From: Bartonella bacilliformis KC583
GTDB lineage: Bacteria; Pseudomonadota; Alphaproteobacteria; Rhizobiales; Rhizobiaceae
Reading direction: 5' to 3'
Length of the DNA: 64,000 nt
Assembly: GCF_000015445.1 (NCBI RefSeq)
Contig: NC_008783.1
Span: forward strand, 1,115,001-1,179,000
Made by a program: the position numbers and the translations under genes. The first letter of the stretch is position 1; each line of letters begins with the position of its first letter. Below are positions 1 through 64,000 of the stretch, piece after piece. The notes beneath the pieces were generated by a model. It did not search any database. It was given only the letters and a program-made list of their open reading frames with translations, and was not told the origin of the DNA.

Positions 1-1
1 A

Positions 2-313
2 TATGAAATCCTCGATCGCCTCCACGAAAAAGGGCTAAAAGCTCCCCTACAAGTCTATCGGGCTCTCAAAAAACTTATTCAATTAAAATGTGTTCATCGC
101 CTTGAAAGTGTAAATGCCTTCATGGTTTGTTCATATCCTGAAAATTGTCAGCATGAATTAACAACGTTTACCATTTGTGATAACTGCAGCAAGGTCAACG
201 AAATACAGGAGCAAACGATCGCACATAATATCAAACAATTGACACAAAACATTGGGTTTCAAGCCCATAAAAGCACCGTAGAAATACGAGGAATATGTCA
301 AAAATGTAAATAA
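2..313 (+). CDS. zur: Zur/Fur-family metal-dependent repressor, 5'-truncated by window edge
   Basis: The reading frame is open from the first bases of the window, so the N-terminus lies outside. About 103 residues are visible. They include the end of the winged helix (QVYRALKKLIQ, then VHRLESVNAF) and the dimerisation/zinc region. Two CxxC pairs, CDNC in the middle and CQKC at the extreme C-terminus, fit the structural zinc site of Fur-family proteins. The ending EIRGICQKC resembles Zur, which represses zinc uptake genes, more than Fur. Calling it Zur rather than another Fur paralogue is inference. A shorter ATG start at 122 would remove the DNA-binding helix and is unlikely. Confidence 0.75.
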   Translation, partial: YEILDRLHEKGLKAPLQVYRALKKLIQLKCVHRLESVNAFMVCSYPENCQHELTTFTICDNCSKVNEIQEQTIAHNIKQLTQNIGFQAHKSTVEIRGICQKCK

Positions 314-431
314 ATTAATGATCTAGACTTGCAAGTTTGCAAATTTAGGACTACCCTCAATAGGATCATCTTTCTTCGAGTAATTATTTTACTCGTTGGA
401 AATTATATTCGAATTGAAAGTAATAAAATTT

Positions 432-1538
432 ATGTCCTTTTTTGAAACGGTTGTTTCAGTGAAAACACGTCTTAACAAGACACCAAAGAAAAAAATAATC
501 AAAAATCTTCTTATTATCCTTGCTCTTTTTATATTTTGGTTCAGCTATAAGTGGCTGACAAACTGGCGTTATATGCTTACAACTGATGACGCTCATCTGC
601 AAGGAGATATCGCGGCTATTGCCACCAAGTTAAATGGATATATTCAAGACATCCCTGTCGATGCTAATCAAGCTGTTAAAAAAGGTGATGTCCTATTCCA
701 TTTAAAACGTGATGATTATCAAAATAGTCTGGATCAAGCTGAAGCGAATCTCAACACACAACAAAAAACCCTTATGCGTATCGATGCGCAAATTACAGCT
801 GCTCGCAGCGCTTTAGATGAAGCTCGAGCTCAAAAAGATGCTGCTTCAGCTGTAGCAACCAACGCAAAACTAACCTTGGAACGTGCAACACAACTTAAAG
901 CTGATAGTTACGTCGCTCAGTCTAATGTCGATAATGCCAAATCAGCCTATGAACAAGCCGTTGCCAATGTCACCCGTACCGATGCACAAATAGCTGCTGC
1001 ACGGGCTAATATCCGAATTTTAGAAGCACAACAAGATGAAGTAAAAAGCCAAACGAAGAGTCTTGAGCTTATGCGTGACAAAGCAGAATATGATCTTAAT
1101 TCAACCACTCTGCACGCTCCATTTGACGGAATTATTGGAAATTTAACTGCAAAAACAGGGGATTTTGTTGTGAATGGCCAACGCCTCGCAGCATTAGTGC
1201 CCACCCATGTACTTTATGTTGACGCCAACTATAAAGAAACGCAATTGAAAAATATTCATAGCGGACAAACTGCTTATGTCACTGTGGATGCTTTCAAAAA
1301 TGAAGTCCTTAAAGGAACCGTATTGTCTATTTCACCTGCAACAGGAGCTATTTTTTCTCTCTTGCCCCCACAAAATGCCACAGGCAATTTTACTAAAATT
1401 ACCCAACGTGTGCCAGTTCGCATTGCTATCCCTGCAGACGCATTAAAAAGCGGTCGTTTCCGAGCAGGAATGAGTGTTTCAGTAACAATTGATACACGCA
1501 CACAACCACATGACAAAAAGTCTTTTATAAAAAGTTAA
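432..1538 (+). CDS. HlyD/EmrA-family membrane fusion protein
   Basis: This is a periplasmic adaptor subunit of a tripartite drug or toxin exporter, 368 residues. A basic N-terminus is followed by one membrane segment (IIKNLLIILALFIFWFSYKW), then a biotinyl-lipoyl-like half (TKLNGYIQDIPVDANQAVKKGD). A long alpha-hairpin rich in Ala, Gln and Lys follows, then the second lipoyl half (LHAPFDGIIGNLTAKTGDFV) and a beta-barrel. I chose the ATG at 432. The frame extends upstream to a TTG at 396, but that gives a non-conserved extension. The gene ends 10 bp before the DHA2 transporter gene, so the two are co-transcribed as an EmrAB-type pair. Substrate unknown. Confidence 0.88.
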   Translation: MSFFETVVSVKTRLNKTPKKKIIKNLLIILALFIFWFSYKWLTNWRYMLTTDDAHLQGDIAAIATKLNGYIQDIPVDANQAVKKGDVLFHLKRDDYQNSLDQAEANLNTQQKTLMRIDAQITAARSALDEARAQKDAASAVATNAKLTLERATQLKADSYVAQSNVDNAKSAYEQAVANVTRTDAQIAAARANIRILEAQQDEVKSQTKSLELMRDKAEYDLNSTTLHAPFDGIIGNLTAKTGDFVVNGQRLAALVPTHVLYVDANYKETQLKNIHSGQTAYVTVDAFKNEVLKGTVLSISPATGAIFSLLPPQNATGNFTKITQRVPVRIAIPADALKSGRFRAGMSVSVTIDTRTQPHDKKSFIKS

Positions 1539-1548
1539 TCATTCCTTT

Positions 1549-3126
1549 ATGAAAAATTCTACCCCTTCTTCTTCCGATGTTGATGTCCAAGAACGCATAG
1601 GAATGCGTAAAATCGTAGCTTTTATTGCTATGACTGTTGGCATGTTTATGGCTATTTTGGATATCCAAATTGTTTCCTCATCTTTAGCTGAAATTCAAGC
1701 TGGTCTTTCAGCAAGCTCTAATGAAATTTCATGGGTTCAAACCTCCTATCTCATTGCAGAAGTCATTATGTTACCCCTTTCTGGCTTTTTAGGGCGTTTA
1801 CTTTCAACACGGGTTTTATTCAGTGTATCAGCCGCTGGATTTACTATTGCCTCCATCCTTTGTGCAACAGCAACATCTATTGAACAGATGATTGTTTATC
1901 GAGCACTCCAAGGCTTTATCGGTGGAGGCATTATTCCTTGTGTTTTTGTTGCTTCCTATATCATGTTTCCTCCTTCGAAACGTCCAATTATTTCACCGAT
2001 CATTGGACTGGTTGCAACATTAGCACCCACCATTGGTCCAACAGTGGGAGGATATGTCAGCCACGCCTTATCATGGCATTGGCTCTTTCTTATCAATGTA
2101 CCCTTTGGAATCATTATTTCAATTTTAGCTTGGAAATTGATTGATTTTGATAAAGCAGATCCGTCTCTATTGGCTAAATTTGACTGGTGGGGACTTATTT
2201 CTATGGCACTCTTCCTGGGATCTTTAGAATATGTTTTAGAAGAGGGAGCACATCGTGATTGGTTCAATGATAATTTAGTATTTAGCTTTTTTATTATTAT
2301 GGTTTTATCTGCTAGTGTATTCTTTTGGCGTGTTTTTAATGTAAAAGAACCAATTGTTGATCTTACTGCTTTTTCCAATTTTAATTTTTCAATCTCTACT
2401 ATATTTGCCTTTATGCTTGGAATAGGCCTCTATGGCCTTACTTATTTATATCCTGTCTATTTAAGTCAAATTCGTCATTATGATGCACTCATGATTGGAA
2501 AAACGCTGTTTATTTCAGGTTTGGCTATGTTTTTTACTGCTCCTCTTTCTGGATTTCTTTCAGCACGAATCGATCCACGTATTATGATAGCTGTAGGATT
2601 TGCTGGCTTTGCATGGGGAACTTGGCTTGCTACCTCAATCACAGATGATTGGGGATTCTGGGAACTTTTGTGGCCTCAAATTCTTCGCGGTAGTTCTATG
2701 ATGTTATGCATGGTTCCTATCAATAACATTGCTTTTGGATCCTTATCACCAGAACGGATGAAAAATGCTTCTGGGATTTTTAATTTAATGCGAAATCTTG
2801 GCGGTGCAGTAGGCCTTGCTATTATTAGCACTCTTATAACACAACGGACTAATCTCCATTATGAACGCATAGCTGAAGCCGTCCAACCTGGAAATATCCA
2901 AGCGACTGAAACACTTGCAAGCTTTACTAAACTTTTCAGCTTTTCTACTTTTGATCCACAAGCTCTTGCTTTAGTTCAACTTTTTAATATGGTTTACACA
3001 CAAGCTGCAGTCATGGCTTTTAGTGATCTCTTTTTTATGATATTTTTTCTCTTTAGTATCTTAACTTTCTTAACTTTTTTTCTCAAAAAAATACCGCCAT
3101 CCACCAATATCCGCGCAGAGCACTGA
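1549..3126 (+). CDS. DHA2-family MFS multidrug efflux transporter (EmrB/QacA type)
   Basis: The 525-residue, very hydrophobic protein matches the 14-TM DHA2 branch of the major facilitator superfamily. It shows the typical first helix (MFMAILDIQIVSSSLAEIQ), the motif after TM2 (LSGFLGRLLSTRVLF), and the antiporter motif C region in TM5 (GLVATLAPTIGPTVGGYVS), which characterises drug:H+ antiporters. The short cytosolic N-terminus is polar. It lies 10 bp after the membrane fusion protein gene and presumably forms an inner-membrane pump with it, exporting through a TolC-like channel encoded elsewhere. Substrate is not deducible. Confidence 0.9.
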   Translation: MKNSTPSSSDVDVQERIGMRKIVAFIAMTVGMFMAILDIQIVSSSLAEIQAGLSASSNEISWVQTSYLIAEVIMLPLSGFLGRLLSTRVLFSVSAAGFTIASILCATATSIEQMIVYRALQGFIGGGIIPCVFVASYIMFPPSKRPIISPIIGLVATLAPTIGPTVGGYVSHALSWHWLFLINVPFGIIISILAWKLIDFDKADPSLLAKFDWWGLISMALFLGSLEYVLEEGAHRDWFNDNLVFSFFIIMVLSASVFFWRVFNVKEPIVDLTAFSNFNFSISTIFAFMLGIGLYGLTYLYPVYLSQIRHYDALMIGKTLFISGLAMFFTAPLSGFLSARIDPRIMIAVGFAGFAWGTWLATSITDDWGFWELLWPQILRGSSMMLCMVPINNIAFGSLSPERMKNASGIFNLMRNLGGAVGLAIISTLITQRTNLHYERIAEAVQPGNIQATETLASFTKLFSFSTFDPQALALVQLFNMVYTQAAVMAFSDLFFMIFFLFSILTFLTFFLKKIPPSTNIRAEH

Positions 3127-3675
3127 GTTTAAACAGCATTAAATATAAAGAAACCCCTTTTCACATTGATTACATAGGCCTACTCTATGAGAAAAGTTAC
3201 AATGTAAGCAATACGTTGTTAAGGGTTATAGCTATATCTTTCTCTGTGCAAATTAGAGAATTTTCACGATCACCTATCATCAATAGGTGATCATACAGCT
3301 TCAGCTTCCATGGGAATCAACAAAAGACCTATCTCGTGCACTAACAGATGACACCCTCATCTCCCTTATGACCTTATGACCTTATGACCTTATGACATAA
3401 AAATACTGCAGATTTCCCTGCATGTCACACGCAATGCAATTATAGGATGAGAGCAATGCAACAATATAGAATCAGAATTCTGTAAGATCAGTTCTTAAAC
3501 TTGGAGACAATGTTTACAAAATTAGAACCTGCCCCAAGTATCTTAATAACTAAGCTGTGTTTAAAAATCACTTACAAACAAAATAGCTCTATAAACTCAG
3601 TTTTTTCTGTTTTAAGTGCATGCAATATCTTTCACCATTGGAAATAATGGCGTACCCCATTGTTACGAGAAAAAT
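3127..3675. other. 549-bp intergenic region, no gene seen
   Basis: It lies between the convergent efflux operon and the decarboxylase gene. It is AT-rich with no ORF that has a credible ribosome binding site. The only structure noticed is a perfect 8-bp tandem repeat at 3364-3395. No clear rho-independent terminator was seen for either flanking gene. Confidence 0.6.
3364..3395. repeat. Four perfect tandem copies of an 8-bp unit (CCTTATGA)
   Basis: The unit CCTTATGA is repeated four times without mismatch and then decays (CAT...). It is non-coding, and such an array may vary in copy number between strains. It is too far from either flanking start codon to suggest a promoter spacing role. Confidence 0.8.
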
Positions 3676-4809
3676 TTAAATTACATAAGATCGTAGAGGT
3701 TCAAAACCATTAAAAGCAACAGATGCATAAGTTGCTGTATAAGCGCCGGTCCCATGAATTAACAATTCATCACCCACTGTTAAAGATAGAGGCAACAGAT
3801 AAAGTGATTTTTCATACATAACATCTGCCGAATCACACGTAGGCCCCGCTAAAATACAAGGCTCCATTGCTTTATCATCACGCATTGTCTCAATGGGATA
3901 ACGAATGGCTTCATCCATAGTTTCAGCAAGGCCATTAAATTTACCCACATCAAGATAAACCCAGCGTATATTATCATTATCCGCTTTTTTGGATATCAGG
4001 ACAACTTCTGTGCGAATAACCCCAGCATTACCAACCATTGCACGCCCTGGTTCTATAATTGTTTCAGGTATACGATTGCCAAAATATTTTTTCAATGAAT
4101 CAAAAATAACAACACCACAAACTTGTGCAGTAGGAACATCATGTAAATAACGTGTTGGAAATCCTCCTCCCATATTGATCAATTTCAACTGAATTCCTTC
4201 TTTTTCCAGGCGCTCAAAAACTATAGCCACATCTGAGAGAGCACGATCCCATGCATTCAGGTCTGTCTGCTGTGATCCTACATGAAAGGAAACTCCATGT
4301 GCCTGTAAACCTAATTGGTGCGCCCGACACAATACATCAACTGCCATAGCAGGAACGCAGCCAAATTTACGTGATAATGGCCACTCGGCTCCTTCCCCAT
4401 TGGTAAGAACTCGGCAAAATACGCGAGCTCCCGGTGCAGCACGAGCCACTTTTTCCACTTCTTCAATGCAATCAACGGCATAAAGCGAGACACCAAGTGC
4501 ATGTGCAGAGGCAATATCACGCTCCTTCTTAATGGTATTCCCAAAAGAGATACGCTCAGCCGTTGCACCTGATTCTAAAATCATTTTAATTTCTGCAACA
4601 GAAGCTGCATCAAAAGATGATCCTAAAGAAACAAGCAAGCGCAAAATTTCAGGTGCGGGATTTGCCTTCACCGCATAAAAAATGCGCGACTGTGGAAGAG
4701 CTTTTTCAAAATTCAAATAATTCTCATGGACAATATCAAGGTCCACAACCAAACACGGACCTTCAGAACGATGTGTTGAAAGAAAATCACGAATACGTTG
4801 CGTTGCCAT
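3676..4809 (-). CDS. PLP-dependent ornithine/lysine decarboxylase family enzyme (fold type III)
   Basis: The 377-residue protein belongs to the alanine-racemase-fold decarboxylases (eukaryotic-type ODC, Pfam Orn_DAP_Arg_deC). FYAVKANP near residue 48 holds the PLP lysine. FHVGSQ is the conserved His segment, EPGRAMVGNAGV binds the phosphate, and GPTCDSADVMY carries the catalytic cysteine of ODCs. The likely reaction is ornithine to putrescine plus CO2, the first step of polyamine synthesis; a dual ornithine/lysine activity is possible. The ATG at 4809 has GGAGGA about 6 nt upstream, so it is preferred over the in-frame TTG at 4815. A long structured leader lies upstream. Confidence 0.87.
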   Translation of the reverse strand: MATQRIRDFLSTHRSEGPCLVVDLDIVHENYLNFEKALPQSRIFYAVKANPAPEILRLLVSLGSSFDAASVAEIKMILESGATAERISFGNTIKKERDIASAHALGVSLYAVDCIEEVEKVARAAPGARVFCRVLTNGEGAEWPLSRKFGCVPAMAVDVLCRAHQLGLQAHGVSFHVGSQQTDLNAWDRALSDVAIVFERLEKEGIQLKLINMGGGFPTRYLHDVPTAQVCGVVIFDSLKKYFGNRIPETIIEPGRAMVGNAGVIRTEVVLISKKADNDNIRWVYLDVGKFNGLAETMDEAIRYPIETMRDDKAMEPCILAGPTCDSADVMYEKSLYLLPLSLTVGDELLIHGTGAYTATYASVAFNGFEPLRSYVI

Positions 4810-4829
4810 TTGCAATCCTCCCCAGAAAA

Positions 4830-5240
4830 CAAAAGTTTTCTAATCTATGCCAATTCAGCAGCATAAAACTGCTCATGGCTAAAGGACAAATACATACAAC
4901 CACCACTCCTACCCCATAACGTCAGGAATAACGGTATTGTATGCCACGAAGGAATAGCGCGAAAATCGCGTTACTCTACTTTGTCTGCCTTTTTGATTGG
5001 AGTTGCACAAAACACTTCCGCACTGAAGGCAATGAGGTGTGCCTCTTTAGTTATCTCAGCATCTATAGCTGAAAGACACCAGAAAGGCCCGCACCGTCGT
5101 TGCTTCAAGATGTCCTCATTCTTTCGATTGGCCGCAAGAATGACTGGAGCGGTTAGTTCCAGGTACCGTACCGGTTAATCCCACCATTTGGGAACCAGCG
5201 GACACCCACAGGCACGTGCGACTTTGGGCAATGCTGCGTA
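4830..5240 (-). ncRNA. Probable speF-type cis-regulatory leader RNA
   Basis: The stretch upstream of the decarboxylase is about 400 nt long. It is clearly richer in G and C than other intergenic DNA here and full of local inverted repeats (for example GCGATTTTCGC near 4960-4970, and CCGGTACGGTACCTGG near 5158-5175). Alphaproteobacterial ornithine decarboxylase genes are known to be preceded by a conserved structured element of this size, the Rfam family speF. Position, length and composition agree. I could not run a covariance search, so the boundaries are approximate. Confidence 0.55.
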
Positions 5241-5462
5241 TAAGATGAATTTCAATTCATTGCAATCTTTTTTTTAATTTTAAGATTTTTTTAATCTTTC
5301 AGCCAAAAATAACTGCAAAAAAGCAACATTGCTCCACACATACTAGTAGCTTAACTTACTTCTCTATTTTTCTATGAAAAATAATAAAAAATATTTTATG
5401 AAAATACCTCCCTCTTTAAAATAGAAGGAACATCCCAAATGGTATCTTATAGCTTAGTGCCC

Positions 5463-6380
5463 TTACAGCCCTTGATGAGAGTTCATGGTGCGAGCTTTTG
5501 CTAATTGAAACTGCCTATGACGTTCCCGAAAACGCTGTTTATCAAATTCACTACGCGTATCATAACACGCATCACAAGACACCCCTTCTTCATAATGAGA
5601 GGATAATTTACCCTCAGCACCAAGAGGATAGCGACATGCCCGGCATAATTCGCGTCCAGATTCCTCAAGACCATGCCTAACAGAAACACGCTCATCAAAA
5701 ACAAAGCACTCGCCCTGCCACAAACTTTCTTCTTTTGGAATTGTTTCCAAATATTGAAGAATACCACCCTTTAGGTGGTAAACCTCCTCATAACCAAGCT
5801 CACGCATATAAGACGTTGATTTTTCACACCGAATACCACCCGTGCAAAACATTGCGATTCTTTTTTTCTTCTTAAGCTCATCTTGATGATTGGCGACCCA
5901 TTGAGGAAATTCACGAAATGTTTTAATATTAGGATCTACTGCCCCTTGAAAACTACCCAGCATATATTCATAATCATTACGCGTATCAACAACAAGGGTC
6001 TCTTCATCTTGAATCAGAGCATTCCAATCTTCAGGAGCAACATAAGTACCAACAGCTTTCAGCGGGTTAATCCCTTCAACTCCCATTGTTACAATTTCTT
6101 TTTTCAATCGCACTTTTATACGATGAAAAGGCATTTTTGATGCCCATGAATATTTAAGCTCTGGTGTCTGGAATGCAGGTTCTGCAGTAATAAAACGCAC
6201 CAATGTTTCAATTGCAGCACAAGAACCGGCAACAGTTCCATTAATCCCCTCTTTTGCTAAAAGAAGGGTTCCTTTAATGCCATTTTCCTGACATAAATCC
6301 AGCAAAGGCTTTTGTAATTTTTGGTAATGCTTCAAATCTGCAAAACAATAAAGGGCAGCAACTTTAAATTTCTTTTCCAT
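5463..6380 (-). CDS. trhO: tRNA uridine(34) hydroxylase TrhO (rhodanese-like, YceA family)
   Basis: The 305-residue protein has the TrhO architecture: an N-terminal acylphosphatase-like domain (residues 1-95, [11 protein letters not shown]), a rhodanese domain (about 125-215) with VVDTRNDYE and the active-site loop [13 protein letters not shown] (Cys179, Cys185), and a Cys-rich C-terminal segment ([15 protein letters not shown]). The family hydroxylates uridine 34 of certain tRNAs to 5-hydroxyuridine, independently of O2 or prephenate pathways. The ATG at 6380 gives the standard [13 protein letters not shown] start. It stands alone between divergent or unrelated neighbours. Confidence 0.92.
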
Positions 6381-6665
6381 ATTCTTGCCATACCGTGCGT
6401 TTTATTCAATTTCAAGAATTATTCATTCCGATCTTTTGTACTCTATATAGAGTACCTCATTCAACCACCCTTATTCAATCATCCCATAAAATCATACACC
6501 CAAAATAGATCACCCTGTATCATGCATCCACAAACAAACCATCAATATCTATTTTAGCTTTTGTCAGTCATGATTTACAAAATGCAATCTTTTAAAGACA
6601 CCCCTGCCAAAGCTTAAAAGACCAAGTGATGGCATAAGTACCACGCTGCACATAAAACGACTGCC

Positions 6666-7496
6666 TTAACCTACGAAAGCACGTTCCACAACATAAGTAG
6701 CAGGCGCGTTGTTTGCTCCCTCGACAAGCCCAAAATCTTCACACATTGCAGCACAATCTTTTATCATCTCTATTGAGCCACAAATCATCACCCGATCTTC
6801 ATCAGAATTGATTTTAGGTAAACCAGTTTCTTCAAAAAAAGCACCACTCTTCATAACAGTGGTAATACGCCCCATATGTTCTGAAGGCTCACGAGTGGTC
6901 ATAGGATAAAACATCAACTGCTGAGCATATTCACCAATCAATGAATCTTGTTGCAAAGACGCTACAAGATCTTTTGCATAAGTCAGTTCGTTACATTCAC
7001 GCGTGGTTTGAATCAGGACCACTTGAGAAAATTTTTCATATGTTTCAGGATCACGAATCAAGCTTGCAAAAGGAGCAACTCCTGTTCCCGTTGAAAGAAG
7101 ATAAAGACGCTTTCCAGGAATAAGAGCATCAAGAACCAATGTTCCAGTAGATTTTTTACGCATTAAAACCGTATCACCAATTTTGATTTTTTGGAGATGT
7201 TCAGTCAATGGCCCCCCTGGAACTTTAATCGAAAAAAACTCAAGCTGTTCATCCCAAAATGGACTTGCAATTGAATACGCACGATAAACCGGCTTTTCTG
7301 CATTTGGTAAACCGATCATAATAAACTCACCCGAACGAAAACGAAAATTGTTTGGACGGTTCAGGCGAAATTTAAACAAACGGTCCGTATAGTGACAAAC
7401 TTCCTGAACAGTAAGTGTAAAAACATTTTCAGGAATTGGAAAATTCGACGCAGTGCTACTGATATCTGCCTTAACATTGGGAATAGATGTACTCAT
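6666..7496 (-). CDS. fpr: Ferredoxin/flavodoxin-NADP+ reductase
   Basis: The 276-residue flavoprotein transfers electrons between NADPH and ferredoxin or flavodoxin. The FAD motif RAYSIASP, the GGPLTEHL loop, the NADP-binding GTGVAPFASLIRDPE, and VMICGSIEMI are all present, and the C-terminus ends in VERAFVG as in bacterial subclass-I FPRs. I chose ATG 7496 because AAGAAG lies about 6 nt upstream; the frame runs up to another ATG at 7526. Single gene. Roles in redox balance or Fe-S and oxidative stress are known for the family, not shown here. Confidence 0.9.
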   Translation of the reverse strand: MSTSIPNVKADISSTASNFPIPENVFTLTVQEVCHYTDRLFKFRLNRPNNFRFRSGEFIMIGLPNAEKPVYRAYSIASPFWDEQLEFFSIKVPGGPLTEHLQKIKIGDTVLMRKKSTGTLVLDALIPGKRLYLLSTGTGVAPFASLIRDPETYEKFSQVVLIQTTRECNELTYAKDLVASLQQDSLIGEYAQQLMFYPMTTREPSEHMGRITTVMKSGAFFEETGLPKINSDEDRVMICGSIEMIKDCAAMCEDFGLVEGANNAPATYVVERAFVG

Positions 7497-8119
7497 AAAA
7501 TTCTTCTTTACATCTTTATTGAACATTTAATCTCAGATTGTGCAAATTGTATAATGCTTACACGCTCATCTGCCAATATCTCTCTTCAATCATGAACAAT
7601 TCTTGGTAATTTTATACAAAAACTGCTTCGAGAGAAAAGATGAAAGTGGTGCATCACCCTATCAATATGCAAATCTCTTATCATAAATTAGTTCAGCTGC
7701 ATCGTCATCTTTCATAATATAACCAATGAGCAGGTCTACTTACCATCCAATCAATGAAAATAATCTCTGATGTATTTTTTTAAAAATGAATAGACCACTT
7801 ATAACGATAGATAATCTCTTTTATCTCAATTACGCACCCGTAACACATACAAAAATCGATAAAAAAGAACCGGCCTGGTATTGCTTTTACAAATTTTACA
7901 TTGAGGCTATTTTAGTAAAATGCAAACAAAGCAGGAAATAACTCTATTCAGTATATTAAAATTGAGCTTTTTATTTTAAAATTTTCTCTTTACAGATCAT
8001 AATTCGGTATAAATCGTTAATGATTTTAAAAAGAAAGCATATTCAAATCCTCTTTAGGAGCTAATCAATAATAACGTGTAGAAAATTTCGTGTCTTATAA
8101 AAAGAGATAGAATTTTAAA
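7497..8119. other. 623-bp divergent intergenic region between fpr and alr
   Basis: It is AT-rich and has no ORF with a plausible ribosome binding site. It must contain the promoters of both divergent genes, but no motif stands out clearly enough to place them. Confidence 0.55.
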
Positions 8120-9241
8120 ATGAACCAACTCGTTGATTATAAAACAAACGCTGAACTTCCTTATACAACTGTAGCGACCATTGATCTTGGTGCTATTATT
8201 GCAAATTATAAAATTTTAGCCCAACATATTGCTCCTGCAGAATGCTCCGCTGTTGTGAAAGCAAATGCCTATGGAATGGGAGCTGAAAAAATTTCTTCTG
8301 CACTTTATCAGGCTGGTTGCCGTACCTTTTTTGTTTCTCAAATCCAAGAAGCACTGCAGCTAAAAACCATTTTACCTTCCAATATTACCCTCGTCCTTCT
8401 TAACGGCTTTCCACCGACGACAGAGGAATTTGTCGCTCAAGCGGGTCTTATCCCTGTTCTGAATTCTTGGCATGCGATCGAAAGTTGGCAAATGCTTTGC
8501 CAAAAAAAACATCAAAAATTTCCAGCAATCATCCAAATTGATACGCATATGAACCGATTGGGGCTTGATCAAGAAGAGTTACAACAGCTTATTAAACAAC
8601 CTACCATTTTTGAAAAAGCCAACATAAAATATATTATGAGCCATCTTTCCAATGGAGATGACGCTACACATGCATCAAATGATACTCAATTAACTGCGAT
8701 GAAAACAGCGCTCGCACAGCTCCCCACCTGTAAAGTCTCACTTGCCAATTCTGGGGGAATTTTCCTTAATTCAGACTTTTACTTTGATCTCGTTCGTCCA
8801 GGCATTGCACTTTACGGGGTTGACCCTCATGGAAAATGTCCAACCCCTATCAAACCTGTTTTAAAACTCGAAACCCAGGTTATTCAGAGCCGCCATGTTG
8901 ATGCAGGCACCCCTGTTGGCTATGGAGGAAGTTTCGTGACCTCTCGACCGAGCACCCTCACAACTATTTCTATCGGCTATGCTGATGGTTGGCTGCGCAC
9001 TCTTTCTAATAAAGGTGTCGTTTATTTCAACGGACATAAACTCCCTATTATTGGACGTATCTCTATGGATTCCACAATTGTGGATGCAACCGATCTTGAG
9101 TGTGAAAAACCTAAAATAGGCGACTGGGTAGAGCTGATTGGCCCCCATCAAACTGTTGAAGATGTTGCTGCAGATGCAGATACCATTCCGTATGAAATTT
9201 TGACATCTCTTGGCCCTCGCTGTAAACGAATTTACATTTAA
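8120..9241 (+). CDS. alr: Alanine racemase
   Basis: This is a 373-residue PLP enzyme interconverting L- and D-alanine for peptidoglycan. The PLP lysine is K47 in AVVKANAYGMG. The second catalytic base, tyrosine, sits in ISIGYADG. RLGL, LANSGG and GRISMDSTIVD are family motifs. Length is usual for Alr. The start ATG is preceded by a weak AG-rich stretch (AAAAAGAGATAG). No operon partner is visible. A second Alr-like catabolic racemase cannot be excluded, but this sequence is a complete, normal enzyme. Confidence 0.93.
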   Translation: MNQLVDYKTNAELPYTTVATIDLGAIIANYKILAQHIAPAECSAVVKANAYGMGAEKISSALYQAGCRTFFVSQIQEALQLKTILPSNITLVLLNGFPPTTEEFVAQAGLIPVLNSWHAIESWQMLCQKKHQKFPAIIQIDTHMNRLGLDQEELQQLIKQPTIFEKANIKYIMSHLSNGDDATHASNDTQLTAMKTALAQLPTCKVSLANSGGIFLNSDFYFDLVRPGIALYGVDPHGKCPTPIKPVLKLETQVIQSRHVDAGTPVGYGGSFVTSRPSTLTTISIGYADGWLRTLSNKGVVYFNGHKLPIIGRISMDSTIVDATDLECEKPKIGDWVELIGPHQTVEDVAADADTIPYEILTSLGPRCKRIYI

Positions 9242-9710
9242 ATCATCGAAGAATGATCAAAATACTCCACTTATCTTGAGAAATGGCTCATGGATATCCC
9301 ACCTTATTTTACATTCCAAACAACTAACTTATCATGATGAACATCTCATCCTAAAGTAACTAAATAGTGTGTTGTGTGAAGATATAAATAAGCTTTTCCT
9401 GTGAGACCTTCCTTCTCTTAAACACCATCGCTAAACTGCTACCAACGCACAATAATCTTAACCTGAATCAAAATATTACAAATTGCTGCCTCTATTGCAA
9501 AAGGATCAGAGAAATACTTGGTAAACATAAAAAGTTTATGTTAAATATTTTACAATGTCGATCATAAAATCATAGCAAGAAAAGTGATCAATTCATCAGT
9601 AGAAAAACTAAGTATTAACCAAGTAAAATTTGAAATCACCCACGACTCATCAAGAGTCTAAAAAGCTCACACAATATGTGAGCTTTTTTACATCAAGATT
9701 TGCAAATAAT
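9242..9710. other. 469-bp intergenic region between convergent alr and gcvP
   Basis: No coding region is seen. Apart from the hairpin terminator next to gcvP it is featureless AT-rich sequence. Confidence 0.55.
9659..9690 (-). terminator. Rho-independent terminator after gcvP (possibly bidirectional)
   Basis: An 8-bp perfect stem AGCTCACA / TGTGAGCT with a short loop is flanked by A and T runs on both sides. It lies just past the gcvP stop. The T run on the minus strand fits termination of the gcv operon, and the plus-strand T run could also stop read-through from alr. Confidence 0.8.
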
Positions 9711-12506
9711 TTAATACGTATCAACAAGTGGTGGGCAAGAACAAATTAACGTTCTATCGCCAGCAACATTATCAATACGCGAAACAGGTGGCCAATATTT
9801 ATTTGCAGGATCAAGGTGACAACCAGGAAAAACAGCTTCTTGTCGTGAATAAGGCCGCTTCCACTCGCCCTCTACAATATCTGTCAATGTATGGGGTGCA
9901 TTAACCAACGGGTTATCTTCTTTAGGCCAAATACCCATACCAACTTTTTTAGCTTCCTCAGCGATAGACAGCAAAGCATCACACAAACGATCAATCTCTG
10001 CTTTTGGCTCTGATTCAGTTGGTTCAATCATCAAAGTCCCAGGGACTGGAAACGACATGGTCGGCGCATGAAACCCATAATCAATCAAACGCTTAGCAAT
10101 GTCATCAACACTGATACCATATTGCTCTTTCAACAAGCGTACGTCAACAATGCACTCATGAGCAACACGCCCAAACTTACCCCGATAAAGAATAGAATAA
10201 GCTTTCGAAAGACGCTCAGCAATATAATTAGCGTTTAATATTGCTATTTGCGTTGCATATTTTAAACCATCAGCCCCCATCATTCGAATATACATCCATG
10301 TAATGACAAGAATGGAAGCACTTCCATGAGGCGCTGCTGAAACCGCATGTGTTGTCTTATCTTGTTCATGACCAGGCAAAAATGGCTCCAAATGCTCTTT
10401 TACACCAATTGGACCAGCACCAGGACCACCACCACCATGGGGAATTGCGAATGTCTTGTGAAGATTCATATGACAAACATCCGCTCCTATATCTGCTGGA
10501 CGTGTGAGGCCTACCAGTGCATTCAAATTAGCCCCATCAAAATAAACCTGCCCACCATTTTCATGAGTAATAGCACAAATATCTCTAATGCTCTCTTCGT
10601 AAACACCATGTGTTGAAGGATAGGTGATCATTAAAGCTGCTAAACAATCTTTATGCAATTGCGCTTTCGCTTTCAAATCATCAATATCAACATCACCATC
10701 ATTTAAACACTTAACGACAACGACTTCCATCCCTGCCATATGCGCAGAAGCTGGATTTGTGCCATGTGCAGATGCAGGAACAAGACAAATATTGCGTTGA
10801 TGGTCACCACGCGATTGGTGATATCGGCGAATAGCCAAAAGCCCAGCATATTCACCTTGAGCACCAGAATTTGGTTGAAAAGAAATTTGGGAAAATCCTG
10901 TAATTTCACACAACCAAGCATTTAACTGGCTGATCATTTCCTGATATCCTGCTTCATCCCCTTTAGGTGCAAAAGGGTGCATATTCGCTACCGTAGGCCA
11001 ACTTATAGGCATTAATTCAGCAGCTGCATTAAGTTTCATCGTACAAGAACCAAGCGGTATCATCGCCCGATCCAGCGCTAAATCTTTGTCTGCCAAACGA
11101 CGCAAAAAACGCATCATATCTGTTTCTGAATGAACTGCATGAAAAAATGGCTGCGAAAGAAAACCAGCATCACGCCCTTTCCCAAAAAGTTGAGGAGAGG
11201 CCTGATCTGCTAATTGCGCACCAAAAAGCTTGGCCAAAGCACTGGCATCTTCTTCTGTTGATAATTCATCAAAGTTGATCGCAACCCGATCCTCATCAAG
11301 AACACGAATAAGATACCCAACTATTTTTGCTTGGTTTGCAATTTCTTGTGCTTTTCCTTTAACAACAACACTCACACAATCAAAAAAATATTTTCCTTCA
11401 CAAGGTACACCAACTTTCTCTAAACCACTTGCAAAACGACATGTTAAATTGTGAATCCGCTTAGCAATCGTCTGTAAGCCTTGTGGCCCGTGCCAAAGAG
11501 CATAAGCAGTAGCCATATTTGCTAACAAAGCTTGCGCTGTACATATGTTTGATGTTGCCTTATCGCGTCGAATATGTTGTTCACGAGTTTGTAAAGCTAA
11601 ACGAAAGCTAACACGCCCTTGAGTATCCGTCGACTGACCAACAATACGCCCCGGAATCAAGCGTGTTAGATCATCACTGACCGCAAGATACCCTGCATGA
11701 GGGCCACCAAAACCCATTGGAACACCATAACGCTGCATAGATCCCACAACAATATCGGCTCCCCATTTAGCGGGTGGTTCCATAATCGTAAGCGCTAAAG
11801 GATCTGCAACAACAATCACCAAAGCCCCTTGCGCTTTTGCTTCATTAATAACTTCACTGTAGTCTTTAAAACAACCTGTTGTATCTGGCCAAGACAGAAT
11901 AATAGCTGCCGTTTCAGAACAAATCTCCTTATCCTGACTTAAGAAAATGCCTTGTGTTTCAGCACGCGTTTGCGCAACGCTTAAAATTTGAGGATGCAAA
12001 AGACTCTGAACTGAAATCTTTGTTTTTTTCCCACGTGTAAAACGCACAGCAATTGCATTCGCTTCAGCCAAAGCTGTTGCTTCATCCAGAAGTGAGGCTG
12101 CTGCAACAGGCAACCCTGTGAGCTCACTGACCAATGTCTGAAAATAAAATAAAAGCTCTAAGCGACCTTGGCTAATTTCTGCCTGATAGGGTGTATAAGC
12201 AGTATACCAAGCTGGATTTTCAAAAAAATTACGCAAAATAACAGGGGGAACATATGTCCCATAATACCCCTGACCAATAAAACTCTTACGCAAATGATTG
12301 CATCCCATGATCTGAGACAATTCTTCTAACGCCTGTCCTTCACTTGCTGCTTTTGGCAAGTCAAGTGAACGATTTAAATGAATAGATGAAGGAACTGCTT
12401 GAGAGACCAATGTGTCAATAGAATCAAGTGCTAAAGTACTCAGCATTTCCTTCATTTCACTATGACGAATTCCAATATGCCGTGAAAAAAAACTACGTTC
12501 TTGCAT
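9711..12506 (-). CDS. gcvP: Glycine dehydrogenase (decarboxylating), P protein
   Basis: The 931-residue PLP enzyme decarboxylates glycine and passes the aminomethyl group to lipoylated GcvH. It is the fused (N plus C domain) form. The PLP lysine lies in [21 protein letters not shown], and the N-terminal half shows [36 protein letters not shown]. The length is usual for proteobacterial GcvP. It follows gcvH by 5 bp and is the last gene of gcvT-gcvH-gcvP. A terminator hairpin follows. Confidence 0.96.
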
Positions 12507-12511
12507 AATAT

Positions 12512-12880
12512 TTATCCTATCAGGACTTTATAAGCATCCTCATCCATTAAGCCGTCAAGCTGTGTTTTATCATGCAATTTCATTTTCCATAACCAGCCTT
12601 CTTTTTCAGCTTTTTTGTTCACCAGCGCAGGATCATCTGCTAAAGCCTCGTTAATTTCAACAACTTCACCATCAATAGGTGAATAAACATCTGAAGCTGC
12701 TTTAACAGATTCTACAACAGCTGCAGAATCCCCCTGAGAGAGTTGAGTTCCACACTGCGGCAAATCAACAAAAACCAAATCACCTAACTGCTCTTGAGCA
12801 TAATGAGTGATGCCAACGGTAGCGATCTCTCCTTCAATGTTAAGCCATTCGTGATCTTGTGTAAAATAAACCTTAGACAT
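12512..12880 (-). CDS. gcvH: Glycine cleavage system H protein
   Basis: This 122-residue lipoyl carrier shuttles the aminomethyl intermediate between P, T and L proteins. The lipoylated lysine is K60 in [14 protein letters not shown], and the N-terminal HEWL and [19 protein letters not shown] are classical. The gene is 6 bp downstream of gcvT and 5 bp upstream of gcvP, which indicates one transcript. Lipoylation requires LipA/LipB from elsewhere. Confidence 0.96.
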
Positions 12881-12886
12881 GAAGCT

Positions 12887-14008
12887 TTATCCTTTAAAAT
12901 AACGTTGTTCAACAAAAGGAAGTACATGAACAGATAATGCAATCTTTTTACCACGTAATTCAGTAAATACTTCTGTTCCTACGGTTTCCCAACCAACAGA
13001 AACATAGCCCATTGCCACGGGTCCATCAAAAGAAGGACCAAAGCCACCTGATGTTACCACCCCAATCTGATTACCCTCATTATCTAAAAGCATAGCACCC
13101 GCACGAACAGGCTGACGGGTTTGTGGCCTTAAACCAACCCGACGGCGAGATGGCCCCTTTTCATAGGCTTCAAGAAAAGCTTTTGCCCCATAAAATTTAG
13201 CTTTTTCTCGAACAGTTTTGGGAACAGCCCATGTCAGTGCAGCTTCAATGGGATTAGTATCGGGTGTAATATCATTACCATGTAAACATAACCCCGCTTC
13301 TAACCGAAGACTGTCACGTGCAGCAAGACCAATCCACTCAACGCGATCATCACTCAGTAATTTTTCTGCTAATGAGCAAGCTTGATTTACCGGAAGTGCA
13401 ATTTCAAAACCATCTTCCCCCGTATAACCAGAACGTGTCACAAACCAATCCTGTTGCGGTTCAAATCCTTGCATAAAAAACAGCTCATTCCTAGGAAAAC
13501 CTGCATCAGCCATAACAGCTGCAGCTTGCGGCCCTTGAAGTGCGAGCAACACCCTATCACACGCTGTTACCTGACAATCAAAACCAACAGCACGCCGCTC
13601 AAGTTCTATAAAATCAGCTTGCGCATTACCTGCATTGACCACAAGCATGAAACGGCATTCTCCAACACGGGTAATAATAAGATCATCAAGAATACCAGCT
13701 TGCTCATTAAGCAAATAATTATATCGTGATTGTCGATCTTTTAAAAGCGCTGCATCGACAGGCAGAGCATAGGATAAAAACTCAACGGCTTGCGGCCCCT
13801 CAACAACAATCAATTTCATATGAGAAATATCAAAGAGACCGGCACGAGCACGAGTATGAAGATGTTCTTTCAAAACTCCAAGAGGATAAGTTAGAGGCAT
13901 CTTCCACCCTGCAAAAGCACCAAATTTTGCCTCTGCTTTTTCATGCAATTCATGTAAAGGAAGTTTTTTTAAAGAAGATGTTTCAAATTTTTGCGATACA
14001 GCGCCCAT
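12887..14008 (-). CDS. gcvT: Aminomethyltransferase, T protein of glycine cleavage
   Basis: The 373-residue tetrahydrofolate-dependent enzyme releases ammonia and forms 5,10-methylene-THF. Typical segments are KFGAFAGWKMPLTYP, LFDISHM, the folate-site SGYTGEDGFEIALP, and AARDSLRLEAGLCLHGNDI. It is the first gene of the gcv operon. The ATG at 14008 has GGAG about 6 nt upstream. A hairpin-rich leader just upstream could take part in control. Confidence 0.96.
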   Translation of the reverse strand: MGAVSQKFETSSLKKLPLHELHEKAEAKFGAFAGWKMPLTYPLGVLKEHLHTRARAGLFDISHMKLIVVEGPQAVEFLSYALPVDAALLKDRQSRYNYLLNEQAGILDDLIITRVGECRFMLVVNAGNAQADFIELERRAVGFDCQVTACDRVLLALQGPQAAAVMADAGFPRNELFFMQGFEPQQDWFVTRSGYTGEDGFEIALPVNQACSLAEKLLSDDRVEWIGLAARDSLRLEAGLCLHGNDITPDTNPIEAALTWAVPKTVREKAKFYGAKAFLEAYEKGPSRRRVGLRPQTRQPVRAGAMLLDNEGNQIGVVTSGGFGPSFDGPVAMGYVSVGWETVGTEVFTELRGKKIALSVHVLPFVEQRYFKG

Positions 14009-14105
14009 AATTTCTCCAAAGCCGCACCTCTATCCCATAGTGCGACAACTTCTGCCCCGCCATCATTAAGTTTGAAAAACTTTAAATAACGCCCCCAATT
14101 ATATC
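14009..14105 (-). promoter_or_regulatory. Structured 5' leader of gcvT (candidate)
   Basis: On the minus strand, a 7-bp stem GTCGCAC / GTGCGGC (one G-U) with a 12-nt loop ends about 16 nt before the gcvT start. Further upstream lies a perfect AAGTTT / AAACTT hairpin. GC-rich blocks (GGGGGCG, GGCGGGGC) interrupt otherwise AT-rich DNA. I do not recognise the glycine riboswitch consensus in it. That it regulates gcv expression is inference. Confidence 0.3.
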
Positions 14106-14813
14106 ATTGACTCAGATCCTTTTAACTTGCCAGATCCACCTCATTTTTTTATACTTTTGTATCCTAAGAGATTATAGAATAATTCCTTCTCGGGCAGTAG
14201 AAAAATAATTTATACTTTGTATTTTTCTGTAAAATTAATGAAAGAATCGATGGTAACATTCTTTTTCGTTATAATCTATCGTCTCTTTAGGGTTATTAAC
14301 AAATTGACAATAGTATTTTTAAATTTCAAATCTTTGTATATGTTTAGATTATTCTGAAACTCTATCATGCTAATCTTTTTAACATTATAAACAAAAATTG
14401 TCGTGCTAAGTGAAATTAAAGAGAAAAGAAAAAAATGTAAAAATTATAAATGAAAGCACCTCTAAGAAAAATCAAACCATCTTAGATCAAGAATAACTTC
14501 CTTCCGTAGCTCAACCCTCACATCAAACACCTTTCTTAGTAAAGATGTTATTATAAATCCAACCAATAATGAGAAAATTACAATCACATAAACTTATACA
14601 TATAAAATCTTGCTTAATACAATTCATATTGTTGCAGTTATTTTTACTTCCCATTATATATGTGATTGAAATTGCTGTTCATTATAAGCAAATAAAGTTT
14701 TTTAAATGATGACTTCAACTTAAATAATATAGTCTTTACCTATGGCTTAATGATATCATAAACTAGGATCGTTTGCACACCAAACGACATTGGATAAAGG
14801 TTATAAAACCACC
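14106..14813. other. Intergenic region upstream of the LON-domain gene
   Basis: It is AT-rich, with no credible ORF. It contains the divergent promoter area for the gcv operon and the LON-domain gene, but no site could be placed with confidence. Confidence 0.5.
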
Positions 14814-15476
14814 ATGAAAGCTGGAAATATTTGCTATAATTGCGAAAATGACTTACCAAAGAAAATTGCTCTCTTTCCTTTAGAAGGTGCGCTGCTTCTC
14901 CCTGGAGGTTTTTTATCGCTCAACATCTTTCAACCAAACGTTCTTGAAATGATTGAGGATGTTATGGCATCTAACCGTCTATTAGGCATTATTCAACCAC
15001 TTTCGTCAGATGGAGACTGCCCCTCTACCCAGCTTTACAAGATGGGCTGCATAGGTCGCATCACAAATTACAATGAAACAGGAAATGGACGACTCCTGAT
15101 TGCACTACAAGGCATTTGTCGTTTTACCCTAGAACAAGAATTAGTAAACACAAAATCTTATCGAGTTGCCATGATTCAATCCAATACAAAAGATTTACAA
15201 GAACCTGACACTTCAGAGAGCATTAATCGGGAAAACTTATTAAACGCTATTGAGCATTATCTAACCATCCATGAAATGGAGCATAACTGGGATAGTATTG
15301 TACAAACACCGACACCGGTATTGGTTAATGCACTCTCAGCCCTTATTCCTTTTGCTCCAGAAGAAAAACAAGCTCTGCTGGAAGCGCCAGACATTGAGAG
15401 CCGTGCTCAAACCCTTCTCGCTTTAACAGAGCGTTCCCTCATGAAACAGAAAGGATTAAACAACCGTTTAAATTAA
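14814..15476 (+). CDS. LON N-terminal-domain protein (LON substrate-binding domain family)
   Basis: The 220-residue protein consists only of the substrate-binding N-terminal fold of Lon protease, with no AAA+ or protease domain. Markers are [42 protein letters not shown], and [27 protein letters not shown]. Such stand-alone proteins are common in alphaproteobacteria next to a Trm112-type gene, as here; their function is poorly known. ATG 14814 is preferred over the in-frame TTG at 14790. The C-terminal third is duplicated about 2.2 kb downstream. Confidence 0.82.
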
Positions 15477-15489
15477 TGGATTTAATGAT

Positions 15490-15666
15490 ATGAAAAAAAT
15501 GACAACCGATCCTAAAATGCTTGAACTTCTTGTTTGCCCCATTACAGGGGGAAACCTCTCTTTTAATCGAAAAACACAAGAACTTATTTCACTCAAAGCA
15601 AAACTTGCCTATCCTATTCGCGACGGTGTTCCCATTATGCTCGCTTCAGAAGCTCGTCCTCTATAG
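15490..15666 (+). CDS. Trm112-family small zinc-ribbon-like protein
   Basis: The 58-residue protein begins [19 protein letters not shown] and contains [11 protein letters not shown], both hallmarks of the bacterial Trm112/YcaR family. The family includes activator subunits of methyltransferases. It has only one cysteine (CPIT), as often in bacterial members. It starts 13 bp after the LON-domain gene stop, so it is co-transcribed. The first two thirds are duplicated at 17722. Confidence 0.88.
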
Positions 15667-16240
15667 GAAAATGGAAATAAATCTTTTCTCTTTATAAAAA
15701 ACGGCTTGTAGATCACCCATAACGCCAATGGATAGACTTTCTCAAATTTACTCTTCTTCAAGGTGTATTTCTTTAAAGAAAACACTCTGAAAAATTAAAG
15801 AAATATCAAAAAATTTCCCCCCGTGATGATATCAAAAAATTAACTATCCCCAAAAAACAGTATCATCGGCAATAACCATGAGTAAAGTGATAAAATATCA
15901 ACACGATACTCCCTTCATGATACTATAATTTTACCAAAAGTTAAAATGAGTATTGATGTCTGAAAAATTTCAATTTTCTCAATATCAAAACTCCTCTATT
16001 TTCTCCAAATTTCTAAGAGAATATCCAGATTTTCTGTATAATATAAGTTTAAAATTCCCTTTAATATTCGTAAAAGTCGGGTTTTGTGTAGAAGAGTATA
16101 TTCAAATAATTCAATTGACAAACAGGGCTTAAATACATAGTTTAGTTATTAAGGCTTTGGACGTTTTTCGTCAAAGATTAAGGGAGGGAAGCAGAAAATC
16201 TTTCGTTTTTAATCTTTTAAAAGTTGAAACTGGATATCTA
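15667..16240. other. AT-rich intergenic region before the first tiny-peptide unit
   Basis: No conventional gene is seen. It begins a 4.9-kb gene-poor stretch (15667-20603) built mostly of tiny-peptide units, an internal duplication and inverted repeats. Confidence 0.5.
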
Positions 16241-16279
16241 GATGTTCATCTGGACATTCTTAATGTATGTTTGAGCATC
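16241..16279 (+). promoter_or_regulatory. Hairpin in leader of tiny peptide 1
   Basis: GATGTTCA and TGAGCATC form an 8-bp stem with one G-U pair and a 23-nt loop, ending about 33 nt before the tiny ORF. It corresponds in position and partly in sequence (TTCA ... TGA) to the second leader hairpin of the minus-strand units. Confidence 0.4.
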
Positions 16280-16312
16280 TGGTAAATTATTTATTATAAG
16301 GGGGGTTATACC

Positions 16313-16396
16313 ATGATTGGTATTTTTTTAAGTCTTTTTGGTTTTTTGGTGAGCGTAGGCGGCATGGTGAATGACATCATTCACAATTTCACGTAA
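16313..16396 (+). CDS. Tiny hydrophobic peptide 1 (27 aa)
   Basis: The peptide begins MIGIFLSLFGFLVSVGG and ends with a polar tail (NDIIHNFT). The first 18 residues could form one membrane helix. A run of six G lies 8 nt before the ATG, inside AATTATTTATTATAAGGGGGG, a stretch shared with the other tiny ORFs at 17105, 18437, 18833, 19209, 19597 and 20014. Sequence after the stop (ATTCTTCAACGAGGAG) also matches the post-stop block of the minus-strand units, so this is the same module in opposite orientation. Function unknown. The size resembles type I toxin peptides. Confidence 0.6.
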   Translation: MIGIFLSLFGFLVSVGGMVNDIIHNFT

Positions 16397-16594
16397 ATAA
16401 CTCTAATGAGTTTATAATCATCTCAATTCTTCAACGAGGAGAGATTTTATGATTTACTGTTCATCCGTTAAGTAGGGTGAAATCAAACGGTGCTCTTTTC
16501 TTCCAGTATATTGCCCAAATTGGTATGTATGCGTGAAGTTGATTTTTCACTCATTTTCTAGTTTTTTAAAATAAGAAAAAAGTGAAAAGGCCTA

Positions 16595-16641
16595 TGATTT
16601 TACTGATACGAAACGATATGAGTAGAAGAATTATTCAATCA
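16595..16641 (+). repeat. Inverted repeat X, left copy
   Basis: GATTTTACTGATACG and the following 30 bp reappear inverted at 16881-16924 with few mismatches. Each copy lies downstream of a tiny-peptide ORF (peptides 1 and 2), so the two modules converge on a common centre. Confidence 0.7.
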
Positions 16642-16659
16642 CTGATCCATGAATAATCG

Positions 16660-16830
16660 CGTTAAATAGTTGAAGTATTGTGATACAATTAATGCAATTA
16701 CCCCATTTGGATTCCCTGCCTATTTGGGGTTTTTGTCTGTTTAGAGATTTTTTCTCGATTTTTGATAGAGCAATCAAGAATAACACAAGCTTCCCGTCTA
16801 TTAGCTTATGTTGCAAAAAGTTGGCAACAA
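16660..16830 (+). repeat. Inverted repeat Y, left copy
   Basis: About 120 bp around CCTATTTGGGGTTTTTGTCTG and GATAGAGCAATCAAGAATAA recurs inverted at about 18015-18150, at roughly 80% identity by eye. Each copy sits downstream (in reading direction) of a tiny-peptide unit. Confidence 0.7.
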
Positions 16831-16880
16831 GTGTTATAAAAACTTACTTGTTCATCTTTCAGATTACTGTCAATGAGAAT

Positions 16881-16924
16881 GATTAAATAATCTTCTGCTC
16901 ATATTGTCTCGTATCAGTAAAATC
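16881..16924 (-). repeat. Inverted repeat X, right copy
   Basis: Reverse complement of the copy at 16595-16641, differing at a few positions. It lies downstream of tiny peptide 2. Confidence 0.7.
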
Positions 16925-17021
16925 ATTGATATCTCTCTGCTCCCTCATTGAAAATGAGAAGTCAAACTTCTATACACATCTGCACTCATGGAAGCAGAGA
17001 ATACCAACTACTTAAACTTAT

Positions 17022-17105
17022 CTAAGCAATAAAGCCACTAATCACGCCATATGACGCAACTCCCGGAACTATAGACATAATAATAGATATTAAAAGTGCA
17101 ATCAT
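17022..17105 (-). CDS. Tiny hydrophobic peptide 2 (27 aa)
   Basis: It begins MIALLISIIMSIVPG and is hydrophobic almost throughout (ends ISGFIA), enough for one membrane helix. A run of eight G lies 4 nt before the ATG, preceded by AATTATTTTTCTTAT, the same layout as the other tiny ORFs. It faces peptide 1 across the X/Y repeats and has the same length. It has no similarity to a family I recognise. Conserved upstream sequence is the main reason to treat it as a real gene. Confidence 0.58.
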   Translation of the reverse strand: MIALLISIIMSIVPGVASYGVISGFIA

Positions 17106-17439
17106 GATACCCCCCCCATAAGAAAAATAATTAAAGATTTAAATAAACATTATATCAAAATACACTTCTTCAAAGATTTAAAAAATGAAATACTGCTTAT
17201 ATTCCTCCCTCTAATCTTCTCTAAATATATTCAGAACTTCAATAAAGAAGATATGTCCCAAACTCTCCTTGTCAACCTTATGATTTAAATATTCTCTTTT
17301 TTTCATCACAAATATTGACATTGATATTGATGAAATACAAATAGTTTTATCTGTGCAACAAATATTACAAAATTTAAAAACCTCATATCAGAAAATCATC
17401 AACCAGAACTGATGAACACAGAGAACCTTGCAATCCCTT
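17106..17439. other. Intergenic region between tiny peptide 2 and the duplicated LON fragment
   Basis: It is AT-rich with no ORF of note. It presumably contains the leader of tiny peptide 2, but no clear hairpin like those in the 18.4-20.0 kb array was found. Confidence 0.45.
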
Positions 17440-17708
17440 GACATTTCAGAGAGCATTAATCGGGAAAACTTATTAAACGCTATTGAGCATTACCTAACCA
17501 TCCATGAAATAGAGCATAACTGGGACAGCATTGATAAACACCGACACCGGTATTGGTTAATGCACTCTCAGCCCTTATTCCTTTTGCTCCAGAAGAAAAA
17601 CAAGCTCTGCTGGAAGCGCCAGACATTGAGAGCCGTGCTCAAACCCTTCTCGCTTTAACAGAGCGTTCCCTCATGAAACAGAAAGGATTAAACAACCGTT
17701 TAAATTAA
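17440..17708 (+). pseudogene. Decayed partial copy of the LON-domain gene (C-terminal third)
   Basis: The sequence is almost identical to 15207-15476 (starting within [21 protein letters not shown]) but lacks the first 130 residues' worth of coding sequence. It has a single-base deletion near 17535 (ATTGATAAACACC against ATTGTACAAACACC) that breaks the frame. No promoter or start is expected. It arose by a segmental duplication that also includes the start of the Trm112 gene. Confidence 0.88.
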
Positions 17709-17721
17709 TGGATTTAATGAT

Positions 17722-17895
17722 ATGAAAAAAATGACAACCGATCCTAAAATGCTTGAACTTCTTGTTTGCCCCATTACAGGGGGAAATCTCTCTTTTAATC
17801 GAAAAACACAAGAGCTTATTTCACTCAAAGCAAATTTTTCCTATCTTAAAAAAAGGCATAAAATTTTCTTAACAACAATGTTAAAAAAGCCGTAA
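17722..17895 (+). pseudogene. Duplicated 5' part of the Trm112 gene fused to unrelated sequence
   Basis: The first 38 codons are nearly identical to the intact gene at 15490. After about 17848 similarity stops, and the frame runs into a lysine-rich unrelated tail (LKKRHKIF...), giving a 57-residue chimera without [10 protein letters not shown]. It keeps the start and CPITGG, so expression is possible but function unlikely. Confidence 0.75.
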
Positions 17896-18368
17896 AATAG
17901 GCAAACCCATCCCTTCTTGCTTTCTCAAGATATTATTTTCAATTTTGAATATAAAAATTATTAAAATGATCGTTTTTAAATGGCTTAATTACATTATTTT
18001 CATAGCATGACATAAGTTAGTAGACAGGAAATTTGTGTTATTCTTGATTGCTCTATCAAAAGTCGAGTAGGAAAAATCTCTAAGCAGACAAAAATCCCAA
18101 ATAGGCAACAAACCTAAATGGGGTGATTGTATATAGCGTATTACAACACTTCAGTTATTGAACAATTTTTATCAATAATTGGAAACTGAATAACCTTCTA
18201 TCTATAATCCACAAAATTTAGTTATACTTACTGTAATAGCTGATAATCTTATTCGTAAAATTTTTACATTACATTTTAGAAGTAAAATATATCGTTCAGT
18301 TTTACCTAATTTAAACGGATACTCAGATAATAAGACAGTCTTCCATTAAAGAAGAAAGATCAATAAGC
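17896..18368. other. Non-coding stretch containing the inverted Y repeat
   Basis: No gene is seen. The middle part (about 18015-18150) is the inverted copy of the 16660-16830 repeat. The right part (18290-18368) is the post-stop block of the tiny peptide 3 unit. Confidence 0.55.
18015..18150 (-). repeat. Inverted repeat Y, right copy
   Basis: Read on the minus strand it shows CCCCATTTAGG, GCCTATTTGGGATTTTTGTC and GATAGAGCAATCAAGAATAA in the same order as 16680-16785. It lies downstream of tiny peptide 3. Confidence 0.7.
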
Positions 18369-18437
18369 TTATAGATTCAACGTGAACAATATTGATTCAA
18401 ATACGTAGACTATCCCAAGGAAAACACCAAAAATCAT
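18369..18437 (-). CDS. Tiny hydrophobic peptide 3 (22 aa)
   Basis: It begins MIFGVFLGIVYVFESILF and ends TLNL; nearly all residues are hydrophobic. GGGGG lies 5 nt before the ATG in AATTATTTATAATGGGGGTT, identical to the stretch before peptide 5. It is the last unit of the minus-strand tandem array. No known family is recognised. Confidence 0.6.
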   Translation of the reverse strand: MIFGVFLGIVYVFESILFTLNL

Positions 18438-18563
18438 AATAACCCCCATTATAAATAATTAAAAATATCTAGATAAGCATTCCTATTTGAAAAGCTTAAA
18501 TTTTCCTAATTAACGTAAGGATTCTCTTACACTTCATAGAGAGAACCCTAACGCATGTATTGT

Positions 18564-18603
18564 GCGCTTAAACATTCATTTGTCAGCTTTACTGTTTAAA
18601 CGC
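18564..18603 (-). promoter_or_regulatory. Leader hairpin A of the peptide 3 unit
   Basis: The 11-nt arms GCGTTTAAACA and TGTTTAAGCGC pair apart from one G-U position, with an 18-nt loop. It lies about 127-166 nt upstream of the tiny ORF start. The loop is identical to that of the copy at 18938-18977. Confidence 0.65.
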
Positions 18604-18770
18604 TCTCTTCCATCTTCCATAAAAATCATGAAATAGAAGTCGTATTACCCTTAAAATATCTTTCGACAATCCATCTTGAAGATAAAAAACAGCTTCATTT
18701 TACCTGATTTACACAGATGATAAAAACAATAGCAATCCTCTATTAAAGAATAAAAAGCTATATAGAACCG

Positions 18771-18833
18771 TTATGGAAGCATGAACCAGAATTCTAGTGC
18801 GTACACAAACCCAACGATAGCCATAAAAACCAT
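18771..18833 (-). CDS. Tiny hydrophobic peptide 4 (20 aa)
   Basis: It begins MVFMAIVGFVYALEFWF and ends MLP. GGGGAGG sits 5 nt before the ATG, with AATTCTTTATAAG further upstream. A longer overlapping frame exists on the same strand (18709-18897) but has no conserved start context. The tiny frame is preferred because start context and spacing match six other loci. Confidence 0.6.
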   Translation of the reverse strand: MVFMAIVGFVYALEFWFMLP

Positions 18834-18937
18834 AATATCCTCCCCTCTTATAAAGAATTAATAAATATTCGCATCCAAAAGGCTTAAATGCTCTCAATTA
18901 TAGAAAAACACCTACCCTCCCCTAACGCATGTATTGC

Positions 18938-18977
18938 GCGCTTAAACATTCATTTGTCAGCTTTACTGTTTAAGCGC
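18938..18977 (-). promoter_or_regulatory. Leader hairpin A of the peptide 4 unit (perfect 11-bp stem)
   Basis: GCGCTTAAACA and TGTTTAAGCGC are perfect 11-bp arms around an 18-nt loop, about 105-144 nt upstream of the tiny ORF. No T run follows, so it is not a terminator. Position within the unit suggests a 5' UTR structure or a dyad operator. Confidence 0.7.
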
Positions 18978-19128
18978 TCTCTTCCATCTTCTATAAAAAT
19001 AATTTTACTTGTAGAATATCTTGCTACAGTTCATCTTGAAATTAGAAAACATTATCCAATCCACCTAATTTAGAAGGATGAAGAACTACAAGAATCTTCT
19101 ATTAAAGAATAAAGAGCAACACAAATTG

Positions 19129-19209
19129 TTACGGATGCATGAAATACGCAGCTTCTAATGGATATACCACCCAAGTTACCAAAACCCATAAAGCATACAA
19201 AAATGCCAT
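19129..19209 (-). CDS. Tiny hydrophobic peptide 5 (26 aa)
   Basis: It begins MAFLYALWVLVTWVVYP, rich in Trp and Val, and ends FMHP. GGGGG is 5 nt before the ATG inside AATTATTTATAATGGGGGTT. Upstream are a well-formed hairpin B (19280-19311) and a degenerate hairpin A (about 19335-19380). Post-stop block CTTTATTCTTTAATAGAAG as in other units. Confidence 0.6.
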   Translation of the reverse strand: MAFLYALWVLVTWVVYPLEAAYFMHP

Positions 19210-19279
19210 AATAACCCCCATTATAAATAATTAAAAAATATCTAGATAAACAATCGTATTTGCAAAGCTTAAATTCTCT

Positions 19280-19311
19280 CTATGAACGTAAAAATGTTCT
19301 GATGTTCATAG
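19280..19311 (-). promoter_or_regulatory. Leader hairpin B of the peptide 5 unit
   Basis: CTATGAAC and GTTCATAG form a perfect 8-bp stem with a 16-nt loop, 71-102 nt upstream of the tiny ORF. The peptide 6 unit has an equivalent at 19675-19700. Confidence 0.6.
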
Positions 19312-19543
19312 AAAAATATACAGAGCTCAATGCATTTACCGTATGTTTAAACATGACTGGTAAACCCTATGTCTAAGTGCCTTTCTTCCATAAAAATCAT
19401 AAAACAGAAATCGTGTTACTCTTAGAATATTTTTCTAAATTTCATTGTAGAAATAGAAAAGATTATTCAATCTCTACCTGATTTCAATGGATAAAAAACA
19501 ACAGAACTCCTCTATTGAAGAATAAAAGCTCTACAGAACATGC

Positions 19544-19597
19544 TTAACCAAAAATAGAAAATAGCTCGACAGCAAGCAATGCAAGAAAACCAAACAT
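19544..19597 (-). CDS. Tiny hydrophobic peptide 6 (17 aa)
   Basis: This is the shortest member: MFGFLALLAVELFSIFG. GGGGGG lies 6 nt before the ATG. Upstream are both leader hairpins (19675-19700 and 19737-19771). With 17 residues it barely spans a membrane, so it could be a decayed or leader-type member; its flanks are as well conserved as in the others. Confidence 0.55.
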   Translation of the reverse strand: MFGFLALLAVELFSIFG

Positions 19598-19674
19598 ATG
19601 CAGCCCCCCATTTTTACAGACAATTAACAAAATTCCAGATAAACACTCACATCTGAAAGGCTTAACTTTCTCTA

Positions 19675-19700
19675 TGAACGTAAAAATGTTCTGACGTTCA
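19675..19700 (-). promoter_or_regulatory. Leader hairpin B of the peptide 6 unit
   Basis: TGAACGT and ACGTTCA form a perfect 7-bp stem with a 12-nt loop, 78-103 nt upstream of the tiny ORF. Confidence 0.6.
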
Positions 19701-19736
19701 CAGAAAAATATACGGAGCTTTAATGCATTATTGTAT

Positions 19737-19771
19737 GCTTAAACATGACTGATAAACCACTCTGTTTAAGC
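19737..19771 (-). promoter_or_regulatory. Leader hairpin A of the peptide 6 unit
   Basis: GCTTAAACA and TGTTTAAGC form a perfect 9-bp stem with a 17-nt loop whose sequence differs from the copies at 18564 and 18938. Stem conserved, loop changed: this supports a structural role. Confidence 0.65.
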
Positions 19772-19954
19772 TTTCTCTTCCATATAAATCAAAAATAGAA
19801 GTAGTAGTGTTACCCTTAGGATATCTTTCTAGATTTCATTGTAAAAATAGAAAAGATTACTCAATTCTATCTGATTTAAACAAATGAGAAATACAATTAG
19901 GCAATTTTCCATGAAAAAACAAAAAAATTACACTAACCGTGAATGTATGAAGTA

Positions 19955-20014
19955 TTATACTTCTAATCCATACACAATATTAAAAACCCAAGAAACAAGA
20001 AATGCAAAAATCAC
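19955..20014 (-). CDS. Tiny hydrophobic peptide 7 (19 aa, GTG start)
   Basis: The start codon is GTG; the peptide continues IFAFLVSWVFNIVYGLEV. GGGGGG is 5 nt upstream, preceded by AATTATTATAATACAA. It is the most upstream unit of the minus-strand array. Its own upstream hairpin is not obvious. The final residues (YGLEV) resemble YALEF in peptide 4 and YPLEA in peptide 5, hinting at a shared Y-x-LE motif. Confidence 0.55.
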   Translation of the reverse strand: MIFAFLVSWVFNIVYGLEV

Positions 20015-20603
20015 AATACCCCCCTTGTATTATAATAATTAACAAGATACTTAGACAAAATAAAAATACATCTACGTAAGCACTCATGTTTGAGCGCTTG
20101 TGTCTTAGATTAAGGTAAACATCTTTATTAATTTCAGAAACCCCCAACTCTTGTTTTGTAAATATTTAAATCTATTTGTCAAATATTATTTTATATTTAT
20201 GCAAAAAATATTTATAATGTTAAGATACAAATAATTTTATGTGTATAATCAATGTTTTAAAATTCAAAAGCCTCACAGCTAACATAATAATAACAGTGTA
20301 ATAATTGACAGGATATGAGGAATTCTCTAGATTGGAGCCTCGTCAGAGAAATGTTCATACAGCCCAGCATAAAATACTCAAATTTTTCTCAGTTTTCAAG
20401 ATTAGCAAAAGCGGTTAATTGCAAAATAAATCGGTTGTGAATGTTGTGATCATAACCAATATACGTGTAAGATCGTATTTAAGAAAATGAAAATAAAGAT
20501 TATTCAATATTCGTCAGCCAACTCACCCTTTCCTGATCTAGTACAGGAAAGAAGATCGACAGTGTATTAGTTTTTTAAAATAAAGGTATAGGAGTGTAAA
20601 GCC
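20015..20603. other. 589-bp region between the tiny-peptide array and asd
   Basis: It is AT-rich with no gene seen. It must hold the leader/promoter of the array (minus strand) and the asd promoter (plus strand). Confidence 0.5.
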
Positions 20604-21635
20604 ATGGCTTTTAAAGTTGCAGTCGTTGGCGCAACCGGGAATGTTGGCCGTGAAATGCTAAAAATTCTAGAAGAGCGTGGTTTTCCTGCAAGTGAAGTCG
20701 TTCCTTTAGCTTCACGACGTTCATTAGGACAGAACATCGTTTATGGTGATAAAACCTTAAAAGTGAAAGCACTTGATACATACGATTTTTCCGACACTGA
20801 TCTGTGCCTGATGTCTGCTGGAGGAGGAATTTCCAAAGAATATGCCCCTAAAATTGGTGCCGCTGGCTGTGTAGTGATCGATAATTCATCGACTTGGCGC
20901 TACAATGCTGATATTCCTTTGATTGTACCCGAAGTTAATGCAGAAGCGATTAGCGGCTTTTCTAAACGCAATATTATTGCTAACCCCAATTGCTCAACAA
21001 TTCAACTGGTTGTAGCTTTGAAACCTCTCCATGACGCAGCAATCATTAAACGTGTTGTTGTTTCCACTTATCAATCAGTTTCCGGAGCGGGCAAAGAAGG
21101 AATGGACGAGTTGTTTGAACAATCACGTGCTGTTTTTGTTGCTGATCCAATCTCATCAAAAAAATTCACCAAACGTATTGCCTTTAACCTCATTCCCCAT
21201 ATCGATGTTTTCATGGAAGATGGCTACACTAAAGAAGAATGGAAAATGATGGTTGAGACGAAAAAAATTCTTGACCCTAAAATCAAATTGACAGCCACAG
21301 CTGTTCGAGTTCCTGTCTTTATCAGTCATGCTGAAGCCGTTAATGTTGAATTTGAAAAACCACTAAGCGTCCATGAAGCACAAACCCTACTGCGCGATGC
21401 ACCTGGTTGCCAACTTGTGGATAAGCACGAAAATGGTGGCTATATTACACCTTATGAATGCACAGGAGAGGATGATACTTTTATCAGCCGTGTTCGTGAA
21501 GATATCACTGTTGAAAATGGTTTAGCTTTCTGGATTGTTGCTGATAATTTAAGAAAAGGAGCAGCATTGAATGCGATTCAAATTGCTGAACTTTTGATTA
21601 ATAATCATTGGATCAAACCCAAAGCATCTGCCTAA
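20604..21635 (+). CDS. asd: Aspartate-semialdehyde dehydrogenase
   Basis: The 343-residue NADPH enzyme makes aspartate semialdehyde for lysine/DAP, threonine and methionine synthesis. The Rossmann motif VVGATGNVGREML starts the protein; the active-site cysteine is C130 in ANPNCSTIQLV; SVSGAGKEGMDEL and PHIDVFMEDGYTKEEWKM are typical. AGGAG lies 11 nt upstream of the ATG. The length is normal. It is a single gene followed by a weak hairpin at about 21664-21701. Confidence 0.95.
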   Translation: MAFKVAVVGATGNVGREMLKILEERGFPASEVVPLASRRSLGQNIVYGDKTLKVKALDTYDFSDTDLCLMSAGGGISKEYAPKIGAAGCVVIDNSSTWRYNADIPLIVPEVNAEAISGFSKRNIIANPNCSTIQLVVALKPLHDAAIIKRVVVSTYQSVSGAGKEGMDELFEQSRAVFVADPISSKKFTKRIAFNLIPHIDVFMEDGYTKEEWKMMVETKKILDPKIKLTATAVRVPVFISHAEAVNVEFEKPLSVHEAQTLLRDAPGCQLVDKHENGGYITPYECTGEDDTFISRVREDITVENGLAFWIVADNLRKGAALNAIQIAELLINNHWIKPKASA

Positions 21636-22342
21636 AAATAGCTGCTAAACAACAAAATAAAACAAGTCTTCCCTGTATGTTGTACACATTACAGGTGACT
21701 TTTGCGCATAACATAAATATTGCCCATAGCTACTAGACAATTATCCGAACAATCTCACCATTAGCAATTCTAAACCTTAATCCTCCAAAGATACTAAAAT
21801 TATCATCGTGGATAAAATTTCTCTATAAATTATCCTTTTTCCTTTGCGATAATTTTCAGGAATAAAATATTTGTCTTTGTAATAATTGATTGCGTTATAA
21901 AATGATGAGGTGTTCTTTTATTTTCTTTTAAAAGCTATATTTCGAGAAAAGTTCTTTTTGTTTTCTCCCTAATACCCCTCATACATTACATATAAGCATT
22001 ACATTTATAGTCCTGCTCATATCATAACTAACTTCTTTCAAAGAACATAATCTGATTACTCTTTTTCAAGTAATTACTGCTTAAAGAAATTTTTTAATGA
22101 TTTTATCAAATAATAAAAACGTAAATTTTATTTGCTAAATTTTAAGAAAAATATCCATTGATAAAATCATATTTTAATAAAAAATCTTATATTATAAAAT
22201 AAATAATTTATTTAAAAATAAAATTATTAAATATTTTATAAAATATTATTATATTATTCTATTTTAATATTTAATTTATAAAGAAAATATATAAATTTTT
22301 CTTTAGAAATTCTCTGAAAAAACACAAGAAAGACAAATATTT
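21636..22342. other. 707-bp very AT-rich region upstream of metQ
   Basis: No ORF of note. From about 22080 to 22320 the sequence is almost only A and T with short T/A palindromes. A hairpin at 21664-21701 (AAGTC / GACTT plus CCTGTA / TACAGG) may end asd transcription. No SAM riboswitch was recognised before metQ. Confidence 0.5.
21664..21705 (+). terminator. Possible terminator after asd
   Basis: Two stacked stems, AAGTC / GACTT and CCTGTA / TACAGG, lie about 30 bp after the asd stop and are followed by only four T. Weak by sequence. Confidence 0.35.
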
Positions 22343-23161
22343 ATGACACTGAACAAACTGTCCTGGTACACTATAATTGGATTATTCCTTTCTCTTGCTG
22401 CATGTTTTTTTTATGCTCCCGTTGCCATGGCAGTAGACAAATCAAAAATCAAACTCGGTGTCATGGAAGGAGCAGAGGCCACTATTTGGGAAGTTGCCAT
22501 TGAGCAAGCTAAAAAAGATGGTCTTGATATTGAGCTCGTTTATTTTTCTGACTACACACTGCCCAACGATGCTGTTCATGCTGGAGATATTGATGCCAAC
22601 GCTTTTCAGCACACACCTTATCTTGACACGCAGATGGAACAGCGTGGCTATAAACTTTCAATTATCGGATATACTTTTATCACTCCAATTGGTATCTACT
22701 CACACAAAATTACAGATATAAAAGATCTACAAAATAAGGCAAATATTGGCATCCCCAATGATCCATCTAATGGTGGCAGAGCCTTACTCTTGCTCGATTC
22801 TTTAGGTATCATTAAGCTAGAAGATCCTCATAATGTTCTTGCATCTCCACTTGATATCGTTGAAAATCCTAAAAATGTGAAAATCCATGAATTAGATGCC
22901 GGTATTTTAGGACGCGCCATTGATGATTTTGATATTGTAATTGTGAATACAAATTGGGCGCTGACAACTGGATTAAACCCACAAAAAGATGCCATTGCAT
23001 GGGAAAAAGCAGAAAATAATCCTTATAGTAATGTCATTGTCGTACGCACTGCAAATAAAGATGAACCATGGATCCAAAAATTAGTTGCTGCTTATAATAG
23101 CGAACCAGTCCGAGCAAAACTTAAAGAAATTTTTGGCACAACTGCCCAAACATCTTGGTAA
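22343..23161 (+). CDS. metQ: MetQ/NlpA-family substrate-binding lipoprotein
   Basis: The 272-residue protein is the ligand-binding part of a D/L-methionine-type ABC importer. The N-terminus has a hydrophobic signal with a lipobox-like SLAAC (Cys21), followed by IKLGVMEGAEATIWEVA. NlpA-family motifs include DANAFQHTPYLD, the NDPSNGGRALLLL loop and NTNWALTTGL. The metN-like and metI-like genes follow directly, forming a complete operon. Methionine as substrate is inferred from family and gene order. Confidence 0.9.
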   Translation: MTLNKLSWYTIIGLFLSLAACFFYAPVAMAVDKSKIKLGVMEGAEATIWEVAIEQAKKDGLDIELVYFSDYTLPNDAVHAGDIDANAFQHTPYLDTQMEQRGYKLSIIGYTFITPIGIYSHKITDIKDLQNKANIGIPNDPSNGGRALLLLDSLGIIKLEDPHNVLASPLDIVENPKNVKIHELDAGILGRAIDDFDIVIVNTNWALTTGLNPQKDAIAWEKAENNPYSNVIVVRTANKDEPWIQKLVAAYNSEPVRAKLKEIFGTTAQTSW

Positions 23162-23167
23162 CTGTGA

Positions 23168-24202
23168 ATGGAGAATCCTGCCCTTATTTCCCTAAAAAAT
23201 GTTCGTCATTGTTTTTCTAAAACAGCAGCTATTCCAGCGCTTAACAATTTATCTCTTGATATCCATGCAGGTGAAATTCTTGGTATTATCGGACGCAGTG
23301 GGGCAGGAAAATCCACATTGATGCGGTGTTTAAATGGACTAGAGAAAATCAATGAAGGAAAGCTTTTTTTTGAAGGAGTGAATATTTCAAACCTATCAGA
23401 AACAGAGTGGGCTCCTTATCGCCGACATATCGGGATGATCTTCCAACATTTCAATCTTTTATCGTCTCAAAAAGTTATTGATAATATTGCATTACCACTA
23501 AAATTAGCAGGCATAAACAAAAAACAACGCCATAAACGTGCTTTTGAACTCATTGAATTGGTCGGGTTATGTGGCAAAGAACACCACTATCCTTCAGAAC
23601 TTTCAGGAGGGCAAAAACAGCGTGTCGGTATTGCACGATCTCTGGCTGCTAATCCTAAAATATTATTATCAGATGAAGCTACCTCTGCTCTTGATCCTGA
23701 AACAACGCAATCTATTCTAGAGCTTCTTGCTGATATCAACCACCGTCTCAACCTGACTATTGTTCTCATTACTCATGAAATGGAAGTTGTACGCACGATC
23801 GCGCATCGCGTTGTCGTCCTTAATCAAGGAAGCATTGTAGAAAAAGGACGTGTTAAAGATATTTTTACATCACCACAAGAAGATACAACCATCGCTATGC
23901 TAAAACTTGTAACACCACAGCTTCCAAAAAAAATTGCACAAAAACTCAAACCAAGTGGTCAAGAAGCTGTCATTGAAATTAACATTGACGGCGAAATCGC
24001 ACAACAACCTTTCTTAAATCTTCTTGAAGATGATATCGGATTAAGGGCACGTATTCTACACGGCGGTATTGATACTGTTCAGGGAGAAACCATTGGACGC
24101 CTTTTTTTAGGTCTCCCCAGCCAAGATAAAATAGTGTTGGAACAAGCTGTTAAATGGTTAACAGAAAAAGGTCGATATTGCGAGGTTTTAGGCTATGTTT
24201 AA
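23168..24202 (+). CDS. metN: Methionine-type ABC importer ATP-binding protein
   Basis: The 344-residue ATPase has Walker A GRSGAGKST, signature LSGGQKQRVGIARSLA, Walker B ILLSDEATSALD, and a C-terminal extension (about residues 265-344) matching the NIL regulatory domain of MetN, which binds methionine and inhibits transport. Its ATG is 6 bp after metQ, and its end overlaps metI by 8 bp. Confidence 0.93.
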   Translation: MENPALISLKNVRHCFSKTAAIPALNNLSLDIHAGEILGIIGRSGAGKSTLMRCLNGLEKINEGKLFFEGVNISNLSETEWAPYRRHIGMIFQHFNLLSSQKVIDNIALPLKLAGINKKQRHKRAFELIELVGLCGKEHHYPSELSGGQKQRVGIARSLAANPKILLSDEATSALDPETTQSILELLADINHRLNLTIVLITHEMEVVRTIAHRVVVLNQGSIVEKGRVKDIFTSPQEDTTIAMLKLVTPQLPKKIAQKLKPSGQEAVIEINIDGEIAQQPFLNLLEDDIGLRARILHGGIDTVQGETIGRLFLGLPSQDKIVLEQAVKWLTEKGRYCEVLGYV

Positions 24203-24854
24203 GACTCTCCTGCATGAGCTACTTAACGCCATTCTTGATACGTTATTGATGACAACAAGTGCCTCTTTAATCGCTCTTATCATCGGACTTCCGCTTGGCT
24301 TGCTGCTCTATACAACAGCATGTGGGGGGCTTTATGCATCATCTCTTATTAATCGTCCTCTGAGTGTCATTATTGATAGTACTCGCGCTATTCCTTTTAT
24401 TATTCTCGCCTTTTATCTTTTGCCTGTCACGCGTATAGTTTTAGGAAGCGGTGTGGGAATTCACGCCGTGATCTTTGTACTCGCCATTTCAGCTATCCCC
24501 TTTTATGCACGTATTGCAGAATTATCATTCAAAACGGTTGACCATGGTTTAGTAGAAGCAGTCCGTTCTATGGGGGCTAGTCGTTTACAGATTATTAGGC
24601 ATGTGCTTATTCCTGAAGCACTCCCTAACCTAATTAATGGCTTTACAGTGATGATTATTTCTCTTATCGGAGCCACTTCACTTGCTGGATATCTTGGCGG
24701 TGGTGGTTTAGGAGATATGGCAATTCGCTACGGCTATCAGCGCTATAATACCTCAATCATGACAATCGTTATTATTGCTCTGATCATACTGAACATCACG
24801 GTTCAATGGTTTTCTGATCGCATAACTCAAAAATTGGACAAAAAAAATCCTTGA
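24195..24854 (+). CDS. metI: Methionine-type ABC importer permease
   Basis: The 219-residue inner-membrane permease has about five TM helices and the EAA loop (LVEAVRSMGASRLQIIRHVLIPEALP) that contacts the ATPase. The segment STRAIPFIILAFYLLPVTR is typical of MetI. It overlaps metN by 8 bp (translational coupling) and ends 5 bp before the stop of the convergent MaoC-type gene. Confidence 0.93.
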   Translation: MFKTLLHELLNAILDTLLMTTSASLIALIIGLPLGLLLYTTACGGLYASSLINRPLSVIIDSTRAIPFIILAFYLLPVTRIVLGSGVGIHAVIFVLAISAIPFYARIAELSFKTVDHGLVEAVRSMGASRLQIIRHVLIPEALPNLINGFTVMIISLIGATSLAGYLGGGGLGDMAIRYGYQRYNTSIMTIVIIALIILNITVQWFSDRITQKLDKKNP

Positions 24855-24859
24855 ACAAT

Positions 24860-25339
24860 TTAAGAATCTGATTTTTCTTTTTCAACAGTGGTAATAACAA
24901 TCCAATCAGCAGTAAGAGCTGGATTTTTTGACTGTTCAATTTCTATTGTAACTTGATAATAAAAAACCACCCGACCAGAAAGACGCACTTTTGCATCACT
25001 TAAAACAAAACGAGCTCGTATTCGCGCACCTGTTTTCACAGGGGTCATAAAACGCACTTTATCAAAACCATAATTAATCCCCATCGTTGCCCCCTCCAAC
25101 TCTGGCAAAACCTCATAAGCCAGCGTAGACAAAAGCGATAATGTTAAAAAACCATGTGCAATAGTGCCCCCAAAAGGTGTTTCTTTTGCTTTTTCTTCAT
25201 CAACATGGATCCATTGATGATCATCTGTTGCAGATGCAAATTGGTTAATCATATCTTGTGTTACCAAACGCCACGACGATACACCAATTTCCTGTCCAAT
25301 GAAATTAGGGATGTCTTGTACTGCTATTTTTCGCTGCAT
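24860..25339 (-). CDS. MaoC-family (R)-specific enoyl-CoA hydratase-like protein
   Basis: The 159-residue single hot-dog-fold protein has the MaoC/PhaJ signature: FASATDDHQWIHVDEEKAKETPFGGTIAHGFLTLSL, containing the catalytic Asp (D-D-H-Q) and His (IH). The ATG at 25339 has AGGAA 7 nt upstream and gives the standard family start. The frame continues upstream to 25495 but that part looks unrelated. It probably hydrates trans-2-enoyl-CoA; the physiological pathway is unknown. Divergent from the SAF-domain gene. Confidence 0.85.
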   Translation of the reverse strand: MQRKIAVQDIPNFIGQEIGVSSWRLVTQDMINQFASATDDHQWIHVDEEKAKETPFGGTIAHGFLTLSLLSTLAYEVLPELEGATMGINYGFDKVRFMTPVKTGARIRARFVLSDAKVRLSGRVVFYYQVTIEIEQSKNPALTADWIVITTVEKEKSDS

Positions 25340-25508
25340 AATACCATTCCTATTTTGTTCGATAAAAAGCTCACTCTCTTCCCCCTTGCTTTTATAGAAG
25401 CGATTAATTAGAGCATCAAGAATAAAAGAAATGAAATATTTCAAAAATAAATGCACCTTATCAAGAAAATGTCTCGTGAAAGAGACACTTTTCAAATAGG
25501 AAAAAATA

Positions 25509-26834
25509 ATGGCCAGTAATGTAACCTTGACAGGTTTAGCACGTGATTTAAAACAATATGCAGAACAGCATCACCCAATCCGTATTGGACTTGTTGGATG
25601 TGGTGAAATGGGAACGGATTTATTATCAAGCGTTGCGCATATAGAGGGCATAACGGTTGCAGCTGTTGTCACCCGAACACCTTTGCGTGTTTTAGATGCT
25701 GCCGCTCTGGCCTATGGTGAAAAAGGCCATGCTATTGCAGTTGAAAACACAAAAGCTTTAACTGAAGCCATTGAAAAAGGCTTAATTGCTGCCACAGATG
25801 ATCTTGACCTTGTTTTAAAACATGAACAAATTGACATTATCGTTGATGCAACGGGCTATCCTGAAGCTGGTGCAGAAATTGGCTTCAAAACGCTTGAAAA
25901 TAATAAACATCTTGTCATGATGAATGTTGAGGCCGATGTTACAATTGGCACTTATCTCAAACATGAAGCCGATAAAAGAGGCCTCATTTATACATTGGGT
26001 GCTGGTGACGAACCCTCTTCCTGTATGGAATTGATCGAATTTGTTTCAGCCCTTGGGCATCAGATTATTGCGGCAGGTAAAGGGAAGAATAATCCGCTTA
26101 TTTTTGACGCTATTCCTGATCATTATGAAGAAGAAGCCTCTCGGCGTAATATGAATGTTCGCATGTTAGTTGAGTTTATTGATGGTTCTAAGACAATGGT
26201 TGAAATGGCGGCTATTGCCAATGCAACAGGTCTTGTTCCTGATTGTGCAGGAATGCATGGTCCACAAGCTGCGCTTGAAGAGTTAGATAGAGTATTCATT
26301 CCCCAACAAGATGGTGGCATTTTAAATCGATGTGGTGTTGTGGATTATTCAATAGGTCGGGGAGTATCTCCTGGTGTTTTTGTGATTGCAAAAATAGCAC
26401 ATCCACGTCTACGTGAGCGTATGGAAGATTTAAAAATCGGACGAGGACCCTATTTCACCTTTCATCGCCCATATCATTTAACTGCAATGGAAGTTCCTCT
26501 TACCTGCGCACGCGTTATGCTGTATGGTAAGGCAGATATGGCACCGCTCAGTCACCCAGTAGCAGAAGTCTGTGCTGTTGCCAAAAAGGACCTGCACCCA
26601 GGCGACCAATTAGATTTTATTGGTCTCCATACCTATCGCGCTTGGACTATGAGTGTTGCAGAGGCACGTAGCCAGCAAGCTATTCCTTGTGGCCTGCTAG
26701 AAAAAGCAACAGTTACAGCTGAAATAAAAAAAAATGAGCTCATTACAATGCACAATACAGCCATTCGCGAAAACCAGTGGATTGCTAATCTTCGCACAAA
26801 GCAAGACCTTTTGCTCAATTTACATGCTTCCTAA
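25509..26834 (+). CDS. NAD(P)-binding homoserine-dehydrogenase-like oxidoreductase with SAF domain
   Basis: The 441-residue protein has an N-terminal Rossmann fold (RIGLVGCGEMGTDLLSSV, IDIIVDATGYPEAGAEIG) and a catalytic middle region (TLGAGDEPSSCMELIEF, AAGKGKNNPL). A C-terminal SAF-like beta-clip domain follows (VAKKDLHPGDQLDFIGLHTYRAW). Such proteins are annotated as SAF-domain or homoserine-dehydrogenase-like oxidoreductases, and some act in sugar-acid degradation. Substrate is not deducible here. The ATG at 25509 follows the 169-bp divergent promoter region. Confidence 0.8.
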   Translation: MASNVTLTGLARDLKQYAEQHHPIRIGLVGCGEMGTDLLSSVAHIEGITVAAVVTRTPLRVLDAAALAYGEKGHAIAVENTKALTEAIEKGLIAATDDLDLVLKHEQIDIIVDATGYPEAGAEIGFKTLENNKHLVMMNVEADVTIGTYLKHEADKRGLIYTLGAGDEPSSCMELIEFVSALGHQIIAAGKGKNNPLIFDAIPDHYEEEASRRNMNVRMLVEFIDGSKTMVEMAAIANATGLVPDCAGMHGPQAALEELDRVFIPQQDGGILNRCGVVDYSIGRGVSPGVFVIAKIAHPRLRERMEDLKIGRGPYFTFHRPYHLTAMEVPLTCARVMLYGKADMAPLSHPVAEVCAVAKKDLHPGDQLDFIGLHTYRAWTMSVAEARSQQAIPCGLLEKATVTAEIKKNELITMHNTAIRENQWIANLRTKQDLLLNLHAS

Positions 26835-27091
26835 TAGCGCACATCAACATCTGTTTTTTGAAAAAACACTGAGTTATTATAATAAGCATGCTAAAATAAG
26901 CACACTCACGACAATAATATTCTCATAATCTCTTATCATTTATAATGATGATTATCTTATAATTGCCAGCCTTTTCAATAAAGCGCCCATTTTTTATCAT
27001 ACGCAACGCAGATTGAATAAAATAAAACTCTTAATTTGAACTTTGCTTATATATAGATTATAATTTTAGGAGAGCTCGCTTATCAGAGCGA

Positions 27092-27880
27092 ATGCATTCC
27101 GCATCCTATTCAGTGACCTTTTTTTGTGATGAATTTATGGTTTCAGACATCCCTTTCCTTGCTCTTTTACCCCTGGGAGCTCACGAATATCATGGAGATC
27201 ATCTCCCTTTTGAAACAGACTGGATTATTGCAGAATCTTTTGCAAAAGCGCTCATCTTAAAAACAAAAAAGCAGTTTCATATCACATGTTTACCAGTTGA
27301 AAAAATTGGCTATTCAGTAGAGCATATGGATATCGCTGGAACACAAACGCTTACTTTTTTTGATGCCATAGAACGCTGGATCAATATTGGTGAAAATTGT
27401 TACCGAAAAGGTATAAAACGTCTTCTTCTTCTCAATGCTCATGGAGGTAACTCACCGTTAATGAGCATTGTTATTACTGAATTACGGAAGAGATTTTCAA
27501 TGCTTGCAGTTGCTACAAGTTGGAAGCGTTTTGGCTTACCAGAAGGTTTAATGGAAGCATCACAACACCATCTTGATATTCACGGAGGATTTCTTGAAAC
27601 CTCCTTAATGCTCTATTTAGCACCAGAAAAAGTGCATATGAAAAAAGCAAAAAATTTTCATAACAAACAAGCTGACATGATTGCCTATCATAAATATTTA
27701 CGTGCTTATGGCCCCCATGCTTTTGGATGGATCATGCGTGATCTTAATGCGCAAGGAGCAGCAGGTAATGCAAGTCAGGCAACTTCTCAAGCAGGTGAGG
27801 CAATTTTTTCTCATGTTCTTTGCGGACTTTGTGACTTACTTGATGATATTAATCAATTTAAAATAGATGCATTACAATAA
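27092..27880 (+). CDS. Creatininase-family metal-dependent amidohydrolase-like protein
   Basis: The 262-residue protein has the creatininase-fold metal ligands: LLPLGAHEYHGDHLPFETDW (Glu, His, Asp), LLLNAHGGN, and DIHGGFLETSLML near residue 167 with a Glu. Members include creatinine amidohydrolase, formamide hydrolases of riboflavin/F420 synthesis, and MftE. The specific substrate cannot be told from sequence. AGGAG lies about 20 nt before the ATG with a hairpin-like GCTCGCTTATCAGAGCG between, an unusual spacing. No partner genes adjoin. Confidence 0.8.
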   Translation: MHSASYSVTFFCDEFMVSDIPFLALLPLGAHEYHGDHLPFETDWIIAESFAKALILKTKKQFHITCLPVEKIGYSVEHMDIAGTQTLTFFDAIERWINIGENCYRKGIKRLLLLNAHGGNSPLMSIVITELRKRFSMLAVATSWKRFGLPEGLMEASQHHLDIHGGFLETSLMLYLAPEKVHMKKAKNFHNKQADMIAYHKYLRAYGPHAFGWIMRDLNAQGAAGNASQATSQAGEAIFSHVLCGLCDLLDDINQFKIDALQ

Positions 27881-28224
27881 AAAACGTAACTATGGGGAAA
27901 AACATAACTATTAAGGAAGGTGCAAAATACACCTGAAAATTTTTCATTGCAATCCTCATAAGTTACCAAATTAGATACCTCCCCTTTCAATTGCAAAATC
28001 TTCCCTGTTCTATCATTTCCCTTTAAGCTTTCTATTGTCTTTCTCCCAATATAAAAAAAGACGTACCGATTTATTGCTTATTTTATTCAATCACCACAAG
28101 CATAATCCATTTTTAGACTTTTTTGAAAAAAATAATCAAACAAACATAAAAATAAAAATCACCCCTTTGCAGCTATGAAGCAACAAAGGGGTAATCAACG
28201 ATCAGAAATCAACCAAACTACACA
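27881..28224. other. 344-bp intergenic region between convergent genes
   Basis: No ORF. It contains the terminator of the minus-strand autotransporter at its right end; otherwise AT-rich without features. Confidence 0.5.
28155..28192 (-). terminator. Rho-independent terminator of the large autotransporter
   Basis: ACCCCTTTG and CAAAGGGGT form a perfect 9-bp stem about 33 bp after the autotransporter stop, followed on the minus strand by GATTTTTATTTTTA. Confidence 0.8.
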
Positions 28225-31200
28225 CTAGAAGCGGTAGCGTAGACCTCCTGAAACACTCGTTCCAGTGAAACCAAAAGTGCCAAGTTTGTGCTTATAGACC
28301 AAATCTCCGTAGACCATCACAGCTGAAGTTAATTGAGCATTAACTCCAAAACCTCCTTCGATTGCAGAACCGAAAGCACCTAAACGGAATGCATCATGAA
28401 TGTACATAAACTGATCTCTTCCATAACTACTCGTGAGATGAGCTCTTCCGTAGAAGGAAACAAAATGACCTTTTTGCAAAGTTGCCATCGTTTTTCCGAA
28501 ACGCCCACCAACACGCATTGTAAATTGATCTGGACGGTCAAATTGAACATTCAAACCATCAACATCAACAGCTTCACTGAAGGAAACAGATTGATAAATC
28601 AGCTGAACCTGTGGCTCAAGGACAAGCCCTTTATAGTTCGTGACAAAAGCCTTCCCTGTTGTCAAAGAAGCACTCAACGGTTGACCACGTAAATTAACCG
28701 TTACGCCACGTTCAGCTGTCAAAACATCACCTGCTAAAAACCCATACGAGAAAGTACCATTTGCATAAAAACCGTTATCATGTTGCACACGTCCATAAGC
28801 GGTCAGAGACCATTTATCCAATGTGCTTTTTAGGCCTTTTGCAACTTGTCTAGGTTGCAAAGACAAATGTCCAAAATTCCCCATAACCCCAAAGAACATG
28901 TTGCTGTGCTTGTTTTCTACTGTTTTCAGCAAAGCACTTCCTTGCACACCCTGATACCCAACATCTGCTCCATAACCATACTCATTTTCAGTTAGGTTAG
29001 AAGTATAGCGATGACTTCCATCATAACCTTGTATAGAAATTTTATTTGAAAGATCACCAGCATCAACCTGCATCGTCTCCAACAGCTTGTTTTGATAATC
29101 AATATCCATCAAATCAGTATGGAAAAAGGCATTCGGCAACACTAAATAGACCGGAACTTGCGGAGCAACAGCTCTGAAAGCACGACCATGTCTTCCGTAC
29201 AGAGAGTCTTCATCTTCTCCAAACTCGTCCCAATCCAACTCTTCTCCATTTTCTCCAAACATAACTTCTTGTAAGCGGAAATCCCAGAAATTATCACCAT
29301 TTCCTGAAACAAATCTTTGTCTTTTCACAGACTTTTCTTTTTTCGTATCAGAATGATTTGGTCCATAAGCTTTTAAACGATATTGATAAGGCAACCCACC
29401 AAGCGTGATATAACCACTCTCCAATTCGAATGAATCCTTGTACGCTTCACCAGAAACCTGAATAAGTGAAATACCTTTCTTCTTTCCGTCATTCTTAGTT
29501 ACCGGCTTTTTATCATTAACGTCTAAATGCCCATTCACATGAACTTTAGTAGTGCGTCCAGCAACAGATCCTTCTATCAAAACACGATCAGTCTTTTGAT
29601 TATCAAGCTGGCCTTTCTCATCTACATAGGCATTAAGATAAAGATGCGCGCCACCACTCACGTAGTAAGCAATATCGCCACGTGCAGCTCCTGGCTTACC
29701 AATACGAAGTGTTTGATACTTTTGTGGGGCTACACTTTGAGATGCAAAAGAAATACTACTACGATCAAGGTGAATGAATGAAATACTTGAATCTGGAAGA
29801 CCTGCATCTCTAGGTTTTTTAGAATCTGAACCATTCAACATTTCATATTGGTTTTTTGTTAAAGTCCATTTTGAGTTATTACTCAAATAAAACCCAACAT
29901 TAGAATTATCATTAATACGCGTACCACCTATTAAGGAAGAATTATCAGCGACAATGATTATTTCATCTTTACCTTCTTTAGTTTCTAACAATAAACTACC
30001 AGAAATCTCCGTTCCTTGTGATAATTGAATATAAGCACGCCCATGATCACTATAGATAGCTGCACTATCTGGAACTTTAAGAGTTGTCTCTTGTAAAGAA
30101 ACAAAAGATGTTCCGAGAGCGACTCTTTCCCTTATAGGGCTTTCTGCTAGCCATACTTGTTTTGTATGTTCTGGCAATAGTGTAGAGCCCATAACATATA
30201 TACCATAAGACGCGCCACCATTCACCAACAATTCCGAGCGACCGACATTAATGCCAAGACTCTTAGGAAGATTAAGGCCATAATTATTATCTGAACGATC
30301 AAAGTCAGAATCATTTGTAATATACAACCCATGATGATGAGTAACATCAATTTTACTGTCACTGAGAGTGATCAAACCAGTTTTATTTGCATTAAAAGCT
30401 GCACCAAACACCATATCCATTACCTTTTCACCAGTGCCAGTAATAGAAACATCTTTGGCAGCAAAAGAGGCATCTCTTAAAGAAATCCCATGATTGGAAA
30501 AATTAAGACTTCCACCAAACATCTCAGCTTTTCCACCTTTACCCATTATAAAACCTGCTGAATCTCCTATGGTTACCACTTCTGTATTCTTTAGAGTTAC
30601 AGCCCCTCCTTCGTTTATAATCCCAGTAATCGCAGTAATTTTTCCATCTGTCATCTCAATGTTGGCTTCTTTACCGTCAGCACGAAGACCTGTATGCACA
30701 CCTTCAAGTGTCGTGTTATTCAAACGAACTACTCCTTTGTCTTTAGCATGTACACCCACGCGACGACCTACATTTTCTACTGTAGTTTCTACAGATTCGG
30801 TTAAGTGAGCAACAATTTTTACGCCATCCGCTTCAATTATACCGCTATTTTCTGATTTCATGACAGCAGAACCATCCCCTTCACCCAACACAGCAATTTT
30901 AACATTCTTCAAAGTAATCTTTGCTTCTTCACTCGCTAAAGAACCTATATTGCCCTGGCTCCATACCTTTATAGAATCTCCTACACCATCTAATTTGATG
31001 TTCCCCTTATGTGACGCTATAACTGCTACCTCTTTCGCAGTAATCAATCCCTTCGTCATTTTAATAGTGGCCCCCTCACCATCAGCAAAAAGCCCATCTG
31101 ATCCTCTACTTATCACTTTTACATCACCTAATAATTCGATACTCCCCATATCCGCATTAACTGCTGTCTTTTGTGCATCAATCGATCCCCCTGTCATTTT

Positions 31201-31806
31201 AATAGTGGCTCCCTCACCTTCAGCCCAAAGCCCATCTAATCCTTTACTTATCACTTTTACATCACTTAACAATTCGATACTCCCCCTATCCGATGCCCTA
31301 ACTGCTGTATTTTGTGCATTAATCGATCCCCCTGTCATTTTAATAGTAGCTTCCTCACCTTCAGCCCAAAGCCCATCTGATTTTTGACTGATCACTTCCA
31401 AATCACCTAATAATTCGATACTCCCCTTATCCGATGCATTAACTGCTGTATACCTTGCAGTAACTGATCCCTTTATCATTTCAATAGTGGCTCCCTTTTC
31501 AGCCACAAGCCCATCTGATCTTCTACTTCTCACTGTTACATCACTTAATAATTTGACACTCCCCCTATCCGATGCCCTAACTGCTACCCCTTTCGCAGTA
31601 ATCAATCCCTTCGTCATTTCAATAGTGGCTCCCTCTTCAGCCCAAAGCCCATCTGATTCTTGACTGATCACTTCTAAATCACCTAATAATTTGATACTCC
31701 CCTCATTCGATGCTTTAACTGCTGTTTTTCTTACAGTGATCGATCCATTCATCATTTCAATGGATGCACTTTTATTAGCTACAAGCCCTTCTGCAGTATC
31801 CTTCAC
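28225..31806 (-). CDS. Autotransporter, C-terminal fragment: repeat passenger plus beta-barrel
   Basis: The 1193-residue fragment is continuous with the upstream fragment at 31935-33845 except for a one-base frame change at an A7 run (31944-31950 on the plus strand). The open frame continues upstream of this nominal GTG start through the gap into that run. It carries five to six passenger repeats of about 46 residues (SDGLWAEGEGATIKMTGGSI...), a beta-helix region, a linker (about residues 700-860), and a type V autotransporter beta-barrel. The barrel ends GGLRYRF with the terminal phenylalanine needed for outer-membrane insertion. Without restored frame it has no signal peptide and could not be exported. 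A terminator follows. Confidence 0.85.
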   Translation of the reverse strand: MKDTAEGLVANKSASIEMMNGSITVRKTAVKASNEGSIKLLGDLEVISQESDGLWAEEGATIEMTKGLITAKGVAVRASDRGSVKLLSDVTVRSRRSDGLVAEKGATIEMIKGSVTARYTAVNASDKGSIELLGDLEVISQKSDGLWAEGEEATIKMTGGSINAQNTAVRASDRGSIELLSDVKVISKGLDGLWAEGEGATIKMTGGSIDAQKTAVNADMGSIELLGDVKVISRGSDGLFADGEGATIKMTKGLITAKEVAVIASHKGNIKLDGVGDSIKVWSQGNIGSLASEEAKITLKNVKIAVLGEGDGSAVMKSENSGIIEADGVKIVAHLTESVETTVENVGRRVGVHAKDKGVVRLNNTTLEGVHTGLRADGKEANIEMTDGKITAITGIINEGGAVTLKNTEVVTIGDSAGFIMGKGGKAEMFGGSLNFSNHGISLRDASFAAKDVSITGTGEKVMDMVFGAAFNANKTGLITLSDSKIDVTHHHGLYITNDSDFDRSDNNYGLNLPKSLGINVGRSELLVNGGASYGIYVMGSTLLPEHTKQVWLAESPIRERVALGTSFVSLQETTLKVPDSAAIYSDHGRAYIQLSQGTEISGSLLLETKEGKDEIIIVADNSSLIGGTRINDNSNVGFYLSNNSKWTLTKNQYEMLNGSDSKKPRDAGLPDSSISFIHLDRSSISFASQSVAPQKYQTLRIGKPGAARGDIAYYVSGGAHLYLNAYVDEKGQLDNQKTDRVLIEGSVAGRTTKVHVNGHLDVNDKKPVTKNDGKKKGISLIQVSGEAYKDSFELESGYITLGGLPYQYRLKAYGPNHSDTKKEKSVKRQRFVSGNGDNFWDFRLQEVMFGENGEELDWDEFGEDEDSLYGRHGRAFRAVAPQVPVYLVLPNAFFHTDLMDIDYQNKLLETMQVDAGDLSNKISIQGYDGSHRYTSNLTENEYGYGADVGYQGVQGSALLKTVENKHSNMFFGVMGNFGHLSLQPRQVAKGLKSTLDKWSLTAYGRVQHDNGFYANGTFSYGFLAGDVLTAERGVTVNLRGQPLSASLTTGKAFVTNYKGLVLEPQVQLIYQSVSFSEAVDVDGLNVQFDRPDQFTMRVGGRFGKTMATLQKGHFVSFYGRAHLTSSYGRDQFMYIHDAFRLGAFGSAIEGGFGVNAQLTSAVMVYGDLVYKHKLGTFGFTGTSVSGGLRYRF

Positions 31807-31830
31807 TTCTACATCACCTAATAAGCTGAT
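31050..31830 (-). repeat. About six ~138-bp coding repeats in the autotransporter passenger
   Basis: Blocks containing the plus-strand word AGCCCATCTGAT recur at about 31092, 31229 (variant), 31371, 31509 and 31647, about 138 bp apart, encoding a 46-residue beta-helix-like unit. Such repeats favour recombination and length variation of the surface protein. Confidence 0.75.
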
Positions 31831-31934
31831 GTACCCATTATCTGAGGCTTTAACGGCTACAACATTTGAGGCTTTAACAACCTCCTCACTCTTCTTACCT
31901 TGAGCCCCCGCTTCATTAAGACTCCTAGCTAATA

Positions 31935-33845
31935 CTAATGCACTTTTTTTACACTTTTCGCAGTGATCACCCCCCCTACCATTTCAATAGTGGCTCCATT
32001 ACCTGCAGCCATAAGCCCATATGATTCTCTTGATTCTCTACCGTTCACTTCTCCACTGTTCACTGTTACATCACTTGATAATTTGATAGCCCCATTCAAT
32101 GCCTGAACTGCTACTTTTTTCGCAGTGATCGATCCCCCTGCCATTTCAATAGTGGCTTTATCACCATTAACCACAAGCCCCTTTGCTTCTGTACTCTTCA
32201 CGTGTACACCCTTTGATAATCTGATCTGCCCATCACTTGAGGCCTCAACAGCTACGCTTCCGCCTTCAACCTCCCCACCTTTCATATCAATCATTCCATA
32301 CTTAGCGTAAAGTCCTTGTTCACTACCGCCGCCTTTACTTTTCACTGTTACCTCGTTTAATAAAACACTAACGTCCTTATTGCCTCTTGTTTTCTTTTCC
32401 ACTCTAACTGCTGTCTTAAACGCACTAACTTCCCCATTTGTCATTACAATTCTTCCCTGCTCAACCCAAAGCCCTGCTGATTGTTCACTTGTTACGTTAA
32501 CACCATGTAATGTGATCTCTCCATCCTCTAGCTGAACAGCTCTCCCTCCTTTTGAATCAATCAATCCCCCTTCCATATAAAAGCTCCCCCCCGCTTTAAC
32601 ACGAACCACTTGTTTTTTAGCAATGTTTTTTAATGCCACACCTGATAAGTTGACACTTCCCTGCCCCGATAGCAAAATAGTATCTTCACTGTTCGAGGTA
32701 ACAGATCCGGAATTCATCGTAACTTTTGATTCTCTACCCAGAACAAAAATTCCAGTTTTGGCCGTAATTTCTGTCCTTGACAGATGAGCATCCCCTCCAT
32801 TGTCCACCTTAAGAGCTACATCGAGTGCTACAATTTCTCCCCCCTCCACTCTTGCTGACGAACCATCTTGAATCACAATCCCATATTTTGGATTATTTTG
32901 GGATGAGACAGTTAATTTTCCAGTCCGGACTTGTTGATTTAGGAGCGTTTTTTGACCTATGATGACATTTTTTAATCTGAGAATTCCTTTTTCTTCTTGA
33001 TTGTTATTTACCTTGAAAGCTGTTTCTGTCCCATGAAAAATTGAATCACTTACCTCAACGCTTGCTCCTTCAGCTAGAATCCCATTTACCCCTCTAATTT
33101 CACTAAATCCATTTAAAATAACTTTTGAGCTTTTTTTTGCATGAACTACCGTGTCTGTTGCAATAAGTTTGTTGTCTGTTGCAATAAGTTTGTTGCTGTT
33201 TTTGTTGCCGTTTAGAGTAACTATCGCTCCATCACTAGCTACAACCACTTTTCTTCCTCTAATTTCATCAAATTCATTTAAAATAACTCTTGATTCTTTC
33301 CCTGCATGAACCGCCGTTTGTGTCGCATTAAGTTGTTTGCCGCTTAGAGTAATTGTCCCTCCCTTATCAGCGCGAATACCGTCTTGTACGTTAAATATCT
33401 TTACATTACGACCCCATATATTCCCTCGCTCTTTAACAGCATACAAAGCAAGTGAACTTACTGATGAATTTTGGATATCTTTACCATCGATACTAACGTT
33501 GTGTATTTGTACATCTGCATCCTGCTCTGAAACTACAGCAACTTGCTTTCCTTTAATTTCTCCTTTTCCGACAATATTAAATTTATCATTCCTGTTAATA
33601 CGGGAACTTTCTATTTTCATTTGTTGCCTACACGCAACGTAATATTTTTTTCCTCTAATTAATCCATAATCATCATTATAATCACAGCTTTCAGAAGCCC
33701 TAGCTGACGCATTCCAACGATTTTGAATTATCATTGCAGCTAGATCTTGCAAAAAATAAAAAACAAACACAGAAAGAATAAATAAAAAAGAAGAAAAACA
33801 TGAACTAATAGAATTCCGCAACTTCTGGGCCATCATTGTCACCAT
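31935..33845 (-). CDS. Autotransporter, N-terminal fragment: signal and beta-helical passenger
   Basis: The 636-residue fragment begins MVTMMAQKLRNSISSCFSS followed by a long hydrophobic stretch (FLFILSVFVFYFLQDLAAM), a signal sequence. A passenger with pectin-lyase-like repeats follows (GGxIxAxxxAVxA...KLSSDVTVNS). It stops at TAG (31935) right after an A7 run. Moving to the -1 frame there continues directly into the repeat passenger and barrel of the downstream fragment, giving a protein of about 1870 residues. AAAGG sits 6 nt before the ATG at 33845. A 21-bp perfect in-frame duplication (33159-33200) lies inside. Confidence 0.85.
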   Translation of the reverse strand: MVTMMAQKLRNSISSCFSSFLFILSVFVFYFLQDLAAMIIQNRWNASARASESCDYNDDYGLIRGKKYYVACRQQMKIESSRINRNDKFNIVGKGEIKGKQVAVVSEQDADVQIHNVSIDGKDIQNSSVSSLALYAVKERGNIWGRNVKIFNVQDGIRADKGGTITLSGKQLNATQTAVHAGKESRVILNEFDEIRGRKVVVASDGAIVTLNGNKNSNKLIATDNKLIATDTVVHAKKSSKVILNGFSEIRGVNGILAEGASVEVSDSIFHGTETAFKVNNNQEEKGILRLKNVIIGQKTLLNQQVRTGKLTVSSQNNPKYGIVIQDGSSARVEGGEIVALDVALKVDNGGDAHLSRTEITAKTGIFVLGRESKVTMNSGSVTSNSEDTILLSGQGSVNLSGVALKNIAKKQVVRVKAGGSFYMEGGLIDSKGGRAVQLEDGEITLHGVNVTSEQSAGLWVEQGRIVMTNGEVSAFKTAVRVEKKTRGNKDVSVLLNEVTVKSKGGGSEQGLYAKYGMIDMKGGEVEGGSVAVEASSDGQIRLSKGVHVKSTEAKGLVVNGDKATIEMAGGSITAKKVAVQALNGAIKLSSDVTVNSGEVNGRESRESYGLMAAGNGATIEMVGGVITAKSVKKVH

Positions 33846-35046
33846 ACAAAACCTTTCAAAAAATACTCATAAAAAATACTTGAAATACAATGAATTCCAC
33901 ATACAAATTTAGATTTGCGCGTATTTATAATAAAATTATGGCAAAAAAAGCTACAAATCGATAAAAACATTTTATTATCAATTTATTGGCTACAAAAGAT
34001 AATAAGTAATTGAAAAACAATAATAAATTAAAGAGTTGTATATTATGAACGAAAAGCGATAAACACAAATTATTCTTAAAATAGTACCAAAAAAGGACAA
34101 ATTATCGCAATTAAGTGCTCTATATATTGAAGATAAGCTCCTCAATTCCTTCGAAGAATAATCAAATAATTAAGATAGGCCTTTATTCTATCTATAATAT
34201 CAATCTTCCCATTCTTCTTATAATCTCATGACTCACATTCAAAGCACTAATATTCCTACCTTTAGCCATATTTGCTTTGTTAACTGAACAGATTCTCACA
34301 CACTGGTTGCCTCAATCTACAGAGAACGCAAATTTATAGTTTATAGAAAATACGTGAAATCAATTTGCCAGTTATTTTATTATTTGCCCAATTCTTTTCA
34401 TGATTGCTTCCATCCGCACCCAATTTCCTTGCTTATGTCTTTATAAGCTAAATGTCTGAAAATAATCATTCATTTTTAGCTTATGAAAAGAACATACATA
34501 AATATTATTGCGGCATGATCTTTTATGTCTGGATGTAAAGCGATCATCAATCTCGCCGCATTTCATAATGGAGTTTGAAAAGCTTTCCTCTATCCTGCCA
34601 TTTTGTCATAGACTGAAATGAGCCACCTTATGTGACATAATCCCTGATTAGAGGCGTATGGTTCACTTTGTTTCTTATAATATAAGAATGAATGACATTG
34701 ATTTATACCAAAAATCGATTTTGTTTTTATATAATGTCTCTAAATAATCAATTTCCGCACACACATTGTATTATATTATGTCAATATTATCACAAAGATA
34801 GGCATTATAAAAACGCATCGATAAAATGATACCGTAGTTTCACTCTTGTCGTGTTACAAATTGATTTTACCCAAAATAGAACCAGAAAGTATAGGATAAA
34901 TATAAATCTAAATTTTGTCACATTGATATAATAGCTGTGTTATTCTTATTTAAGACAAGAGTGTAATTTTTAAGCGAATAACAAATTCTATTAACTATTC
35001 TCTTTATGACATATTTTCAGTGATATTTTTGAATAAAAGGATTAAA
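33846..35046. other. 1.2-kb divergent intergenic region, no gene seen
   Basis: It lies between the autotransporter and the iron-uptake operon. It is AT-rich with many short stop-interrupted frames. I looked for an Irr-type box or a Fur-type palindrome before the iron operon and found no convincing one. Confidence 0.5.
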
Positions 35047-35970
35047 ATGATGATTACCAAATATATCAAATGGGTGGCTTCTATCTTAGCTGCGGTAATA
35101 AGCTTGGTAACCATTTCATTAGCAGATATAACCGTTGATCATACTTCAGGGAAAACTTCTGTTCCCCTTTATCCAAAAAAGATTGTAGTTTATGATCTCG
35201 CATCCCTTGATAATATGGTTCGTCTTGGTGTCGACGCCACTTTCGGTGTGATTGATGGGAAAAAACCTACATACCTCGAATATTTTAATGGAGCAGAATA
35301 CGAAAAAATGGGAACACGCACGGATCCCAATTTTGAGAAAATTGCTTCATTCAGGCCTGATCTTATCCTGGTTTCTTCACGAGTGCGGTCTAAATATGAG
35401 GATTTTTCCCAAATTGCCCCAACGCTTGATATGACAGTAAGATACTCAACCATCCTTAAAGATATTGAACGCAATCTTACTATACTTGGGCAAATTTTTG
35501 GCAAAGAAAAAGAAGCTAAACAAGAAATTGCCACACTTCATGATGCTTTAGCTAAAGTGCGCAAAAAAACACAAGGAAAAGGAAAGGCACTAGTCATCAT
35601 GACCAGTGGTGGTAAAATAAGCGCCTTTGCTCCTGGAGGACGCTTTGATCTTCTCCACTCTAGCTTTGGGATCCCCACTGTAACAGATAAAATATCTCAA
35701 GAAAGACATGGCCAGCTTATTTCCCCTGAATTCATTTTTAAACACAACCCTGATTGGTTATTGGTTGTTGACCGGGATGCTGCAATCGGACAAGAAGGAA
35801 AATCAGCAGCAGAGTTGCTTGACCACAAACTAATTCACCGCACAAAAGCTTGGGAAAAAGGCCAGATCATTTATCTTGATCCCCAGAGCTGGTATTTAGC
35901 AAGCGGAAACCTCACTGGGCTTCATAACACAATAAAACAAATCGGTGATGCTTTTGAAAATAGCAAATAA
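35047..35970 (+). CDS. Iron-siderophore ABC importer, periplasmic binding protein (FatB/CeuE type)
   Basis: The 307-residue class III binding protein has a signal peptide (IKWVASILAAVISLVTISLA) followed by TVDHTSGKTSVPLYPKKIVVYDLASLDNMVRLG. FEKIASFRPDLILVSSRVRSKYEDF is the usual inter-lobe segment, and DPQSWYLASGNLTG lies near the end. ATG 35047 has AAAGG 6 nt upstream and is preferred to the in-frame GTG at 35020. First gene of a four-gene import operon. A catecholate- or anguibactin-like ligand is possible; not determinable. Confidence 0.85.
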   Translation: MMITKYIKWVASILAAVISLVTISLADITVDHTSGKTSVPLYPKKIVVYDLASLDNMVRLGVDATFGVIDGKKPTYLEYFNGAEYEKMGTRTDPNFEKIASFRPDLILVSSRVRSKYEDFSQIAPTLDMTVRYSTILKDIERNLTILGQIFGKEKEAKQEIATLHDALAKVRKKTQGKGKALVIMTSGGKISAFAPGGRFDLLHSSFGIPTVTDKISQERHGQLISPEFIFKHNPDWLLVVDRDAAIGQEGKSAAELLDHKLIHRTKAWEKGQIIYLDPQSWYLASGNLTGLHNTIKQIGDAFENSK

Positions 35971-36009
35971 GCGCATAAATGACTTGCTTTCTATAAAATA
36001 AAATTTAAG

Positions 36010-36050
36010 AACAGAGGAAGTTTGGTAAAACAACCTCTGTTATTTTTTTC
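36010..36050 (+). terminator. Hairpin plus T run between binding-protein and permease genes
   Basis: AACAGAGG and CCTCTGTT form an 8-bp perfect stem followed by ATTTTTTTC, 40 bp after the binding protein stop and just before the permease ribosome binding site. A partial terminator would give more binding protein than membrane components, a known arrangement in ABC import operons. Confidence 0.7.
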
Positions 36051-36068
36051 TCGTAGGAATTATTGAGC

Positions 36069-37025
36069 GTGAAAAATTACTGGATAGCCATAATAGCTAT
36101 TATTCTGCTTTCCATTCTCAGTATTTTTGTTGGTTATTCTGATGTAACGCTCTCCAACCTACTTTTAAAAGATTCTACTGCGTGGCTCCTTTTTTGGCAA
36201 ACACGCCTACCACGCACTGCTGCAGCACTCTTATCAGGGATGGCACTTGCACTTTCAGGAATGATTATGCAAATGCTTGTGCGCAATCGCTTTGTTGAAC
36301 CTTCAACAACCGGAACTGTTGAATCTGCATCGCTTGGCCTACTTTTGATTATGATGTTCGCCCCTGGCATGCCCGTTCTTGGGAAAATGGCCATTGCTAC
36401 CATTTTTGCTATGGCAGGCTCATTGCTTTTTATATTTTTATTATATCAAATCCCTTTAAAATCTACCCTTATTGTGCCACTTACAGGCATCATGCTTGGA
36501 TATGTGATTAGCGCCCTAACAAATACCATCGCTGATTATGAGACGCTTCTTCCCTCTCTTCAAGCTTATTTATTTGGTAGTTTTGCAATGGTTCTTGAAG
36601 GACGATACGAACTCTTATGGCTGTCTCTCCCTGTGTGTATTCTTGCTTATTGTTTTGCTGACCGCTTCACAGTTGCTAGCCTTGGAGAAGATTTGACAAA
36701 CAATCTTGGCCTAAATTACCGTAGCGTTATGTTTTTGGGTCTCTTTATTATTGCATTAATCACTGCCCTTGTGGTCTGTACAGTCGGTCGCATTGCTTTT
36801 GTTGGGCTTATTATTCCAAATCTTGTATCAAACATCATGGGCGACAATATGCGTTACAGTGCCCCCTGGATAGCAATAAGTGGTGCAGGATTGGTATTAA
36901 TCTGTGATATTTTAGGACGAATATTGCATCATGGTGCTGAAATCCCTATTGGAACTATGATGGGTGTTATTGGTAGCTTTATTTTTATCATGCTTCTTTT
37001 ACGTTGGAGAAAACGTCTTGGATAA
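36069..37025 (+). CDS. Iron-siderophore ABC importer permease, first subunit (FecCD family)
   Basis: The 318-residue protein is a multi-helix FecCD permease with LPRTAAALLSGMALALSGMIMQMLVRNRFVEPSTTG near the N-terminus and GLIIPNLVSNIMGDNMRYSAP near the C-terminus. I take GTG 36069 (AGGAA 9 nt upstream) rather than TTG 36063. It overlaps the next permease by 8 bp. Confidence 0.85.
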   Translation: MKNYWIAIIAIILLSILSIFVGYSDVTLSNLLLKDSTAWLLFWQTRLPRTAAALLSGMALALSGMIMQMLVRNRFVEPSTTGTVESASLGLLLIMMFAPGMPVLGKMAIATIFAMAGSLLFIFLLYQIPLKSTLIVPLTGIMLGYVISALTNTIADYETLLPSLQAYLFGSFAMVLEGRYELLWLSLPVCILAYCFADRFTVASLGEDLTNNLGLNYRSVMFLGLFIIALITALVVCTVGRIAFVGLIIPNLVSNIMGDNMRYSAPWIAISGAGLVLICDILGRILHHGAEIPIGTMMGVIGSFIFIMLLLRWRKRLG

Positions 37026-37968
37026 GCAAAAGACGACCCCTCTCATACTTATAACACTTATTTTCAGTGCTTGTGCTGTCATCAGCCTTTATATGACGTG
37101 GAATATAAATATTTATACCTGGTCATTACGTTTAACAAAACTGATCTCTCTCCTTCTTATTTCTTATACAATTGCTGTTTCTACTGTCTTATTTCAAACA
37201 ATCATCAATAACCGACTGCTGACCCCCTCTATTATGGGGTTTGATCAACTTTATATCTTAATCAAAACTGTACTTATTTATTATCTAGGCTCTCTTTCTC
37301 TACCCTTTTTGAGTAAAGAAGGACAATTTCTTCTTGAAGCTCTTATCTTAATTATTTTTTCAATAATTCTCTTTCGCTGTTTTTTTTCAGGAAGCTTTAA
37401 AGGACTTCACTTTACCCTTTTAATTGGTGTAATTTTAGGCGGTTTTTTTTTCAGTTTGCGCATGTTTATGCAGTTACAACTGGATCCAGATCAAATGATG
37501 ACTTTAGCAAACGTCATGTTTGCAAATTTTAATACATTTAATTCATCATTAATCGGCATTGCTACAGTCCTTGTTCTGATTATTAGTGTGATGAATTGGC
37601 GTTTATATCATATGCTTGACATTCTCGCACTCGGCAATGAATTTGCTCTTAATCTTGGTGTTGATTATAAAAAAAGTGCTATAACTATTCTCATTTCCGT
37701 TTCTATTCTTGTATCCATTTCAACATCACTTGTCGGGCCTATCACCTTTTTCGGACTGCTTGTTGCCAACCTTGCTTATAATATCTCACCACAAGCAAAA
37801 CACAGTGTTATTATACCAATCGCGGTATTACTGGCTATCATCTGTTTAGTTGGTGGGCAGTTTATTTTAGAGCAAATTTTCAATATGGCAGGACGTTTGA
37901 GCTTCATCATGGAATTTTGTGGTGGCATTGTCTTCCTGACTTTGTTGATGAAGGGACGACTAAAATGA
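37018..37968 (+). CDS. Iron-siderophore ABC importer permease, second subunit (FecCD family)
   Basis: The 316-residue FecCD permease forms the heterodimeric channel with the preceding gene product. Conserved blocks are QTIINNRLLTPSIMGFDQLYI, LGVDYKKSAI, and SLVGPITFFGLLVANLAY. TTG 37018, with GGAGA 7 nt upstream and an 8-bp overlap with the previous gene, is the probable start; the frame is open further upstream but inside the first permease. It overlaps the ATPase gene by 4 bp (ATGA). Confidence 0.82.
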   Translation: MDKQKTTPLILITLIFSACAVISLYMTWNINIYTWSLRLTKLISLLLISYTIAVSTVLFQTIINNRLLTPSIMGFDQLYILIKTVLIYYLGSLSLPFLSKEGQFLLEALILIIFSIILFRCFFSGSFKGLHFTLLIGVILGGFFFSLRMFMQLQLDPDQMMTLANVMFANFNTFNSSLIGIATVLVLIISVMNWRLYHMLDILALGNEFALNLGVDYKKSAITILISVSILVSISTSLVGPITFFGLLVANLAYNISPQAKHSVIIPIAVLLAIICLVGGQFILEQIFNMAGRLSFIMEFCGGIVFLTLLMKGRLK

Positions 37969-38723
37969 TTGAAATCAATCATCTTTCTAAATCTTATGGT
38001 GCTCAATTGGTTATTGATAATCTGTGCCTTCATTTGCCAAAGGGAGGAATTACCTCTCTTATTGGTCCCAATGGTTCTGGAAAATCAACCCTTTTGATGA
38101 TGATAAGACGCCTTCTGCCAAAAAATCAGGGATCGATTAACATTGATGGTCTTGACATTCATACAACACCACACGATGTTTTGGCCCAAAAACTCTCACT
38201 CCTGCGTCAAGACAATCCTTTGTCTGTCCGTCTTACTGTGTATGATCTAGTCAGCTTTGGACGTTACCCCTATTCTAAAGGCCGATATCATCATGAGGAT
38301 AAGAAATTTATCGACAATGCTATCCAATATCTTGATCTACAAGGCTTAGAAACACGATTTTTAGATGAGCTCTCTGGTGGACAACGCCAACGGGCCTTTA
38401 TCGCCATGCTCCTCTGTCAAGATACGGACTATGTATTGTTAGATGAACCCTTGAACAATCTCGATATGAAACACTCCATTGCTATGATGAAGCAATTACG
38501 CCGTATGGCTAATGAACTCAACAAAACAATTCTTCTTGTCATGCATGACATTAATTTCGCATCTTCTTATTCAGATATAATCGTTGCACTCAAACACGGT
38601 AAAGCCGCTTACTGCGGAAACCCAAAAGAAATTATGAAACCAGAAATTCTCAAAGAAATTTACGACGCAAATATTCAAGTTAAAATGATCGATGACGTAC
38701 CCATTGCCCTGTATTACCAATAA
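37965..38723 (+). CDS. Iron-siderophore ABC importer ATPase (FecE/CeuD type)
   Basis: The 252-residue ATPase has Walker A IGPNGSGKST, signature ELSGGQRQRAFIAMLL, Walker B YVLLDEPLNNLDM and switch His in VMHDINFA. The ATG at 37965 overlaps the permease stop as ATGA. Completes the binding protein-permease-permease-ATPase operon. Confidence 0.9.
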   Translation: MIEINHLSKSYGAQLVIDNLCLHLPKGGITSLIGPNGSGKSTLLMMIRRLLPKNQGSINIDGLDIHTTPHDVLAQKLSLLRQDNPLSVRLTVYDLVSFGRYPYSKGRYHHEDKKFIDNAIQYLDLQGLETRFLDELSGGQRQRAFIAMLLCQDTDYVLLDEPLNNLDMKHSIAMMKQLRRMANELNKTILLVMHDINFASSYSDIIVALKHGKAAYCGNPKEIMKPEILKEIYDANIQVKMIDDVPIALYYQ

Positions 38724-38812
38724 TTTTAATAACTCTTTTTAAGTGCGCGCACGCCCCAAATTTAAGCTTGCACACACCCAAAAATTTGCTAAAAGCAATA
38801 AGCTTTTCGTAT

Positions 38813-38886
38813 TGGGGAATAGTTTAATGGTAGAACAGCGGACTCTGACTCCGTTAATCTTGGTTCGAATCCAGGTTCCCCAGCCA
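38813..38886 (+). tRNA. tRNA-Gln (anticodon CUG)
   Basis: A 74-nt cloverleaf. Acceptor arms TGGGGAA / TTCCCCA; D arm with AGTTTAATGGTAGAAC; anticodon stem GCGGA / TCCGT around loop CTCTGAC (anticodon CTG); T arm GGTTCGAAT; discriminator G and encoded CCA. Confidence 0.95.
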
Positions 38887-39994
38887 TTTTTTTCTTAATA
38901 AATCTCGTTGTGCTTATAGCTCTTTTTTCTCATTTTGAGCTATAATATAAAATCACAACCGCTCCCAAAAGCTATCAAAACAGATGATATAACATCTGTA
39001 TGATCAGCATCCTGAAATGCTTAATTATATGAAACCCCAGTGTAAAATTTAAACTTTTACGATATTTCATAAATTAATGCTTATTCGTTTATATGCATAA
39101 CAGAAAACGGCAATCATGAGCTTTAAAAGCATTTTCCAACTTTATGAGCTTTCAAAATCGCCGTAAAATCAATGGCAATTTTTAATTTTCAAAAAACACA
39201 AATAGATAAGTATGAATCTTTTCCGACTACAAACCTTATTTTTCCTTGAATCTTAGGTCTTGTCGCCTTCTTTTATTAATAAAACCCTCATATTGATAGA
39301 TAGCTCATACTTGTAAAACGCATCGGCCCTCAGAAAGAGATTTATTATAGAGATAATCGAGTCTTTCTGTTCAAATTTTTTTCTAAAAAGGGAACAAAAT
39401 AATCAATGCTCATATAGAGAGGTAATCAACAATTATATAAAAATAATAAAGGCGATTATATGAAGAAACGATACCAAAATGGATATAACAGATAAGATAT
39501 CGGAAGTAGGATTACTAACTACTCTAAGATCTTGCGCACGCGTTGGAAAAGCAAGTAATAACATTAAAAGTATATTGTATATTATTCTCATGTCTTTTAA
39601 CCCTCACTGTTATAAGTTATTCTCCCTATATTTAAAAATTATTAATATATGTTTAAAATACTCTATTGTCAATTTATGCTTACAAAAAAGCAATAACAAA
39701 GACGCAAGAAAATGTAAATGAAAAATGATAGTGAAAATTTCTAAAAAAATTAATTCTAAAAATAAATTTCTGAACTTATGCTAGCCAATCAATTTACAAA
39801 ATCTATTCATGAAAAATATTTGAGCACTAGCTTCCAAGGCTCCTTCTAAGTAAGAAGAAGCAAATATACTCAAAATAAATTTCTATTATGAAGCCATTTA
39901 ATAAAAGCATTTTTTCTATCTTTCATCGTAAATACTGAAAGAATTTTGCTAAAATATTCTTGAACATCATATACCAACATGTGATATGAAAATT
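38887..39994. other. 1.1-kb region between tRNA-Gln and fliQ, no gene seen
   Basis: It is AT-rich. One 80-codon frame at 39479-39721 has no convincing ribosome binding site or recognisable family. In related organisms flhA and fliR follow fliQ; no trace of them is visible here in any frame. Confidence 0.55.
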
Positions 39995-40261
39995 TTAAAA
40001 GCCTGCTTCTATTCGATTATAAACTAATTGCGTAAAAGCATAAATTTGCCCCCCAACAAAGGGAGCCGTGAACGCTAATACTAAAAAAATCACAATGATT
40101 TTTGGAATAAAAGTCAGGGTCATTTCTTGAATTTGCGTTAACGCCTGAAATAAAGCGATAATGATGCCAACAGACATAGCAGCAAGAACTGCCGGTCCAC
40201 TGGCAATCAAAACAGTCCAAATAGCAGCAGTTACCATATCAATGGCATCAGCTTCATTCAC
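39995..40261 (-). CDS. fliQ: Flagellar export-gate protein FliQ
   Basis: The 88-residue protein has two membrane helices and the family pattern ADAIDMVTAAIWTVLIASGP...GIIIALFQALTQIQEMTLTFIPKI. FliQ forms part of the FliPQR core of the flagellar type III export gate. Its ATG overlaps the flgD stop (ATGA), so it is translationally coupled. It is the last gene of this operon; the expected flhA is absent. Confidence 0.93.
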   Translation of the reverse strand: MNEADAIDMVTAAIWTVLIASGPAVLAAMSVGIIIALFQALTQIQEMTLTFIPKIIVIFLVLAFTAPFVGGQIYAFTQLVYNRIEAGF

Positions 40262-40830
40262 GCTTTAGCTCCACCTTTAGATTTACCACCATCTGTATCG
40301 GGCTTATCTTTATCCGGTTTGTTCGCATCAGGCCAGCCTGCATCAGGTGTTTCAGGTTTATCAGGCTTGTCTGTATCAGGTTTTTCAGACGTCTCAGGTT
40401 TCTCAGCCATAACGGTTACACCTGGGCCAATCAGAACTTTTTCACCATTATCTAATGTCGCAACAATACCATCACTATAGATATCAACGGATTTCACATA
40501 TCCTTCAATTATATTGCCATCTTTATCCTCGAATTGAATATACTTGCCAACATACCCTTCTGCTCCACTTATTGCCCCATTTGCAAGCACTTGCTCAAGC
40601 TTATCATTCATTTTTATAGCTTGTTCAACCATCGAAAAGCTTGCTAATTGTGCAACAAATTCTGTTGAATTCATTGGATTTGTTGGATCTTGATTTTTCA
40701 TCTGTGCTACCAATAATTTCACAAATGTATCGTAATCTGTATTCTTTTTTGCCCCAGTATCTGGAGTATCTTGTTGTTTCTCACCACCACCCCGAAGAAA
40801 TCCAGGACCACCAACTGTACCTACCGTCAT
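40258..40830 (-). CDS. flgD: Flagellar hook-cap scaffolding protein FlgD with charged repeat tail
   Basis: The 190-residue protein has the FlgD N-terminal domain (DYDTFVKLLVAQMKNQDPTNPMNSTEFVAQLASFSMVEQAIKMN) and a following GYVGKYIQFEDKDG segment. FlgD caps the growing hook and is later discarded. The last 50 residues are unusual: a Pro/Asp/Lys-rich tail (PDTDKPDKPETPDAG...KPDTDGG) replaces the usual C-terminal beta domains. ATG 40830 with GAGG 6 nt upstream is preferred over an in-frame GTG at 40842. Confidence 0.9.
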   Translation of the reverse strand: MTVGTVGGPGFLRGGGEKQQDTPDTGAKKNTDYDTFVKLLVAQMKNQDPTNPMNSTEFVAQLASFSMVEQAIKMNDKLEQVLANGAISGAEGYVGKYIQFEDKDGNIIEGYVKSVDIYSDGIVATLDNGEKVLIGPGVTVMAEKPETSEKPDTDKPDKPETPDAGWPDANKPDKDKPDTDGGKSKGGAKA

Positions 40831-40847
40831 CTCATACCTCACTAACG

Positions 40848-41264
40848 TTACATTGCAATTTTTTTTATAGTGTCATCCGTTGGGGATATTCCCATAATTT
40901 GAGCTTCTTTTTGAAACAAACTACGAATAACTTTTAACACTTCAAAAATTTTATTTTTTTCTATTAAATAGGTGCATTCTTTTAACCCTTCTAAGAGCTC
41001 TCTATCAGTAAAAGTTTGCAGCAATTTTTTTAATAATTCGACGAAAACAACCAAAGCTTGATCAGCTCCTTCCGGATTGATTAACATGAGTTGAGCAGAA
41101 AAATAGAGCTGTTTGAGTGGTGTATCGGTATCTTCTATTTGCAAAACATGCCCTTCTAAAAGAAAAGTCGCATCATTTAACAATTCCAAGGTCACCTTAC
41201 GATCTACACGTAACACTGCACCATTGAGAAAGATTTTTTCATTTGGCTTTAATCTCAAATACAT
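40848..41264 (-). CDS. flbT: Flagellin synthesis repressor FlbT
   Basis: The 138-residue protein starts MYLRLKPNEKIFLNGAVLRVDRK, the FlbT pattern. In alphaproteobacteria FlbT binds flagellin mRNA and controls its translation and stability, working opposite to FlaF. A strong GGGGGAG ribosome binding site precedes ATG 41264; an earlier in-frame start at 41291 is less likely. Lies in the hook operon between flaF and flgD, as in Brucella. Confidence 0.92.
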   Translation of the reverse strand: MYLRLKPNEKIFLNGAVLRVDRKVTLELLNDATFLLEGHVLQIEDTDTPLKQLYFSAQLMLINPEGADQALVVFVELLKKLLQTFTDRELLEGLKECTYLIEKNKIFEVLKVIRSLFQKEAQIMGISPTDDTIKKIAM

Positions 41265-41310
41265 TGTGTTCTCCCCCACTGCTTTTTCCACCCCTTATAT
41301 CGTTTTTATC

Positions 41311-41679
41311 TCATTCATATCTTTCCGAATTTGCAGCAAGGCCATCACGGATAGATTCAGAAATTTCAACGAGAACATCAAAATCAGCAATTTCTCCTTC
41401 ATCTAACCTCTGAATTTCTTTTAAAATAAAAAAACCAATAGAAATAAGTGATGCTTTCAATGTTTGTGGTAAAGCATTTTCTGCCTGTCCTAGATCTTCA
41501 ATAAGAATAACCCAAAGCTTTCGCGCAAATTGAACAGCTTCATTGGCTTCATATGTACCAGGGCCTTTTTCCTTTGCATCCTGAAGAAGCTTAATACACC
41601 GATCAAACAGAGATCGTTCACGCTCGCGCGCACTCATTGCATCATCTTCCATGACATCTTCGTATCGCATCTGATACAT
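41311..41679 (-). CDS. flaF: Flagellin assembly/regulatory protein FlaF
   Basis: The 122-residue protein has the FlaF pattern MYQMRYEDVMEDDAMSARERERSLFDRCIKLL and WVILIEDLGQAENALPQTLKASLISIGFFI. FlaF acts with FlbT in regulating flagellin production and secretion. It is located directly before flbT in the operon. Confidence 0.92.
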   Translation of the reverse strand: MYQMRYEDVMEDDAMSARERERSLFDRCIKLLQDAKEKGPGTYEANEAVQFARKLWVILIEDLGQAENALPQTLKASLISIGFFILKEIQRLDEGEIADFDVLVEISESIRDGLAANSERYE

Positions 41680-41698
41680 TGGATCATTACACCTTTGT

Positions 41699-42781
41699 TT
41701 ATTTTAGATAATTCACAAGACTTAATTGGCTTATCCGCGCTGTCAAAGTATAAGAGAGATTGAGCATCGCCTCCAAAGCTTTTAATCTTTGTCCAGCCTC
41801 TGTGGAATCTACACCAATCATGTCAATTTGTTGACCTTTAAGAAGATTTGTTTGAATCTCGATCTGTTTTGTTGCTCCTTTAATTCTTGCTTCAGTGCTC
41901 CCCAATCTAGAAGCTGTTGCAATAATCTCATTGATAGCAGTTGTTGTGGATGTTTGATCAGAAGAATTACGTGCTTTTGCAAAAAGAGCTTCCTGTGCCT
42001 CTTTCGATAAACCAATGTCGCCAAATTCTGCGACTAAAATCATATTTTTCATGGCATCGCGAAAACCTTTCTCATTCGCGCTTGCCGCAACATTCACTGT
42101 CTCACCATTAGGACCAATACGCTTTTCAATAGAACCATCTTTAGCATTTGAAAAAATTTTGCTAAAATTCTCTTCATCAAATAATGTGCTAAATACCTCA
42201 TCAATAAACTTGTCCATATCCTCTGCAGTGAGATCTTCCGGATTTCTCCCATCTAGAAATGTTGTAAAGGCATCATGAACAACTTTACTAGGCCCGCTTT
42301 CTCCCCCTACTTTATAAGCATTTAAAGGCGGTTGAGTGGTATTTGTTCCACCAAATATATAGTCACCATTATAGCTGGTATTCAAAGCAGAGATAAAGGA
42401 AGCTAAAGCATTTTCTGCTACGGCTTGCGCTGCAGATGGTGTTTGATTGGCGGCATCACCCACAAGCATATTATTAAAAAGCGTCAACGCTCCTGGTGCT
42501 GTTTCATCATCACCTGCTGCGATCAAACTTTGAATTGCAGCCTGTGCAGAAGACATCCTCGAGAGAGCCAGTTTATTGGTATTACTAAAACCTTCTAAAA
42601 AATTCATCTGATTTTGAATATCGACCAATCGTCCTGTTTTACGACCTAATGTCAAACCTGGATCATATAACTGCCCAGTCACCAACTCATAAGCAGCCTG
42701 CATCAATTCAGACTGCCCCTTAGCAATCGTATCACGCTGCGAATTATTTAAAACATATGTAGAAATTGATTGAATTCTCAT
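41699..42781 (-). CDS. flgL: Flagellar hook-filament junction protein FlgL
   Basis: This is a 360-residue junction protein with flagellin-like ends: MRIQSISTYVLNNSQRD... at the N-terminus and LLKGQQIDMIGVDSTEAGQRLKALEAMLNLSYTLTARISQLSLVNYLK at the C-terminus. YNGDYIFGGTNTTQPPLNAY is typical. It connects hook (via FlgK) to the filament. It starts 7 bp after flgK. Confidence 0.93.
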   Translation of the reverse strand: MRIQSISTYVLNNSQRDTIAKGQSELMQAAYELVTGQLYDPGLTLGRKTGRLVDIQNQMNFLEGFSNTNKLALSRMSSAQAAIQSLIAAGDDETAPGALTLFNNMLVGDAANQTPSAAQAVAENALASFISALNTSYNGDYIFGGTNTTQPPLNAYKVGGESGPSKVVHDAFTTFLDGRNPEDLTAEDMDKFIDEVFSTLFDEENFSKIFSNAKDGSIEKRIGPNGETVNVAASANEKGFRDAMKNMILVAEFGDIGLSKEAQEALFAKARNSSDQTSTTTAINEIIATASRLGSTEARIKGATKQIEIQTNLLKGQQIDMIGVDSTEAGQRLKALEAMLNLSYTLTARISQLSLVNYLK

Positions 42782-42788
42782 TATACAC

Positions 42789-44159
42789 CTACCGAATTGC
42801 GATCATAAGATCATCTAACATTTTGCCAACTGTACTGATAATACGTGTGGTTGCTGCATAGGCTTGCTCTAATTGCAACATCACCGCCATTTCATCATCT
42901 GTATTAACACCGGTTTCGTTGGATAATGCTTCAGCAGCGCGTGCAAACATTGTTCCTTGATATTTTGCATTTTTATCAGCATCTGAACGCACCCCTTCAA
43001 GCCAACCCATTGAATTTTTACCAAAACTCATAAGAGATTGTTCTGTAGCCAAACCTGTATCAGAGCCAAATTCACGCTTTTGGTCAAAAGCATCAACTAA
43101 TGATTGAATATCTTTACCAAAATGTTCTGGACCACCACCTGGCGTATTGCTATCAAATATAGGATTGAGCTTTATCCGCCCTGATAAGCCTACCATAGGA
43201 CCTATCTCGCCCTCTGGCTTATCACTGTCTAAAAATAAAGGAGGAGGTCCGGGAAATATCGACATCAAAGCACTGGCCATTTCATCCAATTGTTTTTGAT
43301 ATTGTGGTGCCATTTCATCACGCACCTTTAACAATCCACCAAGGTTTCCACCACCATTAGGCTCTACAAAAGATGGATGCCCTAAAGGAACACCATCAAC
43401 AAAGACTTGCTTTCCTGCTACACCAGCAGGTAAAGAATTGCTAGATTCAAACGTTACTTTCCGTGGACTTTTGTCATATAAGGTACTACCGTCCATACCA
43501 TAGATGCTTGTACTCCCATCCTGGTGACTAACCGTGTTAATCCCAATTTCTTGGGATAATTGCTTTAAAACTGCATCGCGCTGATCCATATAGCTATATG
43601 CATCTCGACCTGCATTTTTTTCTTGAACTACTTTTTGATCAAGATCGTGAAACTTTTGTAAAAGATCGTTAATGTGATCAACAGAATCCTGAATATCACT
43701 ATCTGCATCATTGCGTAATTTTTCAATTTCACGATTGCCTTTATTCAGAGCATTCACTAAATCACGCGCACGATCAACCGCAGCGTCTCCAGCAGCACGC
43801 TGGTCTGGATCATTAGCATAAGCTTGTAGTGCTTTCTGAAAATCGCTGAGCAATTGGGAAGGCGAATTTGAAAACCCATCTGCACCATGAATCTCAGCCA
43901 AGCGATGCAGACCATTAGCCAAGCTGCCAGCAGCAGCAGCTTGGCTTGATTTGACTAAGTAATTGTCTAATAAAAAGGGACTATCATCACGACGAACCGC
44001 GACATGAACCGCACCCCTTGGCCCCGATTCTAAATAGGATGTGCGCCGAGTGTAATTCGGATCTCGAGCACCCGCTATATTTTTTGCTACAACATCAAAT
44101 TGACTTGTTGTTGCCTTGAGCGAATTGCGCGCAGTGTTAAGTGCTGAACTAAGAGCCAT
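42789..44159 (-). CDS. flgK: Flagellar hook-associated protein FlgK
   Basis: The 456-residue HAP1 begins LSSALNTARNSLKATTSQFDVVAKNIAGARDPNYTRR, the basal-rod/hook N-terminal motif, and ends with the conserved EMAVMLQLEQAYAATTRIISTVGKMLDDLMI helix. Size is normal. It joins hook to filament with FlgL. Next gene after flgE. Confidence 0.94.
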   Translation of the reverse strand: MALSSALNTARNSLKATTSQFDVVAKNIAGARDPNYTRRTSYLESGPRGAVHVAVRRDDSPFLLDNYLVKSSQAAAAGSLANGLHRLAEIHGADGFSNSPSQLLSDFQKALQAYANDPDQRAAGDAAVDRARDLVNALNKGNREIEKLRNDADSDIQDSVDHINDLLQKFHDLDQKVVQEKNAGRDAYSYMDQRDAVLKQLSQEIGINTVSHQDGSTSIYGMDGSTLYDKSPRKVTFESSNSLPAGVAGKQVFVDGVPLGHPSFVEPNGGGNLGGLLKVRDEMAPQYQKQLDEMASALMSIFPGPPPLFLDSDKPEGEIGPMVGLSGRIKLNPIFDSNTPGGGPEHFGKDIQSLVDAFDQKREFGSDTGLATEQSLMSFGKNSMGWLEGVRSDADKNAKYQGTMFARAAEALSNETGVNTDDEMAVMLQLEQAYAATTRIISTVGKMLDDLMIAIR

Positions 44160-44186
44160 GATCTTACCCCCCTTTGATTTTCTAGA

Positions 44187-45401
44187 CTACCGCTTCAAAT
44201 TAACAATCACATCCATCAATTCCGAACCGGTTTGAAAAACTTTAGAGTTAGCTGTATAATTACGTTGAGATTCAATCATATCTGTTAATTCTTCACTCAT
44301 CTCAACATTTGAATCTTCAAGATAACCGGCAGTTAATGAACCAAATACACCATCACCAGGACGCCCTACCATTTGAGCCCCTGTACGGGTATTTGTTTGA
44401 AAAACAGTACCACTCAAAACCGTTAAGCTTTCTGGTGATGTGACAGTTGCAAGGCCTACATAACTGATAACACGCGTTTTCTGATTAGTGTATTTAACCT
44501 CAACTTCACCATTTTTACCAAAAGTAAAACCATCAAAAGAGCCCACTTCCATACCGTTTGCTTCTGCTTCAAAAGCATACGAATTCCCCTTTTGCGTTAC
44601 TAAAGAATCTTCTCCTAGCCCACCCAAATTTATAGCAACTTGGAAAGTCCCCGGAGGATCTCCTCCATCATTTTCTGGCAATGTTAGTGTAAAGTCTGGA
44701 AGAGGAGCCTGAAGATTTCCCTCTTTATCAAAGTTGAAATCTGCAGTACCAACCTTATTGTCTCCATGGTAAGCATCGACTGTCCATTTATTATCAGCAG
44801 TCTTACGCATATAGAAATCAACCTGAACTTTTTTACCTTGGCTGTCATAAACAGTTACTGATTTTTTCTGATTATAACTCTTAGGATCTTCGGGATCAAT
44901 CACACCCTCTCCTAAAGACTCTGCACTTGCATCAAAGTTAGCTTTAAAATCAATTCCTGTTGTTACTTCAGGACCAAATAAATCTGTTGGCCCCCCTCTA
45001 ATTTGAATCCTCTGACCTTCATCATTCAAAAGATAATGCCCTGATGAATTACGCAAATACCCATCCTTATCACGCGAAAAAGACCCTGCACGTGTTAAAA
45101 ATTCGTTTCCATTTTCATCTTCAACACGAAAAAAGCCATTGCCATTGATCATCGCATCACCCGGACGACCTGTTGCACGTGCGGGACCATATATTGAAAT
45201 ATCATGGCCAACATGACTTTTCACCCCACCAGGAACATAAGCGTAATCTCCTGAAGGCGTTACATAATTGGAAAATTGAACATTCGTACGTTTGTATCCA
45301 ACCGTACCAGCATTAGCAACATTTTCTGCTATACCAGAAAGGCGCTTTCCCTGAGCGTTCATCCCTGAAACACTCGTATGCATCATCCCATAAATACCCA
45401 T
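44187..45401 (-). CDS. flgE: Flagellar hook protein FlgE
   Basis: The 404-residue hook subunit has the N-terminal GMMHTSVSGMNAQGKRLSGIAENVANAGTVGYKRTNVQFS and C-terminal SNVEMSEELTDMIESQRNYTANSKVFQTGSELMDVIVNLKR motifs for axial assembly; the D2 region is in between. First gene of flgE-flgK-flgL-flaF-flbT-flgD-fliQ. The 240-bp gap to ftcR should contain its promoter. Confidence 0.95.
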   Translation of the reverse strand: MGIYGMMHTSVSGMNAQGKRLSGIAENVANAGTVGYKRTNVQFSNYVTPSGDYAYVPGGVKSHVGHDISIYGPARATGRPGDAMINGNGFFRVEDENGNEFLTRAGSFSRDKDGYLRNSSGHYLLNDEGQRIQIRGGPTDLFGPEVTTGIDFKANFDASAESLGEGVIDPEDPKSYNQKKSVTVYDSQGKKVQVDFYMRKTADNKWTVDAYHGDNKVGTADFNFDKEGNLQAPLPDFTLTLPENDGGDPPGTFQVAINLGGLGEDSLVTQKGNSYAFEAEANGMEVGSFDGFTFGKNGEVEVKYTNQKTRVISYVGLATVTSPESLTVLSGTVFQTNTRTGAQMVGRPGDGVFGSLTAGYLEDSNVEMSEELTDMIESQRNYTANSKVFQTGSELMDVIVNLKR

Positions 45402-45641
45402 ATCATCTCCTATTATCGTGAACTTATGACATCACTTGAAATTAGCCTGTAACACCTGTTTAAAAAAACTTTCTTGTGTGAAGCTTTTGCTGAAGCCTTT
45501 TTATTAAAAAAATACGACCTTTAAAAAGACACATTTAAAAAAGCTATGCCACATTGAATATGCTCAAGAAGTGAAATCGCTTAACAAATTGTCAGGTGAA
45601 TAAAGAGAAGAAAAGCAGTTAAAATTAGCTAGGTCCAGGAA

Positions 45642-46328
45642 TTAGTTTTTGATGACTAAACTATATCCAAGAAATCGCTTTGAATCGATGATGTCATACC
45701 CAACCTTCAGTTTCAGTTTTTTACGAAGTTTACTGATATGACTCTCAATGACATTTTCTTCGATAACATCGTCAAAAACACCATAAACAGCATTAAATAT
45801 TTGTGTTTTATTGACGCGCCGTCCAAAATTTGCTGCCAGATATTCAAGAATGCGTCGCTCACGACGTGGCAAAGGAAAATCTACACCATTAATGCGCGGA
45901 TCACGCCCATCATTAAAGACACTAATAGGGCCAACTTTTATTGCAGCATCAGCACTACGAATGTCCCCCCCTATACGGCGGCGAATAGCAGCAATACGTG
46001 CTAAAATCTCACGAACATGAATTGGTTTACGCAACACATCATCAATACCAGCTTGAAAAAGCTCTATCGTGTGATCAAGAAAATTTGTCTCTGTCATCGC
46101 CAAAATAGGAGCTGAGCTGTAAAATCGGATTTCTTTAGGAAGTTCAACTCGGTTCTCACAATCACCTAAGAGGACTGCCTCGATTGAGGAAACTTCGCTG
46201 CTTGGAGCTTTTGAAATCCAATTACTAAAGTCAGAAGGAGAAAGACCCGTTGTTGCTACCCCCTCCTGAGAGAAAAGCGTAGAGTAGCCATCAGTTACTA
46301 ATTTGCGGTCATCTACTACAACTATCAT
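45642..46328 (-). CDS. ftcR: Flagellar master regulator FtcR (OmpR-family response regulator)
   Basis: The 228-residue protein has a receiver domain (about 1-110) and a winged-helix DNA-binding domain (about 125-228: RRERRILEYLAANFGRRVNKTQIFNAVYG...VIESHISKLRKKL). FtcR in Brucella and its homologue Rem in Sinorhizobium activate hook and other flagellar genes; position next to flgE agrees. The receiver keeps DD at 6-7, a probable phospho-Asp at 56 in a non-standard context (LLGDCEN), and Lys in LRKP. ATG 46328 is preceded by GGAGGG; an upstream TTG at 46370 is unlikely. Confidence 0.9.
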   Translation of the reverse strand: MIVVVDDRKLVTDGYSTLFSQEGVATTGLSPSDFSNWISKAPSSEVSSIEAVLLGDCENRVELPKEIRFYSSAPILAMTETNFLDHTIELFQAGIDDVLRKPIHVREILARIAAIRRRIGGDIRSADAAIKVGPISVFNDGRDPRINGVDFPLPRRERRILEYLAANFGRRVNKTQIFNAVYGVFDDVIEENVIESHISKLRKKLKLKVGYDIIDSKRFLGYSLVIKN

Positions 46329-46607
46329 GAGCCCTCCACCCCAATAATTTATATTATACACGCAGCCCAATTATATATGTTGCCTAAATTTGCACATATT
46401 AATAACACAATGTCTTCATAATCTGTACAATTTCAGTTTAGACTAATATAACTTTAATCATTAGAAAAACAAGCTATTTTTCTAATTTATTGTACAAAAA
46501 TGGGATTTTTATATCCTGGACTGTAAGATTTTTCCTACAAAAACAATTTAAAATTGTAGAATTATATTTAAAAAATTATCAAAATAAAACATTTTGCTAT
46601 TTTTTAC

Positions 46608-47180
46608 TTAGTGTTTTTTCGATGAGTCTTTACAAAAGATCTTAGAATTAGAAGTCCATTTACCAAAACCACTTGCAACCATATTACTTATAACACGGCA
46701 GACATAGCGCTTTTGAGCTGGATTGTTATTGGGTCCGGCATGATAACGTGCAACTGCCATAGTCCAGTTGCCTTCTTTTTGATGCAAAATTTGTAAAAAA
46801 CGCGCTGCATAATCCACGTTTTTGCGAGGCTGTAGCATCTCTTCTATAGAAGCAAAATGTGACCCGTGATAATAATCATTGATCTGCATACACCCAACAT
46901 CAATTAATTTTACACCACGGCTTTTTGCGTCTTTAAAGAGACGAACAGCTTCTGTCTTCGTTTTCGCAAAAACAGCCTTACCATTAATATTCAGTGCATG
47001 AGGTTGCAATGATTCCTTATGGCCTGTTTCTGTTAATCCAACGGCATAAAGAATACCCAAAGGGATATGATAACGCTTAGAAGCATTCATCATTTCTGCT
47101 TCACATACATTGCCAGCAGCAGCACTGCTTAATATAGTAAAACTATACAACCAACCGATGGGAATTGCGCGAATGAACAT
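46608..47180 (-). CDS. Lytic transglycosylase (SLT domain) of the flagellar locus
   Basis: The 190-residue protein has an N-terminal hydrophobic signal (IGWLYSFTILSSAAAG) and an SLT domain: IPLGILYAVGLTETG carries the catalytic Glu, then IDVGCMQINDYYHG and NVDYAARFLQILHQKEGNWTMAVARYHAGPNN. It probably opens peptidoglycan for the rod and hook, substituting for the muramidase domain missing from alphaproteobacterial FlgJ. The start is placed at ATG 47180, inside the end of fliK (38-bp overlap). Confidence 0.82.
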   Translation of the reverse strand: MFIRAIPIGWLYSFTILSSAAAGNVCEAEMMNASKRYHIPLGILYAVGLTETGHKESLQPHALNINGKAVFAKTKTEAVRLFKDAKSRGVKLIDVGCMQINDYYHGSHFASIEEMLQPRKNVDYAARFLQILHQKEGNWTMAVARYHAGPNNNPAQKRYVCRVISNMVASGFGKWTSNSKIFCKDSSKKH

Positions 47181-48438
47181 CTTCAAGAGAAAGATCCATA
47201 AGTGACGAATCCTCCAACAAAAATCGTTTAAAAAATTGCCTTGATTCATTTTGTCCACTTTGATCGTTATGATCAAACGCCTGATGCTGTCCATGAGAAT
47301 TTTGTTCGCTATTATTTTGCCCTAACCCTTGATCCATCTGTGAAAACTGACCTGATTGAGCATTTTTATCAATAATGGTAACTGACAAGCGGCCACCATC
47401 ATGAATATGCGCTTTTTCTAAGATGTGGATCAACATTTCTTGATTATTGGCTAAAAGGCGCGCTGTTTCTTGATGCTGAGCTTGTAATTCAACATGCAGC
47501 CCCTGTGTAGTCATCCGCAACTTTGCATCAATCGAGCCAAGTTCAACAGGTGTGAGCTTTAAATGCAAAAGCTGCACATGACCAACCTTTTTATTCAAAG
47601 TGACATGAACATCATTGAATTGGCTAATGAAATTTGGCTTTTCTTGTTGCACAGCAACATTATCACCCATTTTCAAATCCCCAAGAAACAGAGATTTTGC
47701 GGTCTCAACATCAAAACGCACTGTCGAAGATTCACTGCCCCGTATTAAACTTTGTGTGAAATTTTGTGTAAAATGCTGTGAATGCTTATGGATTCTCGGA
47801 TTTCTTTCCTTTATGCTCGTTTGAGTATCTCCCTCAACACTCTCTGTTTTCTGCATATTTGCAATCCATTGCTCTCCCCTGTTACCCCTTATAGCGGATT
47901 GACCACGCTCATTTTCTGTAAATTCACCAATTTTCTTTTCAATGATTTCTTGTTTTACAAATTGTTGAGATAAACATAGCGGATGCTCTTCGCCCTGAAG
48001 TGCAACACTTTTCTGCATGTTTGAACGCTGATGCTTTGCTTTTAAAGCTTTAACCACGTCCTGTTCTGAAACTTCTTCTTCTGTTTGCATCCATAAGAAG
48101 TCTTCATTCCCCCCCTCTTGCTCTGCTTCATCTTGATTGATCACCTTTTCAAACGCTTTATTTGTGTGATGCTTTTCGCCTTTTTCGTCTGATACTTTAT
48201 TGAACGTCGATGCAGAAGAAGATGTCGTCGCATTTGATGCTAGCATCCCTTCCGTTGTCTGCATCGGTGATGAATTTTGAGAAAAATCCTTTTTATCGCG
48301 GTTAACCAGTGCTCCAAATCCTTGATCAAACTGATTATCTATACCCCCTTGTGCCCTTTCTGATTGTTCTGAAGTCTTATTCACTGGAGACATTAGCGTG
48401 GAAAGAAAACCTCTTGATCCATCAATATTGATCATCAT
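47143..48438 (-). CDS. fliK: Flagellar hook-length control protein FliK (rhizobial MotD)
   Basis: The 431-residue protein has a long, low-complexity, Gln/Ser/Glu-rich N-terminal two thirds and a C-terminal Flg_hook domain (about residues 290-370: VGHVQLLHLKLTPVELGSIDAKLRMTTQGLHVELQAQ). FliK measures hook length and switches export specificity. In rhizobia this gene, between motC and a transglycosylase, was once called motD. The ATG overlaps the motC stop by 4 bp. Confidence 0.87.
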   Translation of the reverse strand: MMINIDGSRGFLSTLMSPVNKTSEQSERAQGGIDNQFDQGFGALVNRDKKDFSQNSSPMQTTEGMLASNATTSSSASTFNKVSDEKGEKHHTNKAFEKVINQDEAEQEGGNEDFLWMQTEEEVSEQDVVKALKAKHQRSNMQKSVALQGEEHPLCLSQQFVKQEIIEKKIGEFTENERGQSAIRGNRGEQWIANMQKTESVEGDTQTSIKERNPRIHKHSQHFTQNFTQSLIRGSESSTVRFDVETAKSLFLGDLKMGDNVAVQQEKPNFISQFNDVHVTLNKKVGHVQLLHLKLTPVELGSIDAKLRMTTQGLHVELQAQHQETARLLANNQEMLIHILEKAHIHDGGRLSVTIIDKNAQSGQFSQMDQGLGQNNSEQNSHGQHQAFDHNDQSGQNESRQFFKRFLLEDSSLMDLSLEDVHSRNSHRLVV

Positions 48439-49805
48439 ATCTGCTCTCCTAATAATTTGTCGACTATATTGATTTTTTCTCGTGTTTGTTCGATAAATTG
48501 ATCTGTCTCGGTTGCAATAGAAGGTAGATCACTTTGTTGTCCAACACGTCTCTTTGACTGTGTTTCTAATGTTTCTTGGCTTTGCGACGATATCAAAGCT
48601 TGTGTTTCAACGGTTTGGGAATCATCCGATAAAGAAAAAGAAACCCTGTCCGCTATAGCTTGCGCAGCAGTCAATAAAGGGCGATCTCTTTCTAATAAAT
48701 CGTTGCTAGAAATAGTCTGCAACATTTTTGCTGCCTCTTCTGCTGTGACTGACCCAGCCAAACTTGCAGCATAATAAAGGCGGATAGGTGCATCACTAAC
48801 ATTTAGTTCATGCGCTAACATCAGAGCTTTTTGAGCACTCAGTTTCACTCTTTCCATGCGTGCATCAATCAATGCTGCACGGCTCACTTCTGTATATGTC
48901 ATCAATTGCAGCATTGTCGGTGCATATGAAACCAATGTTTCGAATTGCTCATCACTCAGGTCTTTTTCAATGCGCGGAATAGCAAGCCTAAACTCACTCC
49001 AAAAATTATTCACATAAGGTGACTTTTCAAACCGATGCGCATAATTGCGTACTAACAACATCAAAAGCTCTGCCTTACCAAGCGTTGCAGCGACCCTAAG
49101 TTCACGACGAATTGCACTTTCTTCAAACAAAGTTCCTGGAGCTAACAGCCTAACTTGATTAAGTTGTTTCAAAGCCAAAGCAGGATCTTTTTCACTGGTA
49201 TTTGTAACAGTAGAGAGCACAATGGATAAGAATAAAGCAGGGGGAAGTAACTGAAGTTCTTGATCGCTCAAATTTGCAAAAGCTCTAAAAAATTCCTCTC
49301 TTCTATGAGACGTATAGGCCAAAGCACCTGTTATCAAATTTTGGGCAATCCTCCCCTGCCCATGATCCTCTAAAATTATCCTAACAACCCGAGGATTTCC
49401 ACCATTTAAAAGATAGATCAATAAGGCATAAAGATTATGCTCATCTTGCCAAACATCAGGACTAAGGGTTAAAAATTTTTCACCAATCTCTCTTAAAAGT
49501 TCTGGTTGTTTCTGTAACGCCCCTTCCTGACCTGACATAATTTTGTCTTGTAAATTTTGTAAGGAACGAACAAGCTGTATAGGCTGAGATAAAATAATCC
49601 TTGATGAAGTATAAGATTTTTCCTCTGAAGAAGCAGATAAATCTTCAGAAGGAAGAGCCGCTTGGGCGACAAAAACCTCTCCAAATTTTGTGTCAGTAGC
49701 TGTTTTGACTTGTTTTAAAGAGGCCTCTACTCTTTGCAGACATATCGCTTGAGTCAAAACAAAAAAAAGCAAAAGACAGACACTCTGTGTCCTTTCCATT
49801 ATCAT
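48435..49805 (-). CDS. motC: Chemotaxis/motor protein MotC (periplasmic)
   Basis: The 456-residue protein has a signal peptide (SVCLLLFFVLTQAICLQRVEA) and helical repeats (SSRIILSQPIQLVRSLQNLQDKIMSGQEGAL, LLPPALFLSIVLSTVT). MotC is a periplasmic protein found in rhizobial motors that binds MotB and is needed for rotation. The gene order motB-motC-fliK is the same as in Sinorhizobium and Brucella. It overlaps fliK by 4 bp. Confidence 0.9.
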   Translation of the reverse strand: MIMERTQSVCLLLFFVLTQAICLQRVEASLKQVKTATDTKFGEVFVAQAALPSEDLSASSEEKSYTSSRIILSQPIQLVRSLQNLQDKIMSGQEGALQKQPELLREIGEKFLTLSPDVWQDEHNLYALLIYLLNGGNPRVVRIILEDHGQGRIAQNLITGALAYTSHRREEFFRAFANLSDQELQLLPPALFLSIVLSTVTNTSEKDPALALKQLNQVRLLAPGTLFEESAIRRELRVAATLGKAELLMLLVRNYAHRFEKSPYVNNFWSEFRLAIPRIEKDLSDEQFETLVSYAPTMLQLMTYTEVSRAALIDARMERVKLSAQKALMLAHELNVSDAPIRLYYAASLAGSVTAEEAAKMLQTISSNDLLERDRPLLTAAQAIADRVSFSLSDDSQTVETQALISSQSQETLETQSKRRVGQQSDLPSIATETDQFIEQTREKINIVDKLLGEQI

Positions 49806-49886
49806 GGTACCTTATTCCTCTTTGGGGACGAGCCTAAGTTAAATAGGCTTTTTAGATAACTTTTTAAATGCCAGCACCTTTTGCAT

Positions 49887-50960
49887 CTATTCACCATTTG
49901 GGTTGCGTATAAAAATAGAGATACGCCGATTTTCAGCAGCATATGGATCTGCCTTATTTTTTAAATCTCGATCTGCATACCCTTCAACTCGCAAAATCCG
50001 TTTTTCATCCAAGCCACCCCGCACTAACATGTAATAAGCCATTTGTGCCCGTGCTGTTGAAAGCTGCCAATTATCACGATTAGCACTACGGTAAGGCCGA
50101 GAATCTGTATGGCCACTAATGATAACATCTCCTTGATGCTTTGCGATAATTTTTGCCATCTCGCCAATAACTTCAACCGTTTCTGCTGTTGGAAGAGAGG
50201 AACCCACTCTAAACATCTCACGTTGAGGCTGATCCATTAATTCAATGATAACACCTTCTTTGATTGGCTCTACATAAACCGATACATGGTGATCATTGAC
50301 TGTTTCTTTCATAAACTCTGTCAATTCTTTCGCGAAATCGATCGATTCTTGAGAAGGAAAATTCTCCTGTGCAAGTTTTTGGAATGCTAGTGGTGTCTCT
50401 GCTTTTACCAACGCATCAGACGCCGCTTGTTTCCAATAATTTAGTGAGAATGGATCATAATAATCAATTCCGACCTTTGAATTTTCTCTTGAATCACCAT
50501 TTTCTTGTTCCATCGACGTGCTATTTTCTGCATTCTTATCAGACTGATCTTGCATCGTTCGTTTTGCATCAACAATCTTTTCTAACCCTGTATAAGGATC
50601 ACGCATTAGCTCTGCTTCTTCTGTGAGATTAAGCTGACCATTTTCTGATTGCGCCTCTTCTCTACGTGTTGGATCAACAGAGGGCGTATTGTTATCTTCA
50701 GCATCATTTTGCTTAACACCACGAATAGTTGTTTCATGATCCACGAGTTTGATGGGATTAAAATAATTTGCAATAACGGCTTTTTCTTCTTCATCCTTTG
50801 CATTGACCAACCACATCACAAGAAAAAGTGCCATCATTGCTGTCATAAAATCGGCATAAGCAATCTTCCAAACACCACCATGATGATCATCATGATCATC
50901 ATGCCCACCACGACGAACGATAATAATTTCAGAATGAGTGTGTTGATCTTCTGATTTCAC
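49887..50960 (-). CDS. motB: Flagellar stator protein MotB
   Basis: The 357-residue protein has a short cytosolic His/Asp-rich N-terminus (HDDHDDHHGG) and one membrane helix containing the proton-conducting Asp (WKIAYADFMTAMMALFLVMWLVNA). It ends with an OmpA-like peptidoglycan-binding domain (VIISGHTDSRPYRSANRDNWQLSTARA, ENRRISIFIRN). motA is not in the window. Overlaps the upstream FliH-like gene by 4 bp (ATGA). Confidence 0.94.
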   Translation of the reverse strand: MKSEDQHTHSEIIIVRRGGHDDHDDHHGGVWKIAYADFMTAMMALFLVMWLVNAKDEEEKAVIANYFNPIKLVDHETTIRGVKQNDAEDNNTPSVDPTRREEAQSENGQLNLTEEAELMRDPYTGLEKIVDAKRTMQDQSDKNAENSTSMEQENGDSRENSKVGIDYYDPFSLNYWKQAASDALVKAETPLAFQKLAQENFPSQESIDFAKELTEFMKETVNDHHVSVYVEPIKEGVIIELMDQPQREMFRVGSSLPTAETVEVIGEMAKIIAKHQGDVIISGHTDSRPYRSANRDNWQLSTARAQMAYYMLVRGGLDEKRILRVEGYADRDLKNKADPYAAENRRISIFIRNPNGE

Positions 50961-51718
50961 TGAATCAACTCCTGTAATGACGCCAGTAACGGAGCAAGCT
51001 GCGTAGCGACAACTACTTCACCACGGCGCAAACGTATCTCTGTGCTGTTGGTCGGGTGAAATTCAAATTGAGATGAATTAAATTCCTGCTGCTTTTTGAG
51101 CTGCTCAAAAAGTTTTTCATTGCCTTCAAGAATCAAAGACTGATTTGCATCGACAACTTGCCCTGCTAACTTTGCAGCAAATTGCTTCAACACGTCTTGT
51201 GTCATCCTCTCCCCTATAAAGCCAGAGAGAATCTGTGCAATATCCTGAGCGATTTCTTGACGTAAATTCGCCAAACCTTCTGTTAATTGGCGATGCATAT
51301 CAGCACCTAAAGCTTCAATTGCACTGTCCTTTGCTATTTCAAGAGCTTTTACATGTTCTTCTTCCATGCGCTTTTTTTCAGCTGAAAAATGCATTTGCAA
51401 CTTTTCTGTTGTTTCCTGCACTGCTTGGTGAACAACTTCTTGTTGCAGCGCATGAACATCAATAGTTTTTTCAGCATTTACGTGGAGAGGTAAAATATCT
51501 TCCATATTTTCTTCTGATAAAACAACGCCAGATAATGAAAATGCTTCATGCCCTTCATCTTCACACATCCTCCCAGCTTGCTCAACAAAAGACAGAATTT
51601 CTTCCTCTTCATCAACGACATGTCGTCGTGAAAAATCCCTAAGAACGGAAGAAAATGGCAAACTTGCCTTTCTTTGAAATTCTTCACTTATCTTTTCCAT
51701 TCTATTGACCACATTCAT
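50957..51718 (-). CDS. FliH-like coiled-coil flagellar protein (function inferred)
   Basis: The 253-residue protein is rich in Glu, Gln and Lys, with a predicted long coiled coil (about residues 85-175) and a compact C-terminal part (RLRRGEVVVATQLAPLLASLQELI). Position between fliF and motB, and the acidic N-terminus plus coiled-coil plus C-terminal domain order, resemble FliH, the regulator of the export ATPase FliI. Direct motif evidence is weak, so a rhizobial-specific flagellar protein is the alternative. It is translationally coupled to motB. Confidence 0.6.
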   Translation of the reverse strand: MNVVNRMEKISEEFQRKASLPFSSVLRDFSRRHVVDEEEEILSFVEQAGRMCEDEGHEAFSLSGVVLSEENMEDILPLHVNAEKTIDVHALQQEVVHQAVQETTEKLQMHFSAEKKRMEEEHVKALEIAKDSAIEALGADMHRQLTEGLANLRQEIAQDIAQILSGFIGERMTQDVLKQFAAKLAGQVVDANQSLILEGNEKLFEQLKKQQEFNSSQFEFHPTNSTEIRLRRGEVVVATQLAPLLASLQELIQ

Positions 51719-51739
51719 TCAGCATTGCATTCTATAAAT

Positions 51740-53401
51740 CTACACAGGCTGCGCCGTTGTATCATTAACCCATTCACGCAAAATCCCAGCAAAACGCTCT
51801 TCATCCATATCTATCATTTTTTCCAAACGATTTTGTGGGGGAACACGCATACGATTGCGTAAATCACGCAGTGTATCATCATTTGTTTTTGTCACCCCAC
51901 CAACACCGGCAGCAGCCTGCGATTGATTATCCAAAGCAGGAACAGCGCCTAAGCCAGCCAAAGCATTTTCACCACTATTACGAGCTTTTTGTCCTTCACG
52001 CATTTCACGCATTAAAGGGCGCACGCCTAAAAACAAAATCAACAGAACAGCAATTACCAATGCAACACCATTGACCACACCAGGTATGTAACGTGACACA
52101 GACTTCCAAAGAGGCGTTTCAATAGGTGTCAAATCAGCATCATTATGACCAATGAAATCAACAGCTGTTACATTGATGATATCACCGCGATTTGGATCAA
52201 GCCCTGCAGCGGCTGAAACCATTTGTTGAATACGGTTTACTTCGTCATTAATAAAATCTTCAGAAACTGTCGTTTCCCCATTTGCAGGCACCAAACGTGC
52301 ACGATCTACCACAATGGCAATAGCCAATTTTTTCACACTATAACCATCTCTAACCGTAGAGATAATTTTAGAATTAATTTCATAATTGGTTGTTTCTTCA
52401 CGACGGTCTTTTTTATCTGTTGACGTTTCTCCACTACCATTAGCAATTTCTTCTTGTGGAATATTTTGCTCGACCCCAACAGCATCACTGTTGCGACTAT
52501 TTTGGCTATCTGCTTGATCACGCACAGAACGTATAGAACGTACAACCTGCGATTCCGGATCAAAAATTGTTTCATTGATTTGACGACGATCTGTATCCAA
52601 AGCCACTTGCACACTGGTTTGGAAATGGTCAAGCCCAAGATAAGGAACCAATTGCTTACGAATATTGGCATCAATTTGCGATGCAACCTGGTGTTCTAGT
52701 GAAGCCATGACAACAGGTGCCCCATTGATGGCATCAACCCCAGAAGCTAACATCTGTCCGCGTGTGTCCATCACCGTTACTGAACTTGCTTCAAGCGAGG
52801 GAACAGCGGCTGCCACTAAATGTCGAATAGATTGAGCAGATTCAACTGAAAAACCGCCATCCGTACGAATCACAACAGAGGCTGTAGGCTTTTGATTGGC
52901 TCGACGAAAAGATCCTTTATCAGGTAAAACAATATGGACACGTGCAGCCTTTACACCCTGCACAGCTTGAATTGTGCGCGCAATCTCGCCCTCTAAAGCA
53001 CGTTGACGTGTGATTTCTTGCATGAAAGATGTTAACCCCAAGGACCCCATATTATCAAACAATTCATACCCTGCATTGTTCGATGTGGGAAGTCCTTTTT
53101 CTGCAAGAAACATTCGAGCATGCTCTGCTTGCCCTACAGGAACCTGAACAGACCCCCCATCGGAAGAAACATCAAAAGCAATTCCTGCTTCCCCCAAAGC
53201 CATCCCTATACGGTTTACATCATCGCGAGAAAGACCAACATAAAGCGTTTCGTGAGAGGGACGCGTGAGATAAAAGCTAGAAAATAAAATCGTTCCAAAA
53301 AGCGTTACCCCAACCAAACCAAGCGCAATTAGACGCTTTGCTCCTAATTTATAAAGAGCACTCCCTGAAGAAGAAAGAAAAACAAAAAATTTATCAAGCA
53401 T
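51740..53401 (-). CDS. fliF: Flagellar MS-ring protein FliF
   Basis: The 553-residue protein has TM1 near residue 25 (LIALGLVGVTLFGTILFSSFYLT), periplasmic ring-building domains (LYVGLSRDDVNRIGMALGEAGIAFDVS, RVHIVLPDKGSFRRANQKPTASVVIRT), TM2 near 435 (GVALVIAVLLILFLGVRPLMREM) and a C-terminal FliG-binding helix (IDMDEERFAGILREWVND). I chose ATG 53401; the frame extends upstream to 53482 with non-conserved sequence. First gene of the fliF-(fliH-like)-motB-motC-fliK group. Confidence 0.93.
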   Translation of the reverse strand: MLDKFFVFLSSSGSALYKLGAKRLIALGLVGVTLFGTILFSSFYLTRPSHETLYVGLSRDDVNRIGMALGEAGIAFDVSSDGGSVQVPVGQAEHARMFLAEKGLPTSNNAGYELFDNMGSLGLTSFMQEITRQRALEGEIARTIQAVQGVKAARVHIVLPDKGSFRRANQKPTASVVIRTDGGFSVESAQSIRHLVAAAVPSLEASSVTVMDTRGQMLASGVDAINGAPVVMASLEHQVASQIDANIRKQLVPYLGLDHFQTSVQVALDTDRRQINETIFDPESQVVRSIRSVRDQADSQNSRNSDAVGVEQNIPQEEIANGSGETSTDKKDRREETTNYEINSKIISTVRDGYSVKKLAIAIVVDRARLVPANGETTVSEDFINDEVNRIQQMVSAAAGLDPNRGDIINVTAVDFIGHNDADLTPIETPLWKSVSRYIPGVVNGVALVIAVLLILFLGVRPLMREMREGQKARNSGENALAGLGAVPALDNQSQAAAGVGGVTKTNDDTLRDLRNRMRVPPQNRLEKMIDMDEERFAGILREWVNDTTAQPV

Positions 53402-53935
53402 ATATTTGCACCATTTTGTTTTAAAGAAAAAGCAGTTACTACGTATAAAAAAGGCAACACATTTAAAGCTGTTGACCGACACTTTTTCCTCTCATCATAA
53501 ACAATAAAGCTTGCGCGAAAATGATGCGTATTTTTAATGAAAAAATACATTCCTCCTCTGCATTATCCCCCTACAGAATCATAACTTTAATAGAAATTGG
53601 ATATCCATGTAACCTTGTTTCAAAAGGCTCCATTGCATGAGGATATAAACTGCTAATACCAACACCAAACGCAGATATATTCCGGCAATAATTTTCTGCA
53701 GAAAATAGATGATTATTTTTAACGTTATTCTAAAAAAGATTTTTACAAAATGTATAGAGCAATACCTTCTAAATGGACGTTCACGAAATGTACACTGATT
53801 GACACAAAATAAAAAAGAAGATAGATCCGACCACGCTTAATTGAGGGTACTCTATTTTTTTTGGGGATATCTAATTTTTTCAAATAGCTCACTGAAGAGG
53901 AAATAGGTGAAGCTTGTAAATTGGGGGAATTTTCC
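53402..53935. other. 534-bp divergent region between fliF and the first tandem autotransporter
   Basis: AT-rich; no credible gene. Promoters of the fliF group (minus) and the autotransporter (plus) must be here but were not resolved. Confidence 0.5.
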
Positions 53936-55768
53936 ATGTATAAGAAATATCTTTTGTCATGTACAACAGCTGTTAGCTTTTTATTACTTGGCTTTCATTT
54001 GGATGCAAATGCGCAACGCATCGTCATTGATGATGGAAGAACAGAAAACATTAGTGACTTAACCCTCTCAGCTGTTAGCCCTAGACCAGAACATGGTGGT
54101 GTCTACGTAACCGATGGCACACTCAATGGCTCAGATTTAATAATCTTTGGCACAGCAGGAAATGGATACGGAGCCACAGCTGATGGAAATAATGCTATAA
54201 CCCATAACGGAGGTAAAAGCATAATACAGTTTCAGGATACTCTCATAAGATACGTTACAGTCGGTCTTTTTGCAAAAGATCGCGGTCAGATCACAATGAT
54301 CAACGGCTCCATCAGAGACGCTGAAACAGCTGTAATATCAGAAAGCACATGGACAACACACAATCCCCAAGCAACTAATGTTATTTTAAATAATGTTGTT
54401 ATTGAAGCTAAAGTTGCTCTCTATACAAAAGGTCCTAACGCAAATATCATCATGACCGGGGGAACAATTGCTGCAACACAAAATGCATTTACCGTGGAAA
54501 ACGGTGGAATGATTAGAGTTACTGATGTCTCTGCAACAGCAGATGAAATAGGCATAATCCTTGCAAACACAAACAATGATAAGAGACCTAACAGAATCGA
54601 TTTAACCAATACAAAGCTTATCGTTGAAAATGGTATTGGCATTATAGGATCTGCTGAAAATAGTATAATAAACCTAAATAATTCTGAAATTCGCGCTGAT
54701 CTTTTATTAAACAGCATCAATGTAGATGAGAATAAAAATCCTGCTAGGCTTAATCTTAAAGCAGAAAATTCAATTTTAGAAGGGAACGTACGAATTGCCG
54801 CGAATGACACAGTATCCTTCGACCTTACCAACACAACATGGTATTTAAAAATTAGTAATGAAAAAGATGCGAATGGCAATCTGCTTAGTATTAAAGATAG
54901 ATCACATTCTCAACTGTCTACGCTTAAACTGAAAGATAGTTCCATTATTTTTAAAGAGCCAACAGGAAATAATTATCAAACATTGCTCATCAGTGCGCAA
55001 AGACCGGCTTCCTTTATAGAAGATCAAGATCTTAACCAGAAAAATCAAACTGCTATCTATAGTGCAGAAGGAAACACACAAATTCATTTCAATACTGTAT
55101 GGAGTGATGGTGCCAAAATAACGGATCAAAAAACCGATCGTGTTCTCATCCATGGTGATGTCTCAGGAACCACCATGATTCATGTCAATGTGAAGGAAGG
55201 TGACAATGTACAAAAGGATACCTCTCTTCCTTGGAATCAACGAGGTGTTTCTCTTATTCAAGTCTCTGGAATAGCCAATGAAAACTCTTTCAAACTAGCA
55301 AACGGCTATACCACATTAAATGGTACACCCTATAAATATATCCTCTATGCCTATGGAAAAGGCTCCAGCCATGGAGGAGCTAGTGCTGGGCAAAATATAG
55401 TTAGTGACGGTGATGATTTCTGGGATTTCCGCTTACAAGGGGAATACCTTCCCCCTCCTCCAGATCCTAATCCAGAGGGACCGGACACTGGGAAACCAGA
55501 CACTGGAGGACCGGACACTGGAGGACCGGACACTGGGGAACCGGATACTGGGGGGCCGGACACTGGGGAACCAGATACCGGAGGACCAGACACTGGGGAA
55601 CCAGATACCGGAGGACCAGACACTGGGGGGCCGGACACTGGGGAACCGGACACCGGAGGACCAGACACTGGGGGGGCCGGACACAGATGGACGTGTACAA
55701 GCTCTTGTTCCACAAGCAGCAAGTTATATAGTTCTGCCCAATGCTCTCTTCTCCACTGGTATCACTGA
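53936..55768 (+). CDS. Tandem autotransporter 1, passenger part, out of frame with its barrel
   Basis: As sequenced, this frame encodes a signal peptide (YLLSCTTAVSFLLLGFHLDANA), a beta-helical passenger starting QRIVIDDGRTENISD, and 13 PDTG(G/E/K) repeats. Just after a G7 tract (55670-55676) it then runs into about 30 non-homologous residues and stops at 55768. With six G the frame would join the barrel at 55677-56663, giving about 908 residues like its neighbour. GGGGGAA lies 6 nt before ATG 53936; an in-frame TTG at 53921 is less likely. Passenger and leader resemble Bartonella inducible/BafA-type autotransporters; that identification is inference. Confidence 0.85.
   Translation: MYKKYLLSCTTAVSFLLLGFHLDANAQRIVIDDGRTENISDLTLSAVSPRPEHGGVYVTDGTLNGSDLIIFGTAGNGYGATADGNNAITHNGGKSIIQFQDTLIRYVTVGLFAKDRGQITMINGSIRDAETAVISESTWTTHNPQATNVILNNVVIEAKVALYTKGPNANIIMTGGTIAATQNAFTVENGGMIRVTDVSATADEIGIILANTNNDKRPNRIDLTNTKLIVENGIGIIGSAENSIINLNNSEIRADLLLNSINVDENKNPARLNLKAENSILEGNVRIAANDTVSFDLTNTTWYLKISNEKDANGNLLSIKDRSHSQLSTLKLKDSSIIFKEPTGNNYQTLLISAQRPASFIEDQDLNQKNQTAIYSAEGNTQIHFNTVWSDGAKITDQKTDRVLIHGDVSGTTMIHVNVKEGDNVQKDTSLPWNQRGVSLIQVSGIANENSFKLANGYTTLNGTPYKYILYAYGKGSSHGGASAGQNIVSDGDDFWDFRLQGEYLPPPPDPNPEGPDTGKPDTGGPDTGGPDTGEPDTGGPDTGEPDTGGPDTGEPDTGGPDTGGPDTGEPDTGGPDTGGAGHRWTCTSSCSTSSKLYSSAQCSLLHWYH
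55481..55676 (+). repeat. Thirteen 15-bp coding repeats (PDTGG/PDTGE) ending in a G7 tract
   Basis: The unit is CCGGACACTGGGGGG/GAA-like with few substitutions, encoding a rigid Pro/Asp/Thr/Gly linker between passenger and barrel. Other G runs in the array are three to six long; the last is seven. Both copy number and G count can change by slipped-strand replication. Confidence 0.9.
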
Positions 55769-56663
55769 TATGAACTATCAAAACGCGTTCTTAGCCAATA
55801 TGCGTTCCATGTCTCTCTTCATGAAAGGTCAGAGAAAAAACACTTTCTTAGCCTCCACTTATAGTGATACCACCACTTTTTCATCTGAGCGCACAGCTTG
55901 GGAATATGGCTATGGCGCTGATATTCAATATACGGCCTTACAAACAGGTGTTGTCTTAGAAACACTAGAAAGCCAAAATATCACAACAGATTTTGGGTTG
56001 TTAGGAACCTATGGTCAATTATTCTTTACCCCAAAAAACATGGCCGATGCTAGTAAAAGCACACTCAATAAATTGTCCTTGACCGCTTATAGCAGCACAC
56101 AACATAATAATGGGCTATATGCAGATATACTCCTATCCTACGGCTTGATCAGTGGAAATATCACCAATGCTCTCATCGGCAATACAGCCCAAGTGGATGG
56201 AACACAAACATTGAGCCTATCTGCAACTATTGGAAAACCATTAGCCATCGGAATTGCTGATCTCACTTTTGAACCACAAGCGCAACTTGCCTATCAGCGC
56301 TTAATGTTTGGTACTATTTCAGATATTGATGGCTTTAAGGTTGATATAGGCTCTCCAGAACAATGGCTCATGCGTATCGGCGGGCGTTTAACCAAAACGC
56401 TTACTTCTCTTCAACAAGGAAAGGCTGTTTCCTTTTATAGTAAACTAGACCTGATCAAAACTTTTGGGGATGAGGGCTCAATAAAAATTGGTGATGACTT
56501 TAAACGTGATCCCACAGGGTCTTTTGTGGAAGGAGGACTAGGTGTCAACATGCAATTGTCTGCAAAATTTTCATTATATGGGGACATAAGCCACAGACGC
56601 AAACTGCAAAAGTCTGGTATCTCAGGGAACAGTTTCTCTGCTGGAATACGATTTCGCTTCTAA
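55677..56663 (+). CDS. Tandem autotransporter 1, beta-barrel part (frame-shifted)
   Basis: These 328 residues continue the protein in the alternative frame: DGRVQALVPQAASYIVLPNALFSTGI, as in the two homologues downstream, then a complete autotransporter barrel ending ISGNSFSAGIRFRF. It lacks its own start and signal, so it is only made if the G7 tract is six (or nine) long or the ribosome shifts. All barrel strands look intact, suggesting selection on the full protein rather than decay. Confidence 0.82.
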   Translation, partial: PDTDGRVQALVPQAASYIVLPNALFSTGITDMNYQNAFLANMRSMSLFMKGQRKNTFLASTYSDTTTFSSERTAWEYGYGADIQYTALQTGVVLETLESQNITTDFGLLGTYGQLFFTPKNMADASKSTLNKLSLTAYSSTQHNNGLYADILLSYGLISGNITNALIGNTAQVDGTQTLSLSATIGKPLAIGIADLTFEPQAQLAYQRLMFGTISDIDGFKVDIGSPEQWLMRIGGRLTKTLTSLQQGKAVSFYSKLDLIKTFGDEGSIKIGDDFKRDPTGSFVEGGLGVNMQLSAKFSLYGDISHRRKLQKSGISGNSFSAGIRFRF

Positions 56664-56789
56664 CGGTATAGCAACAAAATTTTTATAGAATGTAATATAA
56701 CAAAGGATATTTTCTAAATTTGCATCCATGAACGATTTATGTGTTCATGGATGCATAAATCATCATTGACATAAATATGGCAATGATAG

Positions 56790-56811
56790 CCCGGTCAAAC
56801 TTTTACCGGGG
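56790..56811. other. Hairpin between autotransporters 1 and 2
   Basis: CCCGGT and ACCGGG form a 6-bp GC stem with a 9-nt loop, followed by the palindrome TACTTTTAAAAGTA without a T run. It lies 80 bp before autotransporter 2 and may belong to its leader or to mRNA processing. Confidence 0.35.
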
Positions 56812-56892
56812 TACTTTTAAAAGTACAAATTTTATCTTTCTTCTTTAACGAAAGAAGGAAGAAATGGGGATTATAATTTTTGGGGAATTTCA

Positions 56893-59370
56893 ATGAATAA
56901 AAAAGCTCTTTTATTGTGCACAGCCGCTGTTACCATGGCGCTAATGAATTTTAATTTCAATGCAAATGCAAAAACTCTCGTTGTTGAAGATGGAAGAACA
57001 GAAAATGTTAGTGATGAAACCTATCAATCTACAAGCCCAGCCATGGAGGATAGCGCTATCTATGTAACCAATGGCACAGTTACCGGCACAAATATAACAC
57101 TAACGAGCGATAGAAACAGCACTGGTGTGTATGTAGATGGGGCTAACAGTAAAGTTGAAGTGAATAACATAACAATTACTGGTAAAATTACAACTACTGG
57201 TAAAATTACAACTGGTTTTTTCGTCACAGCTGGCGGCCAAGTCACAATAAATGGTGGCTCTATCAATGTAGGAGCGATAGGTATAGTCGCTTCTTCTAAC
57301 AATAATGTACAACAACCAACTCTTGTTACTCTCAATGATGTTAATATTACAGCGAATATAGGTCTTTACTCGTCCCATCAAAACACAAAAATCATCATGA
57401 ATGGAGGAACAGTTACTGGAAACATGTTCGCATTTTCCGCATCAACCGGCGGAACCATTGAAGTAACAGGGGTTTCTGCAGTAGCGGGTCAAATAGGTAT
57501 CGAGATTTCAGACGTTTCCAGTAAAGTAAATTTGACCAATACAAAGCTTATCGTAGAAAATGGCGTTGGCATTGGTGCTACTGGAAATATTGTCAGTGGC
57601 GAAGTGAACTTGAAAAATTCGGAAATCCGAGCCGATATTTTATTAAAATCTAGCACTTTTAATGAAAATCCCTCTAATTTTAAGCTGAAAACAGAAAACT
57701 CAATCTTAGAAGGAGGTGTGCAAGCTGAAGAACATGATAAAATATCTTTCGACCTCACCAACACAACGTGGTATTTAAAAATCAGTAATCAAAACAATGG
57801 TGCACTGTTTGATCTTCAAGACAGATCACGCTCGCAAATTTCTGAGCTCAAACTGAAAGATAGCAGCATTATTTTTAACGAACCCACGGGAGATGACTAT
57901 CAGACATTGGTTATTGGCTCTAAAAAATCAGCCTCATTTGTAGAAGAGACTAATAACGCAACCGCGACCTATATCGCAGAAGGCAATGCACAAATTCATT
58001 TAAATACTGAATGGAGTAATGGTGAAAAAATAGAAGATCAAAAAACCGATCGAGTTCTCATCAATGGCGATGTCTCAGGCACCACCATAGTTTATGTTAA
58101 ACTGAAAAATGATGGAGACGAAAGTAAAAGTGAAGAAGAAGATACACAAGAAAACACTTCTATTCCTCGCAATCAAAAAGGTGTTTCCTTGATTCAAGTC
58201 TCTGGAAAAGCTAATGAAAACTCTTTCAAATTAGCACATGGCTATACCACATTAAACAACACACCTTACAAATATATGCTCTATGCCTACGGAAAAAATT
58301 CCAGCAATGGGGTAGCCGATGCAGACCAAAATTTAGTTGGTGAGGGCGATGATTTCTGGGATTTCCGTTTACAAGAAGAATATATTGACCCTCATTCTGG
58401 TGTACAAGCTCTTGTCCCACAAACAGCAAGCTATTTAGTCTTGCCCAATGCCCTATTTTCTGCTGGCATCACCGATATGAATAATCAAAATACATTCCTA
58501 TCGAATAGGCGCTCAGTTCCTCTCTATATGATAGAGGATAAAAAGAACATCTTTCTCATATCTTCTTATAGCGATAGCCTCACCTTATCCTCTAACCGGA
58601 GTGCTTTAGAATATGGTTATGGCGCAGGTATGTATTATGCTGCCTTACAAGCAGGTTTAGCATTGACAACACTGGAACATAAAAATTCCACCACACTTTT
58701 TGGCCTTTTAGGCACCTATGGAGAACTGTCTTTTACGCCAAAGGATATGGAAGATTCTGACAAAAGTAAGCTGAATAAATGGTCACTTACCGCTTATGGC
58801 AGCACCCAATATAACAATGGAATATATTTGGATACGCTGTTATCTTATGGTATTTTAAACGGATATATCACCAATGCTCTCATTGGCAATACAGCCAAAT
58901 TGGACGGCACAAAGATTCTGAGCCTCTCCGCCACTATTGGAAAACCACTGCAAACCGGTGTTGAAAATCTTGCCTTCGAACCACAAGCACAACTTGCTTA
59001 CCAGCATTTGAGTTTTGACACTATTGCAGATATCGATGGCTTTGATGTTAAGGTAGGTTCGCCAGAACAATGGCTCATGCTTATCGGCGGGCGTTTAATC
59101 AAAACGATCAATTCAGTTGAAAAAAGAGAAGCTTTTTCTTTCTATAGCAAATTGAATCTCATAAAAACTTTTGGTGATGAAGGTTCACTATGGATTGGCG
59201 ATGAGTTTCAGCGTGACTCGATAGGATCTTTTATTGAAGGTGGAGTGGGCATGAGTGCACAATTGTCTCAACATGTCTCATTGCATAGCGATATAAGCCA
59301 TCGGCACAAGCTGCAAAAAGCAGGTATCTCAGGAAATAGCTTCTCTGCTGGAATGCGCTACCGTTTCTAA
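56893..59370 (+). CDS. Tandem autotransporter 2 (intact)
   Basis: The 825-residue protein is complete. It has a signal peptide (ALLLCTAAVTMALMNFNFNANA), a beta-helical passenger from KTLVVEDGRTENVSD to about residue 480, a linker with NSFKLAHGYTTLNNTPYKYMLYAYGK and DDFWDFRLQEEYID, and a barrel (about 505-825) ending ISGNSFSAGMRYRF. It is strongly similar to autotransporter 1 in passenger, linker and barrel but lacks the PDTG repeats. Similar proteins in Bartonella include the Iba and angiogenic BafA families; which applies cannot be settled here. GGGG lies about 8 nt before the ATG. Confidence 0.9.
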   Translation: MNKKALLLCTAAVTMALMNFNFNANAKTLVVEDGRTENVSDETYQSTSPAMEDSAIYVTNGTVTGTNITLTSDRNSTGVYVDGANSKVEVNNITITGKITTTGKITTGFFVTAGGQVTINGGSINVGAIGIVASSNNNVQQPTLVTLNDVNITANIGLYSSHQNTKIIMNGGTVTGNMFAFSASTGGTIEVTGVSAVAGQIGIEISDVSSKVNLTNTKLIVENGVGIGATGNIVSGEVNLKNSEIRADILLKSSTFNENPSNFKLKTENSILEGGVQAEEHDKISFDLTNTTWYLKISNQNNGALFDLQDRSRSQISELKLKDSSIIFNEPTGDDYQTLVIGSKKSASFVEETNNATATYIAEGNAQIHLNTEWSNGEKIEDQKTDRVLINGDVSGTTIVYVKLKNDGDESKSEEEDTQENTSIPRNQKGVSLIQVSGKANENSFKLAHGYTTLNNTPYKYMLYAYGKNSSNGVADADQNLVGEGDDFWDFRLQEEYIDPHSGVQALVPQTASYLVLPNALFSAGITDMNNQNTFLSNRRSVPLYMIEDKKNIFLISSYSDSLTLSSNRSALEYGYGAGMYYAALQAGLALTTLEHKNSTTLFGLLGTYGELSFTPKDMEDSDKSKLNKWSLTAYGSTQYNNGIYLDTLLSYGILNGYITNALIGNTAKLDGTKILSLSATIGKPLQTGVENLAFEPQAQLAYQHLSFDTIADIDGFDVKVGSPEQWLMLIGGRLIKTINSVEKREAFSFYSKLNLIKTFGDEGSLWIGDEFQRDSIGSFIEGGVGMSAQLSQHVSLHSDISHRHKLQKAGISGNSFSAGMRYRF

Positions 59371-59508
59371 AAATACCTTACGTATTTTTATCAATATATA
59401 AAGTACAATATGCACTAATTTCCACTTTACAAAAAATACGTAATAAGTTAAATGGCTTCCAGAGTTTTAAGGGGAGGAGAAAAAAAATGAATACTTAGGA
59501 GTGCGTAG

Positions 59509-62500
59509 GTGTTAAAAAAGAATATCTTATTATGTACAGTTGCTGGAACCTTGTTGTGTTCTAATTTTAATGTAGCTTTTGCTAGTGTCCCTGTGGATGA
59601 AATAAAACCAAACAGTTGGGAGAGAATAAAGACAGACGTACGAGTACAAGGTTTGTATGGTGCTGATGATCCAGGTAGGGTGGACTTTTTGGATGATCAG
59701 GCGAATTATGGATGGGGGATTGCGAAGAAGATAGAAAAGCTGCAGCGAGATGTATCTGCTTTTTCAAAGCAGATGTTAGACTTTGAACATCAGGTTAGTG
59801 ATCTTGCGCAAGGTAACGAAGGTAAAGCTTTGTTAAGACAAGAGCAAGATAGTATGAAGAATACGGTGCAAGCTTTGCAAGGTAGGGTGGAATACTTGAA
59901 AACTCAGCTTGATTCTGAGTTGCAAAAACAAAATGGACAAAAAGATCAATTGGAACAAAATAAAGTTGAGGTGAACAATTTTTTAGCTCGAGTGAAAGAC
60001 TTTCAAGATCAGATTAAATGGTTTGGTGATGTTCTGGCTAGCTATGATAGCGAAGCTGAATTAGCTGGTAATCCAGTTGGTGATTCTTCAATTGTAGTTT
60101 CTAATGTGGAATATCCAGGCCAAATTGTAACCATTAAAGATACAAAAATTCATGGAGAATTTCCTATGATCGTATCGGAGGGCGGTACAATTTACGGAGT
60201 GAATGTTAATACGTCCGAAGAAGCGATGGTCGCTTTGTCCAACTTAGGGGGTAGATTTGAACTGTATAATTCAGATATCAACGTCGCATGGCGTGAGAGT
60301 GCTGGTATCGTATTTGCGTCAAAAGATGCAAATGATCATGTAGTCAAATTAGTTAACACAAACATTCATGTTGAAGATGGTGTTGGTATCTTTGGATCCA
60401 CTTTTGGCGATGTAACAGGTCAAATCAGTCTTGAAAATTCAAAAATTAGCGCTGATATTTTGGTAAAAAAAGAAGATGCAAATCAATCCCCTCTTCATCT
60501 TACAATCACAGCTGATAATTCTGTCTTAAGAGGTGGAATAAGAACAGCCCTGGAAGAAAGAGCGAGTGTAAGAGCAGTCCTGGGAGAAAGAGAAGGAGTT
60601 AGAGATCCTCAAGATACTCAGACCGATCAACAAAGACAAGATGTTTTGAGCCTTCTTTTGCAACGAAACAGAGGGCAAAGAGTTCAGCTGGAAGCAGGAG
60701 CTTTAGAAGTTCAGAACAATCAGCAGGTAAATGGTGTTCAGCAAGTATTAGGAAATCCGGATATTAATGTGCAAGCACAAGCAAATCAGGATTCTACGCA
60801 AGTATCAGAGGCTTCGACTGTTGCTTTGGCGGTATCAGAAATTTCAGGTGAACCGACTTCTCAGCCAAGGCTAACAGTTTGGGATGCTCCGCAAGGAGTG
60901 ACAGTTTTGGGTCCTCGGGTAGAGCTTGCACCTCGGCAGCAGCAAGTAGATCCGAGTACTCAGACAGGAAGTACATCACTAAGCACAGTAAATTTAGATC
61001 TGCGTAATAACAGTAAGTGGTATTTAACGTTCAGTAAACACGAAATGGACGATGTAAGTTTGGAGTCTAAAGACGAAACACGGATTGAAAATAGAAAACG
61101 GCGGTTAAGTTCTGATCTTTCCTCTCTTAAGGTCCATGATAGTTCCGTTATTTTTGTTGAACCCAAAAGCAGTAATCATTACAAAACTTTGTATGTAGGG
61201 TTTGATAATCCTGAAAGGAATGTCTACGTTGCAAAGGGTGATGCAAGGTTGCTTATCAATGCTGAGTTAGATGATTCTAAAAAAATAGGAAATTTAAAGA
61301 GCGATCAGGTTATCGTTAGTGGGAATGTTATAGGTAACACTACGATTCATGTTCAAGACATGACAAACAGTGAGCTTGTTAAGCTTCCTAAGATTACTCA
61401 CAGACCTTCTATTTTAGCTGCATCTGAGGGAATTATCCCCTTGAATGAAAGAGGAGTTTCAGTTGTTCAGGTTTTTGGAACAGCAAAGGAGGATTCCTTT
61501 AAGCTAAGTGATCCATATATTACACTCGGTGGTTCGCCTTACAAATATGTGTTAAAAGCTTATGGGCCAGGATCACAACACGGGGAGTCTCGTGAAGCGG
61601 ACGTTAGTGCTGTGTATGACCTTCTTACAGCCAATTCTTCAGAAAGTCCTGCTTTTTGGGATTACCGCTTGCAAAATGAATATATTGACTCTGATAGATA
61701 TGTGAGCGCTATTGTACCGCAGGCTGCAAGCTATTTAGTGATGTCTAATGCTGTATTCTCTTCGGGATTGGCCGATGTAATCAATCACAACACGCTTATA
61801 ACGAGCATGCAGAAAAATCCTGTAGAAAAGAAAGGTGAGCAATTTGCTATCTCGCTCTCTTCTTATGGAAACAAATTGACCTTATCATCTGACCGTACTC
61901 CTTTTGATTACGGTTATCACGCAGATGTTAACTATGGTGCGTTGCAAGCAGGTTTGTCATTGGTTGAATGGGATAATAAAGATAGCATTACGCATTTCGG
62001 TCTTTTAGGGAATTATGGTCGCTTATTCTTCACTCCGAAGGATGTGCCTGATTCTGATGAAAGTAACCTGAATAAATGGTCAGTTGCAGTTTATAGTAGT
62101 ACGCAACACTATGATGGCTTTTATGCAAATGCACTTATATCCTATGGTATGATGAAAGGAACTATTACCAATGCTGTTATTGGTGATACAGCAACCATAG
62201 ATGACGCAAAAGCATGGAATATTTCTTTAGCTCTCGGTAAAAAAATTGATACCGAAGTTAAAGGGGTTAGATTTGAACCAGAAGCGCAGCTTGTTTATCA
62301 GGGTTTGAACTTTGAGACCATTTCAGACATTGATAAATTTGATGTTGATATGGATGACCCTCGTCAATGGTTGGTGCGTGTTGGTGGACGTGTAAGTAAG
62401 ATTATTCCTATGAATAATATTATTCCTATGGGTAATAAGAATGATTTTGTTTCGCTCTACACCAAACTACACCTCATTAAAACTTTTAGTGATAACAGTA

Positions 62501-62685
62501 CAATAACGATGGGTGATCAGTTCCATGTTGATTCTGTGGGATCTTCACTTGAAGGTGGATTGGGATTTGTTAGCGAATTTTCTAATTCTCTCTCTCTTCA
62601 CAGTGAGATCAGCTACCGGTGTGCATTGCAAAGATCTGGTACATCAGGAACTTCTTTTTCAGGTGGAATACGCTATCGTTTCTAA
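59509..62685 (+). CDS. Tandem autotransporter 3 with coiled-coil and Gln-rich insertions
   Basis: The 1058-residue protein starts with GTG (AGGAG 7 nt upstream). Signal peptide NILLCTVAGTLLCSNFNVAFA, then a predicted coiled coil at about residues 72-178 (KLQRDVSAFSKQMLDFEHQV...) not present in the two neighbours. Beta-helix blocks homologous to theirs follow (LVNTNIHVEDGVGIFG, ENSKISADILV), then a Gln/Val/Arg-rich segment (about 345-490), again homologous passenger (WYLTFSKHEM), and a barrel ending SGTSFSGGIRYRF. Codons use more G and T at third positions than autotransporters 1 and 2, suggesting a different origin. A strong terminator follows. Confidence 0.9.
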   Translation: MLKKNILLCTVAGTLLCSNFNVAFASVPVDEIKPNSWERIKTDVRVQGLYGADDPGRVDFLDDQANYGWGIAKKIEKLQRDVSAFSKQMLDFEHQVSDLAQGNEGKALLRQEQDSMKNTVQALQGRVEYLKTQLDSELQKQNGQKDQLEQNKVEVNNFLARVKDFQDQIKWFGDVLASYDSEAELAGNPVGDSSIVVSNVEYPGQIVTIKDTKIHGEFPMIVSEGGTIYGVNVNTSEEAMVALSNLGGRFELYNSDINVAWRESAGIVFASKDANDHVVKLVNTNIHVEDGVGIFGSTFGDVTGQISLENSKISADILVKKEDANQSPLHLTITADNSVLRGGIRTALEERASVRAVLGEREGVRDPQDTQTDQQRQDVLSLLLQRNRGQRVQLEAGALEVQNNQQVNGVQQVLGNPDINVQAQANQDSTQVSEASTVALAVSEISGEPTSQPRLTVWDAPQGVTVLGPRVELAPRQQQVDPSTQTGSTSLSTVNLDLRNNSKWYLTFSKHEMDDVSLESKDETRIENRKRRLSSDLSSLKVHDSSVIFVEPKSSNHYKTLYVGFDNPERNVYVAKGDARLLINAELDDSKKIGNLKSDQVIVSGNVIGNTTIHVQDMTNSELVKLPKITHRPSILAASEGIIPLNERGVSVVQVFGTAKEDSFKLSDPYITLGGSPYKYVLKAYGPGSQHGESREADVSAVYDLLTANSSESPAFWDYRLQNEYIDSDRYVSAIVPQAASYLVMSNAVFSSGLADVINHNTLITSMQKNPVEKKGEQFAISLSSYGNKLTLSSDRTPFDYGYHADVNYGALQAGLSLVEWDNKDSITHFGLLGNYGRLFFTPKDVPDSDESNLNKWSVAVYSSTQHYDGFYANALISYGMMKGTITNAVIGDTATIDDAKAWNISLALGKKIDTEVKGVRFEPEAQLVYQGLNFETISDIDKFDVDMDDPRQWLVRVGGRVSKIIPMNNIIPMGNKNDFVSLYTKLHLIKTFSDNSTITMGDQFHVDSVGSSLEGGLGFVSEFSNSLSLHSEISYRCALQRSGTSGTSFSGGIRYRF

Positions 62686-62712
62686 ACGATATCAAGTCAC
62701 CTTTATACAAGA

Positions 62713-62740
62713 GGCAGCACAGTGTGCTGCCTTTTTTTTT
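62713..62740 (+). terminator. Strong rho-independent terminator after autotransporter 3
   Basis: GGCAGCAC and GTGCTGCC form a perfect 8-bp GC-rich stem with a 3-nt loop, followed by nine T. It lies 27 bp past the stop. Confidence 0.93.
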
Positions 62741-62768
62741 AGATCTATATTCCACGAAAAAAGGTCTT

Positions 62769-63821
62769 TTATCGATGTAAGAAAGTCATCATACTTTGAC
62801 TATTATGATTCGCAATTGGCAATCTTTGAAGGCTAAGCTGTTTGCGTATTTCTAAAATAGAAAGGCGGATCGATGCAGCATCGCAGTTAGTATCAATCAA
62901 AGCTTGAGTGTCTGAATTGAGAGTCTGAATCAAGAGTTTCACACATGCTGGCTGAGTGTCAATTAAAGCAATTGCAAAATTTATTTTTTTTTCTGTAATC
63001 AAAATCGCAATAATTAAATACTGAACATTTTTTTGAAAACTATTAAAAAGAATCATTTGTGCTTCAAAAGATAACGAAGCAATTCCTTGTATAGTCACAA
63101 AATCCGTCATAGAAATATTATCTGTAATGACTTTAAACCGGGCTTTTGCTTGACTCCACGCGCCACTATCCCTTGTGCTTTCATCAACAGCTTTCTGAGC
63201 ATTGTTATAAATTGTTTCATTGGCCAATGAAGGATCCGCTACATAATATGCTTTTGCCTTTATAAGAGCGTCTTCTAATTTTTTAAAATCTTGATATGCT
63301 GTCTCAAAAATTTCTCGAGCTATCGAAAAATTCTCTGTTGTTCCTGTCTCAAAAATAGGTGTCAAAACACCTTGAGATATATCAATCGTACCGTTAGCAT
63401 CAACAACACCAAAATTGAATTCTGGACCACCAATTTCAATAATATCTGAGAACCCCTCACTTCTGTTATAAGAGGAAGGCACCCTGATTTTTATACCACC
63501 ATTGGTAAGAATATTGCTTTTCTTTAAAATAGACGCTCGAATAATATGAGAGATTTTTTTCACATTTTTTGCGATGGTTTCTTGCATTTTTGCAATATCT
63601 GCTGAGCCCTTTTCGCATGGATACACAATCGATTTTTGAATTTCGGCTAACAAATCTCTTGTAATATCGATAATAATTCTTGCCGTATTAACCTGCTCTC
63701 TGCTGAGTTGAAGAACATCAAGAACCGAAACCACTGTACCAATCTCATATTTTATCATGGATCCCATCGACCCATAGGTGACATCATCTGAGATACCGTC
63801 AAAACGTAAGTTTATTTCCAT
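62769..63821 (-). CDS. Highly diverged flagellin-like protein lacking the first D0 segment
   Basis: This is a 350-residue protein. Its C-terminus (DAASIRLSILEIRKQLSLQR followed by LPIANHNSQSMMTFLHR) aligns with the flagellin D0 end (usually ESTRLQALQTQQQLGIQALSIANxxSQNILxLFR). Its N-terminal part (ISDDVTYGSMGSMIKYEIGT...VLDVLQLSREQVNTA) aligns with the flagellin segment that begins about residue 40-45 (DDAAYWSIATTMRSD..., VQDALGLGAAKVDVA). The first 40 or so residues (SINTN...ALQSL, NRISTGL) are missing: an in-frame TAA lies three codons before the ATG, and no ribosome binding site is visible. It may be a decaying flagellin paralogue or a specialised non-filament protein. Confidence 0.7.
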   Translation of the reverse strand: MEINLRFDGISDDVTYGSMGSMIKYEIGTVVSVLDVLQLSREQVNTARIIIDITRDLLAEIQKSIVYPCEKGSADIAKMQETIAKNVKKISHIIRASILKKSNILTNGGIKIRVPSSYNRSEGFSDIIEIGGPEFNFGVVDANGTIDISQGVLTPIFETGTTENFSIAREIFETAYQDFKKLEDALIKAKAYYVADPSLANETIYNNAQKAVDESTRDSGAWSQAKARFKVITDNISMTDFVTIQGIASLSFEAQMILFNSFQKNVQYLIIAILITEKKINFAIALIDTQPACVKLLIQTLNSDTQALIDTNCDAASIRLSILEIRKQLSLQRLPIANHNSQSMMTFLHR

Positions 63822-64000
63822 ATGATTTTACGCTTCATTTAAATGATGATGGGATGGATGATTTACATATCAATAATCTTGTAGTGATTATGATATCCCC
63901 CAAAGAAAAATAAAGAGACTGTACGAACTATTCTTATACAAAGATTAGAATAATTTGTATAAATTTATAAAGTATATTTAGATTAAAATTATCAATTTAT
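63822..64000. other. Window end, upstream of the flagellin-like gene
   Basis: AT-rich; no gene seen. On the minus strand GGGGGATATCATAATCA (about 63885-63900) is the only G-rich site and is not in register with a flagellin-type start. Confidence 0.45.

Follow-up and report, generated by a model that had tools for sequence, protein, structure and literature searches.

Bartonella bacilliformis KC583 carries seven ORFs of 17–27 codons within a 4.9-kb gene desert, each with a G-rich Shine-Dalgarno (SD) sequence 5' of its start. We tentatively propose that these ORFs (u1–u7) are expressed mini-genes for single-helix inner-membrane peptides acting like type I toxins, a reading on which we are close to evenly divided. 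Sequence evidence makes it quite probable that the ORFs are translated; if they are, analogy with known systems inclines us somewhat toward type I-like action, and membership in that class is unproven. The desert lies in a window of 64,000 nt (the whole stretch of DNA analysed), in which the interval from the Lon-N gene to asd holds no ORF of 100 codons. All seven ORFs, in two orientations, were found where a first-pass annotation of this DNA had placed them. Window coordinates of the units and associated elements are as follows.

16115 to 16120, plus strand: u1 -35-like element TTGACA, 198 nt 5' of the u1 ORF
16313 to 16396, plus strand: u1 ORF, 27 codons, 27 residues, MIGIFLSLFGFLVSVGGMVNDIIHNFT; orthologs in strain Ver097 (G007) and in G002
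16700 to 16730, plus strand: terminator-like hairpin with U run, about 300 nt past the u1 stop; -11.8 kcal/mol, z -1.91
17105 to 17022, minus strand: u2 ORF, 27 codons, 27 residues, MIALLISIIMSIVPGVASYGVISGFIA; inverted relative to u1
17275 to 17270, minus strand: u2 -35-like element TTGACA
18096 to 18122, minus strand: terminator-like hairpin with U run, about 250 nt past the u3 stop, closing the u7–u3 array; -15.3 kcal/mol, z -3.33
18179 to 18208, plus strand: the sole candidate antisense promoter, TTGGAA-18-TATAAT, which would read back through u3; weak, and such sites are not enriched
18370 to 20190 (outer limits approximate), minus strand: tandem array u7-u6-u5-u4-u3 of about 390-bp units
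18437 to 18369, minus strand: u3 ORF, 22 codons, 22 residues, MIFGVFLGIVYVFESILFTLNL; Ver097 ortholog MIFGIFLGLVYVFESILFTFNRSAY
18833 to 18771, minus strand: u4 ORF, 20 codons, 20 residues, MVFMAIVGFVYALEFWFMLP
19209 to 19129, minus strand: u5 ORF, 26 codons, 26 residues, MAFLYALWVLVTWVVYPLEAAYFMHP
19597 to 19544, minus strand: u6 ORF, 17 codons, 17 residues, MFGFLALLAVELFSIFG
20014 to 19955, minus strand: u7 ORF, 19 codons, 19 residues, GTG start, (M)IFAFLVSWVFNIVYGLEV

Sites combining a G run with a hydrophobic ORF of 15–30 residues number seven between positions 16000 and 20600, whereas 1000 dinucleotide shuffles averaged 0.091 and never exceeded 2; the same rule returns six sites in the remaining 59.4 kb of the window. 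Shuffling excludes a chance origin of the seven sites, which are not seven independent events, since u3–u7 are five tandem duplicates of one unit. No stop interrupts the 158 codons in frame, as against 17 and 4 in the two other frames. The 151 encoded residues include no Lys or Arg (10.4 expected by base shuffling), and their Kyte-Doolittle hydropathy is 1.77 versus 1.10 under the same procedure, neither value being reached in 5000 shuffles. The hydropathy signal is also significant when one array member is taken with u1 and u2 (P = 0.0016, 0.005) and for u3–u7 alone (P = 0.007). Single peptides score 1.24–2.09, with best 15-residue stretches of 2.07–2.57, which by hydropathy only is sufficient to span the inner membrane. 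Among 41 other ATG-initiated ORFs of 15–30 codons in the desert, four are hydrophobic and free of Lys and Arg, and all four are alternative starts of u2, u3, u4 and u5. Taken as sequences, the peptides look selected as peptides, for hydrophobicity rather than for a particular sequence. The earlier idea that they are membrane-directed is thus backed by composition as well as by the u1 orthologs described below.

Leader, G-rich SD and ORF are present in every unit of the array, and the approximately 390-bp units are alike over their full length, leaders as much as ORFs. The leader had been described as near-identical and AT-rich, preceding a run of 5–8 G located 4–8 nt before the start. An exact AATTATTTATAAT occurs in u3 and u5 only, with similar sequences in the other units; a G-rich SD is found in all seven, but in u4 the run is interrupted (GGGGAGG), and spacing to the start is 4–7 nt. 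The peptides of u3–u7 diverge, with 25–63% identity to u5. A hypervariable ORF between conserved flanks was considered for these units and rejected: of 10 pairs, 7 have an ORF identity lower than that of the upstream flank but just 4 an ORF identity lower than that of the downstream flank, so we make no claim of accelerated evolution. The region itself is rearranged, with a duplicated Lon-N/Trm112-like piece and an inversion.

Syntenic orthologs of u1 occur in strain Ver097 and in G002, a probable B. ancashensis genome, and we infer from their sequences that u1 is the oldest member, ancestral in the B. bacilliformis/ancashensis lineage. Between KC583 and G002 the u1 ORF forms an ungapped island of 68% identity, compared with 37–44% in its flanks, and the peptides share 56% of residues. 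This is the opposite of a pattern in which only flanks persist, the outcome that the first-pass annotation would have taken as a refutation; the first-pass statement that peptides vary while flanks are conserved applies in part to u3–u7 and is reversed for u1. For this pair dN is 0.34 and dS 0.84, with a weak codon-position bias (9, 7 and 10 differences at positions 1, 2 and 3). Random substitution leaves u1 equally hydrophobic, Lys/Arg-free and similar in 0.024% of 50,000 trials.

Where KC583 has the tandem units u3–u7, Ver097 has one unit. Its u3 peptide contains one Arg, in a C-terminal extension, and the absence of Lys and Arg is therefore not absolute in the family; dN/dS between the two u3 ORFs is about 0.8, estimated from 5 changes only. 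The Ver097 u2 ortholog has ATA at the expected start position and no standard start. In the duplication order that these comparisons suggest, u1 would have come first, then u2 as an inverted copy and a second one in the state of Ver097 u3; the latter would have given rise to the five tandem units of KC583.

A Bartonella-wide search for the family, as the first-pass annotation had recommended, was carried out with a leader profile and the peptides and yielded convincing members in only 3 of 71 genomes: KC583, Ver097 and G002. The 11 sequences used to build the profile necessarily match it; at E<1e-6 there are 11 matches, all of them family members (seven in KC583, three in Ver097, one in G002). 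At E<=0.05 the profile has matches in 25 of 71 genomes. Of 32 weaker matches (best 0.0014), 26 were inspected on the appropriate strand and none is followed by a family-like ORF; the other six comprise two near contig ends and four without a locus. Two leader matches in neighbouring species share one 14-residue ORF that carries a Lys/Arg. Peptide searches gave matches in 4 of 71 genomes at E<=1, the fourth (G068, 0.36) being taken as chance. DNA searches gave 11 of 71; outside KC583 and Ver097 the matches are weak (E>=2.3e-4) and none has a family ORF. Within 1505 nt upstream of asd, in the 30 of 71 genomes with loci, family ORFs were found in KC583, Ver097 and G002 only. The Trm112-like gene falls inside the locus in 8 of the 27 other genomes, so the whole interval is covered in those, and the remainder are covered for 1505 nt. 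Two asd-upstream ORFs in L043 (AGGG, non-ATG starts) were dismissed as chance, as was one in L037 that carries Lys/Arg and is not of the family. Our literature search found no account of this B. bacilliformis locus.

Evidence for RNA control, also put forward in the first-pass annotation, is mixed: leaders are conserved and terminator-like hairpins are present, but there is no excess of promoter-like sites, only one antisense promoter candidate and no consistent hairpin at the ribosome-binding site (RBS). The u1 TTGACA recurs in Ver097 (-197) and in G002 (-117; TTGACA-17-CATAAT, 11/12), and the sigma70-like promoter element is degraded in u5 and u6. The u3-side hairpin is the same in Ver097 (z -4.44), and the hexamers and spacing of the antisense candidate are visible there as well. 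Across the region, neither promoter-like sites (28 vs 24.3 +/- 4.8 in shuffles) nor terminator-like sites in a pattern scan (2 vs 1.7 +/- 1.4) are enriched. RBS-sequestering hairpins, frequent though not universal in type I systems, are no consistent feature of the family (mean z -0.97, 11 sequences): z is below -2 at the starts of u7, u3 and Ver097 u3 and between -1.23 and +1.4 for the remaining eight. G-run accessibility ranges from 0.16 to 0.81 across units with no pattern, and the array consensus fold is weak, with an unfavourable covariation term (+2.6).

Several known systems resemble the KC583 units in part. Like these, ibs genes are present as repeated copies. Ibs peptides of Escherichia coli (IbsC, 19 aa) are similar to those of u1–u7 in length, single hydrophobic helix, lack of a positive C-terminus and sequence tolerance (PMC8309996, PMC7192591); reported frameshift mutants of IbsC remain toxic (PMC7192591), the same kind of tolerance as in u3–u7. 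The Sib antisense RNA is described as covering the ibs ORF (PMC3919570), whereas none was identified at the KC583 locus, and there was no profile match. Zor/Orz of E. coli O157:H7 (ZorO, 29 aa), reportedly discovered by searching for small hydrophobic proteins encoded in tandem (PMC8309996), shares with the locus tandem-duplicated tiny hydrophobic ORFs; ZorO has a regulatory 5' UTR (PMC3919570, PMC8309996). For Orz, a divergent sRNA with complementarity over 18 nt, no counterpart was identified at the locus, again with no profile match. Ldr/Rdl and Fst, of the Fst/Ldr family, resemble the array in that a tiny hydrophobic ORF lies in long direct repeats, but Ldr has 35 residues with a cationic C-terminus (PMC8309996) and the KC583 peptides have 17–27 without Lys or Arg. 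Positive C-terminal residues, described as common in type I toxins and lacking in IbsC, ShoB and DinQ, are absent from all seven peptides, unlike many of these toxins.

Curated profiles in Pfam and NCBIfam gave no match at E<=10 for seven peptides (u1–u5, G002 u1 and Ver097 u3, with u6 and u7 left out as too short), although very short queries may be filtered out. Named peptide families of this kind include Ibs, Ldr/Fst, Hok and TisB. The Brt RNAs associated with Trp (HTH) genes, which the annotation had offered as a parallel, are likewise Bartonella-only, repeated and intergenic. They precede an HTH gene, whereas no ORF of 100 codons follows the KC583 units. We rejected this identity: PMC5387305 reports 0 copies in B. 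bacilliformis, no Rfam match at gathering score was found in this interval, and there is no HTH gene.

An unlikely but serious alternative is that the units encode benign small proteins of the membrane, which would adjust the working of a membrane complex (a transporter, sensor or protease), with no toxin role or antitoxin and with copies serving as dosage or variants. The same hydrophobic, Lys/Arg-free composition fits, u1 is kept across species, and an antitoxin was looked for at the locus and none found; yet a partner-docking peptide should keep its sequence, which u3–u7 do not, and KC583 and Ver097 carry different numbers of copies. We regard as improbable a small-RNA family whose leader and 3' part are functional, the ORF being incidental or secondary (a dual-function RNA). 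Similarity over whole units, the hairpins beyond u1 and u3, and the 160 sRNA candidates reported in KC583, with 57 novel ones intergenic (PMC7717549), are consistent with it, but the ORF is the conserved island between KC583 and G002 while RNA flanks have diverged, hydrophobicity and Lys/Arg absence are unexpected for a non-coding RNA, and the consensus structure is weak.

Still less probable is decaying duplicated intergenic DNA in which T-rich sequence yields hydrophobic ORFs for free. The rearrangement, the Ver097 u2 start and the T-rich base composition of the ORFs speak for it; composition-matched shuffles, however, fail to reproduce the hydropathy or the Lys/Arg absence, and the u1 ORF was kept as its flanks diverged. 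Attenuator leader peptides of downstream genes, the other role suggested at first pass, are highly improbable. Short ORFs with strong SDs would suit, as would the orientation of G002 u1 toward asd, but the next same-strand ORF of 100 codons after u2–u7 is gcvT, ending at least 3 kb away, and the distance between u1 and asd is 4.2 kb in KC583 and 1.1 kb in G002. Regulatory leader peptides are unsupported because no close same-strand gene follows and terminator-like hairpins lie past u1 and u3; judged by distance and hairpins, there is no co-transcribed downstream gene.

Under the type I-like reading, each unit would combine a sigma70-like promoter element, a 5' leader, a strong G-rich SD and an ORF that encodes a single short membrane helix. 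These peptides would insert into the inner membrane of their own cell and act by bulk hydrophobicity, like Ibs, Zor and Ldr, with output kept low at transcription or by RNA until stress or a niche shift. We also entertain, as rather unlikely, a repertoire of self-acting membrane peptides that is specific to the lineage and growing. Here the leader, SD and 3' frame would be copied in tandem while ORF sequence is free to vary, provided it encodes a hydrophobic helix nearly without Lys or Arg; copies might each gain separate control, for example by a dedicated antisense RNA, and adjust the state of the membrane differently between sand fly and human host.

If translated and membrane-active, u1–u7 would give the agent of Carrion's disease a peptide family specific to its lineage, located in an intergenic region without an ORF of 100 codons. 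Repeated type I-like systems are, to our knowledge, rare in alphaproteobacteria, and the proposed reading, if true, would provide an example from this class. The difference between one and five copies in the close strains Ver097 and KC583 offers a natural experiment on array change.

The window covers bases 1,115,001-1,179,000 of the B. bacilliformis KC583 genome. The seven tiny hydrophobic-peptide ORFs, u1-u7 (window 16313..20014), lie within a 4.9-kb stretch of it lacking any ORF of 100 codons. This stretch is bordered on one side by a Lon-N-domain gene (PF02190) and a short ORF that we take to be Trm112-like, and on the other by asd, whose product contains semialdehyde dehydrogenase domains according to a domain search. 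The ORFs span 17-27 codons, and each is preceded by a G-rich Shine-Dalgarno (SD) sequence; u7 starts with GTG. As the first-pass annotation described, two orientations are represented (u1, plus strand; u2-u7, minus strand). The run of 5-8 G it proposed as ribosome binding site is found in six of the seven units, u4 having GGGGAGG instead, and the spacing to the start, put at 4-8 nt, measures 4-7 nt. Dinucleotide shuffles of the region (n = 1000) yielded a mean of 0.091 and a maximum of two such sites versus the seven observed; over the 59.4 kb of the window outside this region, the same rule finds six sites. Units u3-u7 form a tandem array with a repeat of ~390 bp, to which u1 and u2 are more distantly related; u1 shares 48 nt of downstream sequence with u2 (90%) and 115 nt with u3 (80%). 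In u3 and u5, an in-frame ATG 12 nt upstream of the start (18449 and 19221, minus strand) overlaps the G run and would add an MGVI- extension.

Four tests on the sequence suggest that these peptides are probably real. The reading frame contains no stops in 158 codons, versus 17 and 4 in the other two frames; the chance of a stop-free frame at flank composition is 1.8e-5, a figure that is too favorable given the relatedness of the units. When bases were shuffled inside each ORF and only stop-free results were kept, neither the observed hydropathy (KD 1.77 versus 1.10 shuffled) nor the absence of Lys/Arg (0 versus 10.4 shuffled) was reached in any of 5000 shuffles. Hydropathy remained significant in subsets (u1+u2+u3, 0.0016; u1+u2+u5, 0.005; u3-u7 alone, 0.007). 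Apart from u1-u7, this desert contains 41 ATG ORFs of 15-30 codons; of these, seven have a KD of at least 1.2, five lack Lys/Arg, and four combine both properties, all four being alternative starts of u2-u5 themselves.

Sequence comparison indicates that u1 is conserved in G002, a genome probably of B. ancashensis, where it occupies the same position between the gcv/Trm112-like genes and asd. The ORF aligns with that of KC583 without gaps at 68% nucleotide identity, and the flanks at 37-44%. When substitutions matched in number and kind were placed at random, 0.024% of 50,000 trials gave a peptide that was as hydrophobic, free of Lys/Arg, and as similar (singly: hydropathy, 1.8%; no Lys/Arg, 21.6%; similarity, 1.4%). 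This G002 region (L052, 4060-6835) keeps gcvT, the Trm112-like ORF, u1, and asd; the Lon-N-domain gene was not found in the 8-kb region. Counted against the outcome of the tests are a weak codon-position bias in u1 (9/7/10) and dN/dS values that reach only ~0.4 for u1 and 0.8 for u3, the latter on five changes. Moreover, in G007 (B. bacilliformis Ver097 or a near twin; hereafter Ver097), the u2 ortholog has ATA where ATG is expected, though its frame is open for 29 codons, and the u3 peptide contains one Arg.

Across 71 Bartonella genomes, a profile built from 11 family leader sequences recovered, as its design guarantees, seven members in KC583, three in Ver097, and one in G002. Matches in the other 68 genomes had E values of 0.0046 or weaker, and of the 32 weak matches overall, the 26 inspected had no family-like ORF after them. 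Ver097 carries u1, near the end of contig 5; u2, inverted relative to KC583; and, in place of the five KC583 array units, a single u3-like ORF with a u7-like upstream flank. Since G002 has u1 alone, the comparison favors growth of the array in KC583 rather than shrinkage in Ver097. The locus also contains the following repeats:

15195-15603 and 17428-17835: duplicated gene fragments, Lon-N-domain (3' part) and Trm112-like (5' part), copies 2.2 kb apart and 91-99% identical
16594-16811, 16891-16926, and 18010-18193: inverted repeats bounding the u1/u2 segment

In Ver097, a contig end carries another Trm112-like piece in inverted orientation. The inverted repeats around the u1/u2 segment and the opposite orientation of the u2 segment in Ver097 suggest an inversion through the repeats.

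In five units (u1, u2, u3, u4, and u7), a TTGACA or CTGACA element lies 127-198 nt upstream of the ORF; in u5 and u6 it is degraded. A hairpin with a U run occurs ~300 nt beyond u1 and another ~250 nt beyond u3. G002 u1 is a compact unit composed of TTGACA-17-CATAAT, a 27-codon ORF, and a hairpin with a U run ~43 nt past the stop, a hairpin missing from the pattern-scan output, its loop being longer than the scan allows. Arms GCTTAAAC and GTTTAAGC surround the -35 element at a distance of ~20 bp from each other in u4 and u6; the arrangement is almost the same in u3 and imperfect in u5 (~18560-18610 and equivalents in u4-u6). It represents a possible operator or hairpin. Besides a membrane-active peptide, a type I system requires a repressing RNA. 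There was no statistical sign of one in the u1-u7 region, where promoter-like sites number 28 versus 24.3 +/- 4.8 in shuffles. One candidate antisense promoter, TTGGAA-18-TATAAT (18179-18208), reads into u3 from its 3' side, and its hexamers recur in Ver097. The SD run falls within a hairpin loop in u3, u5, u7, and Ver097 u3, a feature not general across units.

An RNA-seq study of KC583 under ten conditions reports 160 sRNA candidates; among the novel candidates, 57 are intergenic (PMC7717549). Another paper describes Brt RNAs as absent from B. bacilliformis (PMC5387305). Elsewhere in the window (4925-5229, minus strand), a speF leader adjoins an ar45 sRNA, both over the Rfam gathering score; these are known elements and were Northern-tested in the RNA-seq study (PMC7717549). 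Just upstream of asd (20459-20594), a sub-threshold lysM-TM7 RNA match (23.3 bits, gathering score 61.5, E 0.48) probably arose by chance.

Profile searches of Pfam and NCBIfam with seven peptides (u1-u5, G002 u1, and Ver097 u3) gave no hit at E<=10 and so do not support membership in a curated peptide family. If translated, peptides of this size and composition could form a single membrane helix, and wide sequence change among copies would be tolerated so long as hydrophobicity was kept. Both frameshifted versions of IbsC are described as remaining toxic and depolarizing the membrane (PMC7192591); the u1-u7 copies likewise vary in sequence yet stay hydrophobic. The search that led to ZorO had as one of its criteria small hydrophobic proteins present in tandem copies (PMC8309996). 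The u1-u7 units are candidate members of type I toxin-antitoxin systems. Given the single-helix composition, the IbsC-like sequence tolerance, and the ZorO-like tandem duplication, the likeliest function of u1-u7 would be self-directed membrane activity under tight control.
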